Part shown: piece after piece, positions 1 to 64,000 of the stretch
Position numbering within the stretch: position 1 is the stretch's first letter
Layout of the letters: every line of letters starts with the position of its first letter
Assembly (NCBI RefSeq): GCF_036967205.1
Contig: NZ_CP146022.1
Location: forward strand, 4,960,001 to 5,024,000
Reading direction: 5' to 3'
DNA from: Streptomyces sp. Q6
Lineage (GTDB): Bacteria; Actinomycetota; Actinomycetes; Streptomycetales; Streptomycetaceae
Length of the DNA stretch: 64,000 nucleotides
Notes under the pieces: model-generated
The model's database searches: none
Told to the model about the DNA's origin: nothing
What the model saw: the letters and a program-made list of their open reading frames with translations, nothing else
Made by a program: the position numbers and the translations under genes

Positions 1-234
1 TTCCTGAGCGCCTCGCTCGACGCGCTCACCGTCGACGAGGGCACCGGCATCGGATCGCTGGCGACGATGGGCCGCGACATGTCCCGGCTGGCGGCCACGA
101 CGACCGTCCCGGTGGCGAGCGAGCCGTACGTGTCCGGGGTCGGTGACGTCGTCCTGTGGAACGACAGCGAGGCCGAGCAGCTCTTCGCCGCCCTGCGCGA
201 CGACACCGCGATTCCGACTTTCGACGGCAATTGA
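1..234 (+). CDS. LCP (LytR-CpsA-Psr) family protein, C-terminal part
   Basis: This reading frame is open from the first base and ends at TGA 232-234, so only the last 77 residues are present. The fragment contains LTVDEGTGIGSLATMGRDM, then a Val/Pro-rich strand and NDSEAEQLFAALRDD near the end. That pattern resembles the C-terminal end of the catalytic domain of LCP proteins, membrane-anchored enzymes that attach teichoic-acid-type glycopolymers to peptidoglycan. The catalytic residues lie outside the window. The assignment rests on overall resemblance and is moderate. Confidence 0.6.
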   Translation, partial: FLSASLDALTVDEGTGIGSLATMGRDMSRLAATTTVPVASEPYVSGVGDVVLWNDSEAEQLFAALRDDTAIPTFDGN

Positions 235-374
235 CGCATCCTGGACCGAGTGAGTCGGCCGGTGTTCGGCCGGTGTGTCGCGTGTGTCGGTTTGTGGACG
301 CTTCCCTGTGATCCACAAAGATGTGCGCCAATCGCGCAGAACGTCGGGTTGGACGGGTTGGAGAGGTGATCCAC

Positions 375-1276
375 ATGAGCGGTGCGGGTGCATCGGCGTC
401 GCCGTACGGATTCGTCGTCGCCAGGGGGCGCGGTGGCCGCGGTTACCGACCCGAGCAGGTGGAGGCGGTCGCCGCCGAGGTGTCGCGGGAGCGCGACGAC
501 GCGTGGGAGCGCGCGGCCCGGCTGACCGTCCTGCACAAGGAGATGGAGGCGGAGGCCGAGCGGCTGCGCGAGGTCGTCGCGCGCCTCGCCCCGCAGACGT
601 ACGACACCCTCGGCAAGCGCGCGCAGTACCTGCTCGAACTGGTGGAGGAAGAGGCGGCGGCCGTCCGGCACGCGGCGCGGGCCGAGGCGCAGGCGGCGGC
701 CGACGCCGCCGGGCCGCGGCGCGCGAGGAGCGCGAGTCCGCCCAGGCGTACGCCGACGTCCTGCGCGCCGAGGCCGACGAGCGGGCCCGCGGCCGGGAGG
801 ACGCGGCGCGGGCCGCGGCCGACGAGATCAGGGTCGCGGCGCGCCGCGACGTGAAGGAGATGCGCGGCGAGGCGCTCGCGGCGCTGCGCGACACGCGCCG
901 CCGCGCCGAGGGCGTCCTCGCCGAGCAGACCAAGGAGCACGCCGAGCGGATCGAGCACGCCGAGCGGGACGCGGCCGAGCAGGAGGCCGCCGTCGACGCG
1001 TGGGAGACGGCCGCCGTCGCCGAGGCCGAGGCCCGCCTCGCGGAGGCCGGACGCGCCCTCGCCGAGGCGGAGGAGGCGGCCCGGCACGGCCAGGAGGACG
1101 CGGAGGCGAGCGCCGCGGAGCTGCTGGCGCAGGCGCGGGCCCGCGAGGAGCGGATCGCCCGGGAGACCGAGCGGGTGCTCCGCGAGAACGGCGAGGCGTG
1201 GGACGAGGTGCGGGCCCACATGGACCACGTACGCAGCTCGCTCGCGGCGCTCACGGGGCGGGCGGCGGCGGAGTAG
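375..1276 (+). pseudogene. DivIVA/cellulose-binding-like coiled-coil protein, apparent frameshift
   Basis: The start ATG at 375 follows a GGAGAGG ribosome site and gives MSGAGASASPYGFVVARGRG, followed by a long Ala/Glu/Arg coiled coil. The frame holds to about residue 113 (AEAQAAADAAG). The coiled coil then continues one frame over (REERESAQAYADVLRAEADE) to TAG at 1274-1276. Adding one G to the GGG at 711-713 would restore one protein of about 300 residues. Streptomyces annotations often call such proteins cellulose-binding or DivIVA-like; they are cytoplasmic scaffold-type coiled coils. I see no catalytic domain. The break is more likely a base-call error than a real mutation. Confidence 0.65.
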
Positions 1277-1302
1277 CCCCCAGGCCGCCCGTCCCGTCCC
1301 CG

Positions 1303-1329
1303 CTTTGCAGGGAGTGCTACTTTGCAAAG
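1303..1329 (+). promoter_or_regulatory. Palindromic operator-like element upstream of def
   Basis: CTTTGCAAAG at 1320-1329 is a perfect 10-bp palindrome, and a half-like copy CTTTGCAG lies at 1303-1310, 17 bp earlier. The AT content is unusual for this region. It lies 42 bp before the deformylase start, so it could be an operator or overlap the promoter. No regulator gene is adjacent. Confidence 0.35.
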
Positions 1330-1371
1330 AGTTCGGTCAAGTGGCGTGCGTACAAGGGGGAGTTGAGAGGC

Positions 1372-1974
1372 ATGGGCGAGGGGCGGCTGCTGCCGGAGGT
1401 CGAGCGCGGCGCGGTGCGGCGCATCACGGTGGTCGGCGAGCCGGTGCTGCACCGGCGGTGCGCACCGGTCACCGAGGCGCACTTCGGCACGGCCGACCTC
1501 GCGCGGCTCGTCGACGACATGTTCGCCACGAACCACGTCGCGCACGGCGCGGGCCTCGCCGCGAACCAGGTCGACGTCGACCTCCAGCTCTTCGTCTGGG
1601 ACATCGAGGACGACTGGGGCGTGCGGCACGTCGGTCACATCGCGAACCCGGTCCTCGACGAGGAGCCGGTCGCCGGCCGCAGACTCGTCGAGGAGATGGA
1701 GGGCTGCCTGTCCGTCCCCGGCCCGTACAAGACCGTGCCGCGCGCCGACCACGCGGTCGTCCGCGGCCAGGACAAGGACGGCAACCCACTGGTCGTCGAG
1801 GGCCGCGGCTACTTCGCCCGCTGCCTCCTGCACGAGACGGACCACCTCCACGGCCGCCTCTACCTCGACCGTCTCGCCACACGCGAACGCCGGGACGCGC
1901 TGCGGGAGATGGAGGACCTGCGCGACGGCGTCCTCGCCCGGCGCGCGGCCATGGCGGAGCGACTCGGCAAGTAG
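1372..1974 (+). CDS. def: Peptide deformylase
   Basis: This enzyme removes the formyl group from the N-terminal methionine of new proteins in the cytoplasm. All three metal-site motifs are present: GAGLAANQ at residues 59-66, EGCLS at 110-114 with the metal-binding Cys, and HETDH at 154-158 with two His ligands and the catalytic Glu. The 200-residue length is typical of actinobacterial forms. The ATG at 1372 is preceded by a GAGAGG-like site. The gene converges on the phosphotransferase gene with one base between the stop codons. Streptomyces usually carry several def paralogues, so this may not be the main one. Confidence 0.9.
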   Translation: MGEGRLLPEVERGAVRRITVVGEPVLHRRCAPVTEAHFGTADLARLVDDMFATNHVAHGAGLAANQVDVDLQLFVWDIEDDWGVRHVGHIANPVLDEEPVAGRRLVEEMEGCLSVPGPYKTVPRADHAVVRGQDKDGNPLVVEGRGYFARCLLHETDHLHGRLYLDRLATRERRDALREMEDLRDGVLARRAAMAERLGK

Positions 1975-1975
1975 G

Positions 1976-2722
1976 TCACAGGGACGCGGCCAGTGCCGTG
2001 CGGTGGGCGTCCACCCAGGCGCGGGCCGCGCGGATCCCGGTCACCACACCCCGCTCGCACAGCCGGAGCATCGCAGGGTCGCCCCGGTCCGCGCCCGCGT
2101 CGATGCCGCGCACGCAGCGGTCCTGCCAGTCCAGGACGGCGTCGAGGAGCGGCGCCCGGTCGGTGAGGCCGTAGGCGTCGCAGAGCAGACGCAGGCGGCG
2201 GGAGGTCTCGCGCACGTCCTCGACGGCCGGCCCCAGGTCCAGGTACTGCCAGCAGACGTGCGCGACGTCGTCGATGCGGCGGCCGGGGGCGGCCAGGTCC
2301 CAGTCGATGAAGGCCGTGGGGTGCCAAGTGCCGACGCCGGTGTCGAGGGCGTAGACCGTGTTGCGGGGGTCGAGGTCGTTGTGGCAGACGACCTCGTGGC
2401 CCGCGGCCAGTGCCGTACCCGCCGTCATGTCGTGGAACTGCCTGACCAGAACGGCCAGTTGGGTGAGGCAGTCGTCCGTGCGGGCCGACCGTCGTTCCGC
2501 GGCGGTGAGGGCCGCGCGGCCCGGCACGTAGTCGAGGATCTCCCGGCCCTCGTCGTCGACGCCGAGGAAGCGGGGCGCGCCCGGCCAGCCACGTCGCTCG
2601 AACAGGGCGAGCAACTCGTGGACGAAGGCCGAGCGGGGCGTGGATGCCCTGCGGACCGTCGCGCCCACGCGGGTCACGTGGTGGATGTGCCCGCCGGGCA
2701 GTGCCTCGCCGTCGCCGCTCAC
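1976..2722 (-). CDS. Aminoglycoside phosphotransferase (APH)-fold kinase
   Basis: The protein has the APH/choline-kinase catalytic core: HNDLDPRN (HxDxxxxN catalytic loop) and FIDWDLAAPG (metal-binding Asp). It transfers a phosphate to a small molecule that cannot be named from sequence. The GTG start at 2722 was chosen because GAGGAAGGG lies about 9 bases upstream, giving VSGDGEALPGGHIHHVTRVG. The longer open frame upstream lacks such a signal. At 248 residues it is a short family member, and the usual nucleotide-binding Lys region reads VTRVGATVRR, with Arg. An 18-bp palindrome lies 25 bp upstream. Resistance to an antibiotic should not be assumed. Confidence 0.8.
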   Translation of the reverse strand: MSGDGEALPGGHIHHVTRVGATVRRASTPRSAFVHELLALFERRGWPGAPRFLGVDDEGREILDYVPGRAALTAAERRSARTDDCLTQLAVLVRQFHDMTAGTALAAGHEVVCHNDLDPRNTVYALDTGVGTWHPTAFIDWDLAAPGRRIDDVAHVCWQYLDLGPAVEDVRETSRRLRLLCDAYGLTDRAPLLDAVLDWQDRCVRGIDAGADRGDPAMLRLCERGVVTGIRAARAWVDAHRTALAASL

Positions 2723-2746
2723 GCGGTGCGTCCCTTCCTCGAATCC

Positions 2747-2764
2747 CCGGAACCGGTTCCGGGC
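2747..2764. promoter_or_regulatory. 18-bp perfect palindrome upstream of the phosphotransferase gene
   Basis: CCCGGAACCGGTTCCGGG is a perfect palindrome centred on GAACCGGTTC, between 2722 and the small frame ending at 2766. It could be an operator for the minus-strand unit or an RNA hairpin. Confidence 0.4.
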
Positions 2765-2765
2765 C

Positions 2766-2910
2766 TCAGTCGCTGGAGAAGCCCCAGAAGTACAGTTCGC
2801 TCGGGCGGCCCGCCCCATCGTGCAGGACCGCCACCCGGCCGAACCAGCGCCACGCCGCCGGTGGGCCCCGGTCCGATGCTCCATGACGCCCCGCTCCCCA
2901 ACTCGGCCAT
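2766..2910 (-). pseudogene. Possible small protein gene, frame broken
   Basis: From ATG 2910 on the minus strand the frame reads MAELGSGASWSIGPGPTGGV. A second frame, overlapping by about 60 bp, ends RVAVLHDGAGRPSELYFWG and a TGA at 2766. The two halves read like one roughly 50-residue protein split by a frame change. Unlike the other breaks in this window, repair here would need one base removed or two added. It would lie 43 bp upstream of the phosphotransferase and could be cotranscribed with it. The evidence is codon pattern only, and no domain is recognised. Confidence 0.25.
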
Positions 2911-3087
2911 GCGCGCGTGCACTTGGCGGGCGACGAACGCACAGCGAAATTCGGTTGGCCCCGCGGGCGGGGGGTGTTAGCTTTCCGGTGATCGTGAAGT
3001 CGGCCGAGGAGGTGAGTCCCGTGAACGCAGTACCGCATGGGTGCTCCCCCTGTCCTTCACGGTCGGGCGACTGACGCAGGTGTCGCC

Positions 3088-3110
3088 GGGAGTGCCAGGA
3101 CCGCACTCCC
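3088..3110 (+). promoter_or_regulatory. Hairpin in the leader of the acetyltransferase gene
   Basis: GGGAGTGC (3088-3095) and GCACTCCC (3103-3110) form a perfect 8-bp stem with a 7-base loop, 14 bp before the ATG at 3125 and next to the GAAGGA ribosome site. It could affect translation start. The rest of 2911-3087 shows no convincing gene. Confidence 0.35.
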
Positions 3111-3124
3111 GAAGGACGGACACC

Positions 3125-3952
3125 ATGAACACACACACGTCAGGACCCGTACCGGAACCGGTACCCGTAGCGGCATCCGTGGCGAAAGCCGGGCCCGTCG
3201 AGGTCACGCGCGTCGCGGACGGCCAGTGGCAGGCCCGTGAGGGGGAGCTGCTCGTCGGCACCGCGGACCTCGCGCACCGGCCCGGCGGCCGGGCCTTCAT
3301 CAGCGTCGACGCCTGGACCGACGAGGCGTTCGACCGGCTCGCCCGCGTCGTGCCCGCCGAGCTGCCCACCCCGCTGCACACCGTGGTCGACGAGGCCGAC
3401 CACGCGCTCATCGCCCGCTGGGGGCGGGCCGGTTTCCTGCCGGGCCGCCGCGAGGGCGAGTACGTCGTCCCCACCGATCCCCGGATCACGGGACTCGGCT
3501 CCGCGCCCGTGCCGCGCGGGGTGACGATCGTGCCGTTCGGCGAGGCGGAGGACGCCCCGCTGCGCGCCCTCGACCGGGCAATCCGCGACGAGATCGCCGC
3601 CGCAGGCGGCTGGCACACCATGCCCGCCGAGGTGGTGCCGCTGCCCGACGGCGTCACCGTCGTCGACCCCGCGAAGTACGCCGTGGCCGTCCTCGACGGC
3701 CGGTACGTGGGGATGCTCAGGATCGCGCCGGTGCCGCGCAGGCCACGGATCGGGGTGCTCGCCGTCCGCGCCGACGTGCGGCGCCGCGGTATCGGGCGGG
3801 CCCTGCTCGCCGGGGCCCTCGGCGCGCTGCACGCCGCCGGTGTCCCGGACGCCTGGGCCGAGGCGCAGGAGTCCCAGCACGCCGCCGTGTCCCTCCTGGA
3901 GGGCGTCGGTGCCCGGCGGGTCGGCGGCAACGTCGAGCTGGAGCGCCGATGA
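3125..3952 (+). CDS. GNAT-family N-acetyltransferase
   Basis: This 275-residue protein has a C-terminal GNAT fold. [20 protein letters not shown] is the acetyl-CoA-binding motif A, followed by a strand/helix ending [14 protein letters not shown]. The N-terminal half looks like a degenerate second GNAT-like domain ([17 protein letters not shown]-like segments). The ATG start at 3125 has GAAGGAC 7 bases upstream. The gene ends in ATGA overlapping the next start, so it is probably translationally coupled to the IF-1 paralogue. The substrate is unknown. Confidence 0.8.
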
Positions 3953-4179
3953 CCATGGGGCGCGTGGCGAAGGGCATCGAGAAGGAGGGCGTCGTCGTGG
4001 AGTGCCTGCGCGGGGCGACGTTCCGGGTGGAGATGCAGAAGGGGCACGTGGTGCTCGCGCACATCAGCGGCAAGATGCGCAAGCACCACATCAAGATCCT
4101 CCCGTACGACCGGGTCCTGGTGGAGATCAGCCCGTACGACCTGACCCGCGGCCGGATTCTCTTCCGGTACCGGTCGTAG
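3949..4179 (+). CDS. infA: Translation initiation factor IF-1 paralogue
   Basis: The 76 residues match the single OB-fold of IF-1 over almost the whole length: [38 protein letters not shown] and [21 protein letters not shown]-1 binds the 30S A site during initiation. This copy lies outside any ribosomal-protein operon, so it is probably a second infA. Its start overlaps the acetyltransferase stop by 4 bases (ATGA), implying coupled expression; an in-frame ATG 6 bases later is also possible. Its 3' end overlaps the convergent symporter gene by 53 bases. Confidence 0.88.
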
Positions 4180-5809
4180 CGGACGGCGGGGGCGGCGCCA
4201 CGGGAGCCCCCGCCAGGATCCAGCCCTCCACCGCCTCGTAGAGCTGCCGCTGGGCCTGTGCCTTGCGCGGCGCGGTCAGGACCGTGCCCAGCCAGCCGAG
4301 GAAGAAGCCGAGCGGGATCGAGACCAGACCCGGCGTCGTGAACGGGAACCAGGTGAAGTCCTGGTCCGGGAAGGCCGACGCCGGGTTGCCCGACACCAGC
4401 GTGGTGCCGGTGATGAGGACCATCGAGGAGAGCGTGCCGCCGATCAGCGTGCACAGCAGTCCCGTACGGGTGTAGCGCCGCCAGAACAGGCTGTACACCA
4501 GCGCCGGGGCGAGCGCCGACGCGCCGATGCCGAGCGCGAGGAAGACCAGCGGCTGAAGGCTGCGGTGCTGGAAGTAGGTGGCGAGCGTGATGGTCACGGC
4601 GCCGACCGCGAGCGCCGAGTAGCGGGCCAGCGTCATCTCCCTGCGCGGCGTGGGCTGGGTGCGGCCCAGGTACGCGAACACGTCGTGGGCCAGGGAGTTG
4701 GCGCAGGCCAGGATCATGCCCGAGACGGACGCGAGCAGCGTGAGGAACAGCGCCGTGGTGGCCGTCGTGAACACCAGGGCGCCCACGGTGGACAGTTCGG
4801 CGCCGAACGCGGCGCGCGAGCCGAGCAGGAAGGCCGTGTTGCCCTGCGGGTCGGCCGTCGCGATCACCTTGCTGCCGACGAGCGCGGTCGCGCCGAACCC
4901 GATCACCGAGATCATCAGCGCGAACACCCCCGTCGAGGTGACCGCCCACGACATCGAGCGGCGCACCTCGCGGGCGTGCCGCGCCGTGTACATGCGCATC
5001 GTGACGTGCGGCAGGGCGGCGCCCCCGAGCATCACCGTCAGATACGAACTGATCATGTCGAGGCGGGGGCTGCCGCTGTGCACGAACTGCAGCCCCGACT
5101 TCAGATAGGCGCTGCCCGCGTCGCTGTTGGCGACCGCCGCGGCGAGCAGTGCGCCCGGGTCCCAGTCGAAGCGGCGCAGGATCAGCAGGGAGACCACGGT
5201 GCCGGAGCCGAGCAGCGTCACGATCTTGAGGATCTGGATGACGGCGGTGCCCTTCATGCCGCCGATCGTCGCGTAGCTGATCATCAGGGCGCCGACGGTG
5301 ACGATGACGCCGGTCTTGAACCCGGTGCTGTCGAAGCCGAGGAGGAACCCCAACAGGTCTCCCGCGCCCGCGAGTTGGACCAGCATCATGGGCAGCAGCG
5401 CGGCGAGCGTGACCAGGCAGGACGCGAGCCGCGCGGCCCGGCCCGGCATCCGGCGGGCGAGCACGTCCCCCATGGTGAACTGGCCCGCGTTGCGCAGGGG
5501 TTCGGCCAGCAGGAACATCAGGAGCATCAGGGAGAGTGCGGTGGCCAGGGCGAGGACCACGCCGTCGTACCCGGTGAGCGCGACGACCCCGCAGGTGCCG
5601 AGGACGGTCGCGGCCGAGATGTAGTCACCGGCGATGGCGAGCCCGTTGCGCAGGGAGCCGAGCCGGCCGAAGCCGGTGTAGAACTCCGTCAGATCGTCCC
5701 GTTCGGGGCCGGTGACGATGCACAGCAGCAGGATGACCGAGCCGACACCGGTGAACGCCACCAGGGCCATCGACTCCGTCGACACGGACGTCGCGGCGAG
5801 GGGGATCAT
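4127..5809 (-). CDS. Sodium:solute symporter, acetate-permease type
   Basis: This polytopic membrane protein of 560 residues belongs to the SSF family, with about 13 hydrophobic segments. [20 protein letters not shown] is the conserved N-terminal signature of the ActP/cation-acetate branch, and the order of helices through [13 protein letters not shown] agrees. It probably imports acetate or another short monocarboxylate with Na+. The ATG at 5809 overlaps the stop of the DUF485 gene (ATGA), which is the usual yjcH-actP arrangement. An extra 30 residues upstream in frame are open but poorly supported as protein. Confidence 0.85.
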
Positions 5810-6201
5810 CGCGCGGCACCCCCTTGGCGGCGCAGCCGGTACGCGAGCGGGTCGACGCGGTGCCGCGCCGTGTGCTCGTACACGTAGACCGCGAAGCACG
5901 TGACGGGGAACTGGCAGAGGCCGACGAGCAGCCCGAAGGAGAGGCCGCCGGTGACCGCGCGGGTCATCAGGGACGGGGCGAACGCCGACAGGATCAGGAA
6001 CGTGAGGAAGTAGCCGATCGCGGTGAGCGTCGAGACGCGGCGCTGCCAGCGGTAGGCCGTGCGCAGCAGCATCAGCTCGCCCGCGGGACCCGCCGGGCTG
6101 TCTGCCGGGCCGCGGTCCGGGTGGCGGGGGAGGCGGTGCGAGCGGGCGGTGTGCGGCGGCTGCTGCGAGAACGGCTGGTACGGCCGGTACGGCTGGGACA
6201 T
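5806..6201 (-). CDS. DUF485 membrane protein, symporter partner
   Basis: The 131-residue protein has a hydrophilic Pro/Gln/Arg-rich N-terminus and then two membrane helices around TLTAIGYFLTFLILSAFAPS and LSFGLLVGLCQFPVTCFAVY, ending YVYEHTARHRVDPLAYRLRR. This is the DUF485 (YjcH-like) family that precedes acetate symporters. The ATG at 6201 has GGAG about 10 bases upstream. It is translationally coupled to the symporter. Its exact role is not established in the family. Confidence 0.85.
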   Translation of the reverse strand: MSQPYRPYQPFSQQPPHTARSHRLPRHPDRGPADSPAGPAGELMLLRTAYRWQRRVSTLTAIGYFLTFLILSAFAPSLMTRAVTGGLSFGLLVGLCQFPVTCFAVYVYEHTARHRVDPLAYRLRRQGGAAR

Positions 6202-6310
6202 CCCGGGGCTCCTTGCACGGCTCGGGTCCGCCGGGGACGAGCGGACCGCAGGGAGTGTGTGTGGGGGAGCCGGAACGTTACTCGCAGGTAGTGGAGTTGG
6301 GCGAGAGTTT

Positions 6311-6323
6311 GAACGAACTGTTC
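6311..6323. promoter_or_regulatory. TetR-type operator-like dyad
   Basis: GAACGAACTGTTC is a short inverted repeat (GAAC-5-GTTC) beside a related GTCGGTTC. It overlaps the stop codon of the MFS gene and lies 110 bp upstream of the DUF485 start. TetR-family sites often look like this, but no TetR gene is nearby. Confidence 0.25.
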
Positions 6324-7908
6324 AGTCGGTTCGCCGCTCGTTCTCTAGTGAGCGGGGTGAGTGTTGCTGGTGGGGGAGTTGTGCGTCGGATGACTTCTCG
6401 CCGGGGCGAACATCCGCTAGCGGGTCGAGGACCGGAAAGCGGCGCGGGGCCAGCGTCAGGAGGAGCAGGAGCGCGAGCGCCGCCGCGCAGGCCGCGCCGA
6501 TGTAGACGGAGTCGACCGCCGCGTCGACCGCCCGGCGCACGCTGTCCGTGCCGGAGTCGCGGACCACCGAGTCGAGGTCGGCGCCGCTGCCGAGGCGGGC
6601 CGAGACGACCCCGTTGGCGACCGCGCCGAACAGGGCCGCGCCGACCGTCTGCCCGATCTGCCGGTAGAAGAGGACCGAGGCGGTGGCCGTGCCGCGCTCC
6701 GCCCAGCCGACCGTGGACTGCACGCCGACGATCAACGGGAGCTGGAAGAGGCCGAGGGCCGCGCCGAGCAGCAGGCTGAGCAGCGTGGGCTGCCAGACCG
6801 CGCCGGGGAACGGCAGCAGCGGGAAGGCGACGAGGACGGCGAGCGCCACCGTGATGCCGAGCGCGGCCGTGTCCCGGAAGCCGATCCTGCGGTAGACGTG
6901 CTGGCTCAGGGCCGCCGACACCGGCCAGCTCAGCGTCATCACGGACAGCACGAACCCGGCGGCCGTGGGCGACAGGCCGAGCACCGACTGGGCGTACGTC
7001 GGCAGGAAGGTGGTCGGCGCGACCATCAGCAGGCCGAGCGCAGCGAGCGCCAGATTGACCGCGGCGATCGTGCGCCGCCGCCACACCCACCCGGGCAGGA
7101 TCGGCTCGCCCGTCTCCCACCACCGCCCCGGTGACGACGTCGCTTCGCTCCACCTCCTTTCCGCCCGCCGCTCGATGACGACGACGGCCCCGACGAGCGC
7201 GAGTCCCGTACCGAGCAGGGCGACGGAGGGCACGGAGGCCCACGCCCAGGCGACGCCGCCCTGCACCAGCCAGGTCAGCAGCACCCCGCCGGCCGCGAAC
7301 ACGGCGAGCGCGCCCGCCCAGTCGACGCGGAGGCGCGCGGCAGCCTCACGGCGCGGCTCGTGCAGATGCCGTACGACGAAGAAGAGCGCGACGGCGCCGA
7401 TCGGCAGGTTGATCAGGAAGATCCAGCGCCAGCCGGCGGTGGAGGCGAGGATGCCGCCGAGCGCGGGGCCGAGGACGGACGACGTGGCCCACACGGTCGA
7501 CAACTTCGCCTGGATCCTGGGGCGTTCCTTCAGCGGGTACAGATCGGCGGCCAGCGTCTGGACCGTGCCCTGGATCGCGCCGCCGCCCAGCCCCTGGATC
7601 ACGCGGAACGCGATCAGGGCGCCCATGTTCCAGGCCGTCGCGCAGAGCAGCGAGCCCGCCAGGAACAGGGCGCAGCCCGTGATCAGGACCGGCTTGCGGC
7701 CGAGGGTGTCGGAGAGCTTGCCGTAGAGAGGCAGCGTGACCGTCACCGCGAGCAGATAGCCGGAGAACAGCCAGGAGAAGACCGAGAAGCCGCCGAGCTC
7801 GCCCACGATCTGCGGGACCGCGGTGGAGACGATGGTGGAGTCGAGCGCGGCGAGCGCCATGCACAGCATCAGCGCGGCGACGACCGCGACGTTCTTCCTG
7901 CCCGCCAT
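6322..7908 (-). CDS. MFS drug transporter, DHA2 (14-TMS) type
   Basis: This 528-residue protein has about 14 membrane segments. Motif A appears as LYGKLSDTLGRKPVL, and the first helix carries ALDSTIVSTAVPQIVGEL, typical of the DHA2 proton-coupled multidrug exporters. A long loop rich in Arg/Trp separates the two halves. The start ATG at 7908 has AGGGGG about 8 bases upstream. No TetR or MarR regulator gene is adjacent, which is unusual for this family. Substrates cannot be predicted. Confidence 0.88.
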   Translation of the reverse strand: MAGRKNVAVVAALMLCMALAALDSTIVSTAVPQIVGELGGFSVFSWLFSGYLLAVTVTLPLYGKLSDTLGRKPVLITGCALFLAGSLLCATAWNMGALIAFRVIQGLGGGAIQGTVQTLAADLYPLKERPRIQAKLSTVWATSSVLGPALGGILASTAGWRWIFLINLPIGAVALFFVVRHLHEPRREAAARLRVDWAGALAVFAAGGVLLTWLVQGGVAWAWASVPSVALLGTGLALVGAVVVIERRAERRWSEATSSPGRWWETGEPILPGWVWRRRTIAAVNLALAALGLLMVAPTTFLPTYAQSVLGLSPTAAGFVLSVMTLSWPVSAALSQHVYRRIGFRDTAALGITVALAVLVAFPLLPFPGAVWQPTLLSLLLGAALGLFQLPLIVGVQSTVGWAERGTATASVLFYRQIGQTVGAALFGAVANGVVSARLGSGADLDSVVRDSGTDSVRRAVDAAVDSVYIGAACAAALALLLLLTLAPRRFPVLDPLADVRPGEKSSDAQLPHQQHSPRSLENERRTD

Positions 7909-8204
7909 TTCATTCCCCCTGCATCTATCCCCGGCCAGGAGCTTATGCGGGTGGAGGCGACCCTGAGTAGGCCTCCACCGAGGGATGGACCTCCCCTAGG
8001 GGGACCTCCGTACAACGGACCGGGGATCACTCGTCCCGCCGGAGGACGAGACGGCAGGGGGGTTCTTCCTACCGTTCAGGGGTGGGGTTTTCCCCCGGGA
8101 AAGACGGTGACTTCCACCAGCGCGCCCGAGGCCCCGCGTCACCAGACTTGAAGCAGTTCCGCAGAGCGCTGCGGACGCCGGGCAACCGACATAGGAGACG
8201 TACC
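7909..8204. promoter_or_regulatory. Divergent promoter region, MFS and ABC/FtsX genes
   Basis: No gene is evident here. CCCCTAGGGG at 7993-8002 is a perfect palindrome within a purine/pyrimidine-biased stretch (about 7970-8010). A GGTTTTCCCCCGG element lies at 8087-8099. Both are plausible regulator sites for the divergently transcribed transporter genes. The ABC gene has AGGAGACG just before its GTG start. Confidence 0.35.
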
Positions 8205-8993
8205 GTGACAACGGCTGTGACCATTCCCAGGCACGGGGGCACTGGCGGGCGAACGGCTGTTGCCGCGAGGGCGCGACAGGTCGTCAAGGCGTACGGGTCG
8301 GGGGAGACCCGGGTCGTCGCGCTCGACCACGTCGACGTCGACATCGCGCGGGGCCAGTTCACCGCGATCATGGGCCCGTCGGGCTCGGGCAAGTCGACGC
8401 TGATGCACTGCCTCGCCGGTCTCGACACCGTCACGTCCGGCCAGATCCACCTGGACGAGACCGAGATCACCGGCCTCAAGGACAAGAAGCTCACGCAGCT
8501 GCGCCGGGACCGGATCGGCTTCATCTTCCAGGCGTTCAACCTGCTCCCCACCCTGAACGCCCTGGAGAACATCACGCTCCCGATGGACATCGCGGGCCGC
8601 AAGCCGGACGCCGCGTGGCTGCGCCAGGTCGTCGAGACCGTCGGCCTCGCCGAACGGCTCAAGCACCGGCCCACCCAGCTCTCCGGCGGCCAGCAGCAGC
8701 GCGTCGCCGTGGCCCGCGCGCTGGCCGCACGGCCCGAGATCATCTTCGGTGACGAGCCGACCGGAAACCTCGACTCCCGGGCCGGCGCCGAGGTGCTCGG
8801 CTTCCTGCGCCGCTCGGTCGACGACCTCGGCCAGACGATCGTGATGGTCACGCACGACCCGGTCGCCGCCTCGTACGCGGACCGCGTCCTGTACCTGGCC
8901 GACGGCCGCATCGTCGACGAGATGATCCGCCCGACGGCCGACGCCGTCCTCGACCGCATGAAGGACTTCGACGCACGGGGGCGCACCTCATGA
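8205..8993 (+). CDS. ABC transporter ATP-binding protein (MacB/LolD type)
   Basis: This ATPase of 262 residues has GPSGSGKST (Walker A), LSGGQQQRVAVARAL (signature) and IIFGDEPTGNLDS (Walker B with the LolD/MacB-specific GNLDS). The FIFQAFNLLPTLNALENI segment is also typical of this branch. It powers the large permease encoded next and is cytoplasmic. The GTG at 8205 follows AGGAGACG and was chosen over an upstream in-frame ATG without a ribosome site. A close paralogue lies at 41165-41965. Confidence 0.9.
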   Translation: MTTAVTIPRHGGTGGRTAVAARARQVVKAYGSGETRVVALDHVDVDIARGQFTAIMGPSGSGKSTLMHCLAGLDTVTSGQIHLDETEITGLKDKKLTQLRRDRIGFIFQAFNLLPTLNALENITLPMDIAGRKPDAAWLRQVVETVGLAERLKHRPTQLSGGQQQRVAVARALAARPEIIFGDEPTGNLDSRAGAEVLGFLRRSVDDLGQTIVMVTHDPVAASYADRVLYLADGRIVDEMIRPTADAVLDRMKDFDARGRTS

Positions 8994-11575
8994 GTGCCAA
9001 CACCGTCATGAAGACCTCGCTGCGCAACTTCTTCGCGCACAAGGGCCGGATGGCCCTCTCAGCGGTCGCCGTGCTGCTGTCCGTCGCGTTCGTGACCGGG
9101 ACGCTCGTGTTCACGGACACGATGGACAAGACCTTCGACAAGCTGTTCACGGCCACCGCGTCCGACGTCACCGTCAGCCCGAAGGACTCCGAGTCCGAGG
9201 GCAGCGCCACCGGCCGGCCCGAGTCGCTGCCGGCGTCCGTCCTGGCCACCGTGAAGCAGGCCGACGGCGTCAAGTCGGCCGAGGGCGCGGTCAGTTCGAT
9301 GGACGTCACCGTCGTGAACGCCGACAACGAGAACATGGGGTCCGAGAACGGCGCCCCGACCATCGCCGGCAACTGGACCACGAACGACCTGCGGTCCATG
9401 GAGATCACCTCCGGGCACGCGCCGCGCGGCCCCACCGAGGTGATGGTCGACGCCGACACCGCGAAGAAGCACCACCTCAAAATGGGTGACGAGCTGCGCA
9501 CGATCGCCGTCACCGGCGACATCAGGGCGAAGATCGTCGGTATCGCCTCCTTCACCGTCACCAACCCGGGCGCGGCCGTCGTCTACTTCGACACCGCCAC
9601 CGCCCAGCGCGAACTCATCGGAAAGACCGGGCAGTTCACGCAGATCAACGTCGCCGCGGCGGCGGGCGTCTCGGACGCCGAGCTGAAGCGACACGTCACG
9701 GCCGAACTCGCGTCCTCCGGCACGTACAAGATCCAGACGCAGCAGCAGACCGCGGACGCCAACGCCTCCGACGTCGGCTCCTTCATGGACGTCATCAAGT
9801 ACGCCCTGCTCGGCTTCGCCGGCATCGCCTTCCTCGTCGGCATCTTCCTGATCATCAACACGTTCTCGATGCTGGTCGCCCAGCGCACCCGCGAGATCGG
9901 CCTGATGCGCGCCATCGGCTCGTCCCGCAAGCAGGTCAACCGCTCCGTGCTCGTCGAGGCGCTGCTGCTCGGCGTCGTCGGCTCGGTGGTCGGCGTCGGC
10001 GCCGGTGTCGGCCTCGCCGTCGGCCTGATGAAGCTCATGTCCTCCATGGGCATGGACCTGTCCACCGACGACCTGACCGTGAAGTGGACGACGCCGGCGA
10101 TCGGCCTGCTGCTCGGCATCGTCGTGACCGTGCTGGCCGCCTACCTGCCCGCCCGCCGGGCCGGCAAGGTCTCCCCGATGGCCGCCCTGCGCGACGCGGG
10201 CACCCCGGCCGACGTCAAGGCGGGCCCCGTCCGCGCCGCCATCGGACTCGTCCTCACGGGCGGCGGCGGCTTCGCCCTCTACCTCGCGACGCAGGCCGAC
10301 AAGGCGAGCCAGGGCTCGCTGTGGCTGGGCGTCGGCATCGTCGCCTCGCTCATCGGCTTCGTCGTCGTCGGCCCGCTCCTCGCGGGCATCGTGGTCCGCG
10401 TCATCAGCGCCGTACTGCTCCGCTTCTTCGGCCCCGTGGGACGGATGGCCGAGCGCAACGCGCTGCGCAACCCGCGCCGCACCGGCGCGACCGGCGCGGC
10501 CCTGATGATCGGCCTCGCACTCGTCGCCTGCCTCTCCGTCGTCGGCTCCTCGATGGTCGCCTCGGCCACCGACCAGCTGGACAAGTCGGTCGGCGCGGAC
10601 TTCATCGTCGAGGGCCAGGGCGGCATCAAGCCGCAGGCCGCGAACGCCCTGAAGGCGGTCGAGAAGGACGGCCTCGTCTCCCACGTCACCGAGGTCAAGT
10701 GGGTCAAGGCCACCGTGACCACCCCGGGCGGCGCCAAGGAGGAGCAGGAACTCTCCGCGGCCAGCCCCAGCTACACGCAGGACCTGCGGCGCGAGGCCAC
10801 CTCCGGTGAGCTCTCGGCGGCGTACGGGAAGAACGCGATGTCGGTCGGCTCCGAGTTCGCGGAGCGCAACCACCTCAAGGTCGGCGACACGATGACCGTC
10901 GCCTTCGCCCACGGCTCCACGGCGAAGCTGAAGCTCGCGGCGATCACCTCGGACGACACCGCGTTCGACAAGGGCGCGATGTACACGAACATCGCGACGG
11001 CCGAGCAGTACCTGCCGAAGGACCGGGTGCCGCTGAACGGGATGATGTTCGCCAAGGCCGCCGACGGCAAGGCCGACGCCGCCTACAAGGCGCTCAAGAA
11101 GTCCGTCGCCGCCGACCCGACCGTCAAGGTCAAGGACCAGACCGACTACAAGGAGACCCTGAAGGACCAGGTCGGCCAGCTCCTGAACATGATCTACGGC
11201 CTGCTCGCGCTCGCGATCATCGTGGCGGTCCTCGGCGTGGTCAACACGCTGGCCCTCTCGGTGGTCGAGCGGACCCGCGAGATCGGCCTCATGCGGGCCA
11301 TCGGCCTCTCCCGCCGCCAGCTGCGCCGCATGATCCGCCTGGAGTCGGTGGTCATCGCCCTCTTCGGCGCCCTGCTCGGCCTCGGGCTCGGCATGGGCTG
11401 GGGCGCGACCGCCCAGAAGCTCCTGGCCCTGGAGGGCCTCGGCGTCCTGGAGATCCCCTGGCCGACGATCATCGGGGTCTTCATCGCCTCGGCCTTCGTG
11501 GGCCTGTTCGCGGCGCTGATCCCGGCGTTCCGCGCGGGGCGGATGAACGTGCTGAACGCGATCGCCACGGACTGA
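8990..11575 (+). CDS. FtsX-type ABC transporter permease, two FtsX modules
   Basis: The 861-residue permease starts in an ATGA overlap with the ATPase gene. It has an N-terminal helix, a large extracytoplasmic domain, three helices (NTFSMLVAQRTREIGLMRAI and following), a second N-terminal-type helix plus extracytoplasmic domain, and three C-terminal helices with NTLALSVVERTREIGLMRAI. The two REIGLMRAIG coupling segments mark the two FtsX modules. Proteins of this type act in mechanotransmission or export of peptides and lipids; the cargo is unknown. A strong hairpin follows at 11661. Confidence 0.9.
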   Translation: MSANTVMKTSLRNFFAHKGRMALSAVAVLLSVAFVTGTLVFTDTMDKTFDKLFTATASDVTVSPKDSESEGSATGRPESLPASVLATVKQADGVKSAEGAVSSMDVTVVNADNENMGSENGAPTIAGNWTTNDLRSMEITSGHAPRGPTEVMVDADTAKKHHLKMGDELRTIAVTGDIRAKIVGIASFTVTNPGAAVVYFDTATAQRELIGKTGQFTQINVAAAAGVSDAELKRHVTAELASSGTYKIQTQQQTADANASDVGSFMDVIKYALLGFAGIAFLVGIFLIINTFSMLVAQRTREIGLMRAIGSSRKQVNRSVLVEALLLGVVGSVVGVGAGVGLAVGLMKLMSSMGMDLSTDDLTVKWTTPAIGLLLGIVVTVLAAYLPARRAGKVSPMAALRDAGTPADVKAGPVRAAIGLVLTGGGGFALYLATQADKASQGSLWLGVGIVASLIGFVVVGPLLAGIVVRVISAVLLRFFGPVGRMAERNALRNPRRTGATGAALMIGLALVACLSVVGSSMVASATDQLDKSVGADFIVEGQGGIKPQAANALKAVEKDGLVSHVTEVKWVKATVTTPGGAKEEQELSAASPSYTQDLRREATSGELSAAYGKNAMSVGSEFAERNHLKVGDTMTVAFAHGSTAKLKLAAITSDDTAFDKGAMYTNIATAEQYLPKDRVPLNGMMFAKAADGKADAAYKALKKSVAADPTVKVKDQTDYKETLKDQVGQLLNMIYGLLALAIIVAVLGVVNTLALSVVERTREIGLMRAIGLSRRQLRRMIRLESVVIALFGALLGLGLGMGWGATAQKLLALEGLGVLEIPWPTIIGVFIASAFVGLFAALIPAFRAGRMNVLNAIATD

Positions 11576-11583
11576 CCTCCGGC

Positions 11584-11667
11584 GGTACGTGACAGCCGGC
11601 ACGCGACAGCTGGTACGTGACAGCCGGCACGTGACAGTCGGTACGGGGGAGTCGGTACGGGGCAGGG
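11584..11667 (+). repeat. Six imperfect 14-bp tandem repeats
   Basis: Units starting at 11584, 11598, 11612, 11626, 11640 and 11654 follow the pattern GGTACGTGACAGCC with a few changes. The array starts 8 bp after the permease stop and runs into the terminator. Confidence 0.8.
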
Positions 11668-11699
11668 GCCCGGGGAGCTTGTGCTCCCGGGCCCCTGCC
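11661..11699 (+). terminator. Hairpin terminator after the ABC/FtsX operon
   Basis: Arms of 18 and 17 bases (GGCAGGGGCCCGGG... and its complement) pair around a TTGT loop with one bulged G. There is no T-run, as is common in Streptomyces. Confidence 0.75.
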
Positions 11700-11875
11700 G
11701 CGTGCTCGGCAGGGGTGGCCGTGGCCCTCCCGCGTCCCCTCCGCCGCCCCTCTCCCGGCCGGCGCGTCCGCTCGCCGAGTCGAAGAGCGTCCGGCGTCGT
11801 ACCCTGGAGAACCCCCGGCCCGTTCGACGTGTCGGGCCCTTTGCGTTGCCCACTGACCCGGGACGGATCTTCTCC

Positions 11876-14800
11876 ATGAGTCTGCACGGACTGCTCGACG
11901 CCGTCGTCAAGGACGCCGCCCTCGCGGAAGCGATCAAGGCGGCCGGTGACGGCAACCGCATGCACATCGACCTCGTGGGCCCGCCCGCGTCGCGGCCCTT
12001 CGTTCTGGCCGCGCTCGCGCGCGAGGCGAAACGTCCCGTCCTGGCCGTCACCGCCACCGGCCGCGAGGCCGAGGACCTGGCGGCCGCGCTGCGCTCGCTG
12101 CTCCCGGAGGACGGGGTCGCCGAGTACCCGTCGTGGGAGACGCTGCCGCACGAGCGGCTCTCCCCCCGGTCGGACACGGTCGGCCGTCGCCTCGCCGTGC
12201 TGCGCCGGCTGACCCACCCGAGCACCGACGACCCGGAGACCGGTCCCGTGTCGGTGGTCGTCGCGCCGATCCGCTCCGTGCTCCAGCCGCAGGTCAAGGG
12301 GCTCGGCGAGCTGGAGCCCGTCGCCCTGCGCAGCGGGCAGAGCGCGGACCTGAACGAGATCGTCGAGGCGCTGGCCGCCGCGGCGTACGCCCGCGTCGAG
12401 CTGGTCGAGAAGCGCGGCGAGTTCGCGGTCCGCGGCGGCATCCTCGACGTCTTCCCGCCGACCGAGGAACACCCGCTGCGCGTCGAGTTCTGGGGCGACG
12501 ACGTCGAGGAGATCCGCTACTTCAAGGTCGCCGACCAGCGGTCGCTGGAGATCGCCGAGCACGGGCTGTGGGCGCCGCCCTGCCGGGAACTCCTGCTCAC
12601 CGACGACGTGCGCGCCCGCGCGGCCGAACTCGCCGAGCGGCACCCCGAGTTGGGCGAACTGCTCGGGAAGATCGCCGAGGGTATCGCGGTCGAGGGCATG
12701 GAGTCCCTCGCGCCCGTCCTCGTCGACGAGATGGAGCTCCTGATCGACGTCCTGCCGGCCGGGTCGATGGCCGTGGTCTGCGACCCGGAGCGGGTGCGGA
12801 CCCGGGCCGCCGACCTGGTCGCCACGTCCCAGGAGTTCCTCCAGGCGTCCTGGGCGGCGTCCGCGACCGGCGGCGAAGCCCCCATCGACGTGGGCGCCGC
12901 CTCGCTGTGGGCCGTCGCCGACGTACGGGAGCGGGCGCGTGAGCTCGGCATGATGTGGTGGTCGGTGTCGCCGTTCGCCGCCGATGTCACGTGGACGTCA
13001 GCCGCCGACGCGGCGGGCGGCGCGGACACCCTCCAGCTCGGCATGCACGCCCCCGAGACCTACCGCGGCGACACCGCGAAGGCGCTGGCGGACACCAAGG
13101 GCTGGCTCCAGGACGGCTGGCGCACCGTCTTCGTCACCGAGGGGCACGGGCCCGCGGCCCGCACCGTCGAGGTGCTCGGCGGCGAGGGCATCGCCGCCCG
13201 CCTCGACAAGGACCTCACCGCACTCGCCCCGTCCGTCGTGCAGGTGGCCTGCGGCAGCCTCGAAGTCGGTTTCCTGCACCCGGAGTTGAAGGTCGCGGTC
13301 CTCACCGAGACCGACCTGACCGGGCAGCGGTCGGCCGGCAAGGACGGCCAGCGGATGCCCGCCAGGCGCCGCAAGACCATCGACCCGCTCACGCTGGAGT
13401 CCGGCGACTACATCGTGCACGAGCAGCACGGTGTCGGCCGCTACATCGAGATGGTGCAGCGCACCGTCCAGGGCGCGACCCGCGAGTACCTCGTCGTCGA
13501 GTACGCCCCCGCCAAGCGCGGCCAGCCCGGCGACCGCCTCTACATCCCCACGGACCAGCTGGAGCAGATCACCAAGTACGTGGGCGGCGAGGCGCCCACC
13601 CTGCACCGGCTCGGCGGCGCCGACTGGACGAAGACCAAGGCGCGCGCCAAGAAGGCCGTCAAGGAGATCGCCGCCGACCTCATCAGGCTGTACAGCGCGC
13701 GCATGGCGGCGCCGGGCCACGCCTTCGGCCCGGACACGCCCTGGCAGCGCGAGCTGGAGGACGCGTTCCCGTACGCGGAGACGCCCGACCAGCTCACCAC
13801 GATCGCCGAGGTCAAGGAGGACATGGAGAAGACGGTCCCGATGGACCGCCTGATCTGCGGTGACGTCGGCTACGGCAAGACGGAGATCGCGGTCCGCGCG
13901 GCCTTCAAGGCGGTCCAGGACGGCAAGCAGGTGGCGGTCCTCGTCCCGACGACCCTGCTGGTGCAGCAGCACTTCGGCACGTTCAGCGAGCGCTACTCCC
14001 AGTTCCCGGTGGCCGTGCGGGCGCTGAGCCGTTTCCAGACGGAGACCGAGTCGAAGGCCACCCTGGAGGGCCTCAAGGACGGCTCGGTCGACATCGTCAT
14101 CGGCACCCACCGGCTCTTCTCGTCCGAGACCCGGTTCAAGGACCTGGGCCTGGTCATCGTCGACGAGGAGCAGCGGTTCGGCGTCGAGCACAAGGAACAG
14201 CTCAAGAAGCTGCGCGCCAACGTCGACGTCCTGACGATGTCGGCGACCCCCATCCCCCGTACGCTCGAAATGGCCGTGACCGGCATCCGCGAGATGTCGA
14301 CGATCACGACACCGCCCGAGGAGCGGCACCCGGTCCTCACCTTCGTCGGTCCGTACGAGGAGAAGCAGATCGGCGCGGCCATCCGCCGCGAACTCCTGCG
14401 CGAGGGCCAGGTCTTCTACATCCACAACCGGGTCGAGTCGATCGACCGGGCGGCGGCGCGGCTGCGCGAGATCGTGCCCGAGGCGCGGATCGCGACGGCC
14501 CACGGCCAGATGTCCGAACAGGCCCTGGAGCAGGTCGTCGTGGACTTCTGGGAGAAGAAGTTCGACGTCCTCGTCGCGACGACGATCGTCGAGTCCGGCA
14601 TCGACATCTCGAACGCCAACACGCTGATCGTGGAGCGCGGCGACAACTTCGGCCTCAGCCAGCTCCACCAGCTGCGCGGCCGGGTCGGGCGCGGCCGCGA
14701 CCGCGGCTACGCCTACTTCCTCTACCCGCCGGAGAAGCCGCTCACGGAGACGGCCCACGAGCGCCTCGCCACCATCGCGCAGCACACGGAGATGGGCGCG

Positions 14801-15430
14801 GGCATGTACGTCGCGATGAAGGACCTGGAGATCCGCGGCGCGGGCAACCTGCTCGGCGGCGAACAGTCCGGCCACATCGCGGGCGTCGGCTTCGACCTGT
14901 ACGTACGGATGGTCGGCGAGGCCGTGGCCGACTACCGGGCGCAGATGGACGGCGGTGTCGAGGAGGAGCCGCCGCTGGAGGTCAAGATCGAGCTCCCCGT
15001 CGACGCGCACGTCCCGCACGACTACGCCCCCGGTGAGCGGCTGCGTCTCCAGGCCTACCGCGCCATCGCCTCCGCGAACACGGAGGAGGACGTCAAGCAC
15101 GTCCGCGAGGAACTCACCGACCGCTACGGCAAGTTGCCCGAGCCGGTCGAGAACCTGCTCCTGGTGGCGGGCCTGCGCATGCTCTCCCGCGCCTGCGGCG
15201 TCGGCGAGATCGTGCTCCAGGGCGCCAACATCCGCTTCGCGCCCGTGGAGTTGAGGGAGTCGCAGGAGCTGCGGCTGAAGCGGCTCTACCCGGGGACCGT
15301 CATCAAGCCGGCCACGCACCAGATCCTGGTGCCGCGCCCGAAGACGGCGAAGGTGGGCGGCAAGCCGTTGGTCGGGCGGGAACTGCTGGCGTGGGTCGGC
15401 GAGTTCCTGGCGACGATCCTGGGGTCGTAA
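11876..15430 (+). CDS. mfd: Transcription-repair coupling factor Mfd
   Basis: At 1184 residues this is full-length Mfd, the translocase that removes RNA polymerase stalled at lesions and recruits UvrA. Visible in order are the UvrB-like N-terminal module (about 1-330), the RNA-polymerase-interacting segment with GDYIVHEQHGVGRYIEM near 510, and the SF2 motor with GDVGYGKTEIA (Walker A, about 661-671), IVDEEQRFGVEHK (DEEQ box, about 761) and LHQLRGRVGRGRDRGYAYF. The TRCF C-terminal domain follows (LEVKIELPVDAHVPHDYAPG). The ATG at 11876 gives the conserved MSLHGLLDAVV start. Confidence 0.96.
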   Translation: MSLHGLLDAVVKDAALAEAIKAAGDGNRMHIDLVGPPASRPFVLAALAREAKRPVLAVTATGREAEDLAAALRSLLPEDGVAEYPSWETLPHERLSPRSDTVGRRLAVLRRLTHPSTDDPETGPVSVVVAPIRSVLQPQVKGLGELEPVALRSGQSADLNEIVEALAAAAYARVELVEKRGEFAVRGGILDVFPPTEEHPLRVEFWGDDVEEIRYFKVADQRSLEIAEHGLWAPPCRELLLTDDVRARAAELAERHPELGELLGKIAEGIAVEGMESLAPVLVDEMELLIDVLPAGSMAVVCDPERVRTRAADLVATSQEFLQASWAASATGGEAPIDVGAASLWAVADVRERARELGMMWWSVSPFAADVTWTSAADAAGGADTLQLGMHAPETYRGDTAKALADTKGWLQDGWRTVFVTEGHGPAARTVEVLGGEGIAARLDKDLTALAPSVVQVACGSLEVGFLHPELKVAVLTETDLTGQRSAGKDGQRMPARRRKTIDPLTLESGDYIVHEQHGVGRYIEMVQRTVQGATREYLVVEYAPAKRGQPGDRLYIPTDQLEQITKYVGGEAPTLHRLGGADWTKTKARAKKAVKEIAADLIRLYSARMAAPGHAFGPDTPWQRELEDAFPYAETPDQLTTIAEVKEDMEKTVPMDRLICGDVGYGKTEIAVRAAFKAVQDGKQVAVLVPTTLLVQQHFGTFSERYSQFPVAVRALSRFQTETESKATLEGLKDGSVDIVIGTHRLFSSETRFKDLGLVIVDEEQRFGVEHKEQLKKLRANVDVLTMSATPIPRTLEMAVTGIREMSTITTPPEERHPVLTFVGPYEEKQIGAAIRRELLREGQVFYIHNRVESIDRAAARLREIVPEARIATAHGQMSEQALEQVVVDFWEKKFDVLVATTIVESGIDISNANTLIVERGDNFGLSQLHQLRGRVGRGRDRGYAYFLYPPEKPLTETAHERLATIAQHTEMGAGMYVAMKDLEIRGAGNLLGGEQSGHIAGVGFDLYVRMVGEAVADYRAQMDGGVEEEPPLEVKIELPVDAHVPHDYAPGERLRLQAYRAIASANTEEDVKHVREELTDRYGKLPEPVENLLLVAGLRMLSRACGVGEIVLQGANIRFAPVELRESQELRLKRLYPGTVIKPATHQILVPRPKTAKVGGKPLVGRELLAWVGEFLATILGS

Positions 15431-15500
15431 GAGGTCGTAGGAGGTCGTAGGAGGGCGGTAGGAGTTCGTGGAGGGCCGGTAGGGGCCGTAGGTGGGGCGT
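15421..15500 (+). repeat. Degenerate 10-bp tandem repeat after mfd
   Basis: Units like GAGGTCGTAG at 15431 and 15441 continue with increasing divergence to about 15500. The first copy overlaps the mfd stop codon, and no hairpin is visible. Confidence 0.6.
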
Positions 15501-15557
15501 AGTGGCTCGCGGCGGCTCCCAGGGGAGCGGGTGATCCGCCTCCGCTGTGGCGTTCAT

Positions 15558-15594
15558 GGTGTCCGAGAGGGGATCGTCTGTCCTTTCGGACACC
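15558..15594. promoter_or_regulatory. Inverted repeat upstream of the SalK-like gene
   Basis: GGTGTCCGA (15558-15566) and TCGGACACC (15586-15594) are perfect 9-bp arms, 27 bp before the start at 15621. The spacing suits an operator for autoregulation or for another repressor. Confidence 0.5.
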
Positions 15595-15620
15595 AAGTCG
15601 CTTGAGGTGTGGGGGAGTTC

Positions 15621-16490
15621 ATGACGCACATACCGGATGCCAAGGTCCGTCAGCTGTGGCACCTGCTGGAACCGCTGCACGCCGTGCTCTACTACGCGCC
15701 CGAGGCCTTCGAGGAGGCGGCCGCGCTGGGGTACGACGTCGAGGAGCGGTGGCCGAGCTACTTCGCCTGGCGCGCCGCCCCGCTCGGCGCCGCCGGTCCA
15801 CGGCGCGTCGCCTCCGCCTTCTACAGCTTCAGCCCCGCCAAGGTCGCCGAGCACGTACCGGCCGCCTGGGCGGTGGCGGCGCCGCGGGAGGTGCTGGCCG
15901 CCCGGCTGCGCGCCGTCGACCGCGCCTACCGGACGCTCTTCGGTGACGCGGTGGACGGCCCGGACGTGGCGCGGGCCGCCGACCTCGCCCGGCGCGCCGC
16001 CGAGGCGGCCCACCTCGAAGGCCGCCCGCTGGCCGCCGCCAACGCCGAGCTGCCCTGGCCCGACGCCCCGCACCTGGTGCTCTGGCAGGCGGCCACCGTG
16101 CTGCGCGAGCACCGCGGCGACGGACACGTGGCCGCGCTGCTCACGGCGGGGCTCGGCCCGGCCGAGTCGCTCGTGTCGTTCGCGGCGATCGGCGCGGCGC
16201 CCGTGGAGACGTTCGCGAGCCGCGGCTGGACGCGGGCCGAGTGGGACGCGGCCCACCAACTCCTGGCCGGCGAGGGGCTGGTGGACGAGGACGGCATCGC
16301 CACGGACGCGGGCCGAGCGCTGCGCGCCGAGGTCGAGGCCCGAACGGACCGGCTCGCGGCCGGGCCCTGGCGCGCCCTCGGCACCGACGCGGTCGGCGAA
16401 TTCTCGGATCTGATCGGCGAGTTGTGGGTAGCCGTTCTCGGGTCGGGCCTGCTGCCCTCGGTCACGACGCTGGGCATCGGCAAGGGGTGA
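15621..16490 (+). CDS. SalK / SCO6745-family protein, helix-turn-helix-like
   Basis: The 289-residue protein begins MTHIPDAKVRQLWHLLEPLH and ends with a winged-helix-like region: AWDAAHQLLAGEGLVDEDGI-type residues and then ARTDRLAAGPWRALG. This arrangement is typical of the actinobacterial family called SalK or SCO6745-like, often annotated as MarR-like. Its biochemical role is not established. ATG 15621 was chosen because GGGGGAG lies 3-9 bases upstream; a GTG 12 bases earlier overlaps that site. The inverted repeat just upstream would suit autoregulation. Confidence 0.65.
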   Translation: MTHIPDAKVRQLWHLLEPLHAVLYYAPEAFEEAAALGYDVEERWPSYFAWRAAPLGAAGPRRVASAFYSFSPAKVAEHVPAAWAVAAPREVLAARLRAVDRAYRTLFGDAVDGPDVARAADLARRAAEAAHLEGRPLAAANAELPWPDAPHLVLWQAATVLREHRGDGHVAALLTAGLGPAESLVSFAAIGAAPVETFASRGWTRAEWDAAHQLLAGEGLVDEDGIATDAGRALRAEVEARTDRLAAGPWRALGTDAVGEFSDLIGELWVAVLGSGLLPSVTTLGIGKG

Positions 16491-16571
16491 TCATGCCTCG
16501 GGTACGGTGAGGGCCGCGGGTAAAACCGCATGAAACGCGAACGAAGGCCAACAAAAAGGGGAGGCGGCGTC

Positions 16572-17306
16572 GTGCTGCGAGGTGCTGGGCGGATCGCGGG
16601 CGCGGTGCTGGTGGCGGCCGTCGCCGTCACCGGCTGCGAGGTGACGACCGGGACCGGGACCGGTGGCGGTGACGCGGGTCCCGAGCCGCAGGGCGAGGCG
16701 GGCAGCGCGCTCGCCGCCGTCGGCACGCTGACCGTGAAGGGCCGCGCGCCCAAGACCGGTTACTCCCGGGAGCGGTTCGGCAGCGCGTGGGCCGACACCG
16801 ACTCCAACAGCTGCGACACCCGTGACGACATCCTCAAGCGGGACCTGGAGGGCGTGCGCTACTCGGGCGGCGGCGACTGCAAGGTCGTCTCCGGCACCCT
16901 CGCCCCGGACCCGTACAGCGGCAAGGACGTCTCCTTCACGCGCGGCCGCAGCCAGGTCGACATCGACCATCTCGTCGCCCTCTCCGACGCCTGGCAGAAG
17001 GGCGCCTTCCAGTGGGAGCCCGGCAAGCGCATCGCGCTCGCCAACGACCCGCTGAACCTGCTCGCCGTCGGGGCGACCCCCAACCGCAGCAAGGGGGACG
17101 GCGACACCGCGACCTGGCTGCCGCCGAACAAGAAGTACCGCTGCGCGTACGTCGCCGGACAGGTCGCCGTGAAGAAGAAGTACGGGCTGTGGGTGACCGC
17201 CGCCGAGCGCGACGCCATGAAGAAGGTGCTCGGCGGCTGCCCGGACCAGAAGCTGCCGACCGGCGGAAATTCGACTGCGGCGCCGCCGCGCTTCCATGCA
17301 CGATGA
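16572..17306 (+). CDS. HNH-type endonuclease-like lipoprotein (DUF1524/GmrSD C-terminal-like)
   Basis: A GTG start at 16572 with GGGGAGG 6 bases upstream yields a typical signal peptide, VLRGAGRIAGAVLVAAVAVT, followed by a lipobox Cys (VTGCEV). An ATG 42 bases earlier is open but lengthens the charged N-terminus and ignores the good ribosome site. The mature domain contains VDIDHLVALSDAWQKGA and then NDPLNLLAVGATPNRSKGD, matching the DH...N layout of the DUF1524 HNH nuclease family. The predicted location is the outer face of the membrane. Whether it cuts nucleic acid there is unknown. Confidence 0.8.
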   Translation: MLRGAGRIAGAVLVAAVAVTGCEVTTGTGTGGGDAGPEPQGEAGSALAAVGTLTVKGRAPKTGYSRERFGSAWADTDSNSCDTRDDILKRDLEGVRYSGGGDCKVVSGTLAPDPYSGKDVSFTRGRSQVDIDHLVALSDAWQKGAFQWEPGKRIALANDPLNLLAVGATPNRSKGDGDTATWLPPNKKYRCAYVAGQVAVKKKYGLWVTAAERDAMKKVLGGCPDQKLPTGGNSTAAPPRFHAR

Positions 17307-18087
17307 GCGCATGAACGCTGCCGTGGGCTCCGCCGCCGGACCCGATCTGACCATCACGACGCTCGCCGAGCGGCCCGCGCTCGGCGTCGCGATGTGGACG
17401 ATGCCGGACACCTGGCCGGAGTTCATCGGTCACGACCTGGTCGGCGCCGCGTTCCTGCGCCGCGTCTGGCAGGAGCTGCCCGCGTACGTGGTGGTGGCGA
17501 CGGACGCGGCGGGGGCCGTGGTCGCCAAGGGGTTCAGCGTGCCGTTCGCGCTGCGCGCCGAGGGCCGCGGCGACCTGCCCGACCAGGGCTGGGACCAGGT
17601 GCTCCAGTGGGCCTTCGCCGACCTCGCGGCGGGCCGCGAACCCGACACCGTCAGCGCCGTCGAGATCAGTGTCCTGCCCGGACTCCAGGGCCGCGGCCTG
17701 TCCGGGCGGATGCTCGCCGCGATGCGGGACAACGCCCGCGCGAAGGGGTTCCGTGAGGTGGTCGCCCCGGTGCGGCCCAGCTCCAAGCACCTGGAGCCGA
17801 AGACGCCGATCGACGAGTACGCCCACCGCGTACGGGAGTCGGACGGGCTGCCGCACGATCCGTGGCTGCGGGTCCACGTCCGCGCGGGCGGTGTCGTCGC
17901 GAAGGTGGCGCACGCCTCGATGACCGTGTCCGGCTCCCTCGACCAGTGGCGGGCCTGGACCGGGCTGCCCTTCGACACGGAAGGACCGGTCGAGGTGCCG
18001 GCCGCCCTGGTGCCCGTGCACTGCGCGCCCGAGAGCGGGTACGCCGTGTACGTCGAGCCCAACGTGTGGGTGCGGCACGCGCTGTGA
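17296..18087 (+). CDS. GNAT-like N-acetyltransferase
   Basis: The 263-residue protein carries EISVLPGLQGRGLSGRMLAA, the GNAT acetyl-CoA-binding motif, in the middle and FREVVAPVRPSSK after it. The frame overlaps the end of the nuclease gene by 11 bases when started at ATG 17296; ATG 17311 is an alternative and neither has a clear ribosome site. The stop codon lies in the loop of a strong hairpin. The substrate is unknown. Confidence 0.75.
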   Translation: MHDERMNAAVGSAAGPDLTITTLAERPALGVAMWTMPDTWPEFIGHDLVGAAFLRRVWQELPAYVVVATDAAGAVVAKGFSVPFALRAEGRGDLPDQGWDQVLQWAFADLAAGREPDTVSAVEISVLPGLQGRGLSGRMLAAMRDNARAKGFREVVAPVRPSSKHLEPKTPIDEYAHRVRESDGLPHDPWLRVHVRAGGVVAKVAHASMTVSGSLDQWRAWTGLPFDTEGPVEVPAALVPVHCAPESGYAVYVEPNVWVRHAL

Positions 18088-18100
18088 GCGCGTGCCGCAC
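18070..18100. terminator. Bidirectional hairpin terminator
   Basis: GTGCGGCACGCGC (18070-18082) pairs perfectly with 18088-18100 around a 5-base loop. It sits between the convergent acetyltransferase and DUF4190 genes. Confidence 0.8.
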
Positions 18101-18118
18101 CGGCCCTCGGGTGACCGA

Positions 18119-18967
18119 CTAGAGCTTCAGGTCCCACTGCGTGGCGTCGTACTCGAAGCTGGGCTCCACCTCGACCGTGAGGTTCTTCGCGTCGGCCGGG
18201 GCGTCGAAGCCGTAGACGACCGTGGCCTTCTTGCCGGGCATGATCGTGCCCTCGAAGCCGGTGCCGACCGCTTCGTCGAAGATCTGCTCGGCGTCCACAC
18301 CGTCGGCGCCGGCGCGGGCGCTCGTCTGCAGCAGGCTCGCGTCGAACTTCTCCTTGCTGTCGTTCGTGACGGTGACCGTGACCTTGTAGGCGTGGTTGCC
18401 CTTGCTGTGGCCCGCCGCGTACTCGCTCGGGCTGAAGGTGACCGCGTTCGAGACCGCGACGGTCAGGTCGTCGTCGTAGATCACGGAGTCGCCCGCGTCG
18501 AGCGCCTTGCCGGCGGCCGGCTTCTCGTCCTTGCCCTTGTCGGCGCCCTTGCCGCTGCTGTCGGACTTGTCCGTGCCCTTGGCGTCCGTGTCCTTGGCCT
18601 TCGTGTCCGACACCGACTTGTTGATCTCGTCGACGGCGTCGTCGACCGCCTTGAACGTGGTGTACGCGCCGAACACCGCCAGGCCGAGCGAGGCCAGGGC
18701 CAGGATCACGCCGGTCAGCGCCACCCCCTTGTTCGTGGCCTCGCCGCGCTTGGCGCGGGCCCGGCCCGTCAGGCCGAGGATCAGCGCGATCACGCCGAGG
18801 ATGCCGGCCAGCCAGAACATCAGCGGGATCAGCCCGGACAGGGCGCCGATGATGCCGAGGATCAGCGCCGCCGTCCCCAGTCCGTTCCGCGCCACCTGCG
18901 TCGGCTGCTGCTGCGGCTGGAACGGCGGGTACTGGGGGTGCTGCTGGGGCTGGTGGGTCTGCGACAT
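18119..18967 (-). CDS. DUF4190 / DUF4352 membrane-anchored protein
   Basis: The protein begins MSQTHQPQQHPQYPPFQPQQ, then has hydrophobic segments at about residues 29-61 (ALILGIIGALSGLIPLMFWL) and 75-98, a Lys/Asp-rich linker, and an extracellular beta-domain resembling DUF4352 (AVSNAVTFSPSEY, KVTVTVTNDSKEKFDAS, PGKKATVVYGFDAP). ATG 18967 has GGAGGAAG just upstream; an in-frame start at 19048 is weaker. The family role is unknown, though DUF4352 domains resemble ligand-binding immunoprotective folds. A divergent gene starts at 19141. Confidence 0.8.
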   Translation of the reverse strand: MSQTHQPQQHPQYPPFQPQQQPTQVARNGLGTAALILGIIGALSGLIPLMFWLAGILGVIALILGLTGRARAKRGEATNKGVALTGVILALASLGLAVFGAYTTFKAVDDAVDEINKSVSDTKAKDTDAKGTDKSDSSGKGADKGKDEKPAAGKALDAGDSVIYDDDLTVAVSNAVTFSPSEYAAGHSKGNHAYKVTVTVTNDSKEKFDASLLQTSARAGADGVDAEQIFDEAVGTGFEGTIMPGKKATVVYGFDAPADAKNLTVEVEPSFEYDATQWDLKL

Positions 18968-19052
18968 GGGACTTCCTCCGTGATGAGAGACGCCAACCTC
19001 CCCCCGGCTTTCCGTGTGTCCGGCGGTTGGCTGGGTCAAGAACACCATTGTT

Positions 19053-19078
19053 TGTGAACCGAGTCAACCCGGTTCACA
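19053..19078. promoter_or_regulatory. Inverted repeat in the divergent promoter region
   Basis: TGTGAACC (19053-19060) and GGTTCACA (19071-19078) are perfect 8-bp arms separated by 10 bp. A further TGTGAA...GGTTC lies near 19101. The position between the DUF4190 gene and the methylase-like gene suits an operator. Confidence 0.45.
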
Positions 19079-19140
19079 GAGTTCGAAGTGTGCACGCCTG
19101 TGAATACGGTTCTTACGTGGGAGTCGATAAGGTCGGGCGC

Positions 19141-21238
19141 ATGGACAACGCGACAGAGGTGACGGCCGCCGGAATCGCCCGGCTGGCCGGGGTGGGCCGG
19201 GCCGCCGTCAGCAACTGGCGGCGGCGGCACGCCGACTTCCCCAAGCCCGTCGGGGGCACCGAGACCAGCCCGTCCTTCGCCCTCGCCGAGGTCGAGGACT
19301 GGCTGCGCGTCCAGGGCAAACTCGCCGAGGTCCCGCTGCGCGAGCGCGTGTGGCAGCAGCTCGCCGGCCACCCCGCGGGCCCGGTCACCGCGCTGCTGCA
19401 CGCGGGCTCCGCGCTGCTGCTCGTCCACGACCGGCCCACCGAATGGCTCGCCCTGAGCACCGCGGACGACGACGCCTTCCTCGCCGAGCGACTGCCCGCC
19501 GCTCTCGAAGGCATCCTCACCGCGCGCTTCGGCCACGCCACCGAGCGCGCCCTGGCCACCCCGAAGGCCGCCGCGCTGCTGCCGTCCGTGCCGCTGCTGC
19601 GCGGCGCGGGCGAGCTCGCCGCCGAGCTGGGCGCGCGCCGCACCTTCGCCTTCCTGCTCGGCCGCCACCTCGACGCGAACCCGCGCCAGTACACGCTGAC
19701 CCCGTCCGGCCCCGCCGCCCTGATGGCCGCCCTCGCGGGGCCCGCCGACAGCGCCCTCGACCCCGCCTGCGGCACCGGCACCCTGCTGCACGCCGTGCGC
19801 GGCCTCGACCCGCGCCCCGGCCAGCGCCTCTACGGCCAGGACGTGGCCCCGGAGCTGGCCGCCCTGACCGCCCTGCGCCTCGCGCTCGACGGACCCGCCG
19901 AGGAGGGCGCCGCCCCCGCGATCCGCACCGCCGCAGCCGACACCCTGCGCGGCGACGCCCTCGGGGACGTACAGGCCGACGTGGTCGTCGCCCACCCCCC
20001 GTTCAACGAACGCGGCTGGGGACACGACGAGTTGGCGTACGACCCGCGCTGGGAGTACGGCTTCCCGGCCCGCACCGAGTCCGAACTGGCCTGGGTACAG
20101 CACGCGTTGGCCCGCCTCAAGGACGGCGGGAGCGCCGTGCTCCTGATGCCGCCCACCGTCGCGTCCCGCCGCTCGGGCCGCCGCATCCGCGCCGACCTGC
20201 TGCGCCGCGGCGCCCTGCGCGCGGTGATCGCGCTGCCCGCCGGAGCCGTACCGCCGAACAACATCCCGCTGCACCTGTGGGTCCTGCGCCGGCCCGCCGC
20301 GCACCTGCCCGCCGCGGGCGCCGCCGCCCCGAGCTGCTGCTCGTCGACACCACGGCCGTCGACACAGGCGAGGCCCGCGACCTGCGGGACAAGCAGGCGT
20401 GGGCCGCCGTCCAGGACGCGGTGCTCGACGCCTGGCGCGCCTTCGACCGCGCGGGCACGCTCGCCGAGCGCCCCGGCCTCGCCCGCTCCGTGCCCGTCAT
20501 CGAACTGCTCGACGACGAGGTCGACCTCGCGCCCGCGCGGCGCCTGCCGCCACCGGCCGCGGGCGGCGGCGCCGAGGAGTTGACCGCCGTACGCCTCGAA
20601 CTCGCCGACACCCTGAGCCTCGCGACGAAGCTCGCCCCAAGGCCGCGACCCCGGTCGCCGCCCCCGTGCGCTGGCCGCAGACCACGATCGGTGAACTCGC
20701 GCGCGCGGGCGCCCTGTCGCTGCACACGGCCCCCACCACCATGAGCGGCACGAGCGGCCACGCGCGCGTGCCGCTGCTCACCGACCACGACGTGCTCGCC
20801 GGCACTGGACCCTCCGGCAGCCACTCCGGCGACGACGACCCGTTCCTCGTCGCGGCCGGGGACGTCGTCGTGCCCGTCGTCGGCGGCGGCGCCGTCGCCC
20901 GCGTCGTCGACGAGAGCGCCGCGGGGGCCGCGCTCGGCCGCGGTCTCGCCCTGCTGCGGCCCGACCCGGCCGCGCTCGACCCGTGGTTCCTCGCCGGGTT
21001 CCTGCGCGGCACGGCCAACAACCGGCAGGCCAGCAGCTACGCCTCGACCGCGACCCGGCTCGACGTGCGCCGCCTCCAGCTGCCGCGCCTGCCGCTCGCC
21101 GAACAGGCCCGCTACGGCGAGCGGTTCAAGTCCCTCGCCGCCTTCGAGGACGCGCTGCGCCTCGCGGGACGCCTCGGCGAACAGCTCGTGCAGGGACTGC
21201 ACGACGGCCTCACGGACGGTGTCGTCGAACCGGAGTGA
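19141..21238 (+). pseudogene. N-6 DNA methylase-like protein with N-terminal HTH, two apparent frameshifts
   Basis: The protein starts MDNATEVTAAGIARLAGVGR with a helix-turn-helix (VGRAAVSNWRRRH), followed by a Rossmann methyltransferase core: LDPACGTGTLLHAV (SAM motif) and DVVVAHPPFNERGWG (motif IV). The normal Asn of NPPF is His here. The frame breaks near 20327-20330 (CCCC) and 20635-20638 (CCCC). One extra C at each place restores one protein of about 700 residues, including a C-terminal part resembling a type I specificity-like region (FLRGTANNRQASSYASTATR). The breaks are probably sequencing errors. With HPPF the protein may bind DNA without methylating it. Confidence 0.75.
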
Positions 21239-21359
21239 CAGCCCCCGGGTGACCAGGTCGGCAACGGTTCGGTACAACCCGGGGCCGGTTGTCCGAGTCG
21301 GCCTATACGCTCGATGGAGCACGCACTTCGCACGCAGGCACCCACCAGCAGGAGCAGTC

Positions 21360-22010
21360 ATGCACGGCCACGGCTATGCGCCCCCGCCCCAGCGGCTCCC
21401 CTCGCCCGGAGCGCAGGTCGGATGGCGTGTGCTGTTCGTGGCGATCGCCGTGCTGACCATCGGTTTCCTCGCGTTCGTGCCGACGCTGAGGCTCGCCCTG
21501 ACCAGCCACCGCAAGGTCGACTGGCGGGTCTTCGCCGCCGTGGCCGCGGCCCAGTTCGTGTCCTGGATATGCATCTTCACCGACCCCGGCGCCGAGGAGT
21601 TCACGACCTGGCGGGGGAACGCGGGGATGGTGCTGATGCTGAGCACCCTCGCCGTCTCGGTCACGTACTACCTCATCGTCGACATCCGGCTCGGCGGCCG
21701 TGCCCGCCCGCTCGCCGCCCCGTACGACCCGTACGGGGTCACCCGGCCGCAGCAGGTCTACGGCTACCCGCAGCCGCGCCCCCAGCAGCCGTACGCCCCA
21801 CCGCAGCCCCAGCCCCAGCAGTACACGCGGCCCACGCCGCCCCAGCCGCACACCCTGCCGACGCAGACGGGGGGTCAGGCGCCCACGCCCACCCCGGCGC
21901 CGCAGCCCCAGCCGCAGAACCAGGCACAGCCGCCGCAGCGCATCGACCAGGTCCGCGCCGAGCTGGACGAGCTGAGCGACTACCTGCGCAAGCAGGAAGG
22001 CGAACGGTGA
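21360..22010 (+). CDS. Three-helix membrane protein with Pro/Gln-rich tail
   Basis: ATG 21360 has GCAGGAG 5 bases upstream and gives MHGHGYAPPPQRLPSPGAQV. Three membrane segments follow (WRVLFVAIAVLTIGFLAFVP, WRVFAAVAAAQFVSWICIF and GNAGMVLMLSTLAVSVTYYL), then a cytoplasmic Pro/Gln repeat region and a C-terminal helix VRAELDELSDYLRKQEGER. It ends 8 bp before the Ser/Thr kinase gene and is probably in the same operon. No known domain is recognised. Confidence 0.75.
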   Translation: MHGHGYAPPPQRLPSPGAQVGWRVLFVAIAVLTIGFLAFVPTLRLALTSHRKVDWRVFAAVAAAQFVSWICIFTDPGAEEFTTWRGNAGMVLMLSTLAVSVTYYLIVDIRLGGRARPLAAPYDPYGVTRPQQVYGYPQPRPQQPYAPPQPQPQQYTRPTPPQPHTLPTQTGGQAPTPTPAPQPQPQNQAQPPQRIDQVRAELDELSDYLRKQEGER

Positions 22011-22017
22011 CCCACCG

Positions 22018-22962
22018 GTGAGCATGCCCCTCAGCACCACCGCCGGACGCGTCGTCGCCGGCCGCTACGAACTCTCCACGCTCATCGGCCAGGGCGGCAT
22101 GGGCCAGGTCTGGACGGCGTACGACCAGCGCCTGGACCGCCGCGTCGCCGTGAAGCTGGTCCGCCCCGACCGTGTCGCGGGCGCCGAGGCCGACGAGCTG
22201 CGCCGCCGCTTCCTGCGCGAGTGCCGCGTCACCGCCCAGGTCGACCACCCGGGCCTGGTCACCGTGCACGACGCGGGCACCGAGGACGACGGCGCCTCCT
22301 CGTTCCTGTTCCTCGTGATGCAGTACGTCGACGGCTCCGACCTCGCCGACCACCTCGCCGAGCACGACCCCTACCCGTGGCCGTGGGCCGTCTCGATCGC
22401 CGCCCAGCTGTGCGCCGTGCTCTCCGCCGTGCACGCGGTGCCGATCGTCCACCGCGACCTCAAGCCGCGCAACGTGATGGTGAAGAAAGACGGCACGGTC
22501 ACCGTCCTCGACCTCGGCGTCGCCTCCGTCCTCGACACCGACACCACGCGCCTGACGCACACCGGATCGCCCATCGGCACGCCCGCCTACATGGCGCCCG
22601 AGCAGGCCATGGGCGGCGCCGTGGGCCCGTACACGGACCTGTACGCGCTCGGTGTCCTGCTGCACGAACTCCTCAGCGGCGACGTCCCGTTCGCGGGCAC
22701 CACCGCCCTCGGCATCCTCCACCGCCACCTGTACGAGCCCCCGCTCCCGGTCCGCCGGCTCCGCCCCGAAGTGCCCGAGGCCCTGGAGAACCTGGTGCTG
22801 CGGCTGCTCGCCAAGGACCCGCAGCACCGCCCCGCCTCCGCGCAGCAGACGTACGAGGAACTCCTCCCGCTGCTGCCCGCGCGCGGCGTGCCCACCGGCC
22901 ACCCGCTCGACCCCACCCGCCCGTTCCTGCGCCCGCACGCCCCTGGCCGGACCGCGCCGTGA
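22018..22962 (+). CDS. Serine/threonine protein kinase (Hanks type)
   Basis: A complete kinase core is visible: IGQGGMGQVW (Gly loop, about 23-32), VAVKL with Lys46, VHRDLKPRNVMVKK (catalytic loop, near 145) and VLDLGVAS, which is DLG rather than DFG. The activation segment contains GSPIGTPAYMAPEQA. There is no transmembrane helix or PASTA repeat, so it is cytoplasmic. The frame ends at TGA 22960-22962 in a GTGA overlap with the TPR frame. Adding one C to the run at 22940-22943 would fuse the two genes (…PHAPWPDRAV…), which I consider likely. Start GTG 22018; ATG 22024 is possible. Confidence 0.85.
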   Translation: MSMPLSTTAGRVVAGRYELSTLIGQGGMGQVWTAYDQRLDRRVAVKLVRPDRVAGAEADELRRRFLRECRVTAQVDHPGLVTVHDAGTEDDGASSFLFLVMQYVDGSDLADHLAEHDPYPWPWAVSIAAQLCAVLSAVHAVPIVHRDLKPRNVMVKKDGTVTVLDLGVASVLDTDTTRLTHTGSPIGTPAYMAPEQAMGGAVGPYTDLYALGVLLHELLSGDVPFAGTTALGILHRHLYEPPLPVRRLRPEVPEALENLVLRLLAKDPQHRPASAQQTYEELLPLLPARGVPTGHPLDPTRPFLRPHAPGRTAP

Positions 22963-23567
22963 CGCCCGCGCCGCAGCCCGCCGGCTCCGACGTGCAGGGC
23001 GAGCGGCCCGACGTGGCCCGCGCCGTCGACGAGGTCAAGCGCCTGCTCGGCGAGGGCCGCATCACTCAGGCCGTCGACATCCTCGGCTCGATCCTGCCCG
23101 CCGCGGCCGCCCAGCACGGCGAGCACTCACCCGTCGTCCGCACCCTGCGCAAGCAGTACGCCGCCACGCTCATGGACGACGGCCAGTACCGCCGCGCCCT
23201 GCCCGAGCTGCGCCGCCTCGCCGACGAGCGCGCCGCGGAGGCCGGGCACGCCGACCCGCAGTCGCTCCAGTTCCGCTACGAGGTCGCCCAGTGCCTGGAG
23301 GCCCTCGGTGAACCGGCCGCGGCGCTCGCCGAGTACCGCTCGCTGCTGCCGTACTACGAGAACCAGTACGCGACGACGGACCTGCGTCTCGCCCTCGAAG
23401 TGCGCCGCCGCATCGGTCAGTTGCTGCTCGCCGTGGGGGACCGGGGCGCCGCCCACGAGACGTTGATCCGCCTGCTGCACGACGCGGAGCGGCTGCACGG
23501 CCCCGGCCATCCGTTCACGGCGGAGATCCGGCGCACGTTGCAGTGGCTGGGGCAGGTGCGGGGCTGA
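22959..23567 (+). CDS. Tetratricopeptide-repeat protein, probably the C-terminal part of the kinase
   Basis: If started at GTG 22959 this gives 202 residues, VTPAPQPAGSDVQGERPDVA and onward, with helical repeats such as VVRTLRKQYAATLMDDGQY, LQFRYEVAQCLEALGEPAAA and LALEVRRRIGQLLLAVGDRG, typical of TPR-like arrays that bind partner proteins. The GTGA overlap could be true coupling. However, the repaired junction reads through as one protein of about 515 residues, and kinase-TPR fusions exist in Streptomyces. Confidence 0.7.
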   Translation: MTPAPQPAGSDVQGERPDVARAVDEVKRLLGEGRITQAVDILGSILPAAAAQHGEHSPVVRTLRKQYAATLMDDGQYRRALPELRRLADERAAEAGHADPQSLQFRYEVAQCLEALGEPAAALAEYRSLLPYYENQYATTDLRLALEVRRRIGQLLLAVGDRGAAHETLIRLLHDAERLHGPGHPFTAEIRRTLQWLGQVRG

Positions 23568-23763
23568 CCGTCCGGCCGGGCGACAGGCAAAGATCCGGGA
23601 AACCGCGCGCCAAGTTCTGGCCGGATGGACGTTCGAGCCGCTGCTCGCCAGGCAAGATCAGCTCGCTCGCTGTGCGCTTCCCCAGGCGTTCCTGTGCCTT
23701 GCCTTTCCCCCACCAGGGCCGAGCCGGCATCTCCATAGGTCTACCGAGAAACGTCTCCTCCCC

Positions 23764-24498
23764 ATGCGCATCACCGCTCCCACCCGTGCCGCGGCCCTGC
23801 TCGCCGTGGCCGTCCTCCCGTTCGCCCTGACGGCCTGTTCGTCCGGAGACTCCGACGGGTCCGCCGGCTCCCAGGGGGCCGCCTCCTCCCCGTCCGCCGC
23901 CCCGACGTCCCACAACCCCGACGAGGGCCTCGCCACCGGCGCGGACCTGAAGAAGGCCCTCGCCCCCGCGTCGTTCTTCGGCGCCGGATACAAGGTCGAC
24001 CCGGACGGCGTCCGCGACACCGGCACCTCGTTCCAGAAGCAGAGCGCCGACCCGGCCGCTCCGGCCAAGCCGGACTGCACCAAGTTCGGCGGCACCAGCT
24101 GGATCGCCCTCACCGGCGACGAAGGCGTCTCCTTCGCCCAGAACGACTACGTGAACGACGACTCCTCCGCGGACATCGCCCAGGAGATCGACGTGTTCCG
24201 CGGCACGACGGCGACGACCGTCATGCGGCACCTCCGGAAGGTGGTCGCCGCGTGCCCCACCTACAAGGACGCGGACACCAAGAGCGTCGTGAAGGTGGCC
24301 GGCACCGCGGCCTCCGGACTCGGCGACGAGGCGTACGCCATCACGCTGACCGACCCGACCTGGACGAACGGCACGACCCTGATCGCCGTCCGCAAGGGCA
24401 CCGCCGTCGTGAGCATCATGTCGACCGACGGCCACGACAACGGCGCGGCGACCGCGAAGAAGCTCGCCGCGAAGGTCACGGCCGCCGTCACCGGCTGA
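23764..24498 (+). CDS. Secreted lipoprotein of unknown function
   Basis: The signal peptide MRITAPTRAAALLAVAVLPF ends in a lipobox (ALTACSSG). A Ser/Gly-rich linker precedes a compact domain of about 180 residues with two Cys that may pair (KPDCTKFGG and VAACPTYKD). The domain contains TSWIALTGDEGVSF and VAGTAASGLGDEAYAIT, recalling actinobacterial sensor-type or DUF3558-like lipoproteins, but I do not recognise it firmly. No purine-rich ribosome site is visible; the leader upstream is pyrimidine-rich. The 196-bp gap before it has no gene. Confidence 0.7.
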   Translation: MRITAPTRAAALLAVAVLPFALTACSSGDSDGSAGSQGAASSPSAAPTSHNPDEGLATGADLKKALAPASFFGAGYKVDPDGVRDTGTSFQKQSADPAAPAKPDCTKFGGTSWIALTGDEGVSFAQNDYVNDDSSADIAQEIDVFRGTTATTVMRHLRKVVAACPTYKDADTKSVVKVAGTAASGLGDEAYAITLTDPTWTNGTTLIAVRKGTAVVSIMSTDGHDNGAATAKKLAAKVTAAVTG

Positions 24499-24568
24499 CC
24501 CACGCACCGCAGCCCGTAGCCCAGTTCGTAGCCCCACTCGCAGCACCATCCGCATCGGAGGAAGACCC

Positions 24569-25405
24569 ATGCCCGCAACCGGCAGTCACCGGCTCTCCCG
24601 AAGAGGCCGCCGCATCGCCATCGGCGCCGCCTGCGCGGCCCTGCTCGCGGGTGGGGTCACGGTCCAGCAGTCCCTCGCCACGACGACCTCATGGCCCGCC
24701 GCGAAGACGTACACCGGTCGCGCCTTCGACACCTGCGCCGCACCCTCCGCCTCCGCCATGAAGGCATGGCACACGGGCTTCTACGGCGCGGCGGCCGTCT
24801 ACGTGGGCGGCAAGAACCGCGGCTGCGCCCAGGCCAACCTCACCGCCTCCTGGGTGAAGACCGTCAACTCCCAGGGCTGGAAGCTCATTCCGCTCTACGT
24901 AGGCGCGCAGCCGCCGTGCGCGAGCGGCTCCAACCCGGAGAAGATGACGGCCACGACCGCCGCGTCCCTCGGCGCCACCGACGGCGCCGACGCCGTGGCC
25001 AAGGCGTCCGCGCTCGGCATGAAGGCGGGCAGCGCGCTCTATCTCGACATGGAGGCGTACGACAGCACGAACGCCTCCTGCAACACCGCGGTCCTCACCT
25101 ACGTACGCGCCTGGCAGAAGGCCGTCCACGCGAAGTACTACCGCACCGGCATGTACGGCTTCTCCAGCTCCAGCGCCAAGGCCGTCGCCACGACGACCGA
25201 CCGCAGCAACCTGCCGGGCAACCTCTGGTACGCCAAGTGGGACAAGGTGAACACGACCACCACCGACTGGCCCTTCGCCGCCACCCTGTGGACCGGGCAC
25301 CATCGCGGCCACCAGTACATGGTCAACAGCAAGGAGTCGCGCGGCGGTTACACGATCACCGTGGACCGCGACGCGTGGGACGCGCCGGTCGCCGTCATCG
25401 GCTGA
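24569..25405 (+). CDS. Secreted DUF1906 glycoside-hydrolase-like protein
   Basis: The 278-residue protein has an N-terminal signal peptide (IAIGAACAALLAGGVTVQQS) and a mature domain starting with TYTGRAFDTCAAPSA. GFYGAAAVYVGG, WKLIPLYVGAQ, ALYLDMEAYD and YRTGMYGFSSSS follow the beta-barrel pattern of the DUF1906 family, related to GH25-like lysozymes. It probably acts on the cell wall. ATG 24569 has CGGAGGAAG 6-7 bases upstream. Confidence 0.85.
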   Translation: MPATGSHRLSRRGRRIAIGAACAALLAGGVTVQQSLATTTSWPAAKTYTGRAFDTCAAPSASAMKAWHTGFYGAAAVYVGGKNRGCAQANLTASWVKTVNSQGWKLIPLYVGAQPPCASGSNPEKMTATTAASLGATDGADAVAKASALGMKAGSALYLDMEAYDSTNASCNTAVLTYVRAWQKAVHAKYYRTGMYGFSSSSAKAVATTTDRSNLPGNLWYAKWDKVNTTTTDWPFAATLWTGHHRGHQYMVNSKESRGGYTITVDRDAWDAPVAVIG

Positions 25406-25447
25406 GTGCGGGTCAGTACCTCAACTCGCGGCGAATCGTTGTCGAAT

Positions 25448-25471
25448 AGGTGGCCGAGTACGCGGCCACCT
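25448..25471. terminator. Small inverted repeat between secreted-protein genes
   Basis: AGGTGGCC (25448-25455) and GGCCACCT (25464-25471) form an 8-bp stem with an 8-base loop, 42 bp after the DUF1906 stop. It could terminate that gene or lie within the next promoter. Confidence 0.4.
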
Positions 25472-25536
25472 CCTACCATCGATCATCGCCGGACTTTGTG
25501 CACTGACGCACAAACTGCTCGCAGGGAGGCCCCACC

Positions 25537-26205
25537 TTGCACCGCCGCAACAGCCGCCGCATCGCTCTCGTGCTCACATCCGCTGCCGCCGCCGTCCCCC
25601 TCCTCACCGCCTGCGGAAGCGACGCCCACCCCGGTGCCGCCGCGGTCGTCGGCGGGCAGCGCATCACGGTCTCCCAGCTGGAGAGCCGGGTGAACGAGGT
25701 CCGGGACGCCCAGCAGGCCGCGACGGCCGACAGCGCGCAGTACGAGCAGGCCATCGCCAAGACCGGTGGCCTCACCCGCAACACGCTGCACACGATGGTC
25801 CTCGACCGCGTCCTGCACCGGGCCGCCACCGACAGCGGCGTCACGGTCACCCGCAAGGAGATGCAGCAGATGCGGGCCGGTCTCGAACAACAGGCGGGCG
25901 GCGCGAAGCAGTTGGAGGTCGCCTGGCTCCAGCAGTACAACGTCGCGCCCAAGCGGCTCACCGAGTCCCTGCGCACCGAGATCGAGGCGCAGAAGCTGGC
26001 GACGACCCTCGGCGCCGACATGCAGACCGAGGCGGGCAAGGCCGCGTTCTGGAAGGCGCTCTCCCAGGCGTCCAAGGAACTCGACGTCGACCTGAACCCC
26101 CGTTACGGCTCCTGGGACGTGACCAAGAGCAGCCGCGTCGACGCGAAGACGCCCTGGGTGAAACAGGTCACCGCCCTGGCGTCCGAGGCCCAGCAGACCG
26201 CCTAG
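25537..26205 (+). CDS. SurA N-terminal-domain lipoprotein
   Basis: The start is TTG 25537 with GGGAGG 8 bases upstream, an uncommon start codon. The signal peptide ends in PLLTACGSD, a lipobox. The mature part contains AAAVVGGQRITVSQLESRVN, the SurA-N signature of extracytoplasmic chaperones, followed by long helices. No PPIase (rotamase) domain is present, so this is a chaperone-like module only. It lies 49 bp upstream of mazG. Confidence 0.8.
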   Translation: MHRRNSRRIALVLTSAAAAVPLLTACGSDAHPGAAAVVGGQRITVSQLESRVNEVRDAQQAATADSAQYEQAIAKTGGLTRNTLHTMVLDRVLHRAATDSGVTVTRKEMQQMRAGLEQQAGGAKQLEVAWLQQYNVAPKRLTESLRTEIEAQKLATTLGADMQTEAGKAAFWKALSQASKELDVDLNPRYGSWDVTKSSRVDAKTPWVKQVTALASEAQQTA

Positions 26206-26254
26206 CGGCCGCCTGGCCGTACGCGCTGTCAGTGCCCTGGGTTACGTTCGAGAC

Positions 26255-27252
26255 GTGAACGACAAGGTGAACGCCCCCGTGGACGCCGCCGACGACCCCG
26301 CCGGCCGCATCGTCCTGCTCACCACCAGCCACCGGGTCGCCCCGGGGCTGCTGTCCTGGCAGGCGTGGCAGGCGCTGCGCGGCGCCGACGAGGTGCTGTG
26401 CGCCGACCCCGCGCACCCGCAGCTGCCGTACCTGAAGGAAGCGGGCGTCGAGGTCGTCGTCGCCGCGCCCACGGCCCGCGACCTCGTGGACCGCTGCGTC
26501 GGCGGCGGCCGCACGGTCGTCGTCCTCACCACGGCCGAGGGCGACCGCCGCCTCACCGACGGCCTGGCGACGCTGGCCGGCTCCGGCCGCGAGCAGATGC
26601 CCGCGCTCGAACTGCTCCCCGGCTCGTACGATCTGCCGGGCGCCCGCCTCCTGGACCTCGTCCAGGTCATGGACCGCATCCGCCGCGAGTGCCCGTGGTC
26701 GCGGCTGCGCACCCACGAGGACCTCGCCAAGTACGCCATCGAGGAGGCGTACGAGCTGGTGGAGGCGATCGAGACGGACGACAGGGAAGAGCTGCGCGAG
26801 GAGCTCGGCGACGTCCTGCTCCAGGTCGTCTTCCACGCCCGCATCGCCGAGGAGGCGGGCGGCGAGGACGAGCCGTTCTCCATCGACGACGTCGCGGGCG
26901 GCATCGTCGACAAGCTCATCCATCGCCACCCGCACGTCTTCGGGGACGAGAGCGCCGCCACCCCGGAGGAGGTCCGGGAGATCTGGCTCCGCAAGAAGGG
27001 CGAGGCCAAGCGGCGGGCGTCCGTCACCGACGGTGTCCCGCTCGGCCAGCCCGGCCTCGCCCTCGCGGCGAAGCTCGGCTCCCGCGTGCGCACCGCGGCG
27101 CTGGACGTCGAGGTGCCGCGCGGTGAGGGCGTCGGCTACGAACTCCTGGCGCTGGCCCTCCGGGCGGAGGCGGAGGGGTCGACCCCGAGGCGGCGCTGCG
27201 GGCTGCCGCCCGCGCCTACCGGGATGCCGTGCGCTCGGCGGAAGGGCTTTAG
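26255..27252 (+). pseudogene. mazG: Nucleoside triphosphate pyrophosphohydrolase MazG, 3' frameshift
   Basis: MazG hydrolyses nucleoside triphosphates to monophosphates and pyrophosphate. The protein starts at GTG 26255. An N-terminal tetrapyrrole-methylase-like remnant (IVLLTTSHRVAPGLLSWQAW) precedes the MazG core with EEAYELVEAIETDD, ELGDVLLQVVFHARIAEE and RHPHVFGDESA. The frame runs correctly to RAEAEG, where a GGGG run at 27175-27178 shifts it. With one more G it would end VDPEAALRAAARAYRDAVR and stop at TAG 27250-27252. As given, translation would continue to 27475. Function is probably intact in the organism. Confidence 0.85.
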
Positions 27253-27261
27253 GCTCCGCGT

Positions 27262-27313
27262 CACCCGCCCGCGCCACCCGCCCGCGCCACCCGCCCGCGC
27301 CACCCGTCCGCGG
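27262..27313 (+). repeat. Four 13-bp tandem repeats after mazG
   Basis: CACCCGCCCGCGC is repeated exactly at 27262, 27275 and 27288, with a variant at 27301. A GCGCGGTTCCCCGCGCCCCT-like segment follows near 27355, a sequence I recall from many Streptomyces intergenic regions. Apart from these repeats and the 95-bp array, 27253-27866 holds no gene. Confidence 0.8.
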
Positions 27314-27418
27314 GGCCGGGGAGCGCTGCCGGGCGCGGCTCTCGTCGTGGCCGGTCGCGCGGTTCCCCGCGCCCCTGGGCGAGCGAAGCCCGCTTCGGTG
27401 CCGCGAGCGGCGCCCACC

Positions 27419-27798
27419 GAGGGCCTGTCCGGCGGGTCAGGTGGCATCAGGGCGACCTGCGCTGTGCTGTGCTGATGTGCGGGTCAGGCCCCGCGTCCGC
27501 GACAGGATCCGCGGAGGGCCTGTCCGGCGGGTCAGGTGGCATCAGGGCGACCTGCGCTGTGCTGTGCTGATGTGCGGGTCAGGCCCCGCGTCCGCGACAG
27601 GATCCGCGGAGGGCCTGTCCGGCGGGTCAGGTGGCACCAGGGCGACCTGCGCTGTGCTGTGCTGACGTGCGGGTCAGGCCCCGCGTCCGCGACAGGATCC
27701 GCCGAGGGCCTGTCCGGCGGGTCAGGTGGCATCAGGGCGACCCGCGCTGTGCTGTGCTGACGTGCGGGCCAGGCCCCGCGTCCGCGACAGGATCCGCC
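27419..27798. repeat. Four tandem copies of a 95-bp repeat
   Basis: Copies begin at 27419, 27514, 27609 and 27704 with GAGGGCCTGTCCGGCGGGTC and differ at only a few positions. The end at about 27793-27808 carries CCGCCGGACAGGCC, the reverse complement of the unit's start, so the last copy can fold back on itself. Because 95 is not a multiple of 3, the open frames across it shift between copies and are not genes. Confidence 0.95.
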
Positions 27799-27866
27799 GG
27801 ACAGGCCCGAACCGCGGCCCGTGGACGGGTGGCCGCGTCCCGCTCGTCGGCGGATACCGTCGGGGC

Positions 27867-29147
27867 GTGACCGAAAGCCCCGCCCCCGCCCCGGCGCCCG
27901 AGCCGCCCGCCATGCCCGAACTGTTCACCTGGGAGTTCGCCAGCGACCCGTACCCCGCGTACGCCTGGCTGCGCGAGCACGCCCCGGTGCACCGCACCAC
28001 CCTGCCGAGCGGTGTCGAGGCCTGGCTGGTCACGCGGTACGCGGACGCCCGGCAGGCCCTCGCCGACCAGCGGCTGAGCAAGAACCCGGACCACCACGAC
28101 GAGCCCTCCCACGCCAAGGGCAAGACCGGCATCCCGGGCGAGCGCAAGGCCGAGCTGATGACGCATCTGCTCAACATCGACCCGCCGGACCACACCCGGC
28201 TGCGCCGCCTTGTCGCGAAGGCGTTCACCCCGCGCCGCGTGGCCGCGTTCGCGCCCCGGGTGCAGGAGCTGACGGACCGCCTCATCGACCAGTTCGCGGC
28301 GAAGGGCGAGGCGGACCTGATCCACGACTTCGCCTTCCCGCTCCCCATCTACGCCATCTGCGACCTGCTGGGCGTCCCGGGCGAGGACCAGGACGACTTC
28401 CGGGACTGGGCGGGGATGATGATCCGTCACGGCGGCGGCCCGCGGGGCGGTGTCGCCCGCTCGGTGAAGAAGATCCGCGCCTATCTGGTGGACCTGATCC
28501 ACCGCAAGCGCGGCGCCCTTGACGACGGCGCGGACGACCTCATCTCCGACCTGATCCGCGCCTCCGACCACGGCGAGCACCTCACCGAGAACGAGGTGGC
28601 GGCCATGTGCTTCGTGCTGCTCTTCGCCGGGTTCGAGACCACCGTCAACCTCATCGGGAACGGCACGTACTCCCTGCTCACCCACCCCGAGCAGCGCGAG
28701 ATCTGGCACCGGGCGCTCGCCGAGGGCGACGCGGAGCTGCTCGCCACCGGCATCGAGGAACTGCTGCGCTTCGACGGACCCGTGGAGCTGGCCACCTGGC
28801 GGTTCGCCACCGAGCCGCTGCGCATCGGCGGCCAGGAGATCGCCGCCGGCGATCCGGTACTCGTCGTGCTCGCCGCGGCCGACCGCGACCCGGAGCGCTT
28901 CGCCGAGCCCGACACCCTCGACCTCTCCCGGCGCGACAACCAGCACCTCGGCTACGGGCACGGCATCCACTACTGCCTCGGCGCTCCGCTCGCGCGCCTG
29001 GAGGGAAAGGCCGCGCTGGCCACGCTGTTCACGGCCCTGCCGGACCTACGGCTTGCGGCGAATCCGGACGATTTGCGGTGGCGTGGGGGCCTCATCATGC
29101 GCGGACTGCGCACGCTCCCGGTGGAGTTCACACCCCGCCAGAACTGA
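27867..29147 (+). CDS. Cytochrome P450, CYP107-like
   Basis: At 426 residues this is a normal bacterial P450. FVLLFAGFETTVNLIG is the I-helix oxygen-binding segment, EELLRF contains the ExxR salt-bridge residues, and YGHGIHYCLGAPLARLEG holds the haem-ligand Cys370. The first haem-loop residue is Tyr instead of the usual Phe. The GTG at 27867 (VTESPAPAPAPE) was chosen because the upstream frame runs through the 95-bp repeat. No ferredoxin or reductase is adjacent. By position it resembles S. coelicolor CYP107U1, from memory. The substrate is unknown. Confidence 0.9.
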   Translation: MTESPAPAPAPEPPAMPELFTWEFASDPYPAYAWLREHAPVHRTTLPSGVEAWLVTRYADARQALADQRLSKNPDHHDEPSHAKGKTGIPGERKAELMTHLLNIDPPDHTRLRRLVAKAFTPRRVAAFAPRVQELTDRLIDQFAAKGEADLIHDFAFPLPIYAICDLLGVPGEDQDDFRDWAGMMIRHGGGPRGGVARSVKKIRAYLVDLIHRKRGALDDGADDLISDLIRASDHGEHLTENEVAAMCFVLLFAGFETTVNLIGNGTYSLLTHPEQREIWHRALAEGDAELLATGIEELLRFDGPVELATWRFATEPLRIGGQEIAAGDPVLVVLAAADRDPERFAEPDTLDLSRRDNQHLGYGHGIHYCLGAPLARLEGKAALATLFTALPDLRLAANPDDLRWRGGLIMRGLRTLPVEFTPRQN

Positions 29148-29193
29148 CGCACTGTCAAATCTGTGACTTTCACGTGATCTGCGCTGCATCGAC

Positions 29194-29223
29194 TTGTGAC
29201 AAGCGTTCGAGTGCCGCTACGTT
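29194..29223 (+). promoter_or_regulatory. Promoter-like sequence upstream of the first rpf gene
   Basis: TTGTGA (29194-29199) and TACGTT (29218-29223) are separated by 18 bp, close to the vegetative consensus. The leader to the ATG at 29312 would be about 80 bases. Confidence 0.45.
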
Positions 29224-29311
29224 CACCAGTCATCGCGACACATGCACAACCGTCACCTCCGCATCACCCGTCGCGTGCAGCAGCAGCATCAGTCTCGCGA
29301 AAGGCACACGC

Positions 29312-30340
29312 ATGCTCTCCGGGAACGGTCGTCACCGTCGCCCCCGTCAGGCCCCTGCTCTGATCGTCGCCGCCGGGGTCACCGGCAGCGCCATCGCGAT
29401 CCCGCTGCTCGCCGCGACGAGCGCGAGCGCCTCCACCACCGCCACCTGGAACAAGCTCGCCGAGTGCGAGTCCGGCGGCCAGTGGAGCCTGGACGCGGGC
29501 AACGGCTACTACGGCGGACTCCAGTTCTCGCAGGAGATGTGGGAGCAGTACGGCGGCCTCGAGTACGCCGCGCGCGCCGACCTGGCCAGCCGGTCGCAGC
29601 AGATAGCCGTCGCCGAGAAGGTCCTCGGCGACAAGGGCCCGAGCGCCTGGCCGAGCTGCTCGATCACGGCGGGCCTCACCAAGAGCGACGACTCGGCCGA
29701 TGTCGACCCGGGCGCGAGTGCCTCCCCGCAGGCGTCCGAATCGGCCGGGTCGTCGGACGACGCCACGGATGACGCCTCGTCCGCCTCCTCGGGAGAGAAG
29801 AATCACGACGCGTCGGACGAAGCGGGCGCGACGGACGAGGCCGAAACGTCCGGTTCCTCCGGTTCTTCCGACACCCCGTCAGCCGACACCTCGGGGGATA
29901 CCTCCGGTAACAAGCTCGACGCCGACGAAGCCGGTGCCGACAGCGGCGACGGCAACAACACCAAAGACGACAACTCGGACAAGTCTGGCCAGAGTGAGTC
30001 CACTTCCTCGGCCGACCCGGCCGACCCGGAGTCCTCCGCGTCGGCCACCGCCTCCGACGACGCGTCCACCGCCGGCCGTCACCGCGGCGACCGCGCCGCC
30101 GACGACGGCACCGACTCCCGTACGGGAGAGGGGCGTCACGCCTCCCGAGGCGACGAGCGCGGCGAGGGGGCCTACACGGTCCGCTCCGGCGACAACCTCT
30201 GGGACATCGCCGACGCTCAGGACGTGGACGGCGGGTGGGCCGCGCTCTACGACCTGAACAAGAAGGAGGTCGGCTCGGACCCGGACCTCATCATTCCTGG
30301 TCAGAGTCTGGATCTTGGGCTCGAATCGGTCGAAAAGTAG
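29312..30340 (+). CDS. Resuscitation-promoting factor with LysM domain (RpfC-like)
   Basis: A signal peptide (to about residue 40, TSASA) is followed by the Rpf lysozyme-like domain TTATWNKLAECESGGQWSLD, with the catalytic Glu53 in CESGG, and [21 protein letters not shown] 160-residue Ser/Asp/Glu-rich linker, unusually long and acidic, leads to a C-terminal LysM (AYTVRSGDNLWDIADAQDVD to PGQSLDL). The secreted enzyme cleaves peptidoglycan during germination and growth. The name RpfC is by position and architecture only. The start ATG 29312 has AAAGG 7 bases upstream. Confidence 0.88.
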   Translation: MLSGNGRHRRPRQAPALIVAAGVTGSAIAIPLLAATSASASTTATWNKLAECESGGQWSLDAGNGYYGGLQFSQEMWEQYGGLEYAARADLASRSQQIAVAEKVLGDKGPSAWPSCSITAGLTKSDDSADVDPGASASPQASESAGSSDDATDDASSASSGEKNHDASDEAGATDEAETSGSSGSSDTPSADTSGDTSGNKLDADEAGADSGDGNNTKDDNSDKSGQSESTSSADPADPESSASATASDDASTAGRHRGDRAADDGTDSRTGEGRHASRGDERGEGAYTVRSGDNLWDIADAQDVDGGWAALYDLNKKEVGSDPDLIIPGQSLDLGLESVEK

Positions 30341-30419
30341 CGGGAGTTCGGGGCCCATTGATGGCCGTTTGTCCGCTTTAGCGCAAGTGAGAGATGGGTC
30401 TCAAAGGGCCTGATCGTCT

Positions 30420-30449
30420 TTGAAATAGGGCGGATCGACTGCTTACGGT
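30420..30449 (+). promoter_or_regulatory. Promoter-like sequence upstream of the riboswitch
   Basis: TTGAAA (30420-30425) and TACGGT (30444-30449) are separated by 18 bp. Transcription would start just before the structured leader. Confidence 0.5.
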
Positions 30450-30469
30450 CGTGACCGCTCGCCACAGCG

Positions 30470-30660
30470 GGCCCCGATGGACGTCACGCCGAATCCTGCC
30501 AACGTCCGTACGGGAACAGTCGACGCGTCAGCGCCGTAGGCAGGAGCGGGGGACCCAGGTAAGCGCCGTGCGAGGTCGACGACTTCGAACGGCTAGGGGT
30601 TAAGCCGCGCACAAGGATGCGCGGCCGGGCACTCACTGGCCCGAACCCGACAGCTCACCT
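30470..30660 (+). promoter_or_regulatory. Probable ydaO-type c-di-AMP riboswitch
   Basis: The leader contains the ydaO/yuaA core: CGCCGAATCCTGCCAAC (30488-30504), GGCAGGAGCGGGGGACCCA (30539-30557) and GGGGTTAAGCCG (30596-30607). CCTGCC pairs with GGCAGG. In Streptomyces this class binds c-di-AMP and controls rpfA transcription (established knowledge). A CTCACC...GGTGAG hairpin at about 30655-30676 lies near the ribosome site and may be part of the expression switch. Exact boundaries are approximate. Confidence 0.85.
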
Positions 30661-30665
30661 CGTAG

Positions 30666-32990
<2,325 letters not shown>

Positions 32991-33020
32991 CCGGCCCCGA
33001 AGCCCGGCTGAAGCAGTAGT

Positions 33021-33069
33021 TACGTACGTCCCCGCACTCGGTCCCGTACCGTGTGCGGGGACGTACGTA
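33021..33069. terminator. Terminator hairpin between eno and divIC
   Basis: A 17-bp perfect stem pairs 33021-33037 (TACGTACGTCCCCGCAC) with 33053-33069 around a 15-base loop. There is no T-run. Confidence 0.85.
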
Positions 33070-33093
33070 CGTGAGGCAGGGGAGGCGGAGAGG

Positions 33094-33591
33094 ATGCCGG
33101 GCAAGGTCCGTGACAGGGACTCCAGAGACCGCTTCTCCACGGCCACCCGCCTCCGCCTGCTCGGCGAGCAGACCGCCGAGCGCGTCTACCGCTCGCAGAA
33201 CAAGCGCCAGGCCCGCCGCTCCCGCCTCACCGGCCGCGCGGCGCTCCTCGCCCTCGTCCTGTGCACACTGGTCGTCGCCCTCGCCTATCCCATAAGGCAG
33301 TACGTCTCCCAGCGCGGCGAGATCGAGGACCTCCAGCGGCAGCAGCAGGAGGCCAAGGAGCGCGTCGACCGGCTCCGCGACGAGAAGGCCCGCTGGCAGG
33401 ACGACTCCTACGCCGAGCAGCGGATCCGGGAGCGCCTGCACATGGTGATGCCGGGCGAGACCGGGTACGTGGTACCCGATCCGCGCGCCACCCAGTCGAG
33501 CCGCGTCGAGCAGGGCGCCGCCGACCGGCCCTGGTACTCGAACGTCTGGGACGGCGTCGACAAGGCCGACCAGGCGGACCAGGCAGACTGA
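33094..33591 (+). CDS. divIC: Septum formation initiator, DivIC/FtsB family
   Basis: This bitopic 165-residue membrane protein has a basic cytoplasmic N-terminus with NKRQARRSRLTGRA, one helix (ALLALVLCTLVVALAYPIRQ, about 51-70), then a coiled coil (GEIEDLQRQQQEAKERVDRL) and the family motif YAEQRIRERLHMVMPGETGY. DivIC acts with FtsL and FtsQ in sporulation-septum divisome assembly. The ATG at 33094 follows GGAGGCGGAGAGG. Position next to eno supports orthology with S. coelicolor divIC. Confidence 0.9.
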   Translation: MPGKVRDRDSRDRFSTATRLRLLGEQTAERVYRSQNKRQARRSRLTGRAALLALVLCTLVVALAYPIRQYVSQRGEIEDLQRQQQEAKERVDRLRDEKARWQDDSYAEQRIRERLHMVMPGETGYVVPDPRATQSSRVEQGAADRPWYSNVWDGVDKADQADQAD

Positions 33592-33601
33592 ACCCCTCTT
33601 A

Positions 33602-33652
33602 CTGATCCACGTGGACGACTGATCCACGTACACGACTGATCCACGTACACGA
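33602..33652 (+). repeat. Three 17-bp tandem repeats
   Basis: CTGATCCACGTGGACGA at 33602 and two identical CTGATCCACGTACACGA at 33619 and 33636 fill most of the gap between divIC and the DUF501 gene. Confidence 0.9.
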
Positions 33653-33673
33653 CGAAAGACGCCGAAGACAGTC

Positions 33674-34210
33674 ATGCAGACGCCTCCTCCCCAGACCGAG
33701 CCGACCGCGCCCACGGACGCCGACATCCACGCGTTCAAGGAGCAGCTGGGCCGCCCGCCGCGCGGTCTGCGGGCCATCGCGCACCGCTGCCCCTGCGGCA
33801 ACCCGGACGTGGTCGAGACGGCCCCGCGCCTGGAGGACGGCACGCCGTTCCCGACGACGTACTACCTGACGTGCCCGCGCGCTGCCTCCGCCATCGGCAC
33901 GCTGGAGGCCAACGGCGTCATGAAGGAGATGACCGAGCGTCTCCAGAGCGACCCGGAGCTGGCCAAGCAGTACCGCGCCGCGCACGAGGACTACCTCGCG
34001 CGCCGTGACGCCATCGAGGTCCTGGAGGGCTTCCCGAGCGCGGGCGGCATGCCGGACCGTGTGAAGTGCCTGCACGTCCTGGTCGGCCACTCCCTGGCGG
34101 CCGGTCCGGGCGTGAACCCGCTCGGCGACGAGGCCATCGCCATGCTCCCCGAGTGGTGGAAGAAGGGGCCGTGCGTGACGCCGTGCGACGGCGCGGAGGT
34201 GGCCGAATGA
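33674..34210 (+). CDS. DUF501 protein
   Basis: The 178-residue protein contains AIAHRCPCGNPDVVETAPRL, FPTTYYLTCPRAASAIGTLE and MPDRVKCLHVLVGHSLAAGP, with conserved Cys and His residues that could bind a metal. It matches the DUF501 family that sits between divIC and ppx in actinobacteria. Its stop overlaps the ppx start (ATGA), so the two are coupled. The family function is unknown. Start ATG 33674 has only weak ribosome-site evidence. Confidence 0.88.
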   Translation: MQTPPPQTEPTAPTDADIHAFKEQLGRPPRGLRAIAHRCPCGNPDVVETAPRLEDGTPFPTTYYLTCPRAASAIGTLEANGVMKEMTERLQSDPELAKQYRAAHEDYLARRDAIEVLEGFPSAGGMPDRVKCLHVLVGHSLAAGPGVNPLGDEAIAMLPEWWKKGPCVTPCDGAEVAE

Positions 34211-35154
34211 CGCGCGTCGCCGCCATCGACTGCGGAACCAACAGCATCCGGCTGCTCGTCGCCGACGCGAACCCGGAGACCGGCGAACTCGTCGACCTGG
34301 ACCGCCGGATGACGATCGTCCGGCTCGGCCAGGGCGTCGACAGGACGGGCCGGCTGGCCCCCGAGGCCCTGGAGCGCACCTTCGCGGCCTGCCGCGAGTA
34401 CGCCGAGGCCATCAAGGAGCACGGCGCGGAGCGCGTCCGCTTCGTGGCGACCTCCGCCTCCCGCGACGCCGAGAACCGCGATGACTTCGTGCGGGGCGTC
34501 CTCGACATCCTGGGCGTCGAGCCCGAGGTCATCACGGGCGACCAGGAGGCGGCCTTCTCCTTCACGGGCGCCACGAAGGAGCTCACCGGGCGACGGGAGG
34601 GCCTCGACAAGCCCTACCTGGTCGTCGACATCGGCGGCGGCTCGACGGAGTTCGTGGTCGGCGACGACGCGGTCCGCGCCGCCCGCTCCGTCGACATCGG
34701 CTGCGTCCGCATGACGGAGCGCCACCTCGTCGGCGACGACGGCACGCTGACCGACCCGCCGTCCCCGGCGCAGATCGAGGCGGTCCGCGAGGACATCGCC
34801 GCCGCCCTGGACCTCGTCGCGCGTACCGTCCCGCTGGAGGAGGCCCGCACCCTGGTGGGCCTCGCCGGTTCGGTGACGACGGTGGCGGCGCTCGCGCTCG
34901 GCCTGGGCGCCTACGACTCGACGGCCATCCACCACTCCCGGATCTCCTACGAGCGGGTCGCCGAGCTCACCGACTGGCTGCTGACGTCCACGCACGACCA
35001 GCGCGCCCTGAAGCCGGTCATCCACCCCGGCCGCGTCGACGTCATCGCCTCCGGCGCGCTCGTGCTGCGTCTGATCATGGAGCGGACCGGCGCGCGGGAG
35101 GTCGTGGTCAGTGAGCACGACATCCTGGACGGGATCGCCTGGTCGATCGCCTGA
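34207..35154 (+). CDS. ppx: Ppx/GppA phosphatase family protein
   Basis: An exopolyphosphatase/guanosine pentaphosphate phosphohydrolase of the actin-like ATPase fold. AAIDCGTNSIRLLVAD is the phosphate-1 motif, EVITGDQEAAFSF and YLVVDIGGGSTEFVV the phosphate-2 region, and LVGLAGSVTTVAAL follows. At 315 residues it lacks the HD-type C-terminal domain of long Ppx forms. It acts on polyphosphate or pppGpp in the cytoplasm. Coupled to the DUF501 gene by ATGA. Confidence 0.9.
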   Translation: MTRVAAIDCGTNSIRLLVADANPETGELVDLDRRMTIVRLGQGVDRTGRLAPEALERTFAACREYAEAIKEHGAERVRFVATSASRDAENRDDFVRGVLDILGVEPEVITGDQEAAFSFTGATKELTGRREGLDKPYLVVDIGGGSTEFVVGDDAVRAARSVDIGCVRMTERHLVGDDGTLTDPPSPAQIEAVREDIAAALDLVARTVPLEEARTLVGLAGSVTTVAALALGLGAYDSTAIHHSRISYERVAELTDWLLTSTHDQRALKPVIHPGRVDVIASGALVLRLIMERTGAREVVVSEHDILDGIAWSIA

Positions 35155-35418
35155 TCACCAGGGCCCGAAACCGTCTCGCATGAGCGTGTCGCACCCCGCC
35201 TGAGCACGTGAAACGGCCCCCGCGACACGCTCCGGCGACACCCCGTCGGGAAAGTTCGTGAAGTTCTTCACAAGGAATTCGGTCCTCTTGGGCGTCAATT
35301 GCGGCCCGAGAGCCCGTTCGGGGTCGGCCGAGGACCTTGCCGGGAGAGGTTCACGGGGTTCCCGCAGTGTTACGCGCACGTGAAAACCGGGAGTGGTCCA
35401 GTGCGTCCGAATGCCCAC
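35155..35418 (-). CDS. Possible small conserved-looking protein
   Basis: A frame of 87 codons ends at 35155 with NFTNFPDGVSPERVAGAVSR, AQAGCDTLM and a final FGPW. The C-terminal half has good G/C bias at third positions and amphipathic-helix character; the first 40 residues look less like protein, so the true start may be an internal TTG. It converges on ppx. I do not recognise a family. Confidence 0.35.
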   Translation of the reverse strand: MGIRTHWTTPGFHVRVTLREPREPLPARSSADPERALGPQLTPKRTEFLVKNFTNFPDGVSPERVAGAVSRAQAGCDTLMRDGFGPW

Positions 35419-35469
35419 TGTGGCTGCTCAAGAGGGGTGAGGAACGACTGGCGGTACACCGTGGTTCCC

Positions 35470-35485
35470 TGTGAACGCCATGACA
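35470..35485. promoter_or_regulatory. Rex-like operator candidates upstream of ndh
   Basis: TGTGAACGCCATGACA (35470-35485) matches the Rex pattern TGTGAAnnnnTTCACA with two mismatches and lies 97 bp before the ndh start. A second candidate, CGTGAAGTTCTTCACA at 35257-35272, has one mismatch but is 310 bp away. Rex senses NADH/NAD+, a fitting input for an NADH dehydrogenase. A TGTAGC -10-like box is near 35508. No other gene is evident in 35419-35581. Confidence 0.4.
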
Positions 35486-35581
35486 TGGGTCACGTGGGCG
35501 GCGAAGTGTAGCAGAGCCCTCACGGAACCTTGTGAAGGGGCGCACGAGCGACCCCCTCCAGTCGGGTGGATACTCGATGGC

Positions 35582-36973
35582 ATGAGCACCACGGAGCGTC
35601 CCAGGATCCTCATTGTCGGGGGTGGGTACGTAGGCCTGTACGCGGCGCGACGCATCCTGAAGAAGATGCGTTACGCGGAAGCGACCGTCACGGTCGTCGA
35701 CCCGCGCTCGTACATGACGTACCAGCCCTTCCTCCCCGAGACCGCCGCCGGCAGCATCTCGCCGCGCAACGTCGTCGTCCCGCTGCGACGCGCTGTGCCG
35801 GGAGCCGAGATTCTCACCGGCCGCGTCACCACCATCGACCAGGACCGCAAGGTCGCCACGGTCGCCCCGCTCGTCGGCGAGGCGTACGAGGTGCCCTTCG
35901 ACTACCTGGTGATCGCGCTCGGCGCGGTCTCCCGCACCTTCCCGACGCCGGGCCTCGCCGAGGTCGGCATCGGTATGAAGGGCGTCGAGGAGGCCATCGG
36001 GCTGCGCAACCACGTCCTCGAGCAGCTCGACAAGGCCGAGTCGACGACCGACGAGGAGATCCGCCGCAAGGCGCTCACCTTCGTCTTCGTCGGTGGCGGC
36101 TTCGCGGGCGCCGAGACGATCGGCGAGGTCGAGGACCTGGCGCGCGACGCGGCCAAGTTCTACAAGAACGTGAAGCGCGAGGACATGCGCTTCATCCTGG
36201 TCGACGCCGCCGACAAGGTGCTGCCCGAGGTGGGCCCGGAGCTCGGCGTCTACGGCCGCAAGCACCTGGAGTCCCGCGGGATCGAGGTCTACCTCAGCAC
36301 CACGATGCCGTCCTGCGTCGACGGTCACGTCGTGCTCAGCAACGGCCTGGAGGCCGACTCCAACACCATCGTGTGGACCGCCGGCGTCAAGCCGAACCCG
36401 GCGCTCGCCCGCTTCGGTCTCCCGCTCGGCCCGCGCGGCCACGTGGACACCAGCGAGAAGCTCCAGGTCCAGGGCACCGACTACATCTGGGCCGCGGGCG
36501 ACAACGCCCAGGTCCCGGACCTCGTCGGGCGCGCCAACGGCAACCCGAACGCTTGGTGCCCGCCGAACGCGCAGCACGCCATGCGCCAGGCCAAGGTCCT
36601 CGGCGACAACGTGGTCTCCGGCATGCGGGGCTTCCCGCAGCAGGACTACAAGCACGCCAACAAGGGTGCGGTCGCCGGTCTCGGCCTGCACAAGGGCGTC
36701 GCGATGATCGTCATGGGCAAGATGAAGATCAAGCTCAAGGGCCGTCTCGCCTGGTACATGCACCGTGGCTACCACGGCATGGCGATGCCGACGTACAACC
36801 GCAAGATCCGTGTGATCGCCGAGTGGACGATCAACATGTTCCAGAAGCGCGACATCACCGCGCTCGGTGCCCTGGAGACTCCGCGCGAGGAGTTCTACGA
36901 GGCCGCCAAGCCGGCTCCGGCGCCCGCCAAGGCGGAGGAGAAGAAGGTCGAGGAGAAGGCCAAGGCCTCCTGA
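35582..36973 (+). CDS. ndh: NADH dehydrogenase type II
   Basis: This single-subunit, non-proton-pumping NADH:quinone oxidoreductase of 463 residues is bound to the inner face of the membrane. ILIVGGGYVGLYAAR is the FAD Rossmann motif, TFVFVGGGFAGAETIGEV the NADH motif (about residue 168), and DYIWAAGDNAQVPD the second FAD site. A C-terminal Ala/Lys/Glu tail (PAKAEEKKVEEKAKAS) follows a membrane-associating segment. ATG 35582 gives MSTTERPRILIVGGGY. There is no convincing ribosome site. Confidence 0.93.
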   Translation: MSTTERPRILIVGGGYVGLYAARRILKKMRYAEATVTVVDPRSYMTYQPFLPETAAGSISPRNVVVPLRRAVPGAEILTGRVTTIDQDRKVATVAPLVGEAYEVPFDYLVIALGAVSRTFPTPGLAEVGIGMKGVEEAIGLRNHVLEQLDKAESTTDEEIRRKALTFVFVGGGFAGAETIGEVEDLARDAAKFYKNVKREDMRFILVDAADKVLPEVGPELGVYGRKHLESRGIEVYLSTTMPSCVDGHVVLSNGLEADSNTIVWTAGVKPNPALARFGLPLGPRGHVDTSEKLQVQGTDYIWAAGDNAQVPDLVGRANGNPNAWCPPNAQHAMRQAKVLGDNVVSGMRGFPQQDYKHANKGAVAGLGLHKGVAMIVMGKMKIKLKGRLAWYMHRGYHGMAMPTYNRKIRVIAEWTINMFQKRDITALGALETPREEFYEAAKPAPAPAKAEEKKVEEKAKAS

Positions 36974-37005
36974 CCTCGCACCTGGCAGTGCACCAGCAGT
37001 ACACC

Positions 37006-37047
37006 CGAAGGGGTCGCCCGCCATCCGTGGTGCGGGCGGCCCCTTCG
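37006..37047 (+). terminator. Terminator after ndh
   Basis: CGAAGGGGTCGCCCGC (37006-37021) pairs with GCGGGCGGCCCCTTCG (37032-37047) with one G-U pair. Downstream, about 37080-37165 is relatively AT-rich and probably holds the promoter of the next gene. Confidence 0.85.
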
Positions 37048-37199
37048 GCGTTCCCGGGCAAGGCCGAGCCGCAAGATGCATGGTGGCTACAAGTATTTTG
37101 CCGTTCCGTAACGCAGTAACGGGACTGCGAGAGCGCGCCGTTGGTGTTTACGTGGTGTTGGACCGTTCCGGGATCGCTCCCATTTCGGAGGTGTGCGCC

Positions 37200-38501
37200 A
37201 TGCAGGACGCCGCACAGCGGCTGAAGAACCTCGCCGAGCAGCTGCTCGGCGCTGAACTCCCGGTGCGTCTTCGCGCCTGGGACGGCTCGGAGGCCGGCCC
37301 TCCGAACACCCCCGTGCTGATCGTGCGCAACCGCCGGGCGCTGCGCCGCCTGCTGTGGAAGCCGGGCGAGCTGGGTCTGGCCCGCGCCTGGGTCGCCGGT
37401 GACCTGGACGTCGAGGGCGACCTGTACGCGGTCCTCGACGCCGTGGCGGCGCTGATCTGGGAGCGCGACGAGGACGACCGCCGCTCCCTCGCCGACGCGG
37501 CCAAGGACCCGGCCGTCCGGGCCGCGTTCCGCGAGCTGCTCAAGCTGGCGGGCCCCTACCCGCCGCCCGCGCCGCCCGCCGAGGAGATGCGCCGCAGGAA
37601 CCGCCTGCACCGCCACACCAAGGGCACCGACAAGCAGGCCATCAGCCACCACTACGACGTCGGCAACGACTTCTACGAGCTGGTCCTCGGCCCGTCCATG
37701 GTGTACTCCTGCGCCTACTTCGCGTCGGAGGAGGCGACCCTCGAATCCGCCCAGCGCGACAAGCTGGAACTGATCTGCGGCAAGCTCGGTCTGCGGCCCG
37801 GCATGCGGCTGCTCGACGTCGGCTGCGGCTGGGGCTCCATGGCCATCCACGCCGCCCGCGAGCACGGCGTGAGTGTCGTCGGCGTCACCCTCTCGCAGGA
37901 ACAGGCCGCCTACGCCAGGAAGCGCGTCGCCGACGAGGGCCTCACCGACCGGGTCGAGATCCGCGTCCAGGACTACCGCGACGTGCGCGACGGCCCGTAC
38001 GACGCGATCTCCTCCATCGGGATGGCCGAGCACGTGGGCTCCGAGCGGTACGTGGAGTACGCGAGCGCCCTGCACGCCCTCCTCGTCCCCGGCGGGCGGC
38101 TGCTCAACCACCAGATCGCGCGGCGGCCCCAGCAGGACGAATCGGCGTACGAGGTCGACGAGTTCATCGACGCGTACGTCTTCCCGGACGGCGAGCTCGC
38201 GCCGCTCGGCACGACGACCGGGAACCTGGAGCGGGCCGGCTTCGAGGTCCGGGACATCGAGGCGATCCGCCCGCACTACGCCCTCACGCTGCGCCAGTGG
38301 GTGCGCAACCTGGAGGCCCGCTGGCCCGAGGCCCTGAAGCTGGTCAGCCCCGGCCGAGCCCGCGTCTGGCGCCTCTACATGGCCGCCTCCGCGCTGAGCT
38401 TCGAGCGCAACCGCATCGGCGTCAACCAGATCCTCGCGGTGAGGACACCGGCGAGCGGGGAGTCGGGGATGCCGCTGCGGGCGCGCACCTGGAACACCTG
38501 A
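37200..38501 (+). CDS. cfa: Cyclopropane-fatty-acyl-phospholipid synthase family methyltransferase
   Basis: The enzyme adds a methylene group from S-adenosylmethionine to double bonds of membrane phospholipid acyl chains. An N-terminal domain of about 130 residues precedes ISHHYDVGNDFYELVLG (148-164, substrate pocket), MVYSCAYF, LLDVGCGWGSMAIHAA (SAM site, 205-220), SSIGMAEHVG and HYALTLRQW. It totals 433 residues. ATG 37200 has CGGAGG 8 bases upstream. Related enzymes with similar sequences make tuberculostearic acid, so the exact product is uncertain. Confidence 0.9.
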   Translation: MQDAAQRLKNLAEQLLGAELPVRLRAWDGSEAGPPNTPVLIVRNRRALRRLLWKPGELGLARAWVAGDLDVEGDLYAVLDAVAALIWERDEDDRRSLADAAKDPAVRAAFRELLKLAGPYPPPAPPAEEMRRRNRLHRHTKGTDKQAISHHYDVGNDFYELVLGPSMVYSCAYFASEEATLESAQRDKLELICGKLGLRPGMRLLDVGCGWGSMAIHAAREHGVSVVGVTLSQEQAAYARKRVADEGLTDRVEIRVQDYRDVRDGPYDAISSIGMAEHVGSERYVEYASALHALLVPGGRLLNHQIARRPQQDESAYEVDEFIDAYVFPDGELAPLGTTTGNLERAGFEVRDIEAIRPHYALTLRQWVRNLEARWPEALKLVSPGRARVWRLYMAASALSFERNRIGVNQILAVRTPASGESGMPLRARTWNT

Positions 38502-38513
38502 TCCTCGTGCGTA

Positions 38514-38555
38514 CGTGACGGGGGCGCCCGGTGATCCACCGGGCGCCCCCTCACG
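38514..38555. terminator. Bidirectional terminator, cfa and FtsX permease
   Basis: GGGGGCGCCCGGTG (38520-38533) pairs perfectly with CACCGGGCGCCCCC (38537-38550), extended by CGTGA/TCACG outside. It separates two convergent genes. Confidence 0.9.
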
Positions 38556-38572
38556 TATCCGCCGCCGTGCCG

Positions 38573-41113
38573 CTACTCGGACTTGATCGCCGCGAGCATG
38601 TTCAGGCGGGCCGCGCGGCGGGCCGGCCACAGGGCCGCCAGGATGCCGACGGCCGCGGCGAGCGCGAGGAAGACGCCCATCCGGGCCCAGGGCACGATCA
38701 GCTCGTACGTCGTCATCGAGTTGCCGATGAGCTGTCCCGCGGCCCAGCCGAAGAACACGCCGAGGCCGATGCCGAGGACGCCGCCGAACAGGGAGATCAC
38801 CAGGGACTCCAGGCGGACCATGCGCTTGATGCCCTTGCGGTCGATGCCGATCGCGCGGAGCATCCCGATCTCCTGCTGACGCTCGAAGACCGACATGGCG
38901 AGGGTGTTGATGACGCCGAGGACGGCGACGATGACCGCCATGGCGAGCAGGCCGTAGAGCATGTTCAGCATCAGCGTGAACATCTGGGCGATCTCGTTGG
39001 AGATGTCCTTGCCGTCCTGGATCTTGATCGCCGGGTTCTCGCCGAGCGCCTTGGTGAGCTTGTCCTTGGTGGCGTCGGAGGCGCCGCCGGACGTCTTCAG
39101 CATGACCTGCATGTCGGAGGCGCCGTCGGTGATGTGCGGGTTCAGGGTCGGGGCGTCGACCATGATGCCCCGCATCATCTCGTTGCCCTCGTAGACGCCC
39201 GCGACGGTCAGCTTCTGCTTCGCGCCGTCCTCGTAGGCGGCGGTGAAGGTCGAACCGGTCGTCCAGCCGTGGTCCTTCGCGGTGTCGTCGTCGACGACCA
39301 CCTTCGCGCCGTCGACCGTGAACGAGCCGCTGTCGACGGGGAGTTCGGCCAGCTTCGTGATGGTCGAGCCGTTGACGCCGGTCAGGTACTCGGTGCTGTC
39401 GCCGATCCGGGACGGCGAGTTCGACAGGCCGCTGGTGGCGGTGACGCCGTCGGTCCCTTCCAGCGTCTTCAGGACGTCGGGGGACAGGGCGTTCCCGTTC
39501 GCCATGGAGACGACGTAGTCGGCCTTGAGGGAGTCGGCCGCCATCTTGTCGATCGCGGTCTGGACGCTGCCCGCGATGACGGTGAGGCCGGTGATGAGGG
39601 TGAGACCGATCATCAGCGCCGAGGCGGTGGCGGCGGTGCGGCGCGGGTTGCGGACCGCGTTGAGGCGGGCCAGCTTGCCGGAGATGCCGAAGGCGCGCAG
39701 GACCGGCGCGGCGGCCGCGATCAGCGGGCGCGACAGCAGCGGCGTGAGGATGAAGACACCGATGACGAGCAGGGCGGCGCCCGCGCCCATCGGCAGCTGA
39801 CCGTCGCTGCCCTTCATGGTCGTCGCGGCGAGCACGGCGGCGACGCCGACGCCGGAGACGAGCGAGCCGAGCGTGTTGCGCAGGATCAGCGACTTGGTGG
39901 TCGCCGTCGCGTGCACCGCGCTCATCGCGGCGACCGGCGGGATCTTCGCGGCGCGGCGGCCCGGCAGCCAGGCGGCCAGCATCGTGACGAGGACGCCGAC
40001 GACGAGGGCCGTCACGACGGTGCCGACCGAGACGACCAGCGGGCCGTCCGGGAGGATCGCGCCCGTCCTGCCGAGCAGCGCGCGCATGCCCGCGCCGATG
40101 CCGATGCCGACGGCGAGACCGGTCACGGCGGCGACGGCACCCACGACGAACGCTTCGAGGAGCACGGACCGGGTGACCTGGCGGCGCGAGGCACCGACGG
40201 CGCGCATCAGCGCGAGTTCCTTGGTGCGCTGGGCGACCAGCATCGTGAAGGTGTTGGCGATGATGAAGATGCCCACGAAGAGCGCGATGCCCGCGAAGAT
40301 CAGCAGCATCGTCTTCATGGAGCTCATGTTGGTCGAGATCATCTCGGCCTGGTCGTCGGCGAGTTGGCGGCCGGTGTCCGTGTGGACCGCGTCGTCGCCG
40401 TGCGCCGCCAGCGCGTCGTCCACGGCCCGCTTGAGCTGGTCCTGGCTGGTGCCGCCCGCGGCCTTCACGTCGATCTCGTCGTACGCGCCCTGCTTGTGGA
40501 AGAGCCGCTGCGCGGTCGCCGTGTCGAACAGGGCGAGGGAGCCGCCGGCCGCGACATTGCCGTCGTCCGTGGTGAAGATGCCGGTGACGGTGGGCGTGAG
40601 CACCGGGCCGTCGATGGACATCCGGACCTGGTCGCCGACCTTGTACCCGGCGCGCTTCGCGGTCTCGGCGTCGAGCGCGACCTGGTTCGCGCCCTGGGGG
40701 GCCGTGCCGTCCTGGAGCGGGTACCGGGCGTCGTCGGAGCCCCAGTAGTTGCCGCCCTTGGTGGAGAAGCCGTTGCCGACGAGCTTGCCGTCCTGGTCGG
40801 CGACGGCCGCGTACCCGCTGACCACGCCGTACGCGGAGGCGGCACCCGGCACGCTCCGCGCCCGCTTCAGGGTGGCGTCGGTCAGCTTCACCTCCTTGCT
40901 GACCTTGTCGCCCTCGGCCTTGGTGCTGCCGGGGGTGAGCGCGACGTCGACGTGGTCGAAGCCCTGCGCCGAGGACTTCTCCAGCGCGGAGGAGATGGTG
41001 TTGGTGAAGACGAGGGTTCCGCTGACGAAGGCGACGCCGAGCATGACGGCGAGCACGGTCATCAGGAGGCGGGCCTTGTGCGCGAAGACGTTGCGCAGGG
41101 CTGTTCTGAACAT
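38573..41113 (-). CDS. FtsX-type ABC transporter permease, paralogue
   Basis: At 846 residues it has the same plan as the permease at 8990-11575: N-terminal helix MFRTALRNVFAHKARLLMTV, extracytoplasmic domain, three helices with MLVAQRTKELALMRAVG, a second extracytoplasmic domain, and three C-terminal helices with SVFERQQEIGMLRAIGIDRK. It pairs with the ATPase at 41165-41965, 51 bp upstream in its operon. The cargo is unknown. A terminator lies at 38514. Confidence 0.9.
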   Translation of the reverse strand: MFRTALRNVFAHKARLLMTVLAVMLGVAFVSGTLVFTNTISSALEKSSAQGFDHVDVALTPGSTKAEGDKVSKEVKLTDATLKRARSVPGAASAYGVVSGYAAVADQDGKLVGNGFSTKGGNYWGSDDARYPLQDGTAPQGANQVALDAETAKRAGYKVGDQVRMSIDGPVLTPTVTGIFTTDDGNVAAGGSLALFDTATAQRLFHKQGAYDEIDVKAAGGTSQDQLKRAVDDALAAHGDDAVHTDTGRQLADDQAEMISTNMSSMKTMLLIFAGIALFVGIFIIANTFTMLVAQRTKELALMRAVGASRRQVTRSVLLEAFVVGAVAAVTGLAVGIGIGAGMRALLGRTGAILPDGPLVVSVGTVVTALVVGVLVTMLAAWLPGRRAAKIPPVAAMSAVHATATTKSLILRNTLGSLVSGVGVAAVLAATTMKGSDGQLPMGAGAALLVIGVFILTPLLSRPLIAAAAPVLRAFGISGKLARLNAVRNPRRTAATASALMIGLTLITGLTVIAGSVQTAIDKMAADSLKADYVVSMANGNALSPDVLKTLEGTDGVTATSGLSNSPSRIGDSTEYLTGVNGSTITKLAELPVDSGSFTVDGAKVVVDDDTAKDHGWTTGSTFTAAYEDGAKQKLTVAGVYEGNEMMRGIMVDAPTLNPHITDGASDMQVMLKTSGGASDATKDKLTKALGENPAIKIQDGKDISNEIAQMFTLMLNMLYGLLAMAVIVAVLGVINTLAMSVFERQQEIGMLRAIGIDRKGIKRMVRLESLVISLFGGVLGIGLGVFFGWAAGQLIGNSMTTYELIVPWARMGVFLALAAAVGILAALWPARRAARLNMLAAIKSE

Positions 41114-41164
41114 GCGGGGTCTCTTTAGGTCAGGGCCGGGCGGATCACGGAGGCGCGGCGAGGG

Positions 41165-41965
41165 TCAGCTCGTGCGGCCCTTGGTGTCGAATCCGAGGGT
41201 CTGGGGGTTTCCCCCGGAAGGGCGCGGCATCCGGTCCAGGACCGTGTCCGCCGTCGGCTCGTACATCTCGTCCACGATGCGGCCGTCGGCCAGGAAGATC
41301 ACGCGGTCCGCGTACGCCGCCGCGACCGGGTCGTGGGTGACCATGACGACGGTCTGGCCCATCTCGCGCACGGAGTTGCGCAGGAAGCCGAGGACCTCGG
41401 CGCCGGAGCGCGAGTCCAGGTTTCCGGTGGGCTCGTCGCCGAAGACGATGTCAGGCCGGGAGGCCAGCGCGCGGGCCACGGCGACGCGCTGCTGCTGGCC
41501 GCCGGAGAGCTGCGACGGGCGGTGCCCGAGACGGTCGGAGAGACCCACCATCCCGATCACCTTCTCCAGCCACTGCTGGTCGGGCTTGCGGCCCGCGATG
41601 TCCATGGGGAGCGTGATGTTCTCCAGGGCGGTCAGCGTCGGCAGCAGGTTGAACGCCTGGAAGATGAAGCCGATCTTGTCCCGGCGGAGCCTGGTGAGCT
41701 GCTTGTCCTTCAGCGGGCCGAGCTCGGTCTCACCGATCCGGACCGAGCCGGAGGAGAAGGTGTCCAGGCCCGCCACGCAGTGCATCAGCGTCGACTTGCC
41801 GGAGCCGGACGGGCCCATGATCGCGGTGAACTCGGACTGCCGGAACGCGACGGAGACCTGGTCGAGCGCGACCACCTGGGTCTCGCCCTGTCCGTAGATC
41901 TTGGACAGATCCGTGGCGCGGGCGGCCGCCGTCGTGGTCCGGCCTGCGAGCGGGGTGGTGGTCAC
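41165..41965 (-). CDS. ABC transporter ATP-binding protein, paralogue
   Basis: This 266-residue ATPase has GPSGSGKST, LSGGQQQRVAVARAL and IVFGDEPTGNLDS. It is very similar to the ATPase at 8205-8993, including FIFQAFNLLPTLTALENI, so the two ABC/FtsX systems are paralogous. GTG 41965 (VTTTPLAGRTTTA) was chosen because AGGAG lies 9 bases upstream; a start 51 bases earlier lacks such a site. A Gly/Pro-rich C-terminal tail is encoded by a GGGTTTCCCCCGG-like element near 41208. Confidence 0.9.
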   Translation of the reverse strand: MTTTPLAGRTTTAAARATDLSKIYGQGETQVVALDQVSVAFRQSEFTAIMGPSGSGKSTLMHCVAGLDTFSSGSVRIGETELGPLKDKQLTRLRRDKIGFIFQAFNLLPTLTALENITLPMDIAGRKPDQQWLEKVIGMVGLSDRLGHRPSQLSGGQQQRVAVARALASRPDIVFGDEPTGNLDSRSGAEVLGFLRNSVREMGQTVVMVTHDPVAAAYADRVIFLADGRIVDEMYEPTADTVLDRMPRPSGGNPQTLGFDTKGRTS

Positions 41966-42349
41966 GGGTGGGTGCTCCTGTCGGTACGGGTCCTGCCTGG
42001 CTGGGGACCGTTCCATCGTCCCGGCGCCGCGCGGCGATGGAGTCAGCCGCAGTTCCCGTTCCGAGGGGCGACTTCGGACGGACCGGCGGAGTCCGTGTCA
42101 TACCTGGGGATGATCCGGGACCCTGAGAGGGTGCCGGGGCGCCGGGCGCGGGGAGGCAGGTGAAATCCCGTCAATCCGTGGGGACGGGCGATCGCTCGTG
42201 GAAAGGCCCCCGGCAAGTGCGTATGGCGCCTGTTGTGGGCTGATGCACCCTCAGACGTCAATAAAATAAGACAACATCGAGTCGTCGATCCGCTGTTCGG
42301 GGGATGCCGCCGGATAGGCTCGGACGGTCGACGCGGAGCCCCACAGCCT
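41966..42349. promoter_or_regulatory. Divergent region between the ABC operon and bldA, with bldA promoter
   Basis: TAGGCT at 42315-42320 is a good -10 box 30 bp before the tRNA, with a weak CTGTTC at 42292-42297, 17 bp upstream. A strikingly AT-rich block, CAATAAAATAAGACAA, lies at 42259-42274. No protein gene is supported in the remainder. Confidence 0.5.
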
Positions 42350-42432
42350 GCCCGGATGGTGGAATGCAGACACGGCGAGCTTAAACCTCGCTGCCCCTCG
42401 CGGGCGTACCGGTTCAAGTCCGGTTCCGGGCA
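42350..42432 (+). tRNA. bldA: tRNA-Leu (anticodon UAA), bldA
   Basis: A class II tRNA folds from GCCCGGA (42350-42356) pairing with TCCGGGC (42425-42431). The anticodon stem GCGAG/CTCGC encloses loop CTTAAAC, giving anticodon TAA for the rare UUA codon. A short variable arm (GCCC...GGGC) and the T-arm CCGGTTCAAGTCCGG follow. CCA is not encoded. In Streptomyces this is bldA, the only UUA-reading tRNA, needed for aerial growth and antibiotic production (established knowledge). Confidence 0.95.
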
Positions 42433-42570
42433 CCTCCGTCTTCCCTCCCTTCCTTCTCCCACTCCTCATTTTTGAGGGTCCTGCCGACGGTACGTGTGCC
42501 CGGCAGGCGCCCGGTGGGAGCCTGCTGTCCACGAGCCACGGGGGCTCACGTGGGCGCGGGGGAGATGCTC

Positions 42571-43032
42571 ATGCGCAGGCGACTTCTTTTTCGGCACGGG
42601 ACGGTGGTCGCGGCCGCGCTGATCGCGTTCGGCGCGGGCGGCTGCGCCGGCTCGGGCGGGACGCCGGACGGCGGCGGCGGTACGGACGTCGGCACGTCCG
42701 ACTCCCGGGCGGCTGACCCGAGCGGCGGCGGCGGCGACCCGGGGGTGCCGTCGGTCAAGCCGCCGCCCAAGGTCACCAGCAAACCGAACACGGTGAATCC
42801 GGGGGTCAGCGGGACCCCGCCGCAGTGCGCCGCGCCGCCGGTGGACCCCGACGAGAGCTGCTCGCCGCCGATCGACCCGGACACGGAGTCGCCGATCACC
42901 GATCCTCCCGTGACGGACCCCCCGGTCACCGATCCGCCTGTGACGGACCCCCCGGTCACCGAGCCGCCGGTCACCGATCCGCCTGTCGTCGATCCGCCGG
43001 ACTCCGGTGGGCCGGCGCCGGGCCGGAGCTGA
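42571..43032 (+). CDS. Lipoprotein with PPVTD repeats
   Basis: ATG 42571 has GGGGGAG 6 bases upstream and gives MRRRLLFRHGTVVAAALIAF followed by a lipobox, GAGGCAGS. The mature 130 residues are low-complexity, Gly/Pro-rich, with five to six PPVTDPPV-type repeats near residues 110-140 encoded by a 15-bp tandem repeat at about 42897-42990. It has two Cys (QCAAPP, ESCSPP). It may span the cell wall. Function is unknown. Confidence 0.7.
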   Translation: MRRRLLFRHGTVVAAALIAFGAGGCAGSGGTPDGGGGTDVGTSDSRAADPSGGGGDPGVPSVKPPPKVTSKPNTVNPGVSGTPPQCAAPPVDPDESCSPPIDPDTESPITDPPVTDPPVTDPPVTDPPVTEPPVTDPPVVDPPDSGGPAPGRS

Positions 43033-43034
43033 CA

Positions 43035-44045
43035 GTGCGGCAGGGCGCTGTGAACCGACTCGTGCCACCACCGCCGCCGTTCCCGCCCCGCGTCCCGGCC
43101 CCGGAGCCCCGCGTCCCGGCCCCGGAGCCCCGCGTCCCCGCCCCGGAGCCAGGCCTCCCGGCCCCCGCGCCGCGCGGGCCCGCGCCCGATCCGCCCGCGC
43201 CCCCGCCCGAGCCGCAGGGGCCCGCCCCGCAGCCGCGCGGGATCCGCCTTGAAGTCCTCAACTCCCTTGTCGGAGCGGGGTCGTTCATGGCGGGGCTGAT
43301 GCTCTACGCGGGCTACATCTACACCAACGCGTACTTCGGCTACTTCCGCCTCGACAGCTTTGCCATCGGCTTCGACACCTTCGAACTGGTCATGCGCAGC
43401 CTGCGACTTGCCACCCTGCCGGTGCTCGAAGTGCTCACCCTGGCACTGCTCGCGCCCGCCCTGCCGCGGCTGTTGACCGTGCTGCGGGTGCCGGGCCGGC
43501 ACGTCGAGCGGGTGCGCGGGGGCGGGCGCGCGGTGGCCCGCGCCCATCTCGTGCCGGTCGCCCTGGGCGCCGTACTCCTGGTGCTGTGGCGGTGGATCCA
43601 GCCGTACGGGTGGGCGGCGCCGCTGCTCGTCGCGAGCGGACTGCTGCTCGGCCTCGCGCCCGCCGCAGGCCGCGGCACCGGGTGGGACCGGGTGGTGTCG
43701 CTCCTGACGGCGGGCCTGTTCCTGATCTGGGTGGTGGCCCTGGCGGCGGGGCAACTGGGCCGGCAGGACGCCAGGACGGACGCCGCCCTCATCGTGCACC
43801 GCCCCTCCGTGGTGGTCCTCAGCACCGTGCGGCTCTCCATCGCACCCCCGGGGCCGGCCGGGCTGCCGCTGGGCAAGGGCGGCTACTACCGGTACCGCTA
43901 CGAGGGCTTCCGGCTGCTGATCGAACGCGGCCACCGCTACTACCTGCTGCCCGTGGGCTGGGACCGCAGGACCGACCCCGTCTACGTGGTGGAGGACGAC
44001 AGCACCGTCCGGATCGAGATCAGGCCGGGCGTCCAGACCCATTGA
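43035..44045 (+). CDS. Membrane protein with proline-rich N-terminus
   Basis: From GTG 43035 the first 70 residues are Pro-rich with three RVPAPEP repeats (a 21-bp DNA repeat). A membrane domain follows with helices near LVGAGSFMAGLMLYAGYIYT, LEVLTLALLAPALPRLLTVL, LVPVALGAVLLVLWRWIQPY, APLLVASGLLLGLAPAAG and LLTAGLFLIWVVALAAGQLG. A C-terminal soluble domain ends VYVVEDDSTVRIEIRPGVQT. It starts 3 bp after the lipoprotein gene, so they are probably cotranscribed. GTG 43050 is an alternative start. No family is recognised. Confidence 0.7.
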   Translation: MRQGAVNRLVPPPPPFPPRVPAPEPRVPAPEPRVPAPEPGLPAPAPRGPAPDPPAPPPEPQGPAPQPRGIRLEVLNSLVGAGSFMAGLMLYAGYIYTNAYFGYFRLDSFAIGFDTFELVMRSLRLATLPVLEVLTLALLAPALPRLLTVLRVPGRHVERVRGGGRAVARAHLVPVALGAVLLVLWRWIQPYGWAAPLLVASGLLLGLAPAAGRGTGWDRVVSLLTAGLFLIWVVALAAGQLGRQDARTDAALIVHRPSVVVLSTVRLSIAPPGPAGLPLGKGGYYRYRYEGFRLLIERGHRYYLLPVGWDRRTDPVYVVEDDSTVRIEIRPGVQTH

Positions 44046-44087
44046 CACCCCCCGGGCCGGGGGCGGAGGATCCCAGCGGGCTGGTGA

Positions 44088-44101
44088 TGAACGAAAGTTC
44101 A
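44088..44101. promoter_or_regulatory. Operator-like palindrome upstream of pobA
   Basis: TGAACGAAAGTTCA is an inverted repeat (TGAAC-4-GTTCA) nested in TGGTGA (44082) and TCACCA (44099). It is 41 bp before the pobA start, typical of an IclR- or MarR-type site. No regulator gene is adjacent. Confidence 0.5.
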
Positions 44102-44141
44102 CCAGGCGAACGCAAGGACGCGAGAGGGACGAGGGATCCGT

Positions 44142-45317
44142 ATGCGCACCACCGTCGGCATCATCGGGGCAGGCCCCGCCGGGCTGCTCCTGGCCAGGCT
44201 CCTGCACAACGCGGGGATCGCGTCCGTCGTCCTGGAGAGCCGCGACCGCGCCTACGTCGAGCAGCGCCAGCGCGCCGGAATCCTGGAGCAGGGCACCGTC
44301 GACGTGCTGCGCGAGGCGGGCGTCGGCGCGCGCATGGACCGCGAGGGGCTGCCCCACGACGGCATCGAGCTCCGCTTCGACCGCCGCAGGCACCGCGTCG
44401 ACTTCCCCGCCCTGACCGGCGGGAAGCAGGTGATGGTCTACGCGCAGACCGAGGTCTGCAAGGACCTCATCGCCGCCCAGCTCGCCGACGGCGGCCCGCT
44501 CCTGTTCGAGGCGGAGGCGCTCGCCGTGGAGGGCGCCGAGACGGACACCCCGCGCGTCCGCTTCCGGCACCAAGGCCGCGAGGACGTCCTGGAGTGCGAC
44601 TACGTCGTCGGCTGCGACGGCTTCTGGGGCGTGGCCCGCAAGGCCGTCCCGCAGGACCTCTCACGGACGTACGAGCGCACGTACCCCTTCGGCTGGCTCG
44701 GCATCCTCGCCGACGTCGCCCCGTCCCACGACGAGCTCGTCTACGCCCGCAGCGACCGCGGCTTCGCCCTGCTCAGCATGCGGTCCCCCACCGTCACCCG
44801 CGCCTACCTCCAGGTCCCCGACGGCACGAACGCCGACGACTGGTCCGACGAGGAGATCTGGGACGAGCTCGACCGCCGCCTGGAGGTCGACGACCCCGCC
44901 TGGCGCCTGGCCCGCGGCCCGATCACCCAGAAGTCCGTCACCCCCATGCGCTCCTACGTCCACGAGCCCATGCGGCACGGCCGGCTCTTCCTCGCCGGCG
45001 ACGCGGCCCACATCGTCCCCCCGACCGGCGCCAAGGGCCTGAACCTCGCTGTCGGCGACGTCGTCACCTTCGCCCGCGCCCTGGTGGCCTACACGCGGAA
45101 GGGGGACGCGGACCTGCTCGACGCGTACTCCGCGACCTGCCTGCGCCGTGTCTGGCAGGCCGAGCGGTTCAGCTACGCGATGACGACGATGCTGCACCGC
45201 GCCCCCGACGCGACCGACTTCGACGACCGGATCCAGCGGGCCACCCTCGACCGCGTCACCACGTCGACCGCCGCGGAGACCGATCTCGCGGAGGCCTACA
45301 CGGGCTTCCCCCTCTGA
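44142..45317 (+). CDS. pobA: 4-hydroxybenzoate 3-monooxygenase
   Basis: This FAD-dependent hydroxylase converts 4-hydroxybenzoate to protocatechuate with NAD(P)H and O2. VGIIGAGPAGLLLARLL is the FAD motif, RQRAGILEQGTVDVLRE is the PobA-specific segment, ECDYVVGCDGFWGVAR the DG motif and GRLFLAGDAAHIVPPTGAKG the second FAD motif. The 391 residues match the family. It stands alone without protocatechuate genes. The -GDAAHIVPPTGAKGLNLA- run and SDRGFALLSMRS are near-identical to known PobA enzymes. Confidence 0.93.
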   Translation: MRTTVGIIGAGPAGLLLARLLHNAGIASVVLESRDRAYVEQRQRAGILEQGTVDVLREAGVGARMDREGLPHDGIELRFDRRRHRVDFPALTGGKQVMVYAQTEVCKDLIAAQLADGGPLLFEAEALAVEGAETDTPRVRFRHQGREDVLECDYVVGCDGFWGVARKAVPQDLSRTYERTYPFGWLGILADVAPSHDELVYARSDRGFALLSMRSPTVTRAYLQVPDGTNADDWSDEEIWDELDRRLEVDDPAWRLARGPITQKSVTPMRSYVHEPMRHGRLFLAGDAAHIVPPTGAKGLNLAVGDVVTFARALVAYTRKGDADLLDAYSATCLRRVWQAERFSYAMTTMLHRAPDATDFDDRIQRATLDRVTTSTAAETDLAEAYTGFPL

Positions 45318-45318
45318 C

Positions 45319-45383
45319 CCCTCGCCGAGATCCCTCGCCGAGATCCGTCAGCGAGATCCCTCGCCGAGATCCCTCACCGAGCG
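45319..45383 (+). repeat. Five 13-bp tandem repeats after pobA
   Basis: CCCTCGCCGAGAT occurs at 45319, 45332 and 45358, with variants at 45345 and 45371, starting 2 bp after the pobA stop. Beyond it, AAAGATCC (45426-45433) and GGATCTTT (45452-45459) form an inverted repeat around a TAGGGT -10-like box, probably the promoter of the next gene. Confidence 0.9.
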
Positions 45384-45513
45384 GAACATCACAGGGTGCT
45401 ACCGCGTTCCTCGTTACAGGATGGGAAAGATCCTCCCTGAGCACTAGGGTCGGATCTTTGCCAGACCATTACTCTTGTGGCAAGGCCATACAGGGTGGCC
45501 ATGGAGGAGTGAA

Positions 45514-46410
45514 ATGAGGAGCAGCAACCCGGTCTTCTCGCGACGGGGGTTCAGCCGCGACAACGGCTACGCGCAGTTCAACGCGCAGCAGCCGCAGGCC
45601 GGGGGCCCCGCCGTAGGGACACAGGCCAATCCGTACGGCCAGGCCCCCGCCGGCAACCCGTACGCGCAGAACCCCTACGCACAGCAGGATCTGCAGTACG
45701 GCGCTCCGCAGGCGCCCGCCACCACCGGCCGCATGACGATGGACGACGTCATCATGCGCACGGCCACCACGCTCGGCACGCTGATCGTCACCGCCGCCCT
45801 CGCCTGGGCGCTGCTGCCGGTCGACGAGGCCCACATCAACAAGTCGTACGGCATCGCCATCGGCGCGGGCCTCGTCGCGATGATCCTGGGCTTCGTCCAG
45901 GCCTTCAAGCGCAAGGCGTCCCCGCCGATCATCCTGGCGTACGCGGCGCTCGAGGGTGTCTTCCTCGGCGTGCTCTCCAGCATCGTCGACAGCTACATCG
46001 CGAGCGGTGCGGCCATGCAGGCCGTGCTCGGCACGATGTCCGTCTTCGCGGCGGTCCTCATCGCGTACAAGGCCGGCTGGATCCGCGTCAACCGGCGCTT
46101 CTACGGCTTCGTGATGGCCGCAGCGATGGGCTTCATCCTGCTCATGGCCGTGAACCTGCTGTTCGCCGTCTTCGGCGGCGGTGACGGCCTCGGCTTCCGC
46201 AGCGGCGGCCTCGGCATCCTGTTCGGTGTCATCGGCATCCTGCTCGGCGCGTGCTTCCTCGCCCTCGACTTCAAGCAGGTCGAGGACGGGATCGCGTACG
46301 GCGCCCCGAAGGAAGAGGCGTGGCTGGCCGCGTTCGGCCTGACCATGACGCTGGTCTGGATCTACATGGAGTTCCTGCGGATCATCGCGATCCTCCAGGG
46401 CAACGACTAG
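45514..46410 (+). CDS. Bax inhibitor-1 / YccA family membrane protein
   Basis: ATG 45514 has GGAGG about 7 bases upstream. A Gln/Pro/Ala-rich cytoplasmic N-terminus of about 70 residues precedes the seven-helix BI-1 domain: TATTLGTLIVTAALAWALLP, SPPIILAYAALEGVFLGVLS, GFVMAAAMGFILLMAVNLLF and ALDFKQVEDGIAYGAPKEEA, the last containing the conserved Asp of the family. The 298-residue protein probably acts as a membrane channel or regulator; its role in bacteria is not settled. Confidence 0.88.
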   Translation: MRSSNPVFSRRGFSRDNGYAQFNAQQPQAGGPAVGTQANPYGQAPAGNPYAQNPYAQQDLQYGAPQAPATTGRMTMDDVIMRTATTLGTLIVTAALAWALLPVDEAHINKSYGIAIGAGLVAMILGFVQAFKRKASPPIILAYAALEGVFLGVLSSIVDSYIASGAAMQAVLGTMSVFAAVLIAYKAGWIRVNRRFYGFVMAAAMGFILLMAVNLLFAVFGGGDGLGFRSGGLGILFGVIGILLGACFLALDFKQVEDGIAYGAPKEEAWLAAFGLTMTLVWIYMEFLRIIAILQGND

Positions 46411-46432
46411 CCGGTCAGCCGGTAGCGGTCTC

Positions 46433-46468
46433 GGGCCCGCGCACCCTTCGGGGATGCGCGGGCCCTTT
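46433..46468. terminator. Terminator after the BI-1 gene
   Basis: GGGCCCGCGCA (46433-46443) pairs perfectly with TGCGCGGGCCC (46455-46465), followed by TTT. It also lies downstream of the convergent DUF4287 gene. Confidence 0.88.
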
Positions 46469-46488
46469 GGCGTGCGGGGGAGTGGGAG

Positions 46489-46719
46489 CTAGCCGAAACG
46501 GCGCGCCGCGCGCCGCAGGTCGTACTCGTGGATGATCGCCTTGGCGTGGCCGTACGCGAGGTTGTGCTCCCCGCGGAGCCAGCTGACCTTCTCTTCGAAG
46601 CGAAGGAAACAGGGTCCGTCTTCGACGGTGCGCAACCAGTCGGAGACTTCACGACCGGTGCAGTGGGGGATGCGGGCCAGCAGATTGCGGTGGGTCTCCT
46701 CGGAGAAGACTTGGGACAT
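46489..46719 (-). CDS. DUF4287-like small protein
   Basis: The 76-residue protein starts at ATG 46719 with GGAGG 7 bases upstream, MSQVFSEETHRNLLARIPHC. Its core, FEEKVSWLRGEHNLAYGHAK, AIIHEYDLRRA, matches the DUF4287 pattern of a short all-helical domain found alone in actinobacteria. Function is unknown. It is transcribed divergently from the next gene. Confidence 0.8.
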   Translation of the reverse strand: MSQVFSEETHRNLLARIPHCTGREVSDWLRTVEDGPCFLRFEEKVSWLRGEHNLAYGHAKAIIHEYDLRRAARRFG

Positions 46720-46806
46720 CGGCGCCTCCGGAACGCTTCGATGTGGCCGGGCCTTCACGCCACCGTGCCTGAGCGTCGCAGCCTTGTAAACAGCTACAGT
46801 CACCGC

Positions 46807-47118
46807 GTGCTTGATACGACGCCTTTGACAGCGGCAGTGGATCAGTTCGCCGATCGCCTGCGGGCCGCGCCGCAGAGCAGACTCCAGCGGAGCGCTGCCG
46901 CGGAGGCGCTGGGGCTGGCCAGGGAACTCTCGGCGTGGGCCCAGCGGTTGGAGGATCCCGATCGGGCCGTACGGGAGATGCCGGACGCGGGGATGTTCGC
47001 CGCGGCCGATCAGATCACGGTCGCGGGCCGCGACCTGTCCGTCGTGCTCCGCGAGCCCGAAGACGTGACGCGAGCCGTCGAGCTCGTCGAGTCGGCGATG
47101 AAGCGGGCGGGCGTCTAG
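46807..47118 (+). CDS. Small helical protein, probably leaderless
   Basis: GTG 46807 gives VLDTTPLTAAVDQFADRLRA, a 103-residue, all-helical, acidic protein with ALGLARELSAWAQRLEDPDR and ITVAGRDLSVVLREPEDVTR. A -10 box TACAGT (46795-46800) lies only 6 bp before the start, so the mRNA is probably leaderless. No family is recognised, but similar proteins are common beside DUF4287 genes in Streptomyces. Confidence 0.7.
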   Translation: MLDTTPLTAAVDQFADRLRAAPQSRLQRSAAAEALGLARELSAWAQRLEDPDRAVREMPDAGMFAAADQITVAGRDLSVVLREPEDVTRAVELVESAMKRAGV

Positions 47119-47133
47119 GGCCGGACCGCGTCG

Positions 47134-47161
47134 GCCCCCGCGGCGATCGAGCGGCGGGGGC
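47134..47161. terminator. Hairpin between convergent genes
   Basis: GCCCCCGCGGC (47134-47144) pairs with GCGGCGGGGGC (47151-47161) with one mismatch. It ends 7 bp before the stop of the minus-strand gene. Confidence 0.65.
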
Positions 47162-47167
47162 TGCGCT

Positions 47168-48010
47168 TCAGGCCGACGCTATGACCCGGTCGGCCAGGAT
47201 GTACACGTTCTCCGCACCGCACTCGAACGTCAGGGCGTACGCCCCGGAGACGCCCGAGCCGCCCAGCAGGAACGGGCTGCGACCGTCACGCAGCGCCGCG
47301 GCGAGCTGCTCCGCCGTCTCGCGGTGGCCCGGGGTCATGCACAGCGTCGTGCCGTCGGCGAAGACGTAGACGTCGAGCGTGCCGAGCGGGCCGGGGCGGA
47401 CGTCGGACAGGGCCGTGCGCGCCTGCGCCAGCTCCTCCAGACACGCCACCGTGCGCTCGTGGTCGCTGATGACCGGCGACTGGACCGGCACGAAGTCGGG
47501 GTGCGAGGGGTGCCGGCGGCGGGCCGCGGCCAGCTCGGGGGAGTCGTCGGCGAACTCGTCCTCCGTCTCCAGGGCGGGCTCCATGGCCGACTCGATCATC
47601 GGCTCGAGACCCGCGAAGTCGGCCTGGCGCGGCATGAAGAACTCGCCGCCGAGGACCTCGTCCAGGGAGTGGGCCGAGCCCAGCGCGCCACCGCCGGTCA
47701 GGAACGGCGGCAAGTCGGACGTGTCACGCGCCTCCTGCGCCGCCCAGAACGCCCGAGCCTCCGCCAGCTCGCGCTCCCGCTCCTCGGCGAGGGCGTCGGC
47801 CACGGCGGCTCGTATGGCGTCCGTGTCGGGGGTGCTGCGCGCCGCGGGGACGCGCCGCTCGCCCACGGCGCGGCCACGGGCCAGCTCCTCGCGCAGGTCC
47901 GAGACCTGGCGACGCAGGCCCCTCACGTTGTGCAGGGTGGCGGCGCCGACGGCCGTGGCAGCGGCCGTGGCGAGCAGCAGGACACTCATTGCGACGGGCA
48001 TGGCGCTCAC
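47168..48010 (-). CDS. Membrane-anchored protein of unknown function
   Basis: The protein has 280 residues. One N-terminal membrane helix (PVAMSVLLLATAAATAVGAA) precedes a coiled-coil segment (VRGLRRQVSDLREELARGRA, then ALAEERERELAEARAFW). A C-terminal domain reads LGTLDVYVFADGTTLCMTPG and ends ALTFECGAENVYILADRVIA. I do not recognise the domain. GTG 48010 has GGGAG 9 bases upstream; an ATG 9 bases later is possible. Confidence 0.7.
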   Translation of the reverse strand: MSAMPVAMSVLLLATAAATAVGAATLHNVRGLRRQVSDLREELARGRAVGERRVPAARSTPDTDAIRAAVADALAEERERELAEARAFWAAQEARDTSDLPPFLTGGGALGSAHSLDEVLGGEFFMPRQADFAGLEPMIESAMEPALETEDEFADDSPELAAARRRHPSHPDFVPVQSPVISDHERTVACLEELAQARTALSDVRPGPLGTLDVYVFADGTTLCMTPGHRETAEQLAAALRDGRSPFLLGGSGVSGAYALTFECGAENVYILADRVIASA

Positions 48011-48150
48011 TGACGTACTCCCGGTTTCAAGTCGACCCCCGACTTCCTACATCAGCTTGAAGCCTGGACGAACCAGTTGTCAGTGCATTACGTCACGAAT
48101 TGGACAGGTCTTTTGGCCGGGCGTTTAGGCCCGTTATGGCCTGGGTACTG

Positions 48151-48241
48151 CCCTGACCTGCAAAAATGGATCTCCCCCGAGATGCACGTCACATCCTGGG
48201 GGAGATTGGATCACGATTGCATAGACGGATTCAGGTCAGGG
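48151..48241. terminator. Nested inverted repeats downstream of the thiolase gene
   Basis: An outer pair CCCTGACCTG (48151-48160) / CAGGTCAGGG (48232-48241) encloses an inner pair ATCTCCCCC (48170-48178) / GGGGGAGAT (48198-48206). On the minus strand this follows the thiolase stop and precedes the next gene's promoter. It may be a terminator or a structured RNA. The rest of 48011-48266 has no gene and is relatively AT-rich. Confidence 0.55.
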
Positions 48242-48266
48242 GACCGCCGAGGACCGATGCTGACGG

Positions 48267-49487
48267 TCAGCTCAGGCGCTCGATGACCATCGCCATGCCC
48301 TGGCCGCCGCCGACGCACATCGTCTCCAGGCCGAACTGCTTGTCGTGGAACTGGAGCGAGTTGATCAGCGTGCCGGTGATCCGGGCGCCGGTCATGCCGA
48401 AGGGGTGGCCGACGGCGATGGCGCCACCGTTCACGTTCAGCTTGTCCTCGTCGATGCCGAGGTCACGGGCGGACGGGATGACCTGCGCCGCGAACGCCTC
48501 GTTGATCTCGAACAGGTCGATGTCCGAGACGGACAGACCGGCCAGCTTCAGCGCCCGCTTGGACGCCTCCACCGGGCCGAGACCCATGATCTCCGGCGAG
48601 AGACCGGAGACGCCCGTCGAGACCACGCGGGCGAGCGGGGTCAGACCGAGCTCACGGGCCTTCGTGTCCGACATGATCACGAGGGCGGCGGCGCCGTCGT
48701 TCAGCGGGCAGCAGTTTCCGGCCGTGACCAGACCGTCGGGGCGGAAGACCGGCTTGAGGCCGGAGACGCCCTCCAGGGTGACGCCGGCACGCGGCCCGTC
48801 GTCCTTCGACACGACCGTGCCGTCGGGGGTCGTCACCGGGGTGATCTCCCGCTCCCAGAAGCCGTTCTTGATGGCTTCCTCGGCACGGTTCTGCGAGCGC
48901 ACGCCGAAGGCGTCCATGTCCTCGCGGGTGACGCCCTTCACGCGCGCCAGGTTCTCGGCGGTCTGACCCATCGCGATGTACGCGTCCGGCACCAGGCCGT
49001 CCTCGCGCGGGTCGTGCCAGGTCGTGCCCTCCTGCTGCGCGACGGCCGCGGTGCGGGCCTCGGCCTCGGCGAAGAAGGGGTTGCGGGTGTCGGGGAGCGA
49101 GTCGGAGTTCCCCTTGGCGAAGCGCGACACCATCTCGACACCGGCCGAGATGAACACGTCGCCCTCGCCCGCCTTGATGGCGTGCAGCGCCATCCGCGTC
49201 GTCTGGAGGGAACTGGAGCAGTAGCGGGTGACGGTGCAGCCCGGCAGGTGGTCCATGCCCATCTGGACGGCCACGATGCGGCCGAGGTTGTTGCCCTGCT
49301 CGCCGCCGGGCAGGCCGCAGCCGAGCATCAGGTCGTCGATGTCGTGCGGGTCGAGCTCGGGGACCTTGGCGAGCGCGGCCTGGATGATCGTGGCGGTCAG
49401 GTCGTCCGGGCGCAGATCCTTCAGGGAGCCCTTGAAGGCGCGGCCGATGGGGGAACGGGCGGCTGAGACGATCACTGCTTCGGGCAT
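48267..49487 (-). CDS. Thiolase, acetyl-CoA C-acyltransferase
   Basis: The enzyme catalyses thiolytic cleavage or condensation of acyl-CoAs, in fatty-acid oxidation or acetoacetyl-CoA formation. The nucleophile Cys90 lies in TRYCSSSLQ; the acid/base pair is GGAIAVGHPFGMTG (His) and ETMCVGGGQGMAM (Cys). DLFEINEAFAAQV is the family's NEAFA motif. It has 406 residues from ATG 49487, preferred over GTG 49490 because GGAG lies 5 bases upstream. Substrate chain length cannot be told. Confidence 0.92.
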   Translation of the reverse strand: MPEAVIVSAARSPIGRAFKGSLKDLRPDDLTATIIQAALAKVPELDPHDIDDLMLGCGLPGGEQGNNLGRIVAVQMGMDHLPGCTVTRYCSSSLQTTRMALHAIKAGEGDVFISAGVEMVSRFAKGNSDSLPDTRNPFFAEAEARTAAVAQQEGTTWHDPREDGLVPDAYIAMGQTAENLARVKGVTREDMDAFGVRSQNRAEEAIKNGFWEREITPVTTPDGTVVSKDDGPRAGVTLEGVSGLKPVFRPDGLVTAGNCCPLNDGAAALVIMSDTKARELGLTPLARVVSTGVSGLSPEIMGLGPVEASKRALKLAGLSVSDIDLFEINEAFAAQVIPSARDLGIDEDKLNVNGGAIAVGHPFGMTGARITGTLINSLQFHDKQFGLETMCVGGGQGMAMVIERLS

Positions 49488-49668
49488 CACGGCTCCAGAG
49501 GGTTCGAATCGCGGGGCAGCGCTGTATCGCTGTAACGCTGTGCAGGCGGACCGTCTCGGAAGTTACCTGTACGTACTCCCGAGGTCACCGGCATGGGCAT
49601 GTGACCCCTGCCGCATTTTTCTAAGCGCTTGCTCAGTGTAGGGGTCCGCCCGGCCCCGCCCCCACGGC

Positions 49669-50700
49669 TCAGTCGCCGAAACGGCTCGACTCGGCCGGCA
49701 CCGGATCCTGCGTGAGCACCCGCCGACGCCGCCGCCGCTTCAACAGGGCCCACGGCCCCCGCGGCCCGGTCGGCATCGCCGCCGTGACCTCCGTACCGCC
49801 CTCCGCCGCGGCCCGCGCCGCCGCCCGCGCCACCGGCAGGAAACCCTCCGACCGCGAGAGGTCCGGCCGCTCCTCCTCCGGCCACAGCCCCAGAGCCGCA
49901 CAGAGCGTGGGCAGCACCGCCATCGCCGCCGTCGCGTACCCCTCCGCCGACGGGTGGTAGTTGTCAGGACCGAACAGCTCCCGCGGATTCGCCGAGAACT
50001 CCGGCCCCAGCAGATCACCCAGCGAGACCGTACGACCGCCCTGCTCGACCGTCCCGATGGTCTGCGCCGCCGCCAACTGCCGCGACGCCCGCCGGGCCAG
50101 CCAGCGCAGCGGCTGCTGCACCGGCTCCACCGAGCCCAGGTCCGGGCACGTACCGACCACCACCTCCGCACCCGCCGTACGCAGCCGCCGCACCGCCGCC
50201 GAGAGATGACGCACGGACTTCGTGGCCGGGATGCGATGGGTGACGTCGTTCGCACCGATCATGATCACGATCACATCCGGCTGCCACAGCGGATCGGCGA
50301 GGATCAGCGCCACCTGACGGTCCAGATCGTCGGACATGGCACCGGGCAGCGCGACATTGCGCAGCTCCACGGCCCGCTCCGCGACCGCCGCGAGCCCCGA
50401 GGCCAGCAGCGCCGCCGGCGTCTGCCGCGCACGGTGCACACCCTGCCCCGCCGCCGTGGAGTCACCCAGCATGGCGAACCGCAACGGCCCCGCGGACGAC
50501 GCGGCGTACACCCGGCCGTAGAGACCGTCCGCCGACGGCACCCGCACCGGATCCGTGCCGTGGTTGCCCACCTGGCGCCGCGCCATCTGCACCTCGGTCA
50601 GCACCACCCCGATCGCGGCGGCACCGAGGAGCCCGATCCCACCGCCGCCGTACGCCGCACCCGCGGCGATCCGACGTGCCACCCTCGCCCTGCTCGACAT
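49669..50700 (-). CDS. SGNH/GDSL hydrolase, membrane-anchored
   Basis: The protein has 343 residues. An N-terminal helix (GAAYGGGGIGLLGAAAIGVV) anchors or exports the protein. The SGNH blocks are present: FAMLGDSTAAGQG (catalytic Ser), LPGAMSDDL (Gly), MIGANDVTH (Asn) and GPDNYHPSAEGYA (Asp/His). It is probably an extracytoplasmic esterase or lipase. ATG 50700 (MSSRARVARRIAAGA) was chosen; an ATG 30 bases upstream is open too. The Arg-rich C-terminus (LLKRRRRRRVLTQ) is unusual for a secreted domain. Divergent to the CBS gene. Confidence 0.85.
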   Translation of the reverse strand: MSSRARVARRIAAGAAYGGGGIGLLGAAAIGVVLTEVQMARRQVGNHGTDPVRVPSADGLYGRVYAASSAGPLRFAMLGDSTAAGQGVHRARQTPAALLASGLAAVAERAVELRNVALPGAMSDDLDRQVALILADPLWQPDVIVIMIGANDVTHRIPATKSVRHLSAAVRRLRTAGAEVVVGTCPDLGSVEPVQQPLRWLARRASRQLAAAQTIGTVEQGGRTVSLGDLLGPEFSANPRELFGPDNYHPSAEGYATAAMAVLPTLCAALGLWPEEERPDLSRSEGFLPVARAAARAAAEGGTEVTAAMPTGPRGPWALLKRRRRRRVLTQDPVPAESSRFGD

Positions 50701-50870
50701 GTTCCGCGGCCACCTGCCTCTGCTGCCCACCGACGTTCCGTCCCGCCCGCCTTTTACGGCTTCATGAACTCATTGCCCCGTAATCACCGTCGGCCAATCG
50801 CAACGGGAGATGAAGGGCCGGTGCGCGGCTTACTCTGGCCGCATCCCTACGGAGGAGACCCGGAGACACC

Positions 50871-52256
50871 GTGCAGATCCACGACTCGATGATCAGTCTC
50901 GTCGGCAACACCCCGCTGCTGAGGCTCAACAAGGTGACCGAAGGCATCCAGGCGACCGTCCTGGCCAAGGTCGAGTACTTCAACCCCGGCGGCTCCGTGA
51001 AGGACCGCATCGCGCTGCGCATGATCGAGGCGGCCGAGCAGAGCGGGGAGCTGCAACCCGGCGGCACCATCGTCGAGCCCACCAGCGGAAACACCGGTGT
51101 CGGCCTCGCCATCGTGGCGCAGCAGAAGGGGTACAAGTGCATCTTCGTGTGCCCCGACAAGGTCTCCACCGACAAGATCAACGTGCTGCGCGCGTACGGC
51201 GCCGAGGTCGTCGTCTGCCCGACGGCCGTCGACCCCGAGCACCCGGACTCGTACTACAACGTCTCCGACCGCCTCGTGCGCGAGACGCCGGGCGCCTGGA
51301 AGCCCGACCAGTACTCCAACCCGAACAACCCGCTCTCCCACTACCACTCGACCGGACCCGAGCTGTGGGAGCAGACGGACGGCCGCATCACGCACTTCGT
51401 GGCGGGCGTCGGGACGGGCGGCACCATCTCCGGCACCGGCCGCTACCTGAAGGACGCGAGCGAGGGCCGCGTCCAGGTCATCGGCGCCGACCCCGAGGGC
51501 TCGGTCTACTCCGGCGGCTCCGGCCGCCCGTACCTCGTCGAGGGCGTCGGCGAGGACTTCTGGCCGACCGCGTACGACCGTGACGTCGCCGACGAGATCG
51601 TCGCGGTGTCCGACAAGGACTCGTTCCAGATGACACGCCGCCTCGCGAAGGAGGAGGGCCTCCTGGTCGGCGGCTCCTGCGGCATGGCCGTCGTCGCGGC
51701 ACTCCGGGTGGCGGAGCGCCTCGGCCCGGACGACGTGGTGGTCGTCCTGCTGCCGGACAGCGGGCGCGGGTACCTCAGCAAGATCTTCAACGACGAGTGG
51801 CTGTCCTCGTACGGCTTCCTGGAGGAGCCGACCGAGTCCGGCCGGGTTCTCGATGTGCTGAGCCGCAAGGAGGACTCCATCCCGGGGCTCGTCCACATGC
51901 ACCCGGAGGAGACGGTCGGCGAGGCCATCGAGGTACTGCGCGAGTACGGCGTGTCCCAGATGCCCGTGGTGAAGCGTGGCTCCGGGCACCCCGACGTGAT
52001 GGCGGCCGAGGTCGTCGGATCCGTGGTGGAGCGCGAGCTGCTGGACGCGCTGTTCGCTCAGCGCGCCTCGCTCGGTGACCCGCTGGAGAAGCACATGTCG
52101 GCTCCGCTGCCGCAGGTCGGTTCCGGTGAGCAGCTGGCGGTCCTGATGCGCGTGCTCGGTTCCGCCGACGCGGCGATCGTCCTGGTCGAGGGCAAGCCGA
52201 CCGGTGTCGTGAGCCGCCAGGACCTGCTGGCGTACATGGCGAACGAAGGCAAGTGA
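50871..52256 (+). CDS. cbs: Cystathionine beta-synthase
   Basis: This PLP enzyme condenses serine and homocysteine to cystathionine for transsulfuration to cysteine. Lys44 in FNPGGSVKDRIAL binds PLP; EPTSGNTGVGLAIVAQ follows, and GVGTGGTISGTGRYLK is the phosphate cradle. Two C-terminal CBS domains (about 340-461, IPGLVHMHPEETVGEAIEVL, LPQVGSGEQLAVLMRVLG) may sense adenosyl compounds. The 461-residue length is typical. GTG 50871 has GGAG about 7 bases upstream, and a TACTCT -10 box is at 50831-50836. Confidence 0.94.
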   Translation: MQIHDSMISLVGNTPLLRLNKVTEGIQATVLAKVEYFNPGGSVKDRIALRMIEAAEQSGELQPGGTIVEPTSGNTGVGLAIVAQQKGYKCIFVCPDKVSTDKINVLRAYGAEVVVCPTAVDPEHPDSYYNVSDRLVRETPGAWKPDQYSNPNNPLSHYHSTGPELWEQTDGRITHFVAGVGTGGTISGTGRYLKDASEGRVQVIGADPEGSVYSGGSGRPYLVEGVGEDFWPTAYDRDVADEIVAVSDKDSFQMTRRLAKEEGLLVGGSCGMAVVAALRVAERLGPDDVVVVLLPDSGRGYLSKIFNDEWLSSYGFLEEPTESGRVLDVLSRKEDSIPGLVHMHPEETVGEAIEVLREYGVSQMPVVKRGSGHPDVMAAEVVGSVVERELLDALFAQRASLGDPLEKHMSAPLPQVGSGEQLAVLMRVLGSADAAIVLVEGKPTGVVSRQDLLAYMANEGK

Positions 52257-52262
52257 CCCGCC

Positions 52263-52300
52263 GTGCGGCCCCCGTCGTCCGTGACGGCGAGGGGCCGCAC
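52263..52300. terminator. Terminator after the CBS gene
   Basis: GTGCGGCCCC (52263-52272) and GGGGCCGCAC (52291-52300) are perfect arms; the loop contains a smaller GTCGTCCGTGACGG stem. It also serves the convergent recombinase gene. Confidence 0.85.
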
Positions 52301-52311
52301 CACGCCTGTCG

Positions 52312-53913
52312 CTACCTCCCGGACGGCTGCCTGGGGACGACCCGCAACAACTGAGGGTCGAACGGCGCTCGCCGTGACATGCCGGGCGGCAACGGCATGA
52401 CGATCACCGATTCGATCACGTCGGCGATCGCCGCGCGGCGTTCGGTCAGGCTCATGGCGGGCCACCGGCCGGGGTCCCGGTGGGGTCGGAGCGCCGTGCC
52501 GGCCGCCAGATGCTCGGCACGTGCCGCCTCGAGCCCGGCGATCCTTCCCGAGAGGTCGGCGACCGCGGCGGAACTCCCGGGATCCGCGGAGGCCCCGGAG
52601 AGCAGGTGGAGTTCCTCGGTCAACTGCCGCAGCAAGGCCTCGCCCTCCCAGCCGGCGCGAGGTGCGCAAGGAGGCGCGGGGCGGTCCAGGAGCAGCCCGT
52701 TCACGACGTCCACCAGGTGGGCGTCCACGGCGCGGACATTGCGCGAGGTGCCTCCGCAGTCCATCGCCGCGCAGACGTAGACCGCGTTGTCGGGGACCCG
52801 GGGCGTGGGCCTGGCGCAGCCGCCCATACGGGAGAGACAGGTGCGGCCGTCCTTGACCGCGCCGCACCGCAGGAACCCGCTGAAGAGGTACTTGCGCAGG
52901 GGCGTGGGCGGCGCCTCGGGCGGCCTGCTGCCGTTGGTGAGCCGGGTGCCGCTCCGCGCGCCGTTGTGCCGGGAGATCTCCACGAGCGCGCGCCACTCGT
53001 CCGGGGTGGCGACGGCGTCCCATGCTCCGACGACCGGGACGCCTGTCGTCGGATGCGTGACCAACTCGCCGTGCAGGAAGCGGTATCCGCACAGCACGGG
53101 ATTGGTCAGCGCCTGCCGTACGGTCGCTCCGCTCCAGGGGTTCTCCGATGCCGTGCGTACGCCACGGCTGTTCAGATCGCGGGCGATCGCGTTCCAGCCC
53201 CGGCCCTCCAGCGCGGCGTCGACCATCTCGCGCAGCACCGGCCACTCGGCGGGATCCTTGCGCATATTGATCTTGCGGCCTGAGCGCGGGTCGGGCGGGA
53301 GCCAGCCAAATCGGCGCCGCCCGCCGGGAGTTCCGCCGTCCAGCGCGCGTCGGCGGACATGCCGCCCGATGCGCTCGCCGGTGCGTCGCACCTCCTCGAC
53401 GCCCGCGCGGCCGATTTCCGAGCGGTCGACCGAGTGGATGTCGACGCGTTCCCTGCGTGCGATCAAGAGGCCGTCGTCCGTGACGGTCAGGGCGCGGTGC
53501 AGCCGCCGGAAGTCCTCGGGGAGCCGCCAGATCCGTTCGTGCTCCGTCGCCACGAGCGCGCGAACGGGGAAGCCCTCGGGGGTGCGGCGGCAGTGCAGCG
53601 CGTGCACGGCTTGGTCGAACGAGGGCCGGGGGACCTTCGGGTGCGTGGCCCCGATCCCGTTGTCCTCATGGAACGTGACGACGGCCACGCCGAACTCCTC
53701 GGCCGCCTCGCTGTTCTCCTCGTGCTGATGCCGGACGCCCGTGCCGGGCTCACGCCCCCTGGCGAGGATGGATGACCGGGTGCTCTGGTCGGCCGTGATC
53801 CGCGCGTAGTCGATGCCCGGAACTCTGCCGTCGAGCCATTGTTCAAAGGTGCGCCCCTCCTCAAGGGCCGTGACGAGCAGGGGATTGAGGAAGCTGCGTG
53901 ACCATCCGGGCAC
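52312..53913 (-). CDS. Large serine recombinase, probably degenerate
   Basis: The 533-residue protein has the large serine integrase plan. The N-terminal resolvase-like domain reads IDYARITADQSTR at residues 35-47 and VATEHERIWRLPEDF later. It is followed by a recombinase domain (GRRRFGWLPPDP, GWNAIARDLNSRGVRTASEN), a zinc ribbon (FSGFLRCGAVKDGRTCLSR and VCAAMDCGG) and a C-terminal coiled coil. The catalytic Ser expected after YxR reads Thr40, which would abolish activity unless the nearby Ser46 is used. No other phage or element gene is adjacent. GTG 53913 has AAGGA about 8 bases upstream. Confidence 0.8.
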   Translation of the reverse strand: MPGWSRSFLNPLLVTALEEGRTFEQWLDGRVPGIDYARITADQSTRSSILARGREPGTGVRHQHEENSEAAEEFGVAVVTFHEDNGIGATHPKVPRPSFDQAVHALHCRRTPEGFPVRALVATEHERIWRLPEDFRRLHRALTVTDDGLLIARRERVDIHSVDRSEIGRAGVEEVRRTGERIGRHVRRRALDGGTPGGRRRFGWLPPDPRSGRKINMRKDPAEWPVLREMVDAALEGRGWNAIARDLNSRGVRTASENPWSGATVRQALTNPVLCGYRFLHGELVTHPTTGVPVVGAWDAVATPDEWRALVEISRHNGARSGTRLTNGSRPPEAPPTPLRKYLFSGFLRCGAVKDGRTCLSRMGGCARPTPRVPDNAVYVCAAMDCGGTSRNVRAVDAHLVDVVNGLLLDRPAPPCAPRAGWEGEALLRQLTEELHLLSGASADPGSSAAVADLSGRIAGLEAARAEHLAAGTALRPHRDPGRWPAMSLTERRAAIADVIESVIVMPLPPGMSRRAPFDPQLLRVVPRQPSGR

Positions 53914-54243
53914 AGGAGGATCCTTGCGGTCGGCGTCGAGGGACAGGGCCGACTCTGCGGGTTCTTTTCTCCGCGCGTACGTGGATGACCGACCGGTTCA
54001 CGCCATCGGGTGGCCGGGCGCGGTCGGCGGCGCGGACGAACGTCGCTGAACTGGTACGAGCGCGTCACGTGCGCGCAGCACCCGCTTAACACGAGTCCGG
54101 CACATTAGTGGATGTCGGAAGGGGCGGGAGCGGCTCCCCGCCTCACCCGGCACGAAGCGGCGTCAAGGACAACCGGAGCGGCTCCCGGACCTCCATGGAC
54201 GCCCTGGACGTGGCACCTGGCCCTGACCCGGGTCACGTCCCTC
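53914..54243. other. Gene-free region upstream of the recombinase
   Basis: This stretch has a lower G/C bias than its surroundings (TTCTTTTC near 53963, CGCTTAACACG and ACATTAGTGG near 54083-54115) and no protein-like frame. It probably holds the recombinase promoter and may be the remains of an element. I see no clear attachment-site direct repeat. Confidence 0.4.
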
Positions 54244-54296
54244 GCGGGGACCGCCGTCGTCCCGCCCCCCGTAACAGGGGGTGCGGCGGTCCCCGC
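54244..54296. terminator. Nested hairpin terminator of the RpiR gene
   Basis: GCGGGGACCGCCG (54244-54256) pairs perfectly with CGGCGGTCCCCGC (54284-54296), with an inner CCCCC/GGGGG stem. It lies 35 bp beyond the regulator's stop codon. Confidence 0.85.
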
Positions 54297-54331
54297 GCAA
54301 CTCTTCTGCCCCGTACGGGGATCGCGCGGGT

Positions 54332-55267
54332 CTACTCCACGAAGAGGCCGCGCTCCGCCGCTCGTGCGTCGAACTCCTCCAGGCGGGCCTGGGCCTGTGG
54401 CAGGCCGTCGCACATCGCTTCCAGGAGTACCCGGCCCAGGAGCATCGGCGCGCACGCCGTGTCGAAGGCGAGGCCGGTGCCGACCGCCGCGGGGAGCAGC
54501 AGGTCGGAGTGTTTGGCGACGGGGGCGAAGGCCGAGTCGGCGACGGTGACCACGGTGAGGCCCGCCGATTTGGCGTGGGCGAGTGCGTCGACGACCTCGC
54601 GGGGGTGGCGGGGGAGCGCGAAGCAGAGCAGGGTCGTGGCTCCGGCGCGGACCGCCGCGTCGATCCGGTCGGCGAGCATCGTGCCGCCTTCGTCGAGCAG
54701 GCGTACGTCCGGGTGGACCTTCGCCGCGAAGTACGAGAAGCCGTACGCCTGGGAGGCGGCGGCGCGCAGGCCGATGACGGGCAGGGTCGGCGAGGCGGCG
54801 AGGAGACGGCCCGCCCGTTCGACCGGGGCCGGGTCGGCGAGGAGGTCGGCGAGGTGGCGCAGGTTGGCGATCTCGGCCTCGACGGCCTGCTGGTACTCAT
54901 TGGCCTTGGTGGCCGTGGTCGGTTCGGTGGGGGCGACCTCGCGCAGGTGTTTGCGCAGGGCGGGGTAGCCGTCGAAGCCGAGGGCGACGGCGAACCGGGT
55001 CACGGACGGCTGGCTGACGCCGGCCAGTTCGGCCAGTTCCACCGAGGAGAGGAACGGGACGTCGGCCGCCCGGCGGACCATGCAGTGCGCGATGCGCCGC
55101 TGGGTGGGCGTGAGGCGGTGTCCCTCGAAGAGGTGCTGGAGGCGGCTGGCCGGGCTGTGTCCGCCCTGGCCGGCCGGTCCGGCGGCGCCGCTCGCCGTGT
55201 TCGTGTGCTCGCTCTCGCTCATGTCTCCCCGTCCCGGCGGTCCATTCATGGAGGCCGATTTGTGCAT
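54332..55267 (-). CDS. MurR/RpiR-family transcriptional regulator
   Basis: The protein has an N-terminal HTH_6 domain (RLTPTQRRIAHCMVRRAADV, VELAELAGVSQPSVTRFAVA, LGFDGYPALRKHLRE) and a C-terminal SIS domain (IGLRAAASQAYGFSYFAAKV, LCFALPRHPREVVDALAHAK, VVTVADSAFAPVAKHSDLLL). SIS domains usually bind sugar phosphates, but RpiR-type regulators also control amino-acid catabolism. It has 311 residues from ATG 55267; inner ATGs at 55249 or 55222 are possible as no start has a good ribosome site. It probably regulates the lyase and transporter genes nearby. Confidence 0.88.
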   Translation of the reverse strand: MHKSASMNGPPGRGDMSESEHTNTASGAAGPAGQGGHSPASRLQHLFEGHRLTPTQRRIAHCMVRRAADVPFLSSVELAELAGVSQPSVTRFAVALGFDGYPALRKHLREVAPTEPTTATKANEYQQAVEAEIANLRHLADLLADPAPVERAGRLLAASPTLPVIGLRAAASQAYGFSYFAAKVHPDVRLLDEGGTMLADRIDAAVRAGATTLLCFALPRHPREVVDALAHAKSAGLTVVTVADSAFAPVAKHSDLLLPAAVGTGLAFDTACAPMLLGRVLLEAMCDGLPQAQARLEEFDARAAERGLFVE

Positions 55268-55323
55268 GAGTTTATTCAGGCAGGGGGCGGGGGCGCCAGG
55301 CTTTGGGTTGCTACGTTGCCGGG

Positions 55324-55839
55324 ATGGGGTTTCTGGAGAGGCTGACCGGCACGAGGCGTCCCGCCGAGGGGGTCGCGCCGCGCTCCGCGCAGGAGGTGCG
55401 GGAGCTGCTGCTCTCGCTGGGCGGGGGTGACGTGCCCTGGGTCGTGCGGGGTGCCGCGCCGGAGGAGGAGGTGGAGTTCGTCGCCGAGTGGCGGGTGCGG
55501 GAGCCGGCCTGGTGGGGGTTCTTCCGGGGCCGGCGCGTGGACCGCACCGTGCGGATCAGGACGCGGCTGGTTCCGGAGGACCGGGAGGTGCGGGCCCTCC
55601 AGGAGCAGTGGGAGGTCAGCTGGGTCGACGGGACGCCCCGGTTCGCCCGGTCGCGCGCGTACGGGCGGGGGCAGGGTCGTACCGTCGGCGGGCAGTGGAC
55701 GTTCGGGCGGGACGAGGGCGGCGGGCGCCGCCTGGAGGAGACCTTCCGTTTCGACACGGCGGAGCTGACCGACCCGGTGCGGGACGCGGTGCTCGGGGCC
55801 GGGTGGACGTGGCGTGCGGTGACCTTCGGGAAGCTGTAG
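55324..55839 (+). CDS. Uncharacterised protein, probably leaderless mRNA
   Basis: The 171-residue protein MGFLERLTGTRRPAEGVAPR is soluble, with alternating strands (DVPWVVRGAAPEEEVEFVAE, VRIRTRLVPEDREVRALQEQ, WEVSWVDGTPRFARSRAYGR). A -10 box TACGTT (55312-55317) lies 6 bp before ATG 55324, so the transcript is probably leaderless. Similar proteins exist widely in Streptomyces, but I do not know a family role. It is divergent from the regulator and convergent with the next gene, 5 bp apart. Confidence 0.7.
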   Translation: MGFLERLTGTRRPAEGVAPRSAQEVRELLLSLGGGDVPWVVRGAAPEEEVEFVAEWRVREPAWWGFFRGRRVDRTVRIRTRLVPEDREVRALQEQWEVSWVDGTPRFARSRAYGRGQGRTVGGQWTFGRDEGGGRRLEETFRFDTAELTDPVRDAVLGAGWTWRAVTFGKL

Positions 55840-55844
55840 CGCGT

Positions 55845-56840
55845 TCACGACCTGCGGCGCAGGGTCCGTCGGGTGCGGGCGGTGGCGACGAGTGTGGCGC
55901 GGGCCGCTCGGCGCGGTAACGGGGTGCGGACCGGGCGGTCCCGGCGGGTGGGTGCCGTGTCGGGGAAGCGGCGGCGTTCGCGGTGCGAGACCGCGCCGCC
56001 GATGCCGCCGACCGCGGTGAGGAGGAGGCCGGCGCCGATCAGGCCGTCGTTGACGTCGTTGCCGGTGGAGCCCTCCCAGTCCGCGTTGTAGAGGTCGCCC
56101 TTCCAGGGCCCGTACGAGACGACCCAGCCGTATTCGAGGTCGGGGATGAGCTTGTCGCGGTGGCCCTCGCAGATGAAGGTGGCCGTGCGGTGTTCGTGGG
56201 TCAGCGGGTCCTTGAGGCTGACGCGGCAGGGGCCCGCCTGCGTGGTGTCGTCGATCACCTTCAGCTCGACCATGGGGTCGTGGTCGGCGGCCGTCGAGCC
56301 CGCGACGCCGAGCCCGCCGACGATCAGGCCGAGCAGCAGGACCCAGCGGTAGCGGGCGTGGCGTCGCACGAGGGGGCGCACCCACGTGAGGGTGTCGCCG
56401 CCGGGGGTGGACAGGACGCCGCCGTGTTCGGGGGTGCCTGACCACCACAGCGGGCCGTTCTCCGTCGGGCGGCGGGCGGGGTTGTTCCGGGTGGCTTTGA
56501 GGTGGATCCGGATGTCCGACGCCGGGTCGCGCAGGACGATCACGTGGTCTCGGTGCACCTCGACGAGGCGGTGGGCCCAGGGGTGGGTCTTCAGGGTGCG
56601 CCGCATGCGGTGGGTGTGGAGGAGGGACAGGAGCCCGCCCACGAGCGTGACCATGCCCACCACGGTCAGGGCATCCGACGGCTCGTCCGCCCAGGCCGAC
56701 AACCCCGCACCGATCAGGGCCATGACCGCGCCGAAAGCCACTGATGCGAGTGACCTGCGCCGATACTCGGTCAGGGTCCGCTGTGTCGCGTCGGTGGCCG
56801 GCTCCGGCCCCGGCTGCCCCTGCGTCTTCGTCATGTCCAT
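55845..56840 (-). CDS. Multi-helix membrane protein containing a TTA codon
   Basis: The 331-residue protein has two helices near the N-terminus (SLASVAFGAVMALIGAGLSA, ALTVVGMVTLVGGLLSLL), a cytoplasmic middle, a third helix (WVLLLGLIVGGLGVAGSTAA), an extracytoplasmic loop with two Cys, and a fourth helix (GLIGAGLLLTAVGGIGGAVS), ending in an Arg-rich tail. A TTA Leu codon lies at 55917-55919 (in VRTPLPRR), so full translation should need the bldA tRNA. It starts 42 bp after the lyase gene and may be its operon partner. Function is unknown. Confidence 0.75.
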   Translation of the reverse strand: MDMTKTQGQPGPEPATDATQRTLTEYRRRSLASVAFGAVMALIGAGLSAWADEPSDALTVVGMVTLVGGLLSLLHTHRMRRTLKTHPWAHRLVEVHRDHVIVLRDPASDIRIHLKATRNNPARRPTENGPLWWSGTPEHGGVLSTPGGDTLTWVRPLVRRHARYRWVLLLGLIVGGLGVAGSTAADHDPMVELKVIDDTTQAGPCRVSLKDPLTHEHRTATFICEGHRDKLIPDLEYGWVVSYGPWKGDLYNADWEGSTGNDVNDGLIGAGLLLTAVGGIGGAVSHRERRRFPDTAPTRRDRPVRTPLPRRAARATLVATARTRRTLRRRS

Positions 56841-56882
56841 CGGCCCCCCATGCCCAATGTCCAGTGGAGCAAGGGTAGTTGC

Positions 56883-58343
56883 TCAGGTCATCAAGCGCTC
56901 CAGCAAGGACGCGGCTCGTGCCACGTCCTGGGTGAGCGGGCGGTCCGCCAGGTCGGGTGAGAGTTCCGCGTCGGCGAGGTCGAAGGCGCGGCCCACGGGG
57001 AGGTCGGGGTCGGGGCGCAGGTCGCGCTGGCGCAACGCCCGTACCGCCGCGACGAGTTCGCACCCCACGACCTGCCGGTACGCGGTGCACAGGCGCAGCG
57101 TCTGGCGTGCGGCGAGGGAGGCGAAGCTGGCCTGTTCCTCGACGCCCCGGGACAGGACGGCGTGGCCGAGCGAGGCGGGGGCGGAGAAGGCGCGCAGGTC
57201 GCCGAGGGCCGCGCCCGCCGCGTACTCCAGGATCATGACGCCGGACGACGCGGGTTCGCCGTCCGCGAGGAAGGGGCGCAGGCGGGTGTACGCGGGTTCG
57301 TTGAGGGTGGACAGGCGTGAGGTGGACAGGCGGGCGACCTGGGTGACGGAGAGCCTGAAGTGGTCCAGGGCGAGCGCGAGTTGGGCCATGTAGAAGCCGC
57401 CGTGGTGGTACGCGGCCATGTCCTCGGGGGAGATGAGGGGGTTCTCGGCGGCGGCGTTGATCTCGACCGTGAGGACGTCTTCGAGGGCGTCGGCCGCGTC
57501 GGCCGCCGGGCCGTGGATCTGGGGGACGCAGCGGAAGCCGTACGGGTCCTGGATGCGGCCGAGCGGCGGTGTGGGCCGGTCGGCGGCGCCCAGGATCTCG
57601 CGCATCCGGGCGGCCACGTCGTACGAGCCCTTGTGGCGGCGGGCCTCGTGCACCGGGAGCGCGTAGGCCTCGTAGGAGCCGTCGGTGGCCAACAGGCTGA
57701 GGGCGGCGACGAGTTGGGTGGCGTTCAGCAGGGTGCGCAGTTCGTCCAGGGCGAGCGCGGACTGACCGAGGGTGAGGGCGTTCGAGGAGATCAGGGCCAA
57801 CGCGTCGTTGTTGTCCAGGGGTTGGGCCTGCGGCGGGGTGCCCTTGCCGCGCCACGGGTGTTCGCCCGCGAGGGCGAGGCCCATCTGGGCCAGGGGTGCG
57901 ATGTCGCCGGTGCCGACGGAGCCGTGTTCGTTGACGGCGGGGTGCGCGCCGTTCTCCAGGGCCTCGCACAGGGCGGTGACGACGGTGGGGCGCAGTCCCG
58001 CGCCGCCGGCGAGGAGCTGGTTGGCGCGGACGGCGAGCATGGCCCGTACCTCGCGTTCGGGCAGTTCGGCGCCGATCGCGCCCGCGTGGCTGCGCAGCAG
58101 GCGCAGGCCGTGGTCGGCGGCGGCCTCGGTGGGGACGTCCTCGCTGCGGTTGGCGCCGACGCCGGTGGAGCGGCCGTAGACCCTGCCCCACGCGGCGATC
58201 TCGCGGGCGGCGTTCCAGGACTCCTCGACCCGCTTCATCGCGTCCGTGCCGGGGACCGGCCGGGCCGTCGCGTCGGCGAGGCGGACTACGTCGGCGACCG
58301 GGAGGCCGTGGCCGTCGAGCACGACGACGGGGTGGGGCACCAT
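56883..58343 (-). CDS. Histidine-ammonia-lyase-like enzyme lacking the MIO triad
   Basis: At 486 residues this matches the aromatic amino-acid ammonia-lyase fold. Substrate residues of histidine ammonia-lyase are kept: Tyr56 in VYGRSTGVG, His86 in LLRSHAG, Asn188 in SSNAL, Tyr268/Arg271 in DPYGFRC, and Glu402/403. The MIO loop, normally GSVGASGDLAPL, reads GSVGTGDIAPL (141-151), one residue short and without Ala-Ser-Gly, so no MIO cofactor can form. Ergothionase, a known MIO-independent member, removes trimethylamine from ergothioneine. ATG 58343 follows GAGGAGGAG. It should not be called HutH without testing. Confidence 0.85.
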   Translation of the reverse strand: MVPHPVVVLDGHGLPVADVVRLADATARPVPGTDAMKRVEESWNAAREIAAWGRVYGRSTGVGANRSEDVPTEAAADHGLRLLRSHAGAIGAELPEREVRAMLAVRANQLLAGGAGLRPTVVTALCEALENGAHPAVNEHGSVGTGDIAPLAQMGLALAGEHPWRGKGTPPQAQPLDNNDALALISSNALTLGQSALALDELRTLLNATQLVAALSLLATDGSYEAYALPVHEARRHKGSYDVAARMREILGAADRPTPPLGRIQDPYGFRCVPQIHGPAADAADALEDVLTVEINAAAENPLISPEDMAAYHHGGFYMAQLALALDHFRLSVTQVARLSTSRLSTLNEPAYTRLRPFLADGEPASSGVMILEYAAGAALGDLRAFSAPASLGHAVLSRGVEEQASFASLAARQTLRLCTAYRQVVGCELVAAVRALRQRDLRPDPDLPVGRAFDLADAELSPDLADRPLTQDVARAASLLERLMT

Positions 58344-58483
58344 GCGCTGCTCCTCCTCGAAAGGTGGCGAAGGTGACAAAAAGCCACCAAGGGGGCGTCC
58401 GCGTCTCAGAGTTCGGTCCCCGTGAGGGGATTTACCGGTGATTTACGCGGGAGCATTGACAAGTTATTCACGCACCAAGAACT

Positions 58484-58501
58484 CTGCATGACGATATGCA
58501 G
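58484..58501. promoter_or_regulatory. Inverted repeat in the divergent lyase/transporter promoter region
   Basis: CTGCAT (58484-58489) and ATGCAG (58496-58501) form an inverted repeat 30 bp before the ABC gene. Just upstream, TTGACA (58456) overlaps GTTATTCA; a related GTTTATTCA lies at the regulator's own start (55270). These shared motifs could be binding sites of the RpiR protein. No gene lies in 58344-58530. Confidence 0.4.
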
Positions 58502-58530
58502 GACGGGCAAGAGGACTCCAGAGGCGCTCC

Positions 58531-59682
58531 ATGATCCAGTTCGAAGCGGTCCACAAACGATTCCCGAACGGCACGACAGCGGTGCACGATCTCTCGCTCG
58601 ACATGCCGGAAGGGGGTGTGACCGTCTTCGTGGGCTCCTCGGGCTGCGGCAAGACGACCAGCCTCCGGATGATCAACCGGATGGTCGAGCCCACCTCCGG
58701 CACGATCCGCGTCGGCGGGCGTGACGTCCTCGACCAGGACGCTGCCGAGCTGCGGCGCTCCATCGGCTACGTCATCCAGCAGGCCGGCCTGTTCCCGCAC
58801 CGCACCGTCCTCGACAACATCGCCACCGTGCCGCTGCTGCTCGGCTGGGGCCGCAAGAAGGCGCGGGCCGCGGCCGGTGACCTCCTGGAGCGCGTCGGGC
58901 TCTCCGCCGAGATGGGCAAGCGCTACCCGCACCAGCTCTCCGGCGGGCAGCAGCAGCGCGTCGGTGTCGCGCGGGCACTCGCCGCGGACCCGCCGGTGCT
59001 CCTCATGGACGAGCCGTTCGGTGCCGTCGACCCCGTCGTGCGCACCCAGCTCCAGGACGAACTCCTGCGGCTCCAGAAGGACTTGAACAAGACCATCGTC
59101 TTCGTCACGCACGACATCGACGAGGCGGTGCGGCTCGGCGACCGCATAGCCGTGTTCCGCGAGGGCGGGCATCTGGTGCAGTGCGCTCCGCCGGCGGAGC
59201 TGCTCGCCCGGCCTGTGGACAGCTTCGTCGCCGACTTCCTCGGGGCCGAGCGGGGGCTGAAGCTGTTGTCGTTGTCGACGCTGGCGGATGTGCCGCAGGG
59301 TCCCGCACCCGAGGGCGGTTCCTGGGAGCTGGTCCTCGACGCGTCGCGGCGGCCCGTCGCCTGGCGGGCCGGGGAGGCCGAGACGCCCGTACGGGCTTTG
59401 CGGGACGGGGATTCACTGCTCTCGGCGCTGAACGAGTCGGTCGCTTCGCCGGTCGGGCTCGTCGCCCGCGTCGATGCGGAAGGGGTGTTGACCGGTGTCT
59501 CGTCCCGGGACGACATCCATCAGCGGGCCGGGGCCGCTCATGCTGCTGCCCTGTCGGGCGTGCCGTCTCGGGTCTCCGCCCCGGACCCCGCTGCTCAATC
59601 GCCGCAGGGGCTTGAAGATTCGGACCCCGCCGTCGACAAGTCCGCGGGGTTTGACGATGCGGCTGCGAAGGACCTGGCATGA
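58531..59682 (+). CDS. Betaine-type (OpuCA/ProV-like) ABC transporter ATPase
   Basis: This 383-residue ATPase has GSSGCGKTTSLRMINRM (Walker A), LSGGQQQRVGVARAL and LLMDEPFGAVDPV (Walker B). RMINRMVEPTSGTI is typical of the quaternary-amine (QAT) subfamily. A C-terminal regulatory region with one CBS-like half (LALNES... SPVGLVARVDAEGVLTGVSS) follows, then a disordered tail. It is cytoplasmic and powers the two permeases encoded next; its stop overlaps the first permease start (ATGA). Confidence 0.9.
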   Translation: MIQFEAVHKRFPNGTTAVHDLSLDMPEGGVTVFVGSSGCGKTTSLRMINRMVEPTSGTIRVGGRDVLDQDAAELRRSIGYVIQQAGLFPHRTVLDNIATVPLLLGWGRKKARAAAGDLLERVGLSAEMGKRYPHQLSGGQQQRVGVARALAADPPVLLMDEPFGAVDPVVRTQLQDELLRLQKDLNKTIVFVTHDIDEAVRLGDRIAVFREGGHLVQCAPPAELLARPVDSFVADFLGAERGLKLLSLSTLADVPQGPAPEGGSWELVLDASRRPVAWRAGEAETPVRALRDGDSLLSALNESVASPVGLVARVDAEGVLTGVSSRDDIHQRAGAAHAAALSGVPSRVSAPDPAAQSPQGLEDSDPAVDKSAGFDDAAAKDLA

Positions 59683-60329
59683 GTGTCGACTGGTCCTGGA
59701 TCGGGGAGCACAAGGGCGACCTTGTCAGTCTCTCCGTGTCCCATCTTCAAGCCGCCCTCACCGCCGTCCTGTTCGGGCTGCTCATCTCCCTGCCGCTCGC
59801 CGTCCTCGCGCACCGCGTGCGGCCCCTGCGCGGCTTCCTCCTCGGGCTGTCGAACGTCCTGTTCACCATCCCGTCCATCGCCGTGTTCGTCCTGCTGCTC
59901 CCGGTGTCCGGGCTCACCCGCACCACCACCGTCATCGGCCTGACGATCTACACCCTCGTCGTGCTGCTGCGGAACACCGTCGAGGGACTCGACTCCGTAC
60001 CGCACAAGACGAAGGAAGCCGCCAAGGCCATGGGCACGCGGCCGCTGCGCACGCTGCTCACCGTCGAGCTGCCGCTCGCCCTGCCGGTCATCATGGCGGG
60101 CGTCCGGATCGCCACCGTGATGGCCATCTCCCTGGTCTCGGTGGCCACGTACATCGGGGACGGCGGCCTCGGCCAGCTGTTCACCGACGGGTTCCAGCGG
60201 AACTTCCCGACCCCGGTCATCGTCGGCGTCGTTCTTACGCTGCTGCTCGCGCTCGTCGCCGACGCGGCCCTGGTCGGCGTGCAGCGGCTGCTCACGCCGT
60301 GGGCCCGGCCCCGTACCCGGAAGGCCTGA
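59679..60329 (+). CDS. Betaine-type ABC permease 1
   Basis: This 216-residue inner-membrane protein has about five helices and the QAT permease motif GLTIYTLVVLLRNTVEGLDS followed by EAAKAMGTRPLRTLLTVELP, the EAA loop that contacts the ATPase. It begins in an ATGA overlap with the ATPase gene and ends 6 bp before the second permease gene. Confidence 0.9.
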   Translation: MSVDWSWIGEHKGDLVSLSVSHLQAALTAVLFGLLISLPLAVLAHRVRPLRGFLLGLSNVLFTIPSIAVFVLLLPVSGLTRTTTVIGLTIYTLVVLLRNTVEGLDSVPHKTKEAAKAMGTRPLRTLLTVELPLALPVIMAGVRIATVMAISLVSVATYIGDGGLGQLFTDGFQRNFPTPVIVGVVLTLLLALVADAALVGVQRLLTPWARPRTRKA

Positions 60330-60335
60330 ACCGCC

Positions 60336-61022
60336 ATGTACGAACTCCTCAAGAACCTGGGCGCGTGGCTGGTCAGCGGCGAGCAGTGGGCCGGGTCCGA
60401 CGGCATCGCGCACCGGCTCGCCGAACACCTCCAGTACTCGCTTCTCGCCACGCTCATCGCCGCCGCGATCGCGCTGCCCGTCGGCCTGCTCATCGGGCAC
60501 ACCGGGCGCGGCGCCTTCCTCGCCATCAACCTGTCGTCGTTCGGCCGCGCGCTGCCGACCGTCGGCCTCGTCGTGCTCGTGTTCCTCGCGAGCGGCCTGT
60601 CGATGTGGCCCGTGTACATCGCCCTCGTCGCGCTCGCCGTGCCGTCCATCGTGACGAACACGTACGCGGGGATGACCGCCGTCGACGCCGAGGTGAAGGA
60701 CGCCGCGCGCGGCCAGGGCATGCGCGGCCACCAGGTCCTCCTCCAGGTCGAGTTGCCGCTCGCGCTGCCGCTCGTCATGACCGGTCTGCGGCTCGCCCTC
60801 ATCCAGGTCGTCGCGACCGCCACCATCGCCGCGTACGTCTCCTTCGGCGGTCTCGGCCGCTACGTCTTCGACGGGCTCGCCCAGCGCGATCTCGTGCAGG
60901 TGCTCGGCGGCGCCGTCCTCGTCGCGCTCGTCGCCGTCGTCCTCGACCTGGCCCTGTCCGGGCTCCAGCGACTCCTCTTCCGTCACCGGCCCACCGGCCC
61001 CGCCCCCCTCAAGTCCGCCTAG
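60336..61022 (+). CDS. Betaine-type ABC permease 2
   Basis: The 228-residue protein resembles the first permease, with a longer N-terminus and the EAA-type loop VKDAARGQGMRGHQVLLQVE. LPTVGLVVLVFLASGLSMWP is the family's central helix. Two separate permeases indicate an OpuC-like BCD arrangement (heterodimer) rather than a permease fused to the binding protein. Confidence 0.9.
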   Translation: MYELLKNLGAWLVSGEQWAGSDGIAHRLAEHLQYSLLATLIAAAIALPVGLLIGHTGRGAFLAINLSSFGRALPTVGLVVLVFLASGLSMWPVYIALVALAVPSIVTNTYAGMTAVDAEVKDAARGQGMRGHQVLLQVELPLALPLVMTGLRLALIQVVATATIAAYVSFGGLGRYVFDGLAQRDLVQVLGGAVLVALVAVVLDLALSGLQRLLFRHRPTGPAPLKSA

Positions 61023-61033
61023 GAGCGCCCCAG

Positions 61034-61972
61034 ATGAACCGACGTACCCTCCTCGGCGGCCTGTTCGCCGCGGCCGCGGTCCCCGCCGTCACGGCCTGCT
61101 CCGGCGGCATCACCTCCCTCGACGGCGCCGGCGGCTCGGGCGGTTCCGGCGCCGGGTCCAGCAAGGGCGGCGTCACCATCGGCACCGCCAACTTCACCGA
61201 GAACCAGGTCCTCGGGTATCTGTACGCGGCCGTGCTCGAAGCGGCCGGGGTGAAGACCACCGTGCGGCCCAACCTCGGCACCCGCGAGATCCTCATCCCC
61301 GCGCTCAAGGGCGGGGACATCGACCTGCTGCCCGAGTACCAGGGCGCCCTCCTGCACTACCTCGCGCCGAAGGCCACCGCCACCGAGGAGGGCGAGATGC
61401 AGAACGCGCTCGCCATGGCCCTCCCGGCGGGCCTCCAGATCCTCCCGTACGGGATGGCCGAGGACTCGGACGCGTTCGTCGTCACCCGGCAGACCGCGAA
61501 GAAGTACCACCTCACGTCCCTCGCCGACCTGGCGAAGCACAACGGCGAGCTCGTCATCGGCGCCGCGCCCGAGGTCAAGAAGCGGCAGGTGGGCGCCGTC
61601 GGCCTCAAGGACGTGTACGGCGTCGAGTTCAAGGAGTTCAAGTCCCTCGACTCCTCGGGGCCGTTGGTCAAGGGCGCCCTGAAGAAGGGCGATGTGGACG
61701 TGGCGAACCTGTTCACCACCGACACCGACATCGCCGCCAACGACTGGGTCGTCCTCACCGACCCGAAGAACCTCGTCCCCGGCCAGCACATCGTCCCGCT
61801 GATCGCCGACCGCAAGGCCGACTCGACGGTCCGCAAGGCCCTCGCGCGCCTCGGCAACGTCCTGACGACCGAGCAGCTCACCGAGCTCAACCGGCTCGTC
61901 GACAAGGACAAGAAGGACCCCGAGGACGTCGCCAACGACTACGCGGCGCAGCACGGCCTGGCCAAGAAGTAG
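61034..61972 (+). CDS. Betaine-type solute-binding lipoprotein
   Basis: ATG 61034 gives MNRRTLLGGLFAAAAVPAVT and a lipobox Cys22. The mature protein has the OpuAC/ProX fold: GVTIGTANFTENQVLGYLYA, NLGTREILIPALKGGDIDLL and PEYQGALLHYLAP. Aromatic residues that form a cage around quaternary ammonium groups are expected but cannot be confirmed here. It binds the substrate outside and delivers it to the permeases. It has 312 residues and is 11 bp from the second permease. Confidence 0.92.
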   Translation: MNRRTLLGGLFAAAAVPAVTACSGGITSLDGAGGSGGSGAGSSKGGVTIGTANFTENQVLGYLYAAVLEAAGVKTTVRPNLGTREILIPALKGGDIDLLPEYQGALLHYLAPKATATEEGEMQNALAMALPAGLQILPYGMAEDSDAFVVTRQTAKKYHLTSLADLAKHNGELVIGAAPEVKKRQVGAVGLKDVYGVEFKEFKSLDSSGPLVKGALKKGDVDVANLFTTDTDIAANDWVVLTDPKNLVPGQHIVPLIADRKADSTVRKALARLGNVLTTEQLTELNRLVDKDKKDPEDVANDYAAQHGLAKK

Positions 61973-61981
61973 GAGGAACCC

Positions 61982-63424
61982 ATGGCAGCGGTAGTGGAGA
62001 AGCACTCCATCGACGTCGTCCCCGACAGCGAGCGGCACGGGCGCGCCTTCCACCAGTTCACGCTCTGGCTCGGCGCGAACCTCCAGATCACGGCCGTCGT
62101 CACCGGCGCGCTCGCCGTCGTCTTCGGCGGCGACGTGGTCTGGTCGCTGGCCGGCCTCGTGCTCGGCAACCTGCTCGGCGGCGCCGTCATGGCGCTGCAC
62201 TCCGCGCAGGGGCCCAAGCTCGGGCTGCCGCAGATGATCCAGTCGCGGGCCCAGTTCGGCGTCAAGGGCGCCGTCGTACCGCTGCTCCTCGTGATCCTCA
62301 TGTACGTCGGGTTCTTCGCGTCCGGCAGCGTGCTCGCCGGGCAGGCGACGGCCGAGCTGACGCACACGAACGACGCGACCGGCATCGTGCTGTTCGCCGT
62401 CGTCACGGCCGTCATGGCGGCCGTCGGCTACCGCGTCATCCACATCCTGGGCCGGGTCGCCAGCGTCGTCTGCGCGCTCGCCTTCGTCTACCTCGGCGTC
62501 CGGCTGCTCGACCGCGTCGACCTCGGCGACCTGCTCGGCGACGCGCACTTCTCGCTGCCGATGTTCCTGCTCGCCGTCTCCCTGTCGGCGTCGTGGCAGC
62601 TCGCCTTCGGCCCGTACGTCGCCGACTACTCGCGCTACCTGCCGCGTGACACCAGCGCCAAGGCCACCTTCTGGTGGACGCTGTCCGGTTCGGCGATCGG
62701 CTCGCAGTGGTCGATGACGTTCGGTGTGCTGGTCGCGGCCTCCTCGGGCGGCGCGTTCCTCGACAACCAGGTCGGGTACGTCGTCTCGCTCGGCGGCGCC
62801 GGACTCGTCGCGTCGTTCTTCTACTTCGTGATCGCGCTCGGCAAGCTCACCATCAACGTGCTCAACACGTACGGCGGCTTCATGTCGATGGTGACGGGCA
62901 TCAGCGGGTTCCGCGGGCAGCGGGCCCTGTCGCAGCGCGGCCGCGCCGTCTACATCGCGCTCATCATGGTCGCGGGTACCGCTGTCGCCCTCGTCGGCAA
63001 GGACAGCTTCCTGGCGTCGTTCAAGGACTTCCTGCTGTTCCTGCTGACGTTCTTCACACCGTGGTCGGCCGTCAACCTCGTCGACTACTACCTGATCTCC
63101 AAGGAGCGGTACGACATCCCGGCCCTCGCCGACCCCCGCGGCCGGTACGGGGCCTGGCGCTGGGACGCGCTCGTCGTCTACGCGGTCGGTGTCCTCGCCC
63201 AGCTGCCGTTCCTGGCCACGCACTTCTACACCGGTCCACTGGTCGAGCCGCTCGGCGGCGCCGACGTGTCGTGGATCGTGGGCCTCGTCGTCCCGGCCGT
63301 CCTGTACTGGGCGCTCGCCCGGCGCGACACCTCGCACGTGCCGGAGCGCACGATCCTGGGGACACCGGACGAGCCGGGCAAGAGGGGGGTTAGCCCCACT
63401 GTCACGGGCGCCGGCGCTGCGTAA
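61982..63424 (+). CDS. NCS1-family permease (cytosine/purine-type)
   Basis: This 480-residue transporter has 12 helices and the NCS1 signature regions, FHQFTLWLGANLQITAVVTG, PQMIQSRAQFGVKGAVVPLL and AFGPYVADYSRYLPRDTSAK. NCS1 proteins move nucleobases, hydantoins and allantoin with H+ or Na+. It follows the binding protein by 9 bp with a good GTAGGAGGA ribosome site, so it belongs to the same operon. In this context an imidazole- or hydantoin-like breakdown product is a plausible substrate (inference). Confidence 0.85.
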   Translation: MAAVVEKHSIDVVPDSERHGRAFHQFTLWLGANLQITAVVTGALAVVFGGDVVWSLAGLVLGNLLGGAVMALHSAQGPKLGLPQMIQSRAQFGVKGAVVPLLLVILMYVGFFASGSVLAGQATAELTHTNDATGIVLFAVVTAVMAAVGYRVIHILGRVASVVCALAFVYLGVRLLDRVDLGDLLGDAHFSLPMFLLAVSLSASWQLAFGPYVADYSRYLPRDTSAKATFWWTLSGSAIGSQWSMTFGVLVAASSGGAFLDNQVGYVVSLGGAGLVASFFYFVIALGKLTINVLNTYGGFMSMVTGISGFRGQRALSQRGRAVYIALIMVAGTAVALVGKDSFLASFKDFLLFLLTFFTPWSAVNLVDYYLISKERYDIPALADPRGRYGAWRWDALVVYAVGVLAQLPFLATHFYTGPLVEPLGGADVSWIVGLVVPAVLYWALARRDTSHVPERTILGTPDEPGKRGVSPTVTGAGAA

Positions 63425-63427
63425 CGT
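63399..63427 (+). promoter_or_regulatory. Promoter of a leaderless gene
   Basis: CTGTCA (63399-63404) and TAACGT (63422-63427) are spaced 17 bp, with the -10 box overlapping the permease stop codon. The ATG at 63436 is 8 bp later, indicating a leaderless or near-leaderless mRNA. Confidence 0.5.
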
Positions 63428-63435
63428 GGACGGGT

Positions 63436-63864
63436 ATGGAAGCCCGCGAACAGGCACGTGACGCCGAACTGAAGAAGGAACTCGACGCCACCCTGCATGC
63501 CCGCAGGGAGCTCGGTGAGGAGTACGAGTCCGCGCTCGTGGACTCCTTCGTCGACAAGGTCGAGCAGCGGCTCGACTCGGTCGTGGACCGGCGGGTGCGC
63601 CGGCAACTGGCCGAGCAGCAGATGGTCGTCGCCCGCGGCAGCCGCGGCGGCCAGGGTCCCGGCGCCGACAGCTGGGGCGAGCGCTTCGGGTTCGCCGTCG
63701 TCTCCCTCGTCCTCGCCATCCCGCTCTCCGCGATCGCCGCGGTCAACGCGGAGGTGCCCGGCCTGCTCATCGCCTGGGCCGGCATCGTCGGTGTGAACGC
63801 GCTGCACACGCTGCGCTGGGCCCCCGCCCGGCGCGAGCGGCGCGAGCGCGACTGGGAGGACTAG
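63436..63864 (+). CDS. Small membrane protein with coiled-coil N-terminus
   Basis: The 142-residue protein begins MEAREQARDAELKKELDATL, a charged helix continuing to VEQRLDSVVDRRVRRQLAEQ, followed by two membrane helices (FGFAVVSLVLAIPLSAIAAV, VPGLLIAWAGIVGVNALHTL) and a basic-acidic C-terminus RRERRERDWED. The plan is like that of Streptomyces integral membrane proteins often found next to transport operons. No domain is named. Confidence 0.75.
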   Translation: MEAREQARDAELKKELDATLHARRELGEEYESALVDSFVDKVEQRLDSVVDRRVRRQLAEQQMVVARGSRGGQGPGADSWGERFGFAVVSLVLAIPLSAIAAVNAEVPGLLIAWAGIVGVNALHTLRWAPARRERRERDWED

Positions 63865-63877
63865 AGCCTGTCCGAGC

Positions 63878-64000
63878 TCATGCCTGGCGGGTCGGGAGGG
63901 CGATCACCTGGCGCAGGTTCACGTGCCGGGGGCGGCTCGTCGTGTACGCGATGAGGTCCGCGATGTCGTGCGACGTGAGGCCGATGAGCGCCTCGAACAT
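63878..64000 (-). CDS. Short-chain dehydrogenase/reductase, C-terminal end
   Basis: The last 40 codons of a minus-strand gene read MFEALIGLTSHDIADLIAYT and TSRPRHVNLRQVIALPTRQA before TGA at 63878-63880. The LT...DIA...I.Y..SRP.HVN pattern is the typical C-terminus of YdfG-like SDR oxidoreductases. The rest lies beyond the window. Confidence 0.75.
   Translation of the reverse strand: MFEALIGLTSHDIADLIAYTTSRPRHVNLRQVIALPTRQA

Follow-up and report, generated by a model that had tools for sequence, protein, structure and literature searches.

What does an enzyme resembling histidine ammonia-lyase (HAL) do once it has lost the site of the MIO cofactor and lies beside a transporter of the betaine type? 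A locus of the soil bacterium Streptomyces sp. Q6 raises this question; it lies in the 64,000-nucleotide stretch of contig NZ_CP146022.1 that we analyzed (positions 4,960,001 to 5,024,000; hereafter, the window). A first-pass annotation had described there an RpiR regulator, a HAL-like enzyme without MIO, a betaine-type ABC transporter and an NCS1 permease as one divergent cluster, suggestive of uptake and breakdown of ergothioneine, hercynine or a similar betaine.

Layout and conservation of the locus

Gene calls and profile searches of the window located all of the named genes, confirming this inventory. On the minus strand lie the gene for the RpiR-type regulator (54332..55267; HTH_6, 43 bits, with no SIS family match at an E value of 0.001) and that for the 486-aa MIO-less HAL-family lyase (56883..58343; PF00221, 377 bits). 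The plus strand encodes an ABC ATPase of the ProV/OpuC type (58531..59682; ABC_tran; TIGR01186 at 303 bits, short of its 326.6 cut-off), ABC permeases 1 and 2 (59679..60329 and 60336..61022; both BPD_transp_1), an OpuAC-family substrate-binding protein (61034..61972; PF04069, 187 bits) and the NCS1 permease (61982..63424; PF02133, 192 bits). The lyase and ABC genes diverge from a 187-bp gap (58344..58530), which held short repeats only; a consensus scan found no sigma-70-like site in it.

Two points qualify this inventory. Two unrelated ORFs (55303-55839 and 55845-56840) separate the RpiR gene from the lyase gene; a relative of the former was found in 2 of 80 Streptomyces lyase loci and part of the latter in 1 of 80. 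The lyase gene itself was present in 123 of the 295 Streptomyces genomes sampled. Among the 68 Streptomyces lyase loci with 6 kb readable on the transporter side, 33 had the four ABC genes without NCS1 and 18 had both; a further 6 had NCS1 without ABC genes, 2 had an incomplete ABC set (one with NCS1), and 9 had neither, with short ABC remnants in 4 of these 9. The ABC and NCS1 genes are therefore inconstant partners of the lyase in Streptomyces.

The lyase lacks the MIO serine and keeps imidazole-type residues

The Ala/Cys/Thr-Ser-Gly triad of MIO-dependent ammonia-lyases (HAL/PAL/TAL) is absent from the lyase. At this site it reads G141-S-V-G-T-G-D147 (57903..57923, minus strand), and alignment of its GSVG-TG-D with the GSxG-ASG-D of HAL revealed a motif one residue shorter, with the MIO Ser gone. 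GSVGTGD is kept in 80/80 Streptomyces lyase loci. We grouped the aligned MIO-less rows as TGD (window-type lyases), ERG (the ergothionase clade), QAD (a second MIO-less family) and YLIA (a separate MIO-less clade); the MIO Ser was found in 21/21 HAL, TAL and aminomutase rows and in 0/25 TGD, ERG, QAD and YLIA rows. Against the hutH equivalog TIGR01225 the lyase scored 295.4 bits, below the cut-off of 539.15. Tyr56, His86, Gln265, Arg271 and Glu402 are invariant in all 32 Streptomyces lyase rows. Glu402, which we take to correspond to Glu414 of HAL, is kept in 14/14 TGD rows, supporting an imidazole substrate, and is replaced by Gln in 3/3 aromatic-lyase rows; in this alignment it separates imidazole from aromatic lyases, and its equivalent is kept in the YLIA rows too. 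We read the protein as belonging to the HAL superfamily and predict that it works without MIO. Its top PDB match was a HAL (7tqr, 180 bits), with ergothionase at 152 bits. Since the AlphaFold models of the lyase (pLDDT 60.7, pTM 0.70) and of the binding protein (pLDDT 51.6, pTM 0.42) were poor, we make no structural claim for either.

The lyase is related to ergothionase but falls outside its clade

Ergothionase of Treponema denticola (PDB 6s7j and 6s7q), of which 6s7j was the sole solved structure so named among the lyase's PDB matches, is likewise a HAL-superfamily protein that lost the MIO Ser through a one-residue deletion. It also shares with the window lyase a Ser at the HAL Asn195 position, and the Tyr53, His83, Arg283 and Glu414 equivalents are retained. 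In the tree, TGD, QAD and ERG rows share one side of a 100/99 branch. The deletion, the Asn-to-Ser change and this position near the ERG clade bear out the proposed kinship with the MIO-independent ergothionase. The two enzymes nevertheless differ: the five ERG rows form a clade (support 100/100) that excludes the window lyase, which is 26-29% identical to them. As a further criterion, picked from the alignment, we used the Lys of the IQK motif, which presumably has a role in ergothionase; it is present in 4/5 ERG rows, with Tyr instead in 14/14 TGD rows. Tyr also occupies this position in 16/18 HAL rows, a likeness to HutH added to the common superfamily, the imidazole-type Glu and the linkage to hut genes, although the window lyase differs from HutH in lacking the MIO triad, in scoring below the hutH cut-off and in coexisting with a HAL in its genome. 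Neither Lys nor clade was accepted as proof of substrate; both leave it unsettled, because an ERG-clade lyase of Paracoccus that has the Lys adjoins a canonical hutU and a hutH in a hut operon.

The lyase is linked to histidine-breakdown genes

Beyond the window edge, starting 5.4 kb past the NCS1 gene, lie genes for urocanase and an M20 amidohydrolase, then a hutF-like stretch and hutI. This urocanase gene, which starts 10.5 kb from the lyase gene, is the only one in the genome (PF01175 search), and its product is canonical, below the thiourocanate hydratase cut-off, so that the neighborhood differs from what ergothionase would lead one to expect. The proximity of the only urocanase together with these genes supports a role in the hut pathway. 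Of the 50 Streptomyces lyase genes that are 69% or more identical, 46 lie within 25 kb of hutU; the remaining 4 and all 6 paralogues (53-62% identity) lie 2.1-4.4 Mb away. Because this linkage largely represents one inherited gene order, we did not count it as independent evidence.

Of 11 lyase loci outside the Streptomyces clade, 3 have flanking hut genes, namely those of the actinobacteria Arthrobacter (L114), genome G041 (L118) and genome G118 (L117), which lends further support to the hut reading; no hut gene was seen in the other 8, some of which are on short contigs, and ABC genes adjoin the lyase in 7/11. The G041 locus carries genes for RpiR, HAL, ABC, lyase, M20, hutU, hutF and hutI in a single run, and since HAL is among them the lyase adds to HAL there. 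The window genome, too, has a HAL whose motif is of the MIO type, and we rejected the idea that the lyase replaces HAL. QAD lyases adjoin hutU in 3/3 loci of at least 7 kb, and the urocanases beside such MIO-less lyases were canonical in 8/8 scanned; the linkage to canonical urocanase extends over several genera. The RpiR protein is 48-52% identical to the product of an RpiR gene in the hut clusters of G041, G195 and G184 (tblastn).

The binding protein only partly fits a betaine

The OpuAC family of the binding protein agrees with the annotation of a betaine-type ABC system; its pocket agrees less. Only 2 of the 4 quaternary-amine cage positions are aromatic, and with two aromatics lost and two Asp gained (Asp144-x-Asp146) the altered pocket, as read from the alignment, fits a quaternary amine less well. 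Among 16 binding-protein rows the full four-aromatic cage was found only in L118 and L123; the proteins that retain it adjoin lyases of G041 (TGD) and G206 (QAD). These two cages support a betaine substrate, although the G041 transporter could serve another gene product in the same run. The ergothioneine transporter EgtUV has a binding protein of the same family, and the equivalents of its Glu375 and Arg379 are kept; Lys242, Gly244, Thr275, Phe293, Asn339, Tyr341 and Tyr443 are replaced. In this alignment, with positions 242-244 placed via Lmo1422, the window protein lacks the EgtU determinants Lys242, Gly244, Thr275, the Phe293/Tyr337 switch and Asp381 (residue set as named in an excerpt of PMC9732360). 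The NCS1 permease, for which an imidazole or hydantoin-like product had been suggested, is 53% identical to the product of an NCS1 gene that a Klebsiella plasmid (L138) carries with hutI on one side and hutU on the other, which favors urocanate as the more likely substrate over hydantoin; its closest paralogue in the window genome is 43% identical.

Which substrate does the lyase use?

In the explanation we prefer, to which we give an even chance, the protein would be a MIO-independent, urocanate-forming lyase that feeds the hut pathway with its own uptake genes alongside, most likely a hercynine trimethylamine-lyase. Acting on a histidine derivative with a leaving group better than ammonia, it would most plausibly catalyze the 1,2-elimination of trimethylamine from hercynine (histidine betaine) to yield urocanate, which the adjacent pathway (HutU, HutI, HutF and the M20 amidohydrolase) would convert to glutamate. 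Import of the lyase substrate, or of an imidazole amino acid akin to it, may fall to the OpuC-type ABC system, and that of a compound of the pathway, for example urocanate, to the NCS1 permease; the RpiR protein is a likely local regulator. Several points weaken the case for hercynine. The window binding protein has lost half of its cage, and among PDB structures a HAL matches the lyase best. Hercynine lacks the thione of ergothioneine that ergothionase probably exploits, so its elimination should be chemically harder. A futile cycle is also possible, because the host genome has an EgtD-type gene.

Of the substrates named by the first-pass annotation, hercynine remains the best candidate, and an imidazole compound the likeliest kind; ergothioneine is disfavored. 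That the lyase is an ergothionase, yielding thiourocanate and trimethylamine, would accord with the deletion and Asn-to-Ser change common to it and 6s7j and with a thiohydantoin desulfurase relative in the window genome. This relative scores 252 bits against a cut-off of 440, however; such sub-cut-off relatives occur in 3/61 lyase-bearing genomes, the window genome included, and none of the 61 has a desulfurase over the cut-off. The ergothioneine utilization (Ert) cluster of Burkholderia (L146), our positive control, resembles the window locus in that a hydratase of the urocanase family and an amidohydrolase adjoin a lyase without MIO, but its thiourocanate hydratase, thiohydantoin desulfurase and ErtD all pass their cut-offs, whereas in the window genome neither the only urocanase nor the relative of the desulfurase does. 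With the separate clade, the Tyr for Lys, the canonical urocanase and the missing EgtU determinants, this makes ergothioneine catabolism quite improbable.

It is possible, though we think it unlikely, that urocanate is formed from a different imidazole substrate, be it histidine without MIO, histidine with N-methylation, or imidazole lactate through elimination of water. Ammonia elimination from histidine is generally considered to require MIO, and a MIO-type HAL is already available in the window genome and in the G041 run. The hut linkage suits such substrates equally, the Asp-x-Asp with the kept Glu and Arg of the pocket suits ordinary ammonium better than trimethylammonium, and Pseudomonas hutXWV is reported to take part in histidine uptake (excerpt of PMC8871633). 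That the substrate is a betaine or amino acid without an imidazole, giving another acrylate, is improbable; YLIA-type lyases of Sodalis and Neorhizobium do accompany a like ABC set, with genes for a CoA-transferase, a dehydrogenase and a hydratase downstream, but in the tree they form a clade separate from TGD, whose lyases occur in hut loci of several genera and keep the imidazole-lyase Glu (as YLIA rows also do). Least probable of all is a HAL paralogue that has lost catalysis and serves to sense a hut metabolite or to titrate it: the cofactor motif is lost, and in 9/68 loci the lyase is retained although neither the ABC set nor NCS1 is intact, yet the five invariant active-site residues and the activity of ergothionase, itself MIO-less, speak against it.

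A possible second entry to histidine breakdown

The gene combination had been thought undescribed in Streptomyces, and we found no description of it there in the titles and abstract openings searched; nor did we find a paper on hercynine degradation (most subscription journals lay outside both searches). Precedents exist elsewhere. The Klebsiella plasmid carries an ABC set, a HAL-like MIO-less lyase and the related permease beside hut genes, but its lyase groups with the YLIA rows, which share a side of the tree with HAL. A comparable module, hutTu, hutXWV and hutH1, lies in Pseudomonas hut loci according to an excerpt of a review (PMC8871633). The Pseudomonas gene PA5093 was not taken as the HAL-like one, as an excerpt of PMC12772324 assigns it to hutG.

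More broadly, and tentatively, with somewhat less than even confidence, we propose that MIO-less lyases with their own transporters constitute a widespread, unrecognized second entry to histidine breakdown, in which an actinobacterial sister group of the ergothionases would convert hercynine to urocanate and trimethylamine; a counterpart of the YLIA type would have arisen separately in hut clusters of Klebsiella plasmids and perhaps as the "not required" HutH1 of Pseudomonas. If so, HAL-looking genes in many Streptomyces (123/295 sampled) would encode betaine lyases that release trimethylamine, a route of catabolism would exist for hercynine, from which ergothioneine is made, and a direct test would become possible for those HAL-like hut genes that growth on histidine does not require. 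Strains used to produce ergothioneine would be concerned as well, because a drain on hercynine matters there.

Gene organization of the lyase cluster

The divergent cluster proposed by the first-pass annotation is present as described: in the window (G000:C1:4960001-5024000, within an 8.95-Mb genome whose closest relatives in the comparison are Streptomyces) the RpiR gene (54332-55267) and the lyase gene (56883-58343) are on the minus strand. The plus strand carries four ABC genes and the NCS1 gene (58531-63424), and 187 bp separate the divergent lyase and ABC genes. Between the RpiR and lyase genes are two further ORFs; among 80 Streptomyces loci, a relative of the first is present in 2 and part of the second in 1. 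A 533-aa minus-strand ORF at 52312-53913, between cbs and the RpiR gene, matches the Recombinase family (PF07508; 55 bits) as its sole Pfam domain; it is possibly a degenerate serine recombinase.

The lyase lacks the MIO triad and retains imidazole-associated residues

The lyase belongs to PF00221 (377 bits) and scores far under the hutH cut-off; its top PDB match is the histidine ammonia-lyase (HAL) 7tqr (180 bits), and ergothionase 6s7j scores 152 bits. As had been proposed, it lacks the triad that forms the MIO cofactor of HAL: Thr-Gly stands in its place, one residue shorter. We compared 46 hand-picked lyases, namely 18 HAL, 3 aromatic lyases, 14 of the window type (TGD; motif GSVGTGD), 5 of the ergothionase type (ERG), and 3 each of two further MIO-less groups, QAD and YLIA. 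The MIO Ser was present in 18/18 HAL and 3/3 aromatic-lyase rows, and in 0/14 TGD, 0/5 ERG, 0/3 QAD and 0/3 YLIA rows. The Asn195 position (here and below we presume HAL residue numbers and the roles of these residues in HAL) is Asn in 21/21 MIO rows, and Ser in 22/22 TGD, QAD and ERG rows and 2/3 YLIA rows. Equivalents of Tyr53 and Arg283 are retained in 46/46 rows. Since Glu414 is kept in all 43 HAL and MIO-less rows and is Gln in the 3 aromatic-lyase rows, this pattern points to an imidazole compound as the predicted substrate. Three Streptomyces genomes (L121, L122, L128) have lyase ORFs of 592-656 aa with an in-frame insert located between approximately residues 169 and 265 of the window enzyme. 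A Nonomuraea lyase match (L113, 10001-11398) contains an in-frame stop, the called ORF ending at 11341, which may merely mean a shorter C-terminus.

In an unrooted maximum-likelihood tree of the 46 rows, a 100/99 branch splits TGD, QAD and ERG from HAL, aromatic lyases and YLIA; QAD groups with TGD (95/83), leaving ERG apart. An earlier unrooted tree of 33 rows has the same 100/99 split, but QAD is not joined to TGD. Both trees would be accounted for if MIO had been lost once in TGD, QAD and ERG together and a second time in YLIA. Identity of the window lyase is 26–29% to ERG, 26–33% to HAL, 32% to QAD and 39–93% to TGD rows. The TGD lyases, outside the ergothionase group in the tree, also differ from it in having Tyr (14/14 rows) for the Lys of 4/5 ERG rows. 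Neither clade nor Lys could serve as proof of substrate, as a Paracoccus ERG-clade lyase sits beside a canonical urocanase: in this plasmid hut operon (L141, 2546-9599) hutH is accompanied by a second, MIO-less lyase directly after hutU.

The lyase lies near hut genes

The sole urocanase of the window genome (PF01175 search), at 5028852, is 5.4 kb beyond NCS1 and 10.5 kb away from the lyase. The hutU model gives it 915 bits; with the thiourocanate hydratase model it reaches 668 bits, short of the cut-off of 930. Next come an M20 protein, which matches the allantoate amidohydrolase model (653 bits; cut-off 372), a stretch with 50% identity to Arthrobacter hutF, and hutI (369 bits; cut-off 298). 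A HAL with a Cys-Ser-Gly motif sits 0.32 Mb off, and the genome also has an EgtD-type methyltransferase (PF10017).

The lyase was found (E 1e-100 or better) in 123 of 295 Streptomyces genomes sampled. In 53 of these, chosen with at most 6 contigs, 46 of 56 lyase genes are within 25 kb of hutU, all 46 being among the 50 with at least 69% identity; the other 4 of these 50, and all 6 paralogues of lower identity, are 2.1–4.4 Mb from it. hutU is within the fetched stretch in 58 of 80 Streptomyces loci. In the remaining 22, the stretch is shorter than 9 kb on one side in 12 and reaches 9–10 kb on both in 10. Of these 10, 6 lack RpiR and 4 have it; in those 4, hutU may lie further away, as in the window genome. 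Where at least 2.5 kb could be read on the RpiR side (76 loci), RpiR is present in 66. The loci differ in which of the ABC and NCS1 genes they carry: both, one or neither.

We read 11 further TGD loci from beyond the main Streptomyces clade, although some belong to other Streptomyces. The lyase has hut genes at its flank in 3 of them (L114, L117, L118) and ABC genes in 7 (L116 has no binding protein on its 7.7-kb contig); L113, L115 and L120 (a stretch of just 4.2 kb) have neither. The Arthrobacter plasmid locus L114 carries IclR, four ABC genes, canonical hutU and the lyase, with divergent M20 and hutF (551 bits; cut-off 362), and L118 runs RpiR, symporter, HAL, ABC, lyase, M20, hutU, hutF-like, hutI. 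In all three QAD loci that reach 7 kb or more (L123, L124, L125) the lyase adjoins hutU; an RpiR of 47–49% identity is present in 4/5 QAD genomes, the fifth contig stopping beside hutU.

One conjugative Klebsiella plasmid record (L138, 815-14157) carries hutG, hutI, NCS1, hutU, four ABC genes, a MIO-less lyase, which is the sole annotated HAL-like gene in the stretch, hutD, hutC and a hutF-type gene. Close relatives of this lyase are frequent on plasmids: among 895 matching plasmid records, 164 have a best match at least 90% identical to it, by identity regardless of coverage. On Sodalis and Neorhizobium plasmids (L137, 9806-14206; L139, 9885-14350) a similar ABC set accompanies a MIO-less lyase of the YLIA type; downstream of the lyase are genes for CoA-transferase, 3-hydroxyacyl-CoA dehydrogenase and enoyl-CoA hydratase, which suggests that the acrylate has a different fate there. 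For Pseudomonas, a review treats hutTu, hutXWV and hutH1 as one module (PMC8871633). HutTu is described as a urocanate transporter in excerpts of PMC12977541 and PMC7319117.

Comparison with an ergothioneine cluster and the transporter

As a positive control for ergothioneine breakdown we used a Burkholderia locus (L146), whose ERG-clade lyase adjoins thiourocanate hydratase (1050 bits; cut-off 930), thiohydantoin desulfurase (608; cut-off 440) and ErtD (694; cut-off 600). In contrast, the urocanase and the desulfurase relative of the window genome are both under the cut-offs passed there. We also scanned 8 urocanases that neighbour other MIO-less lyases (4 TGD, 2 QAD, 1 YLIA and the Paracoccus ERG-clade one); all 8 score better as hutU and fall under the thiourocanate hydratase cut-off. 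Among the 61 genomes that carry a TGD or QAD lyase, none has a thiohydantoin desulfurase above cut-off, and 3 have a weaker match. In the window genome this match scores 252 bits and is 295 kb away from the lyase; it is the relative at G000:C1:5312764-5313789 (L150), under both curated cut-offs, which adjoins an M20 peptidase.

Among PDB sequences, Lmo1422 and EgtUC match the binding protein best. Against the EgtU residues named in an excerpt of PMC9732360, it shares Glu375 and Arg379, and eight others are replaced (Lys242, Gly244, Thr275 and Phe293 by Ala, Phe, Arg and Tyr; Asn339, Tyr341, Tyr419 and Tyr443 by Asp, Asp, Phe and Gln). The residues at these positions are the same in 26/26 Streptomyces rows, bar one Asn at 339. 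A full aromatic cage is present in 2 of 15 other binding proteins aligned (L118, L123). The betaine-type family call therefore stands, but no ligand can be read from it.

A candidate urocanate-forming route

Hercynine would be the best single candidate for the substrate of the lyase, on two grounds: ergothionase shows that loss of a quaternary amine does not require MIO, and the product from hercynine would be urocanate. The evidence favours a lyase that works independently of MIO and forms urocanate, situated next to the hut pathway and provided with uptake genes of its own.
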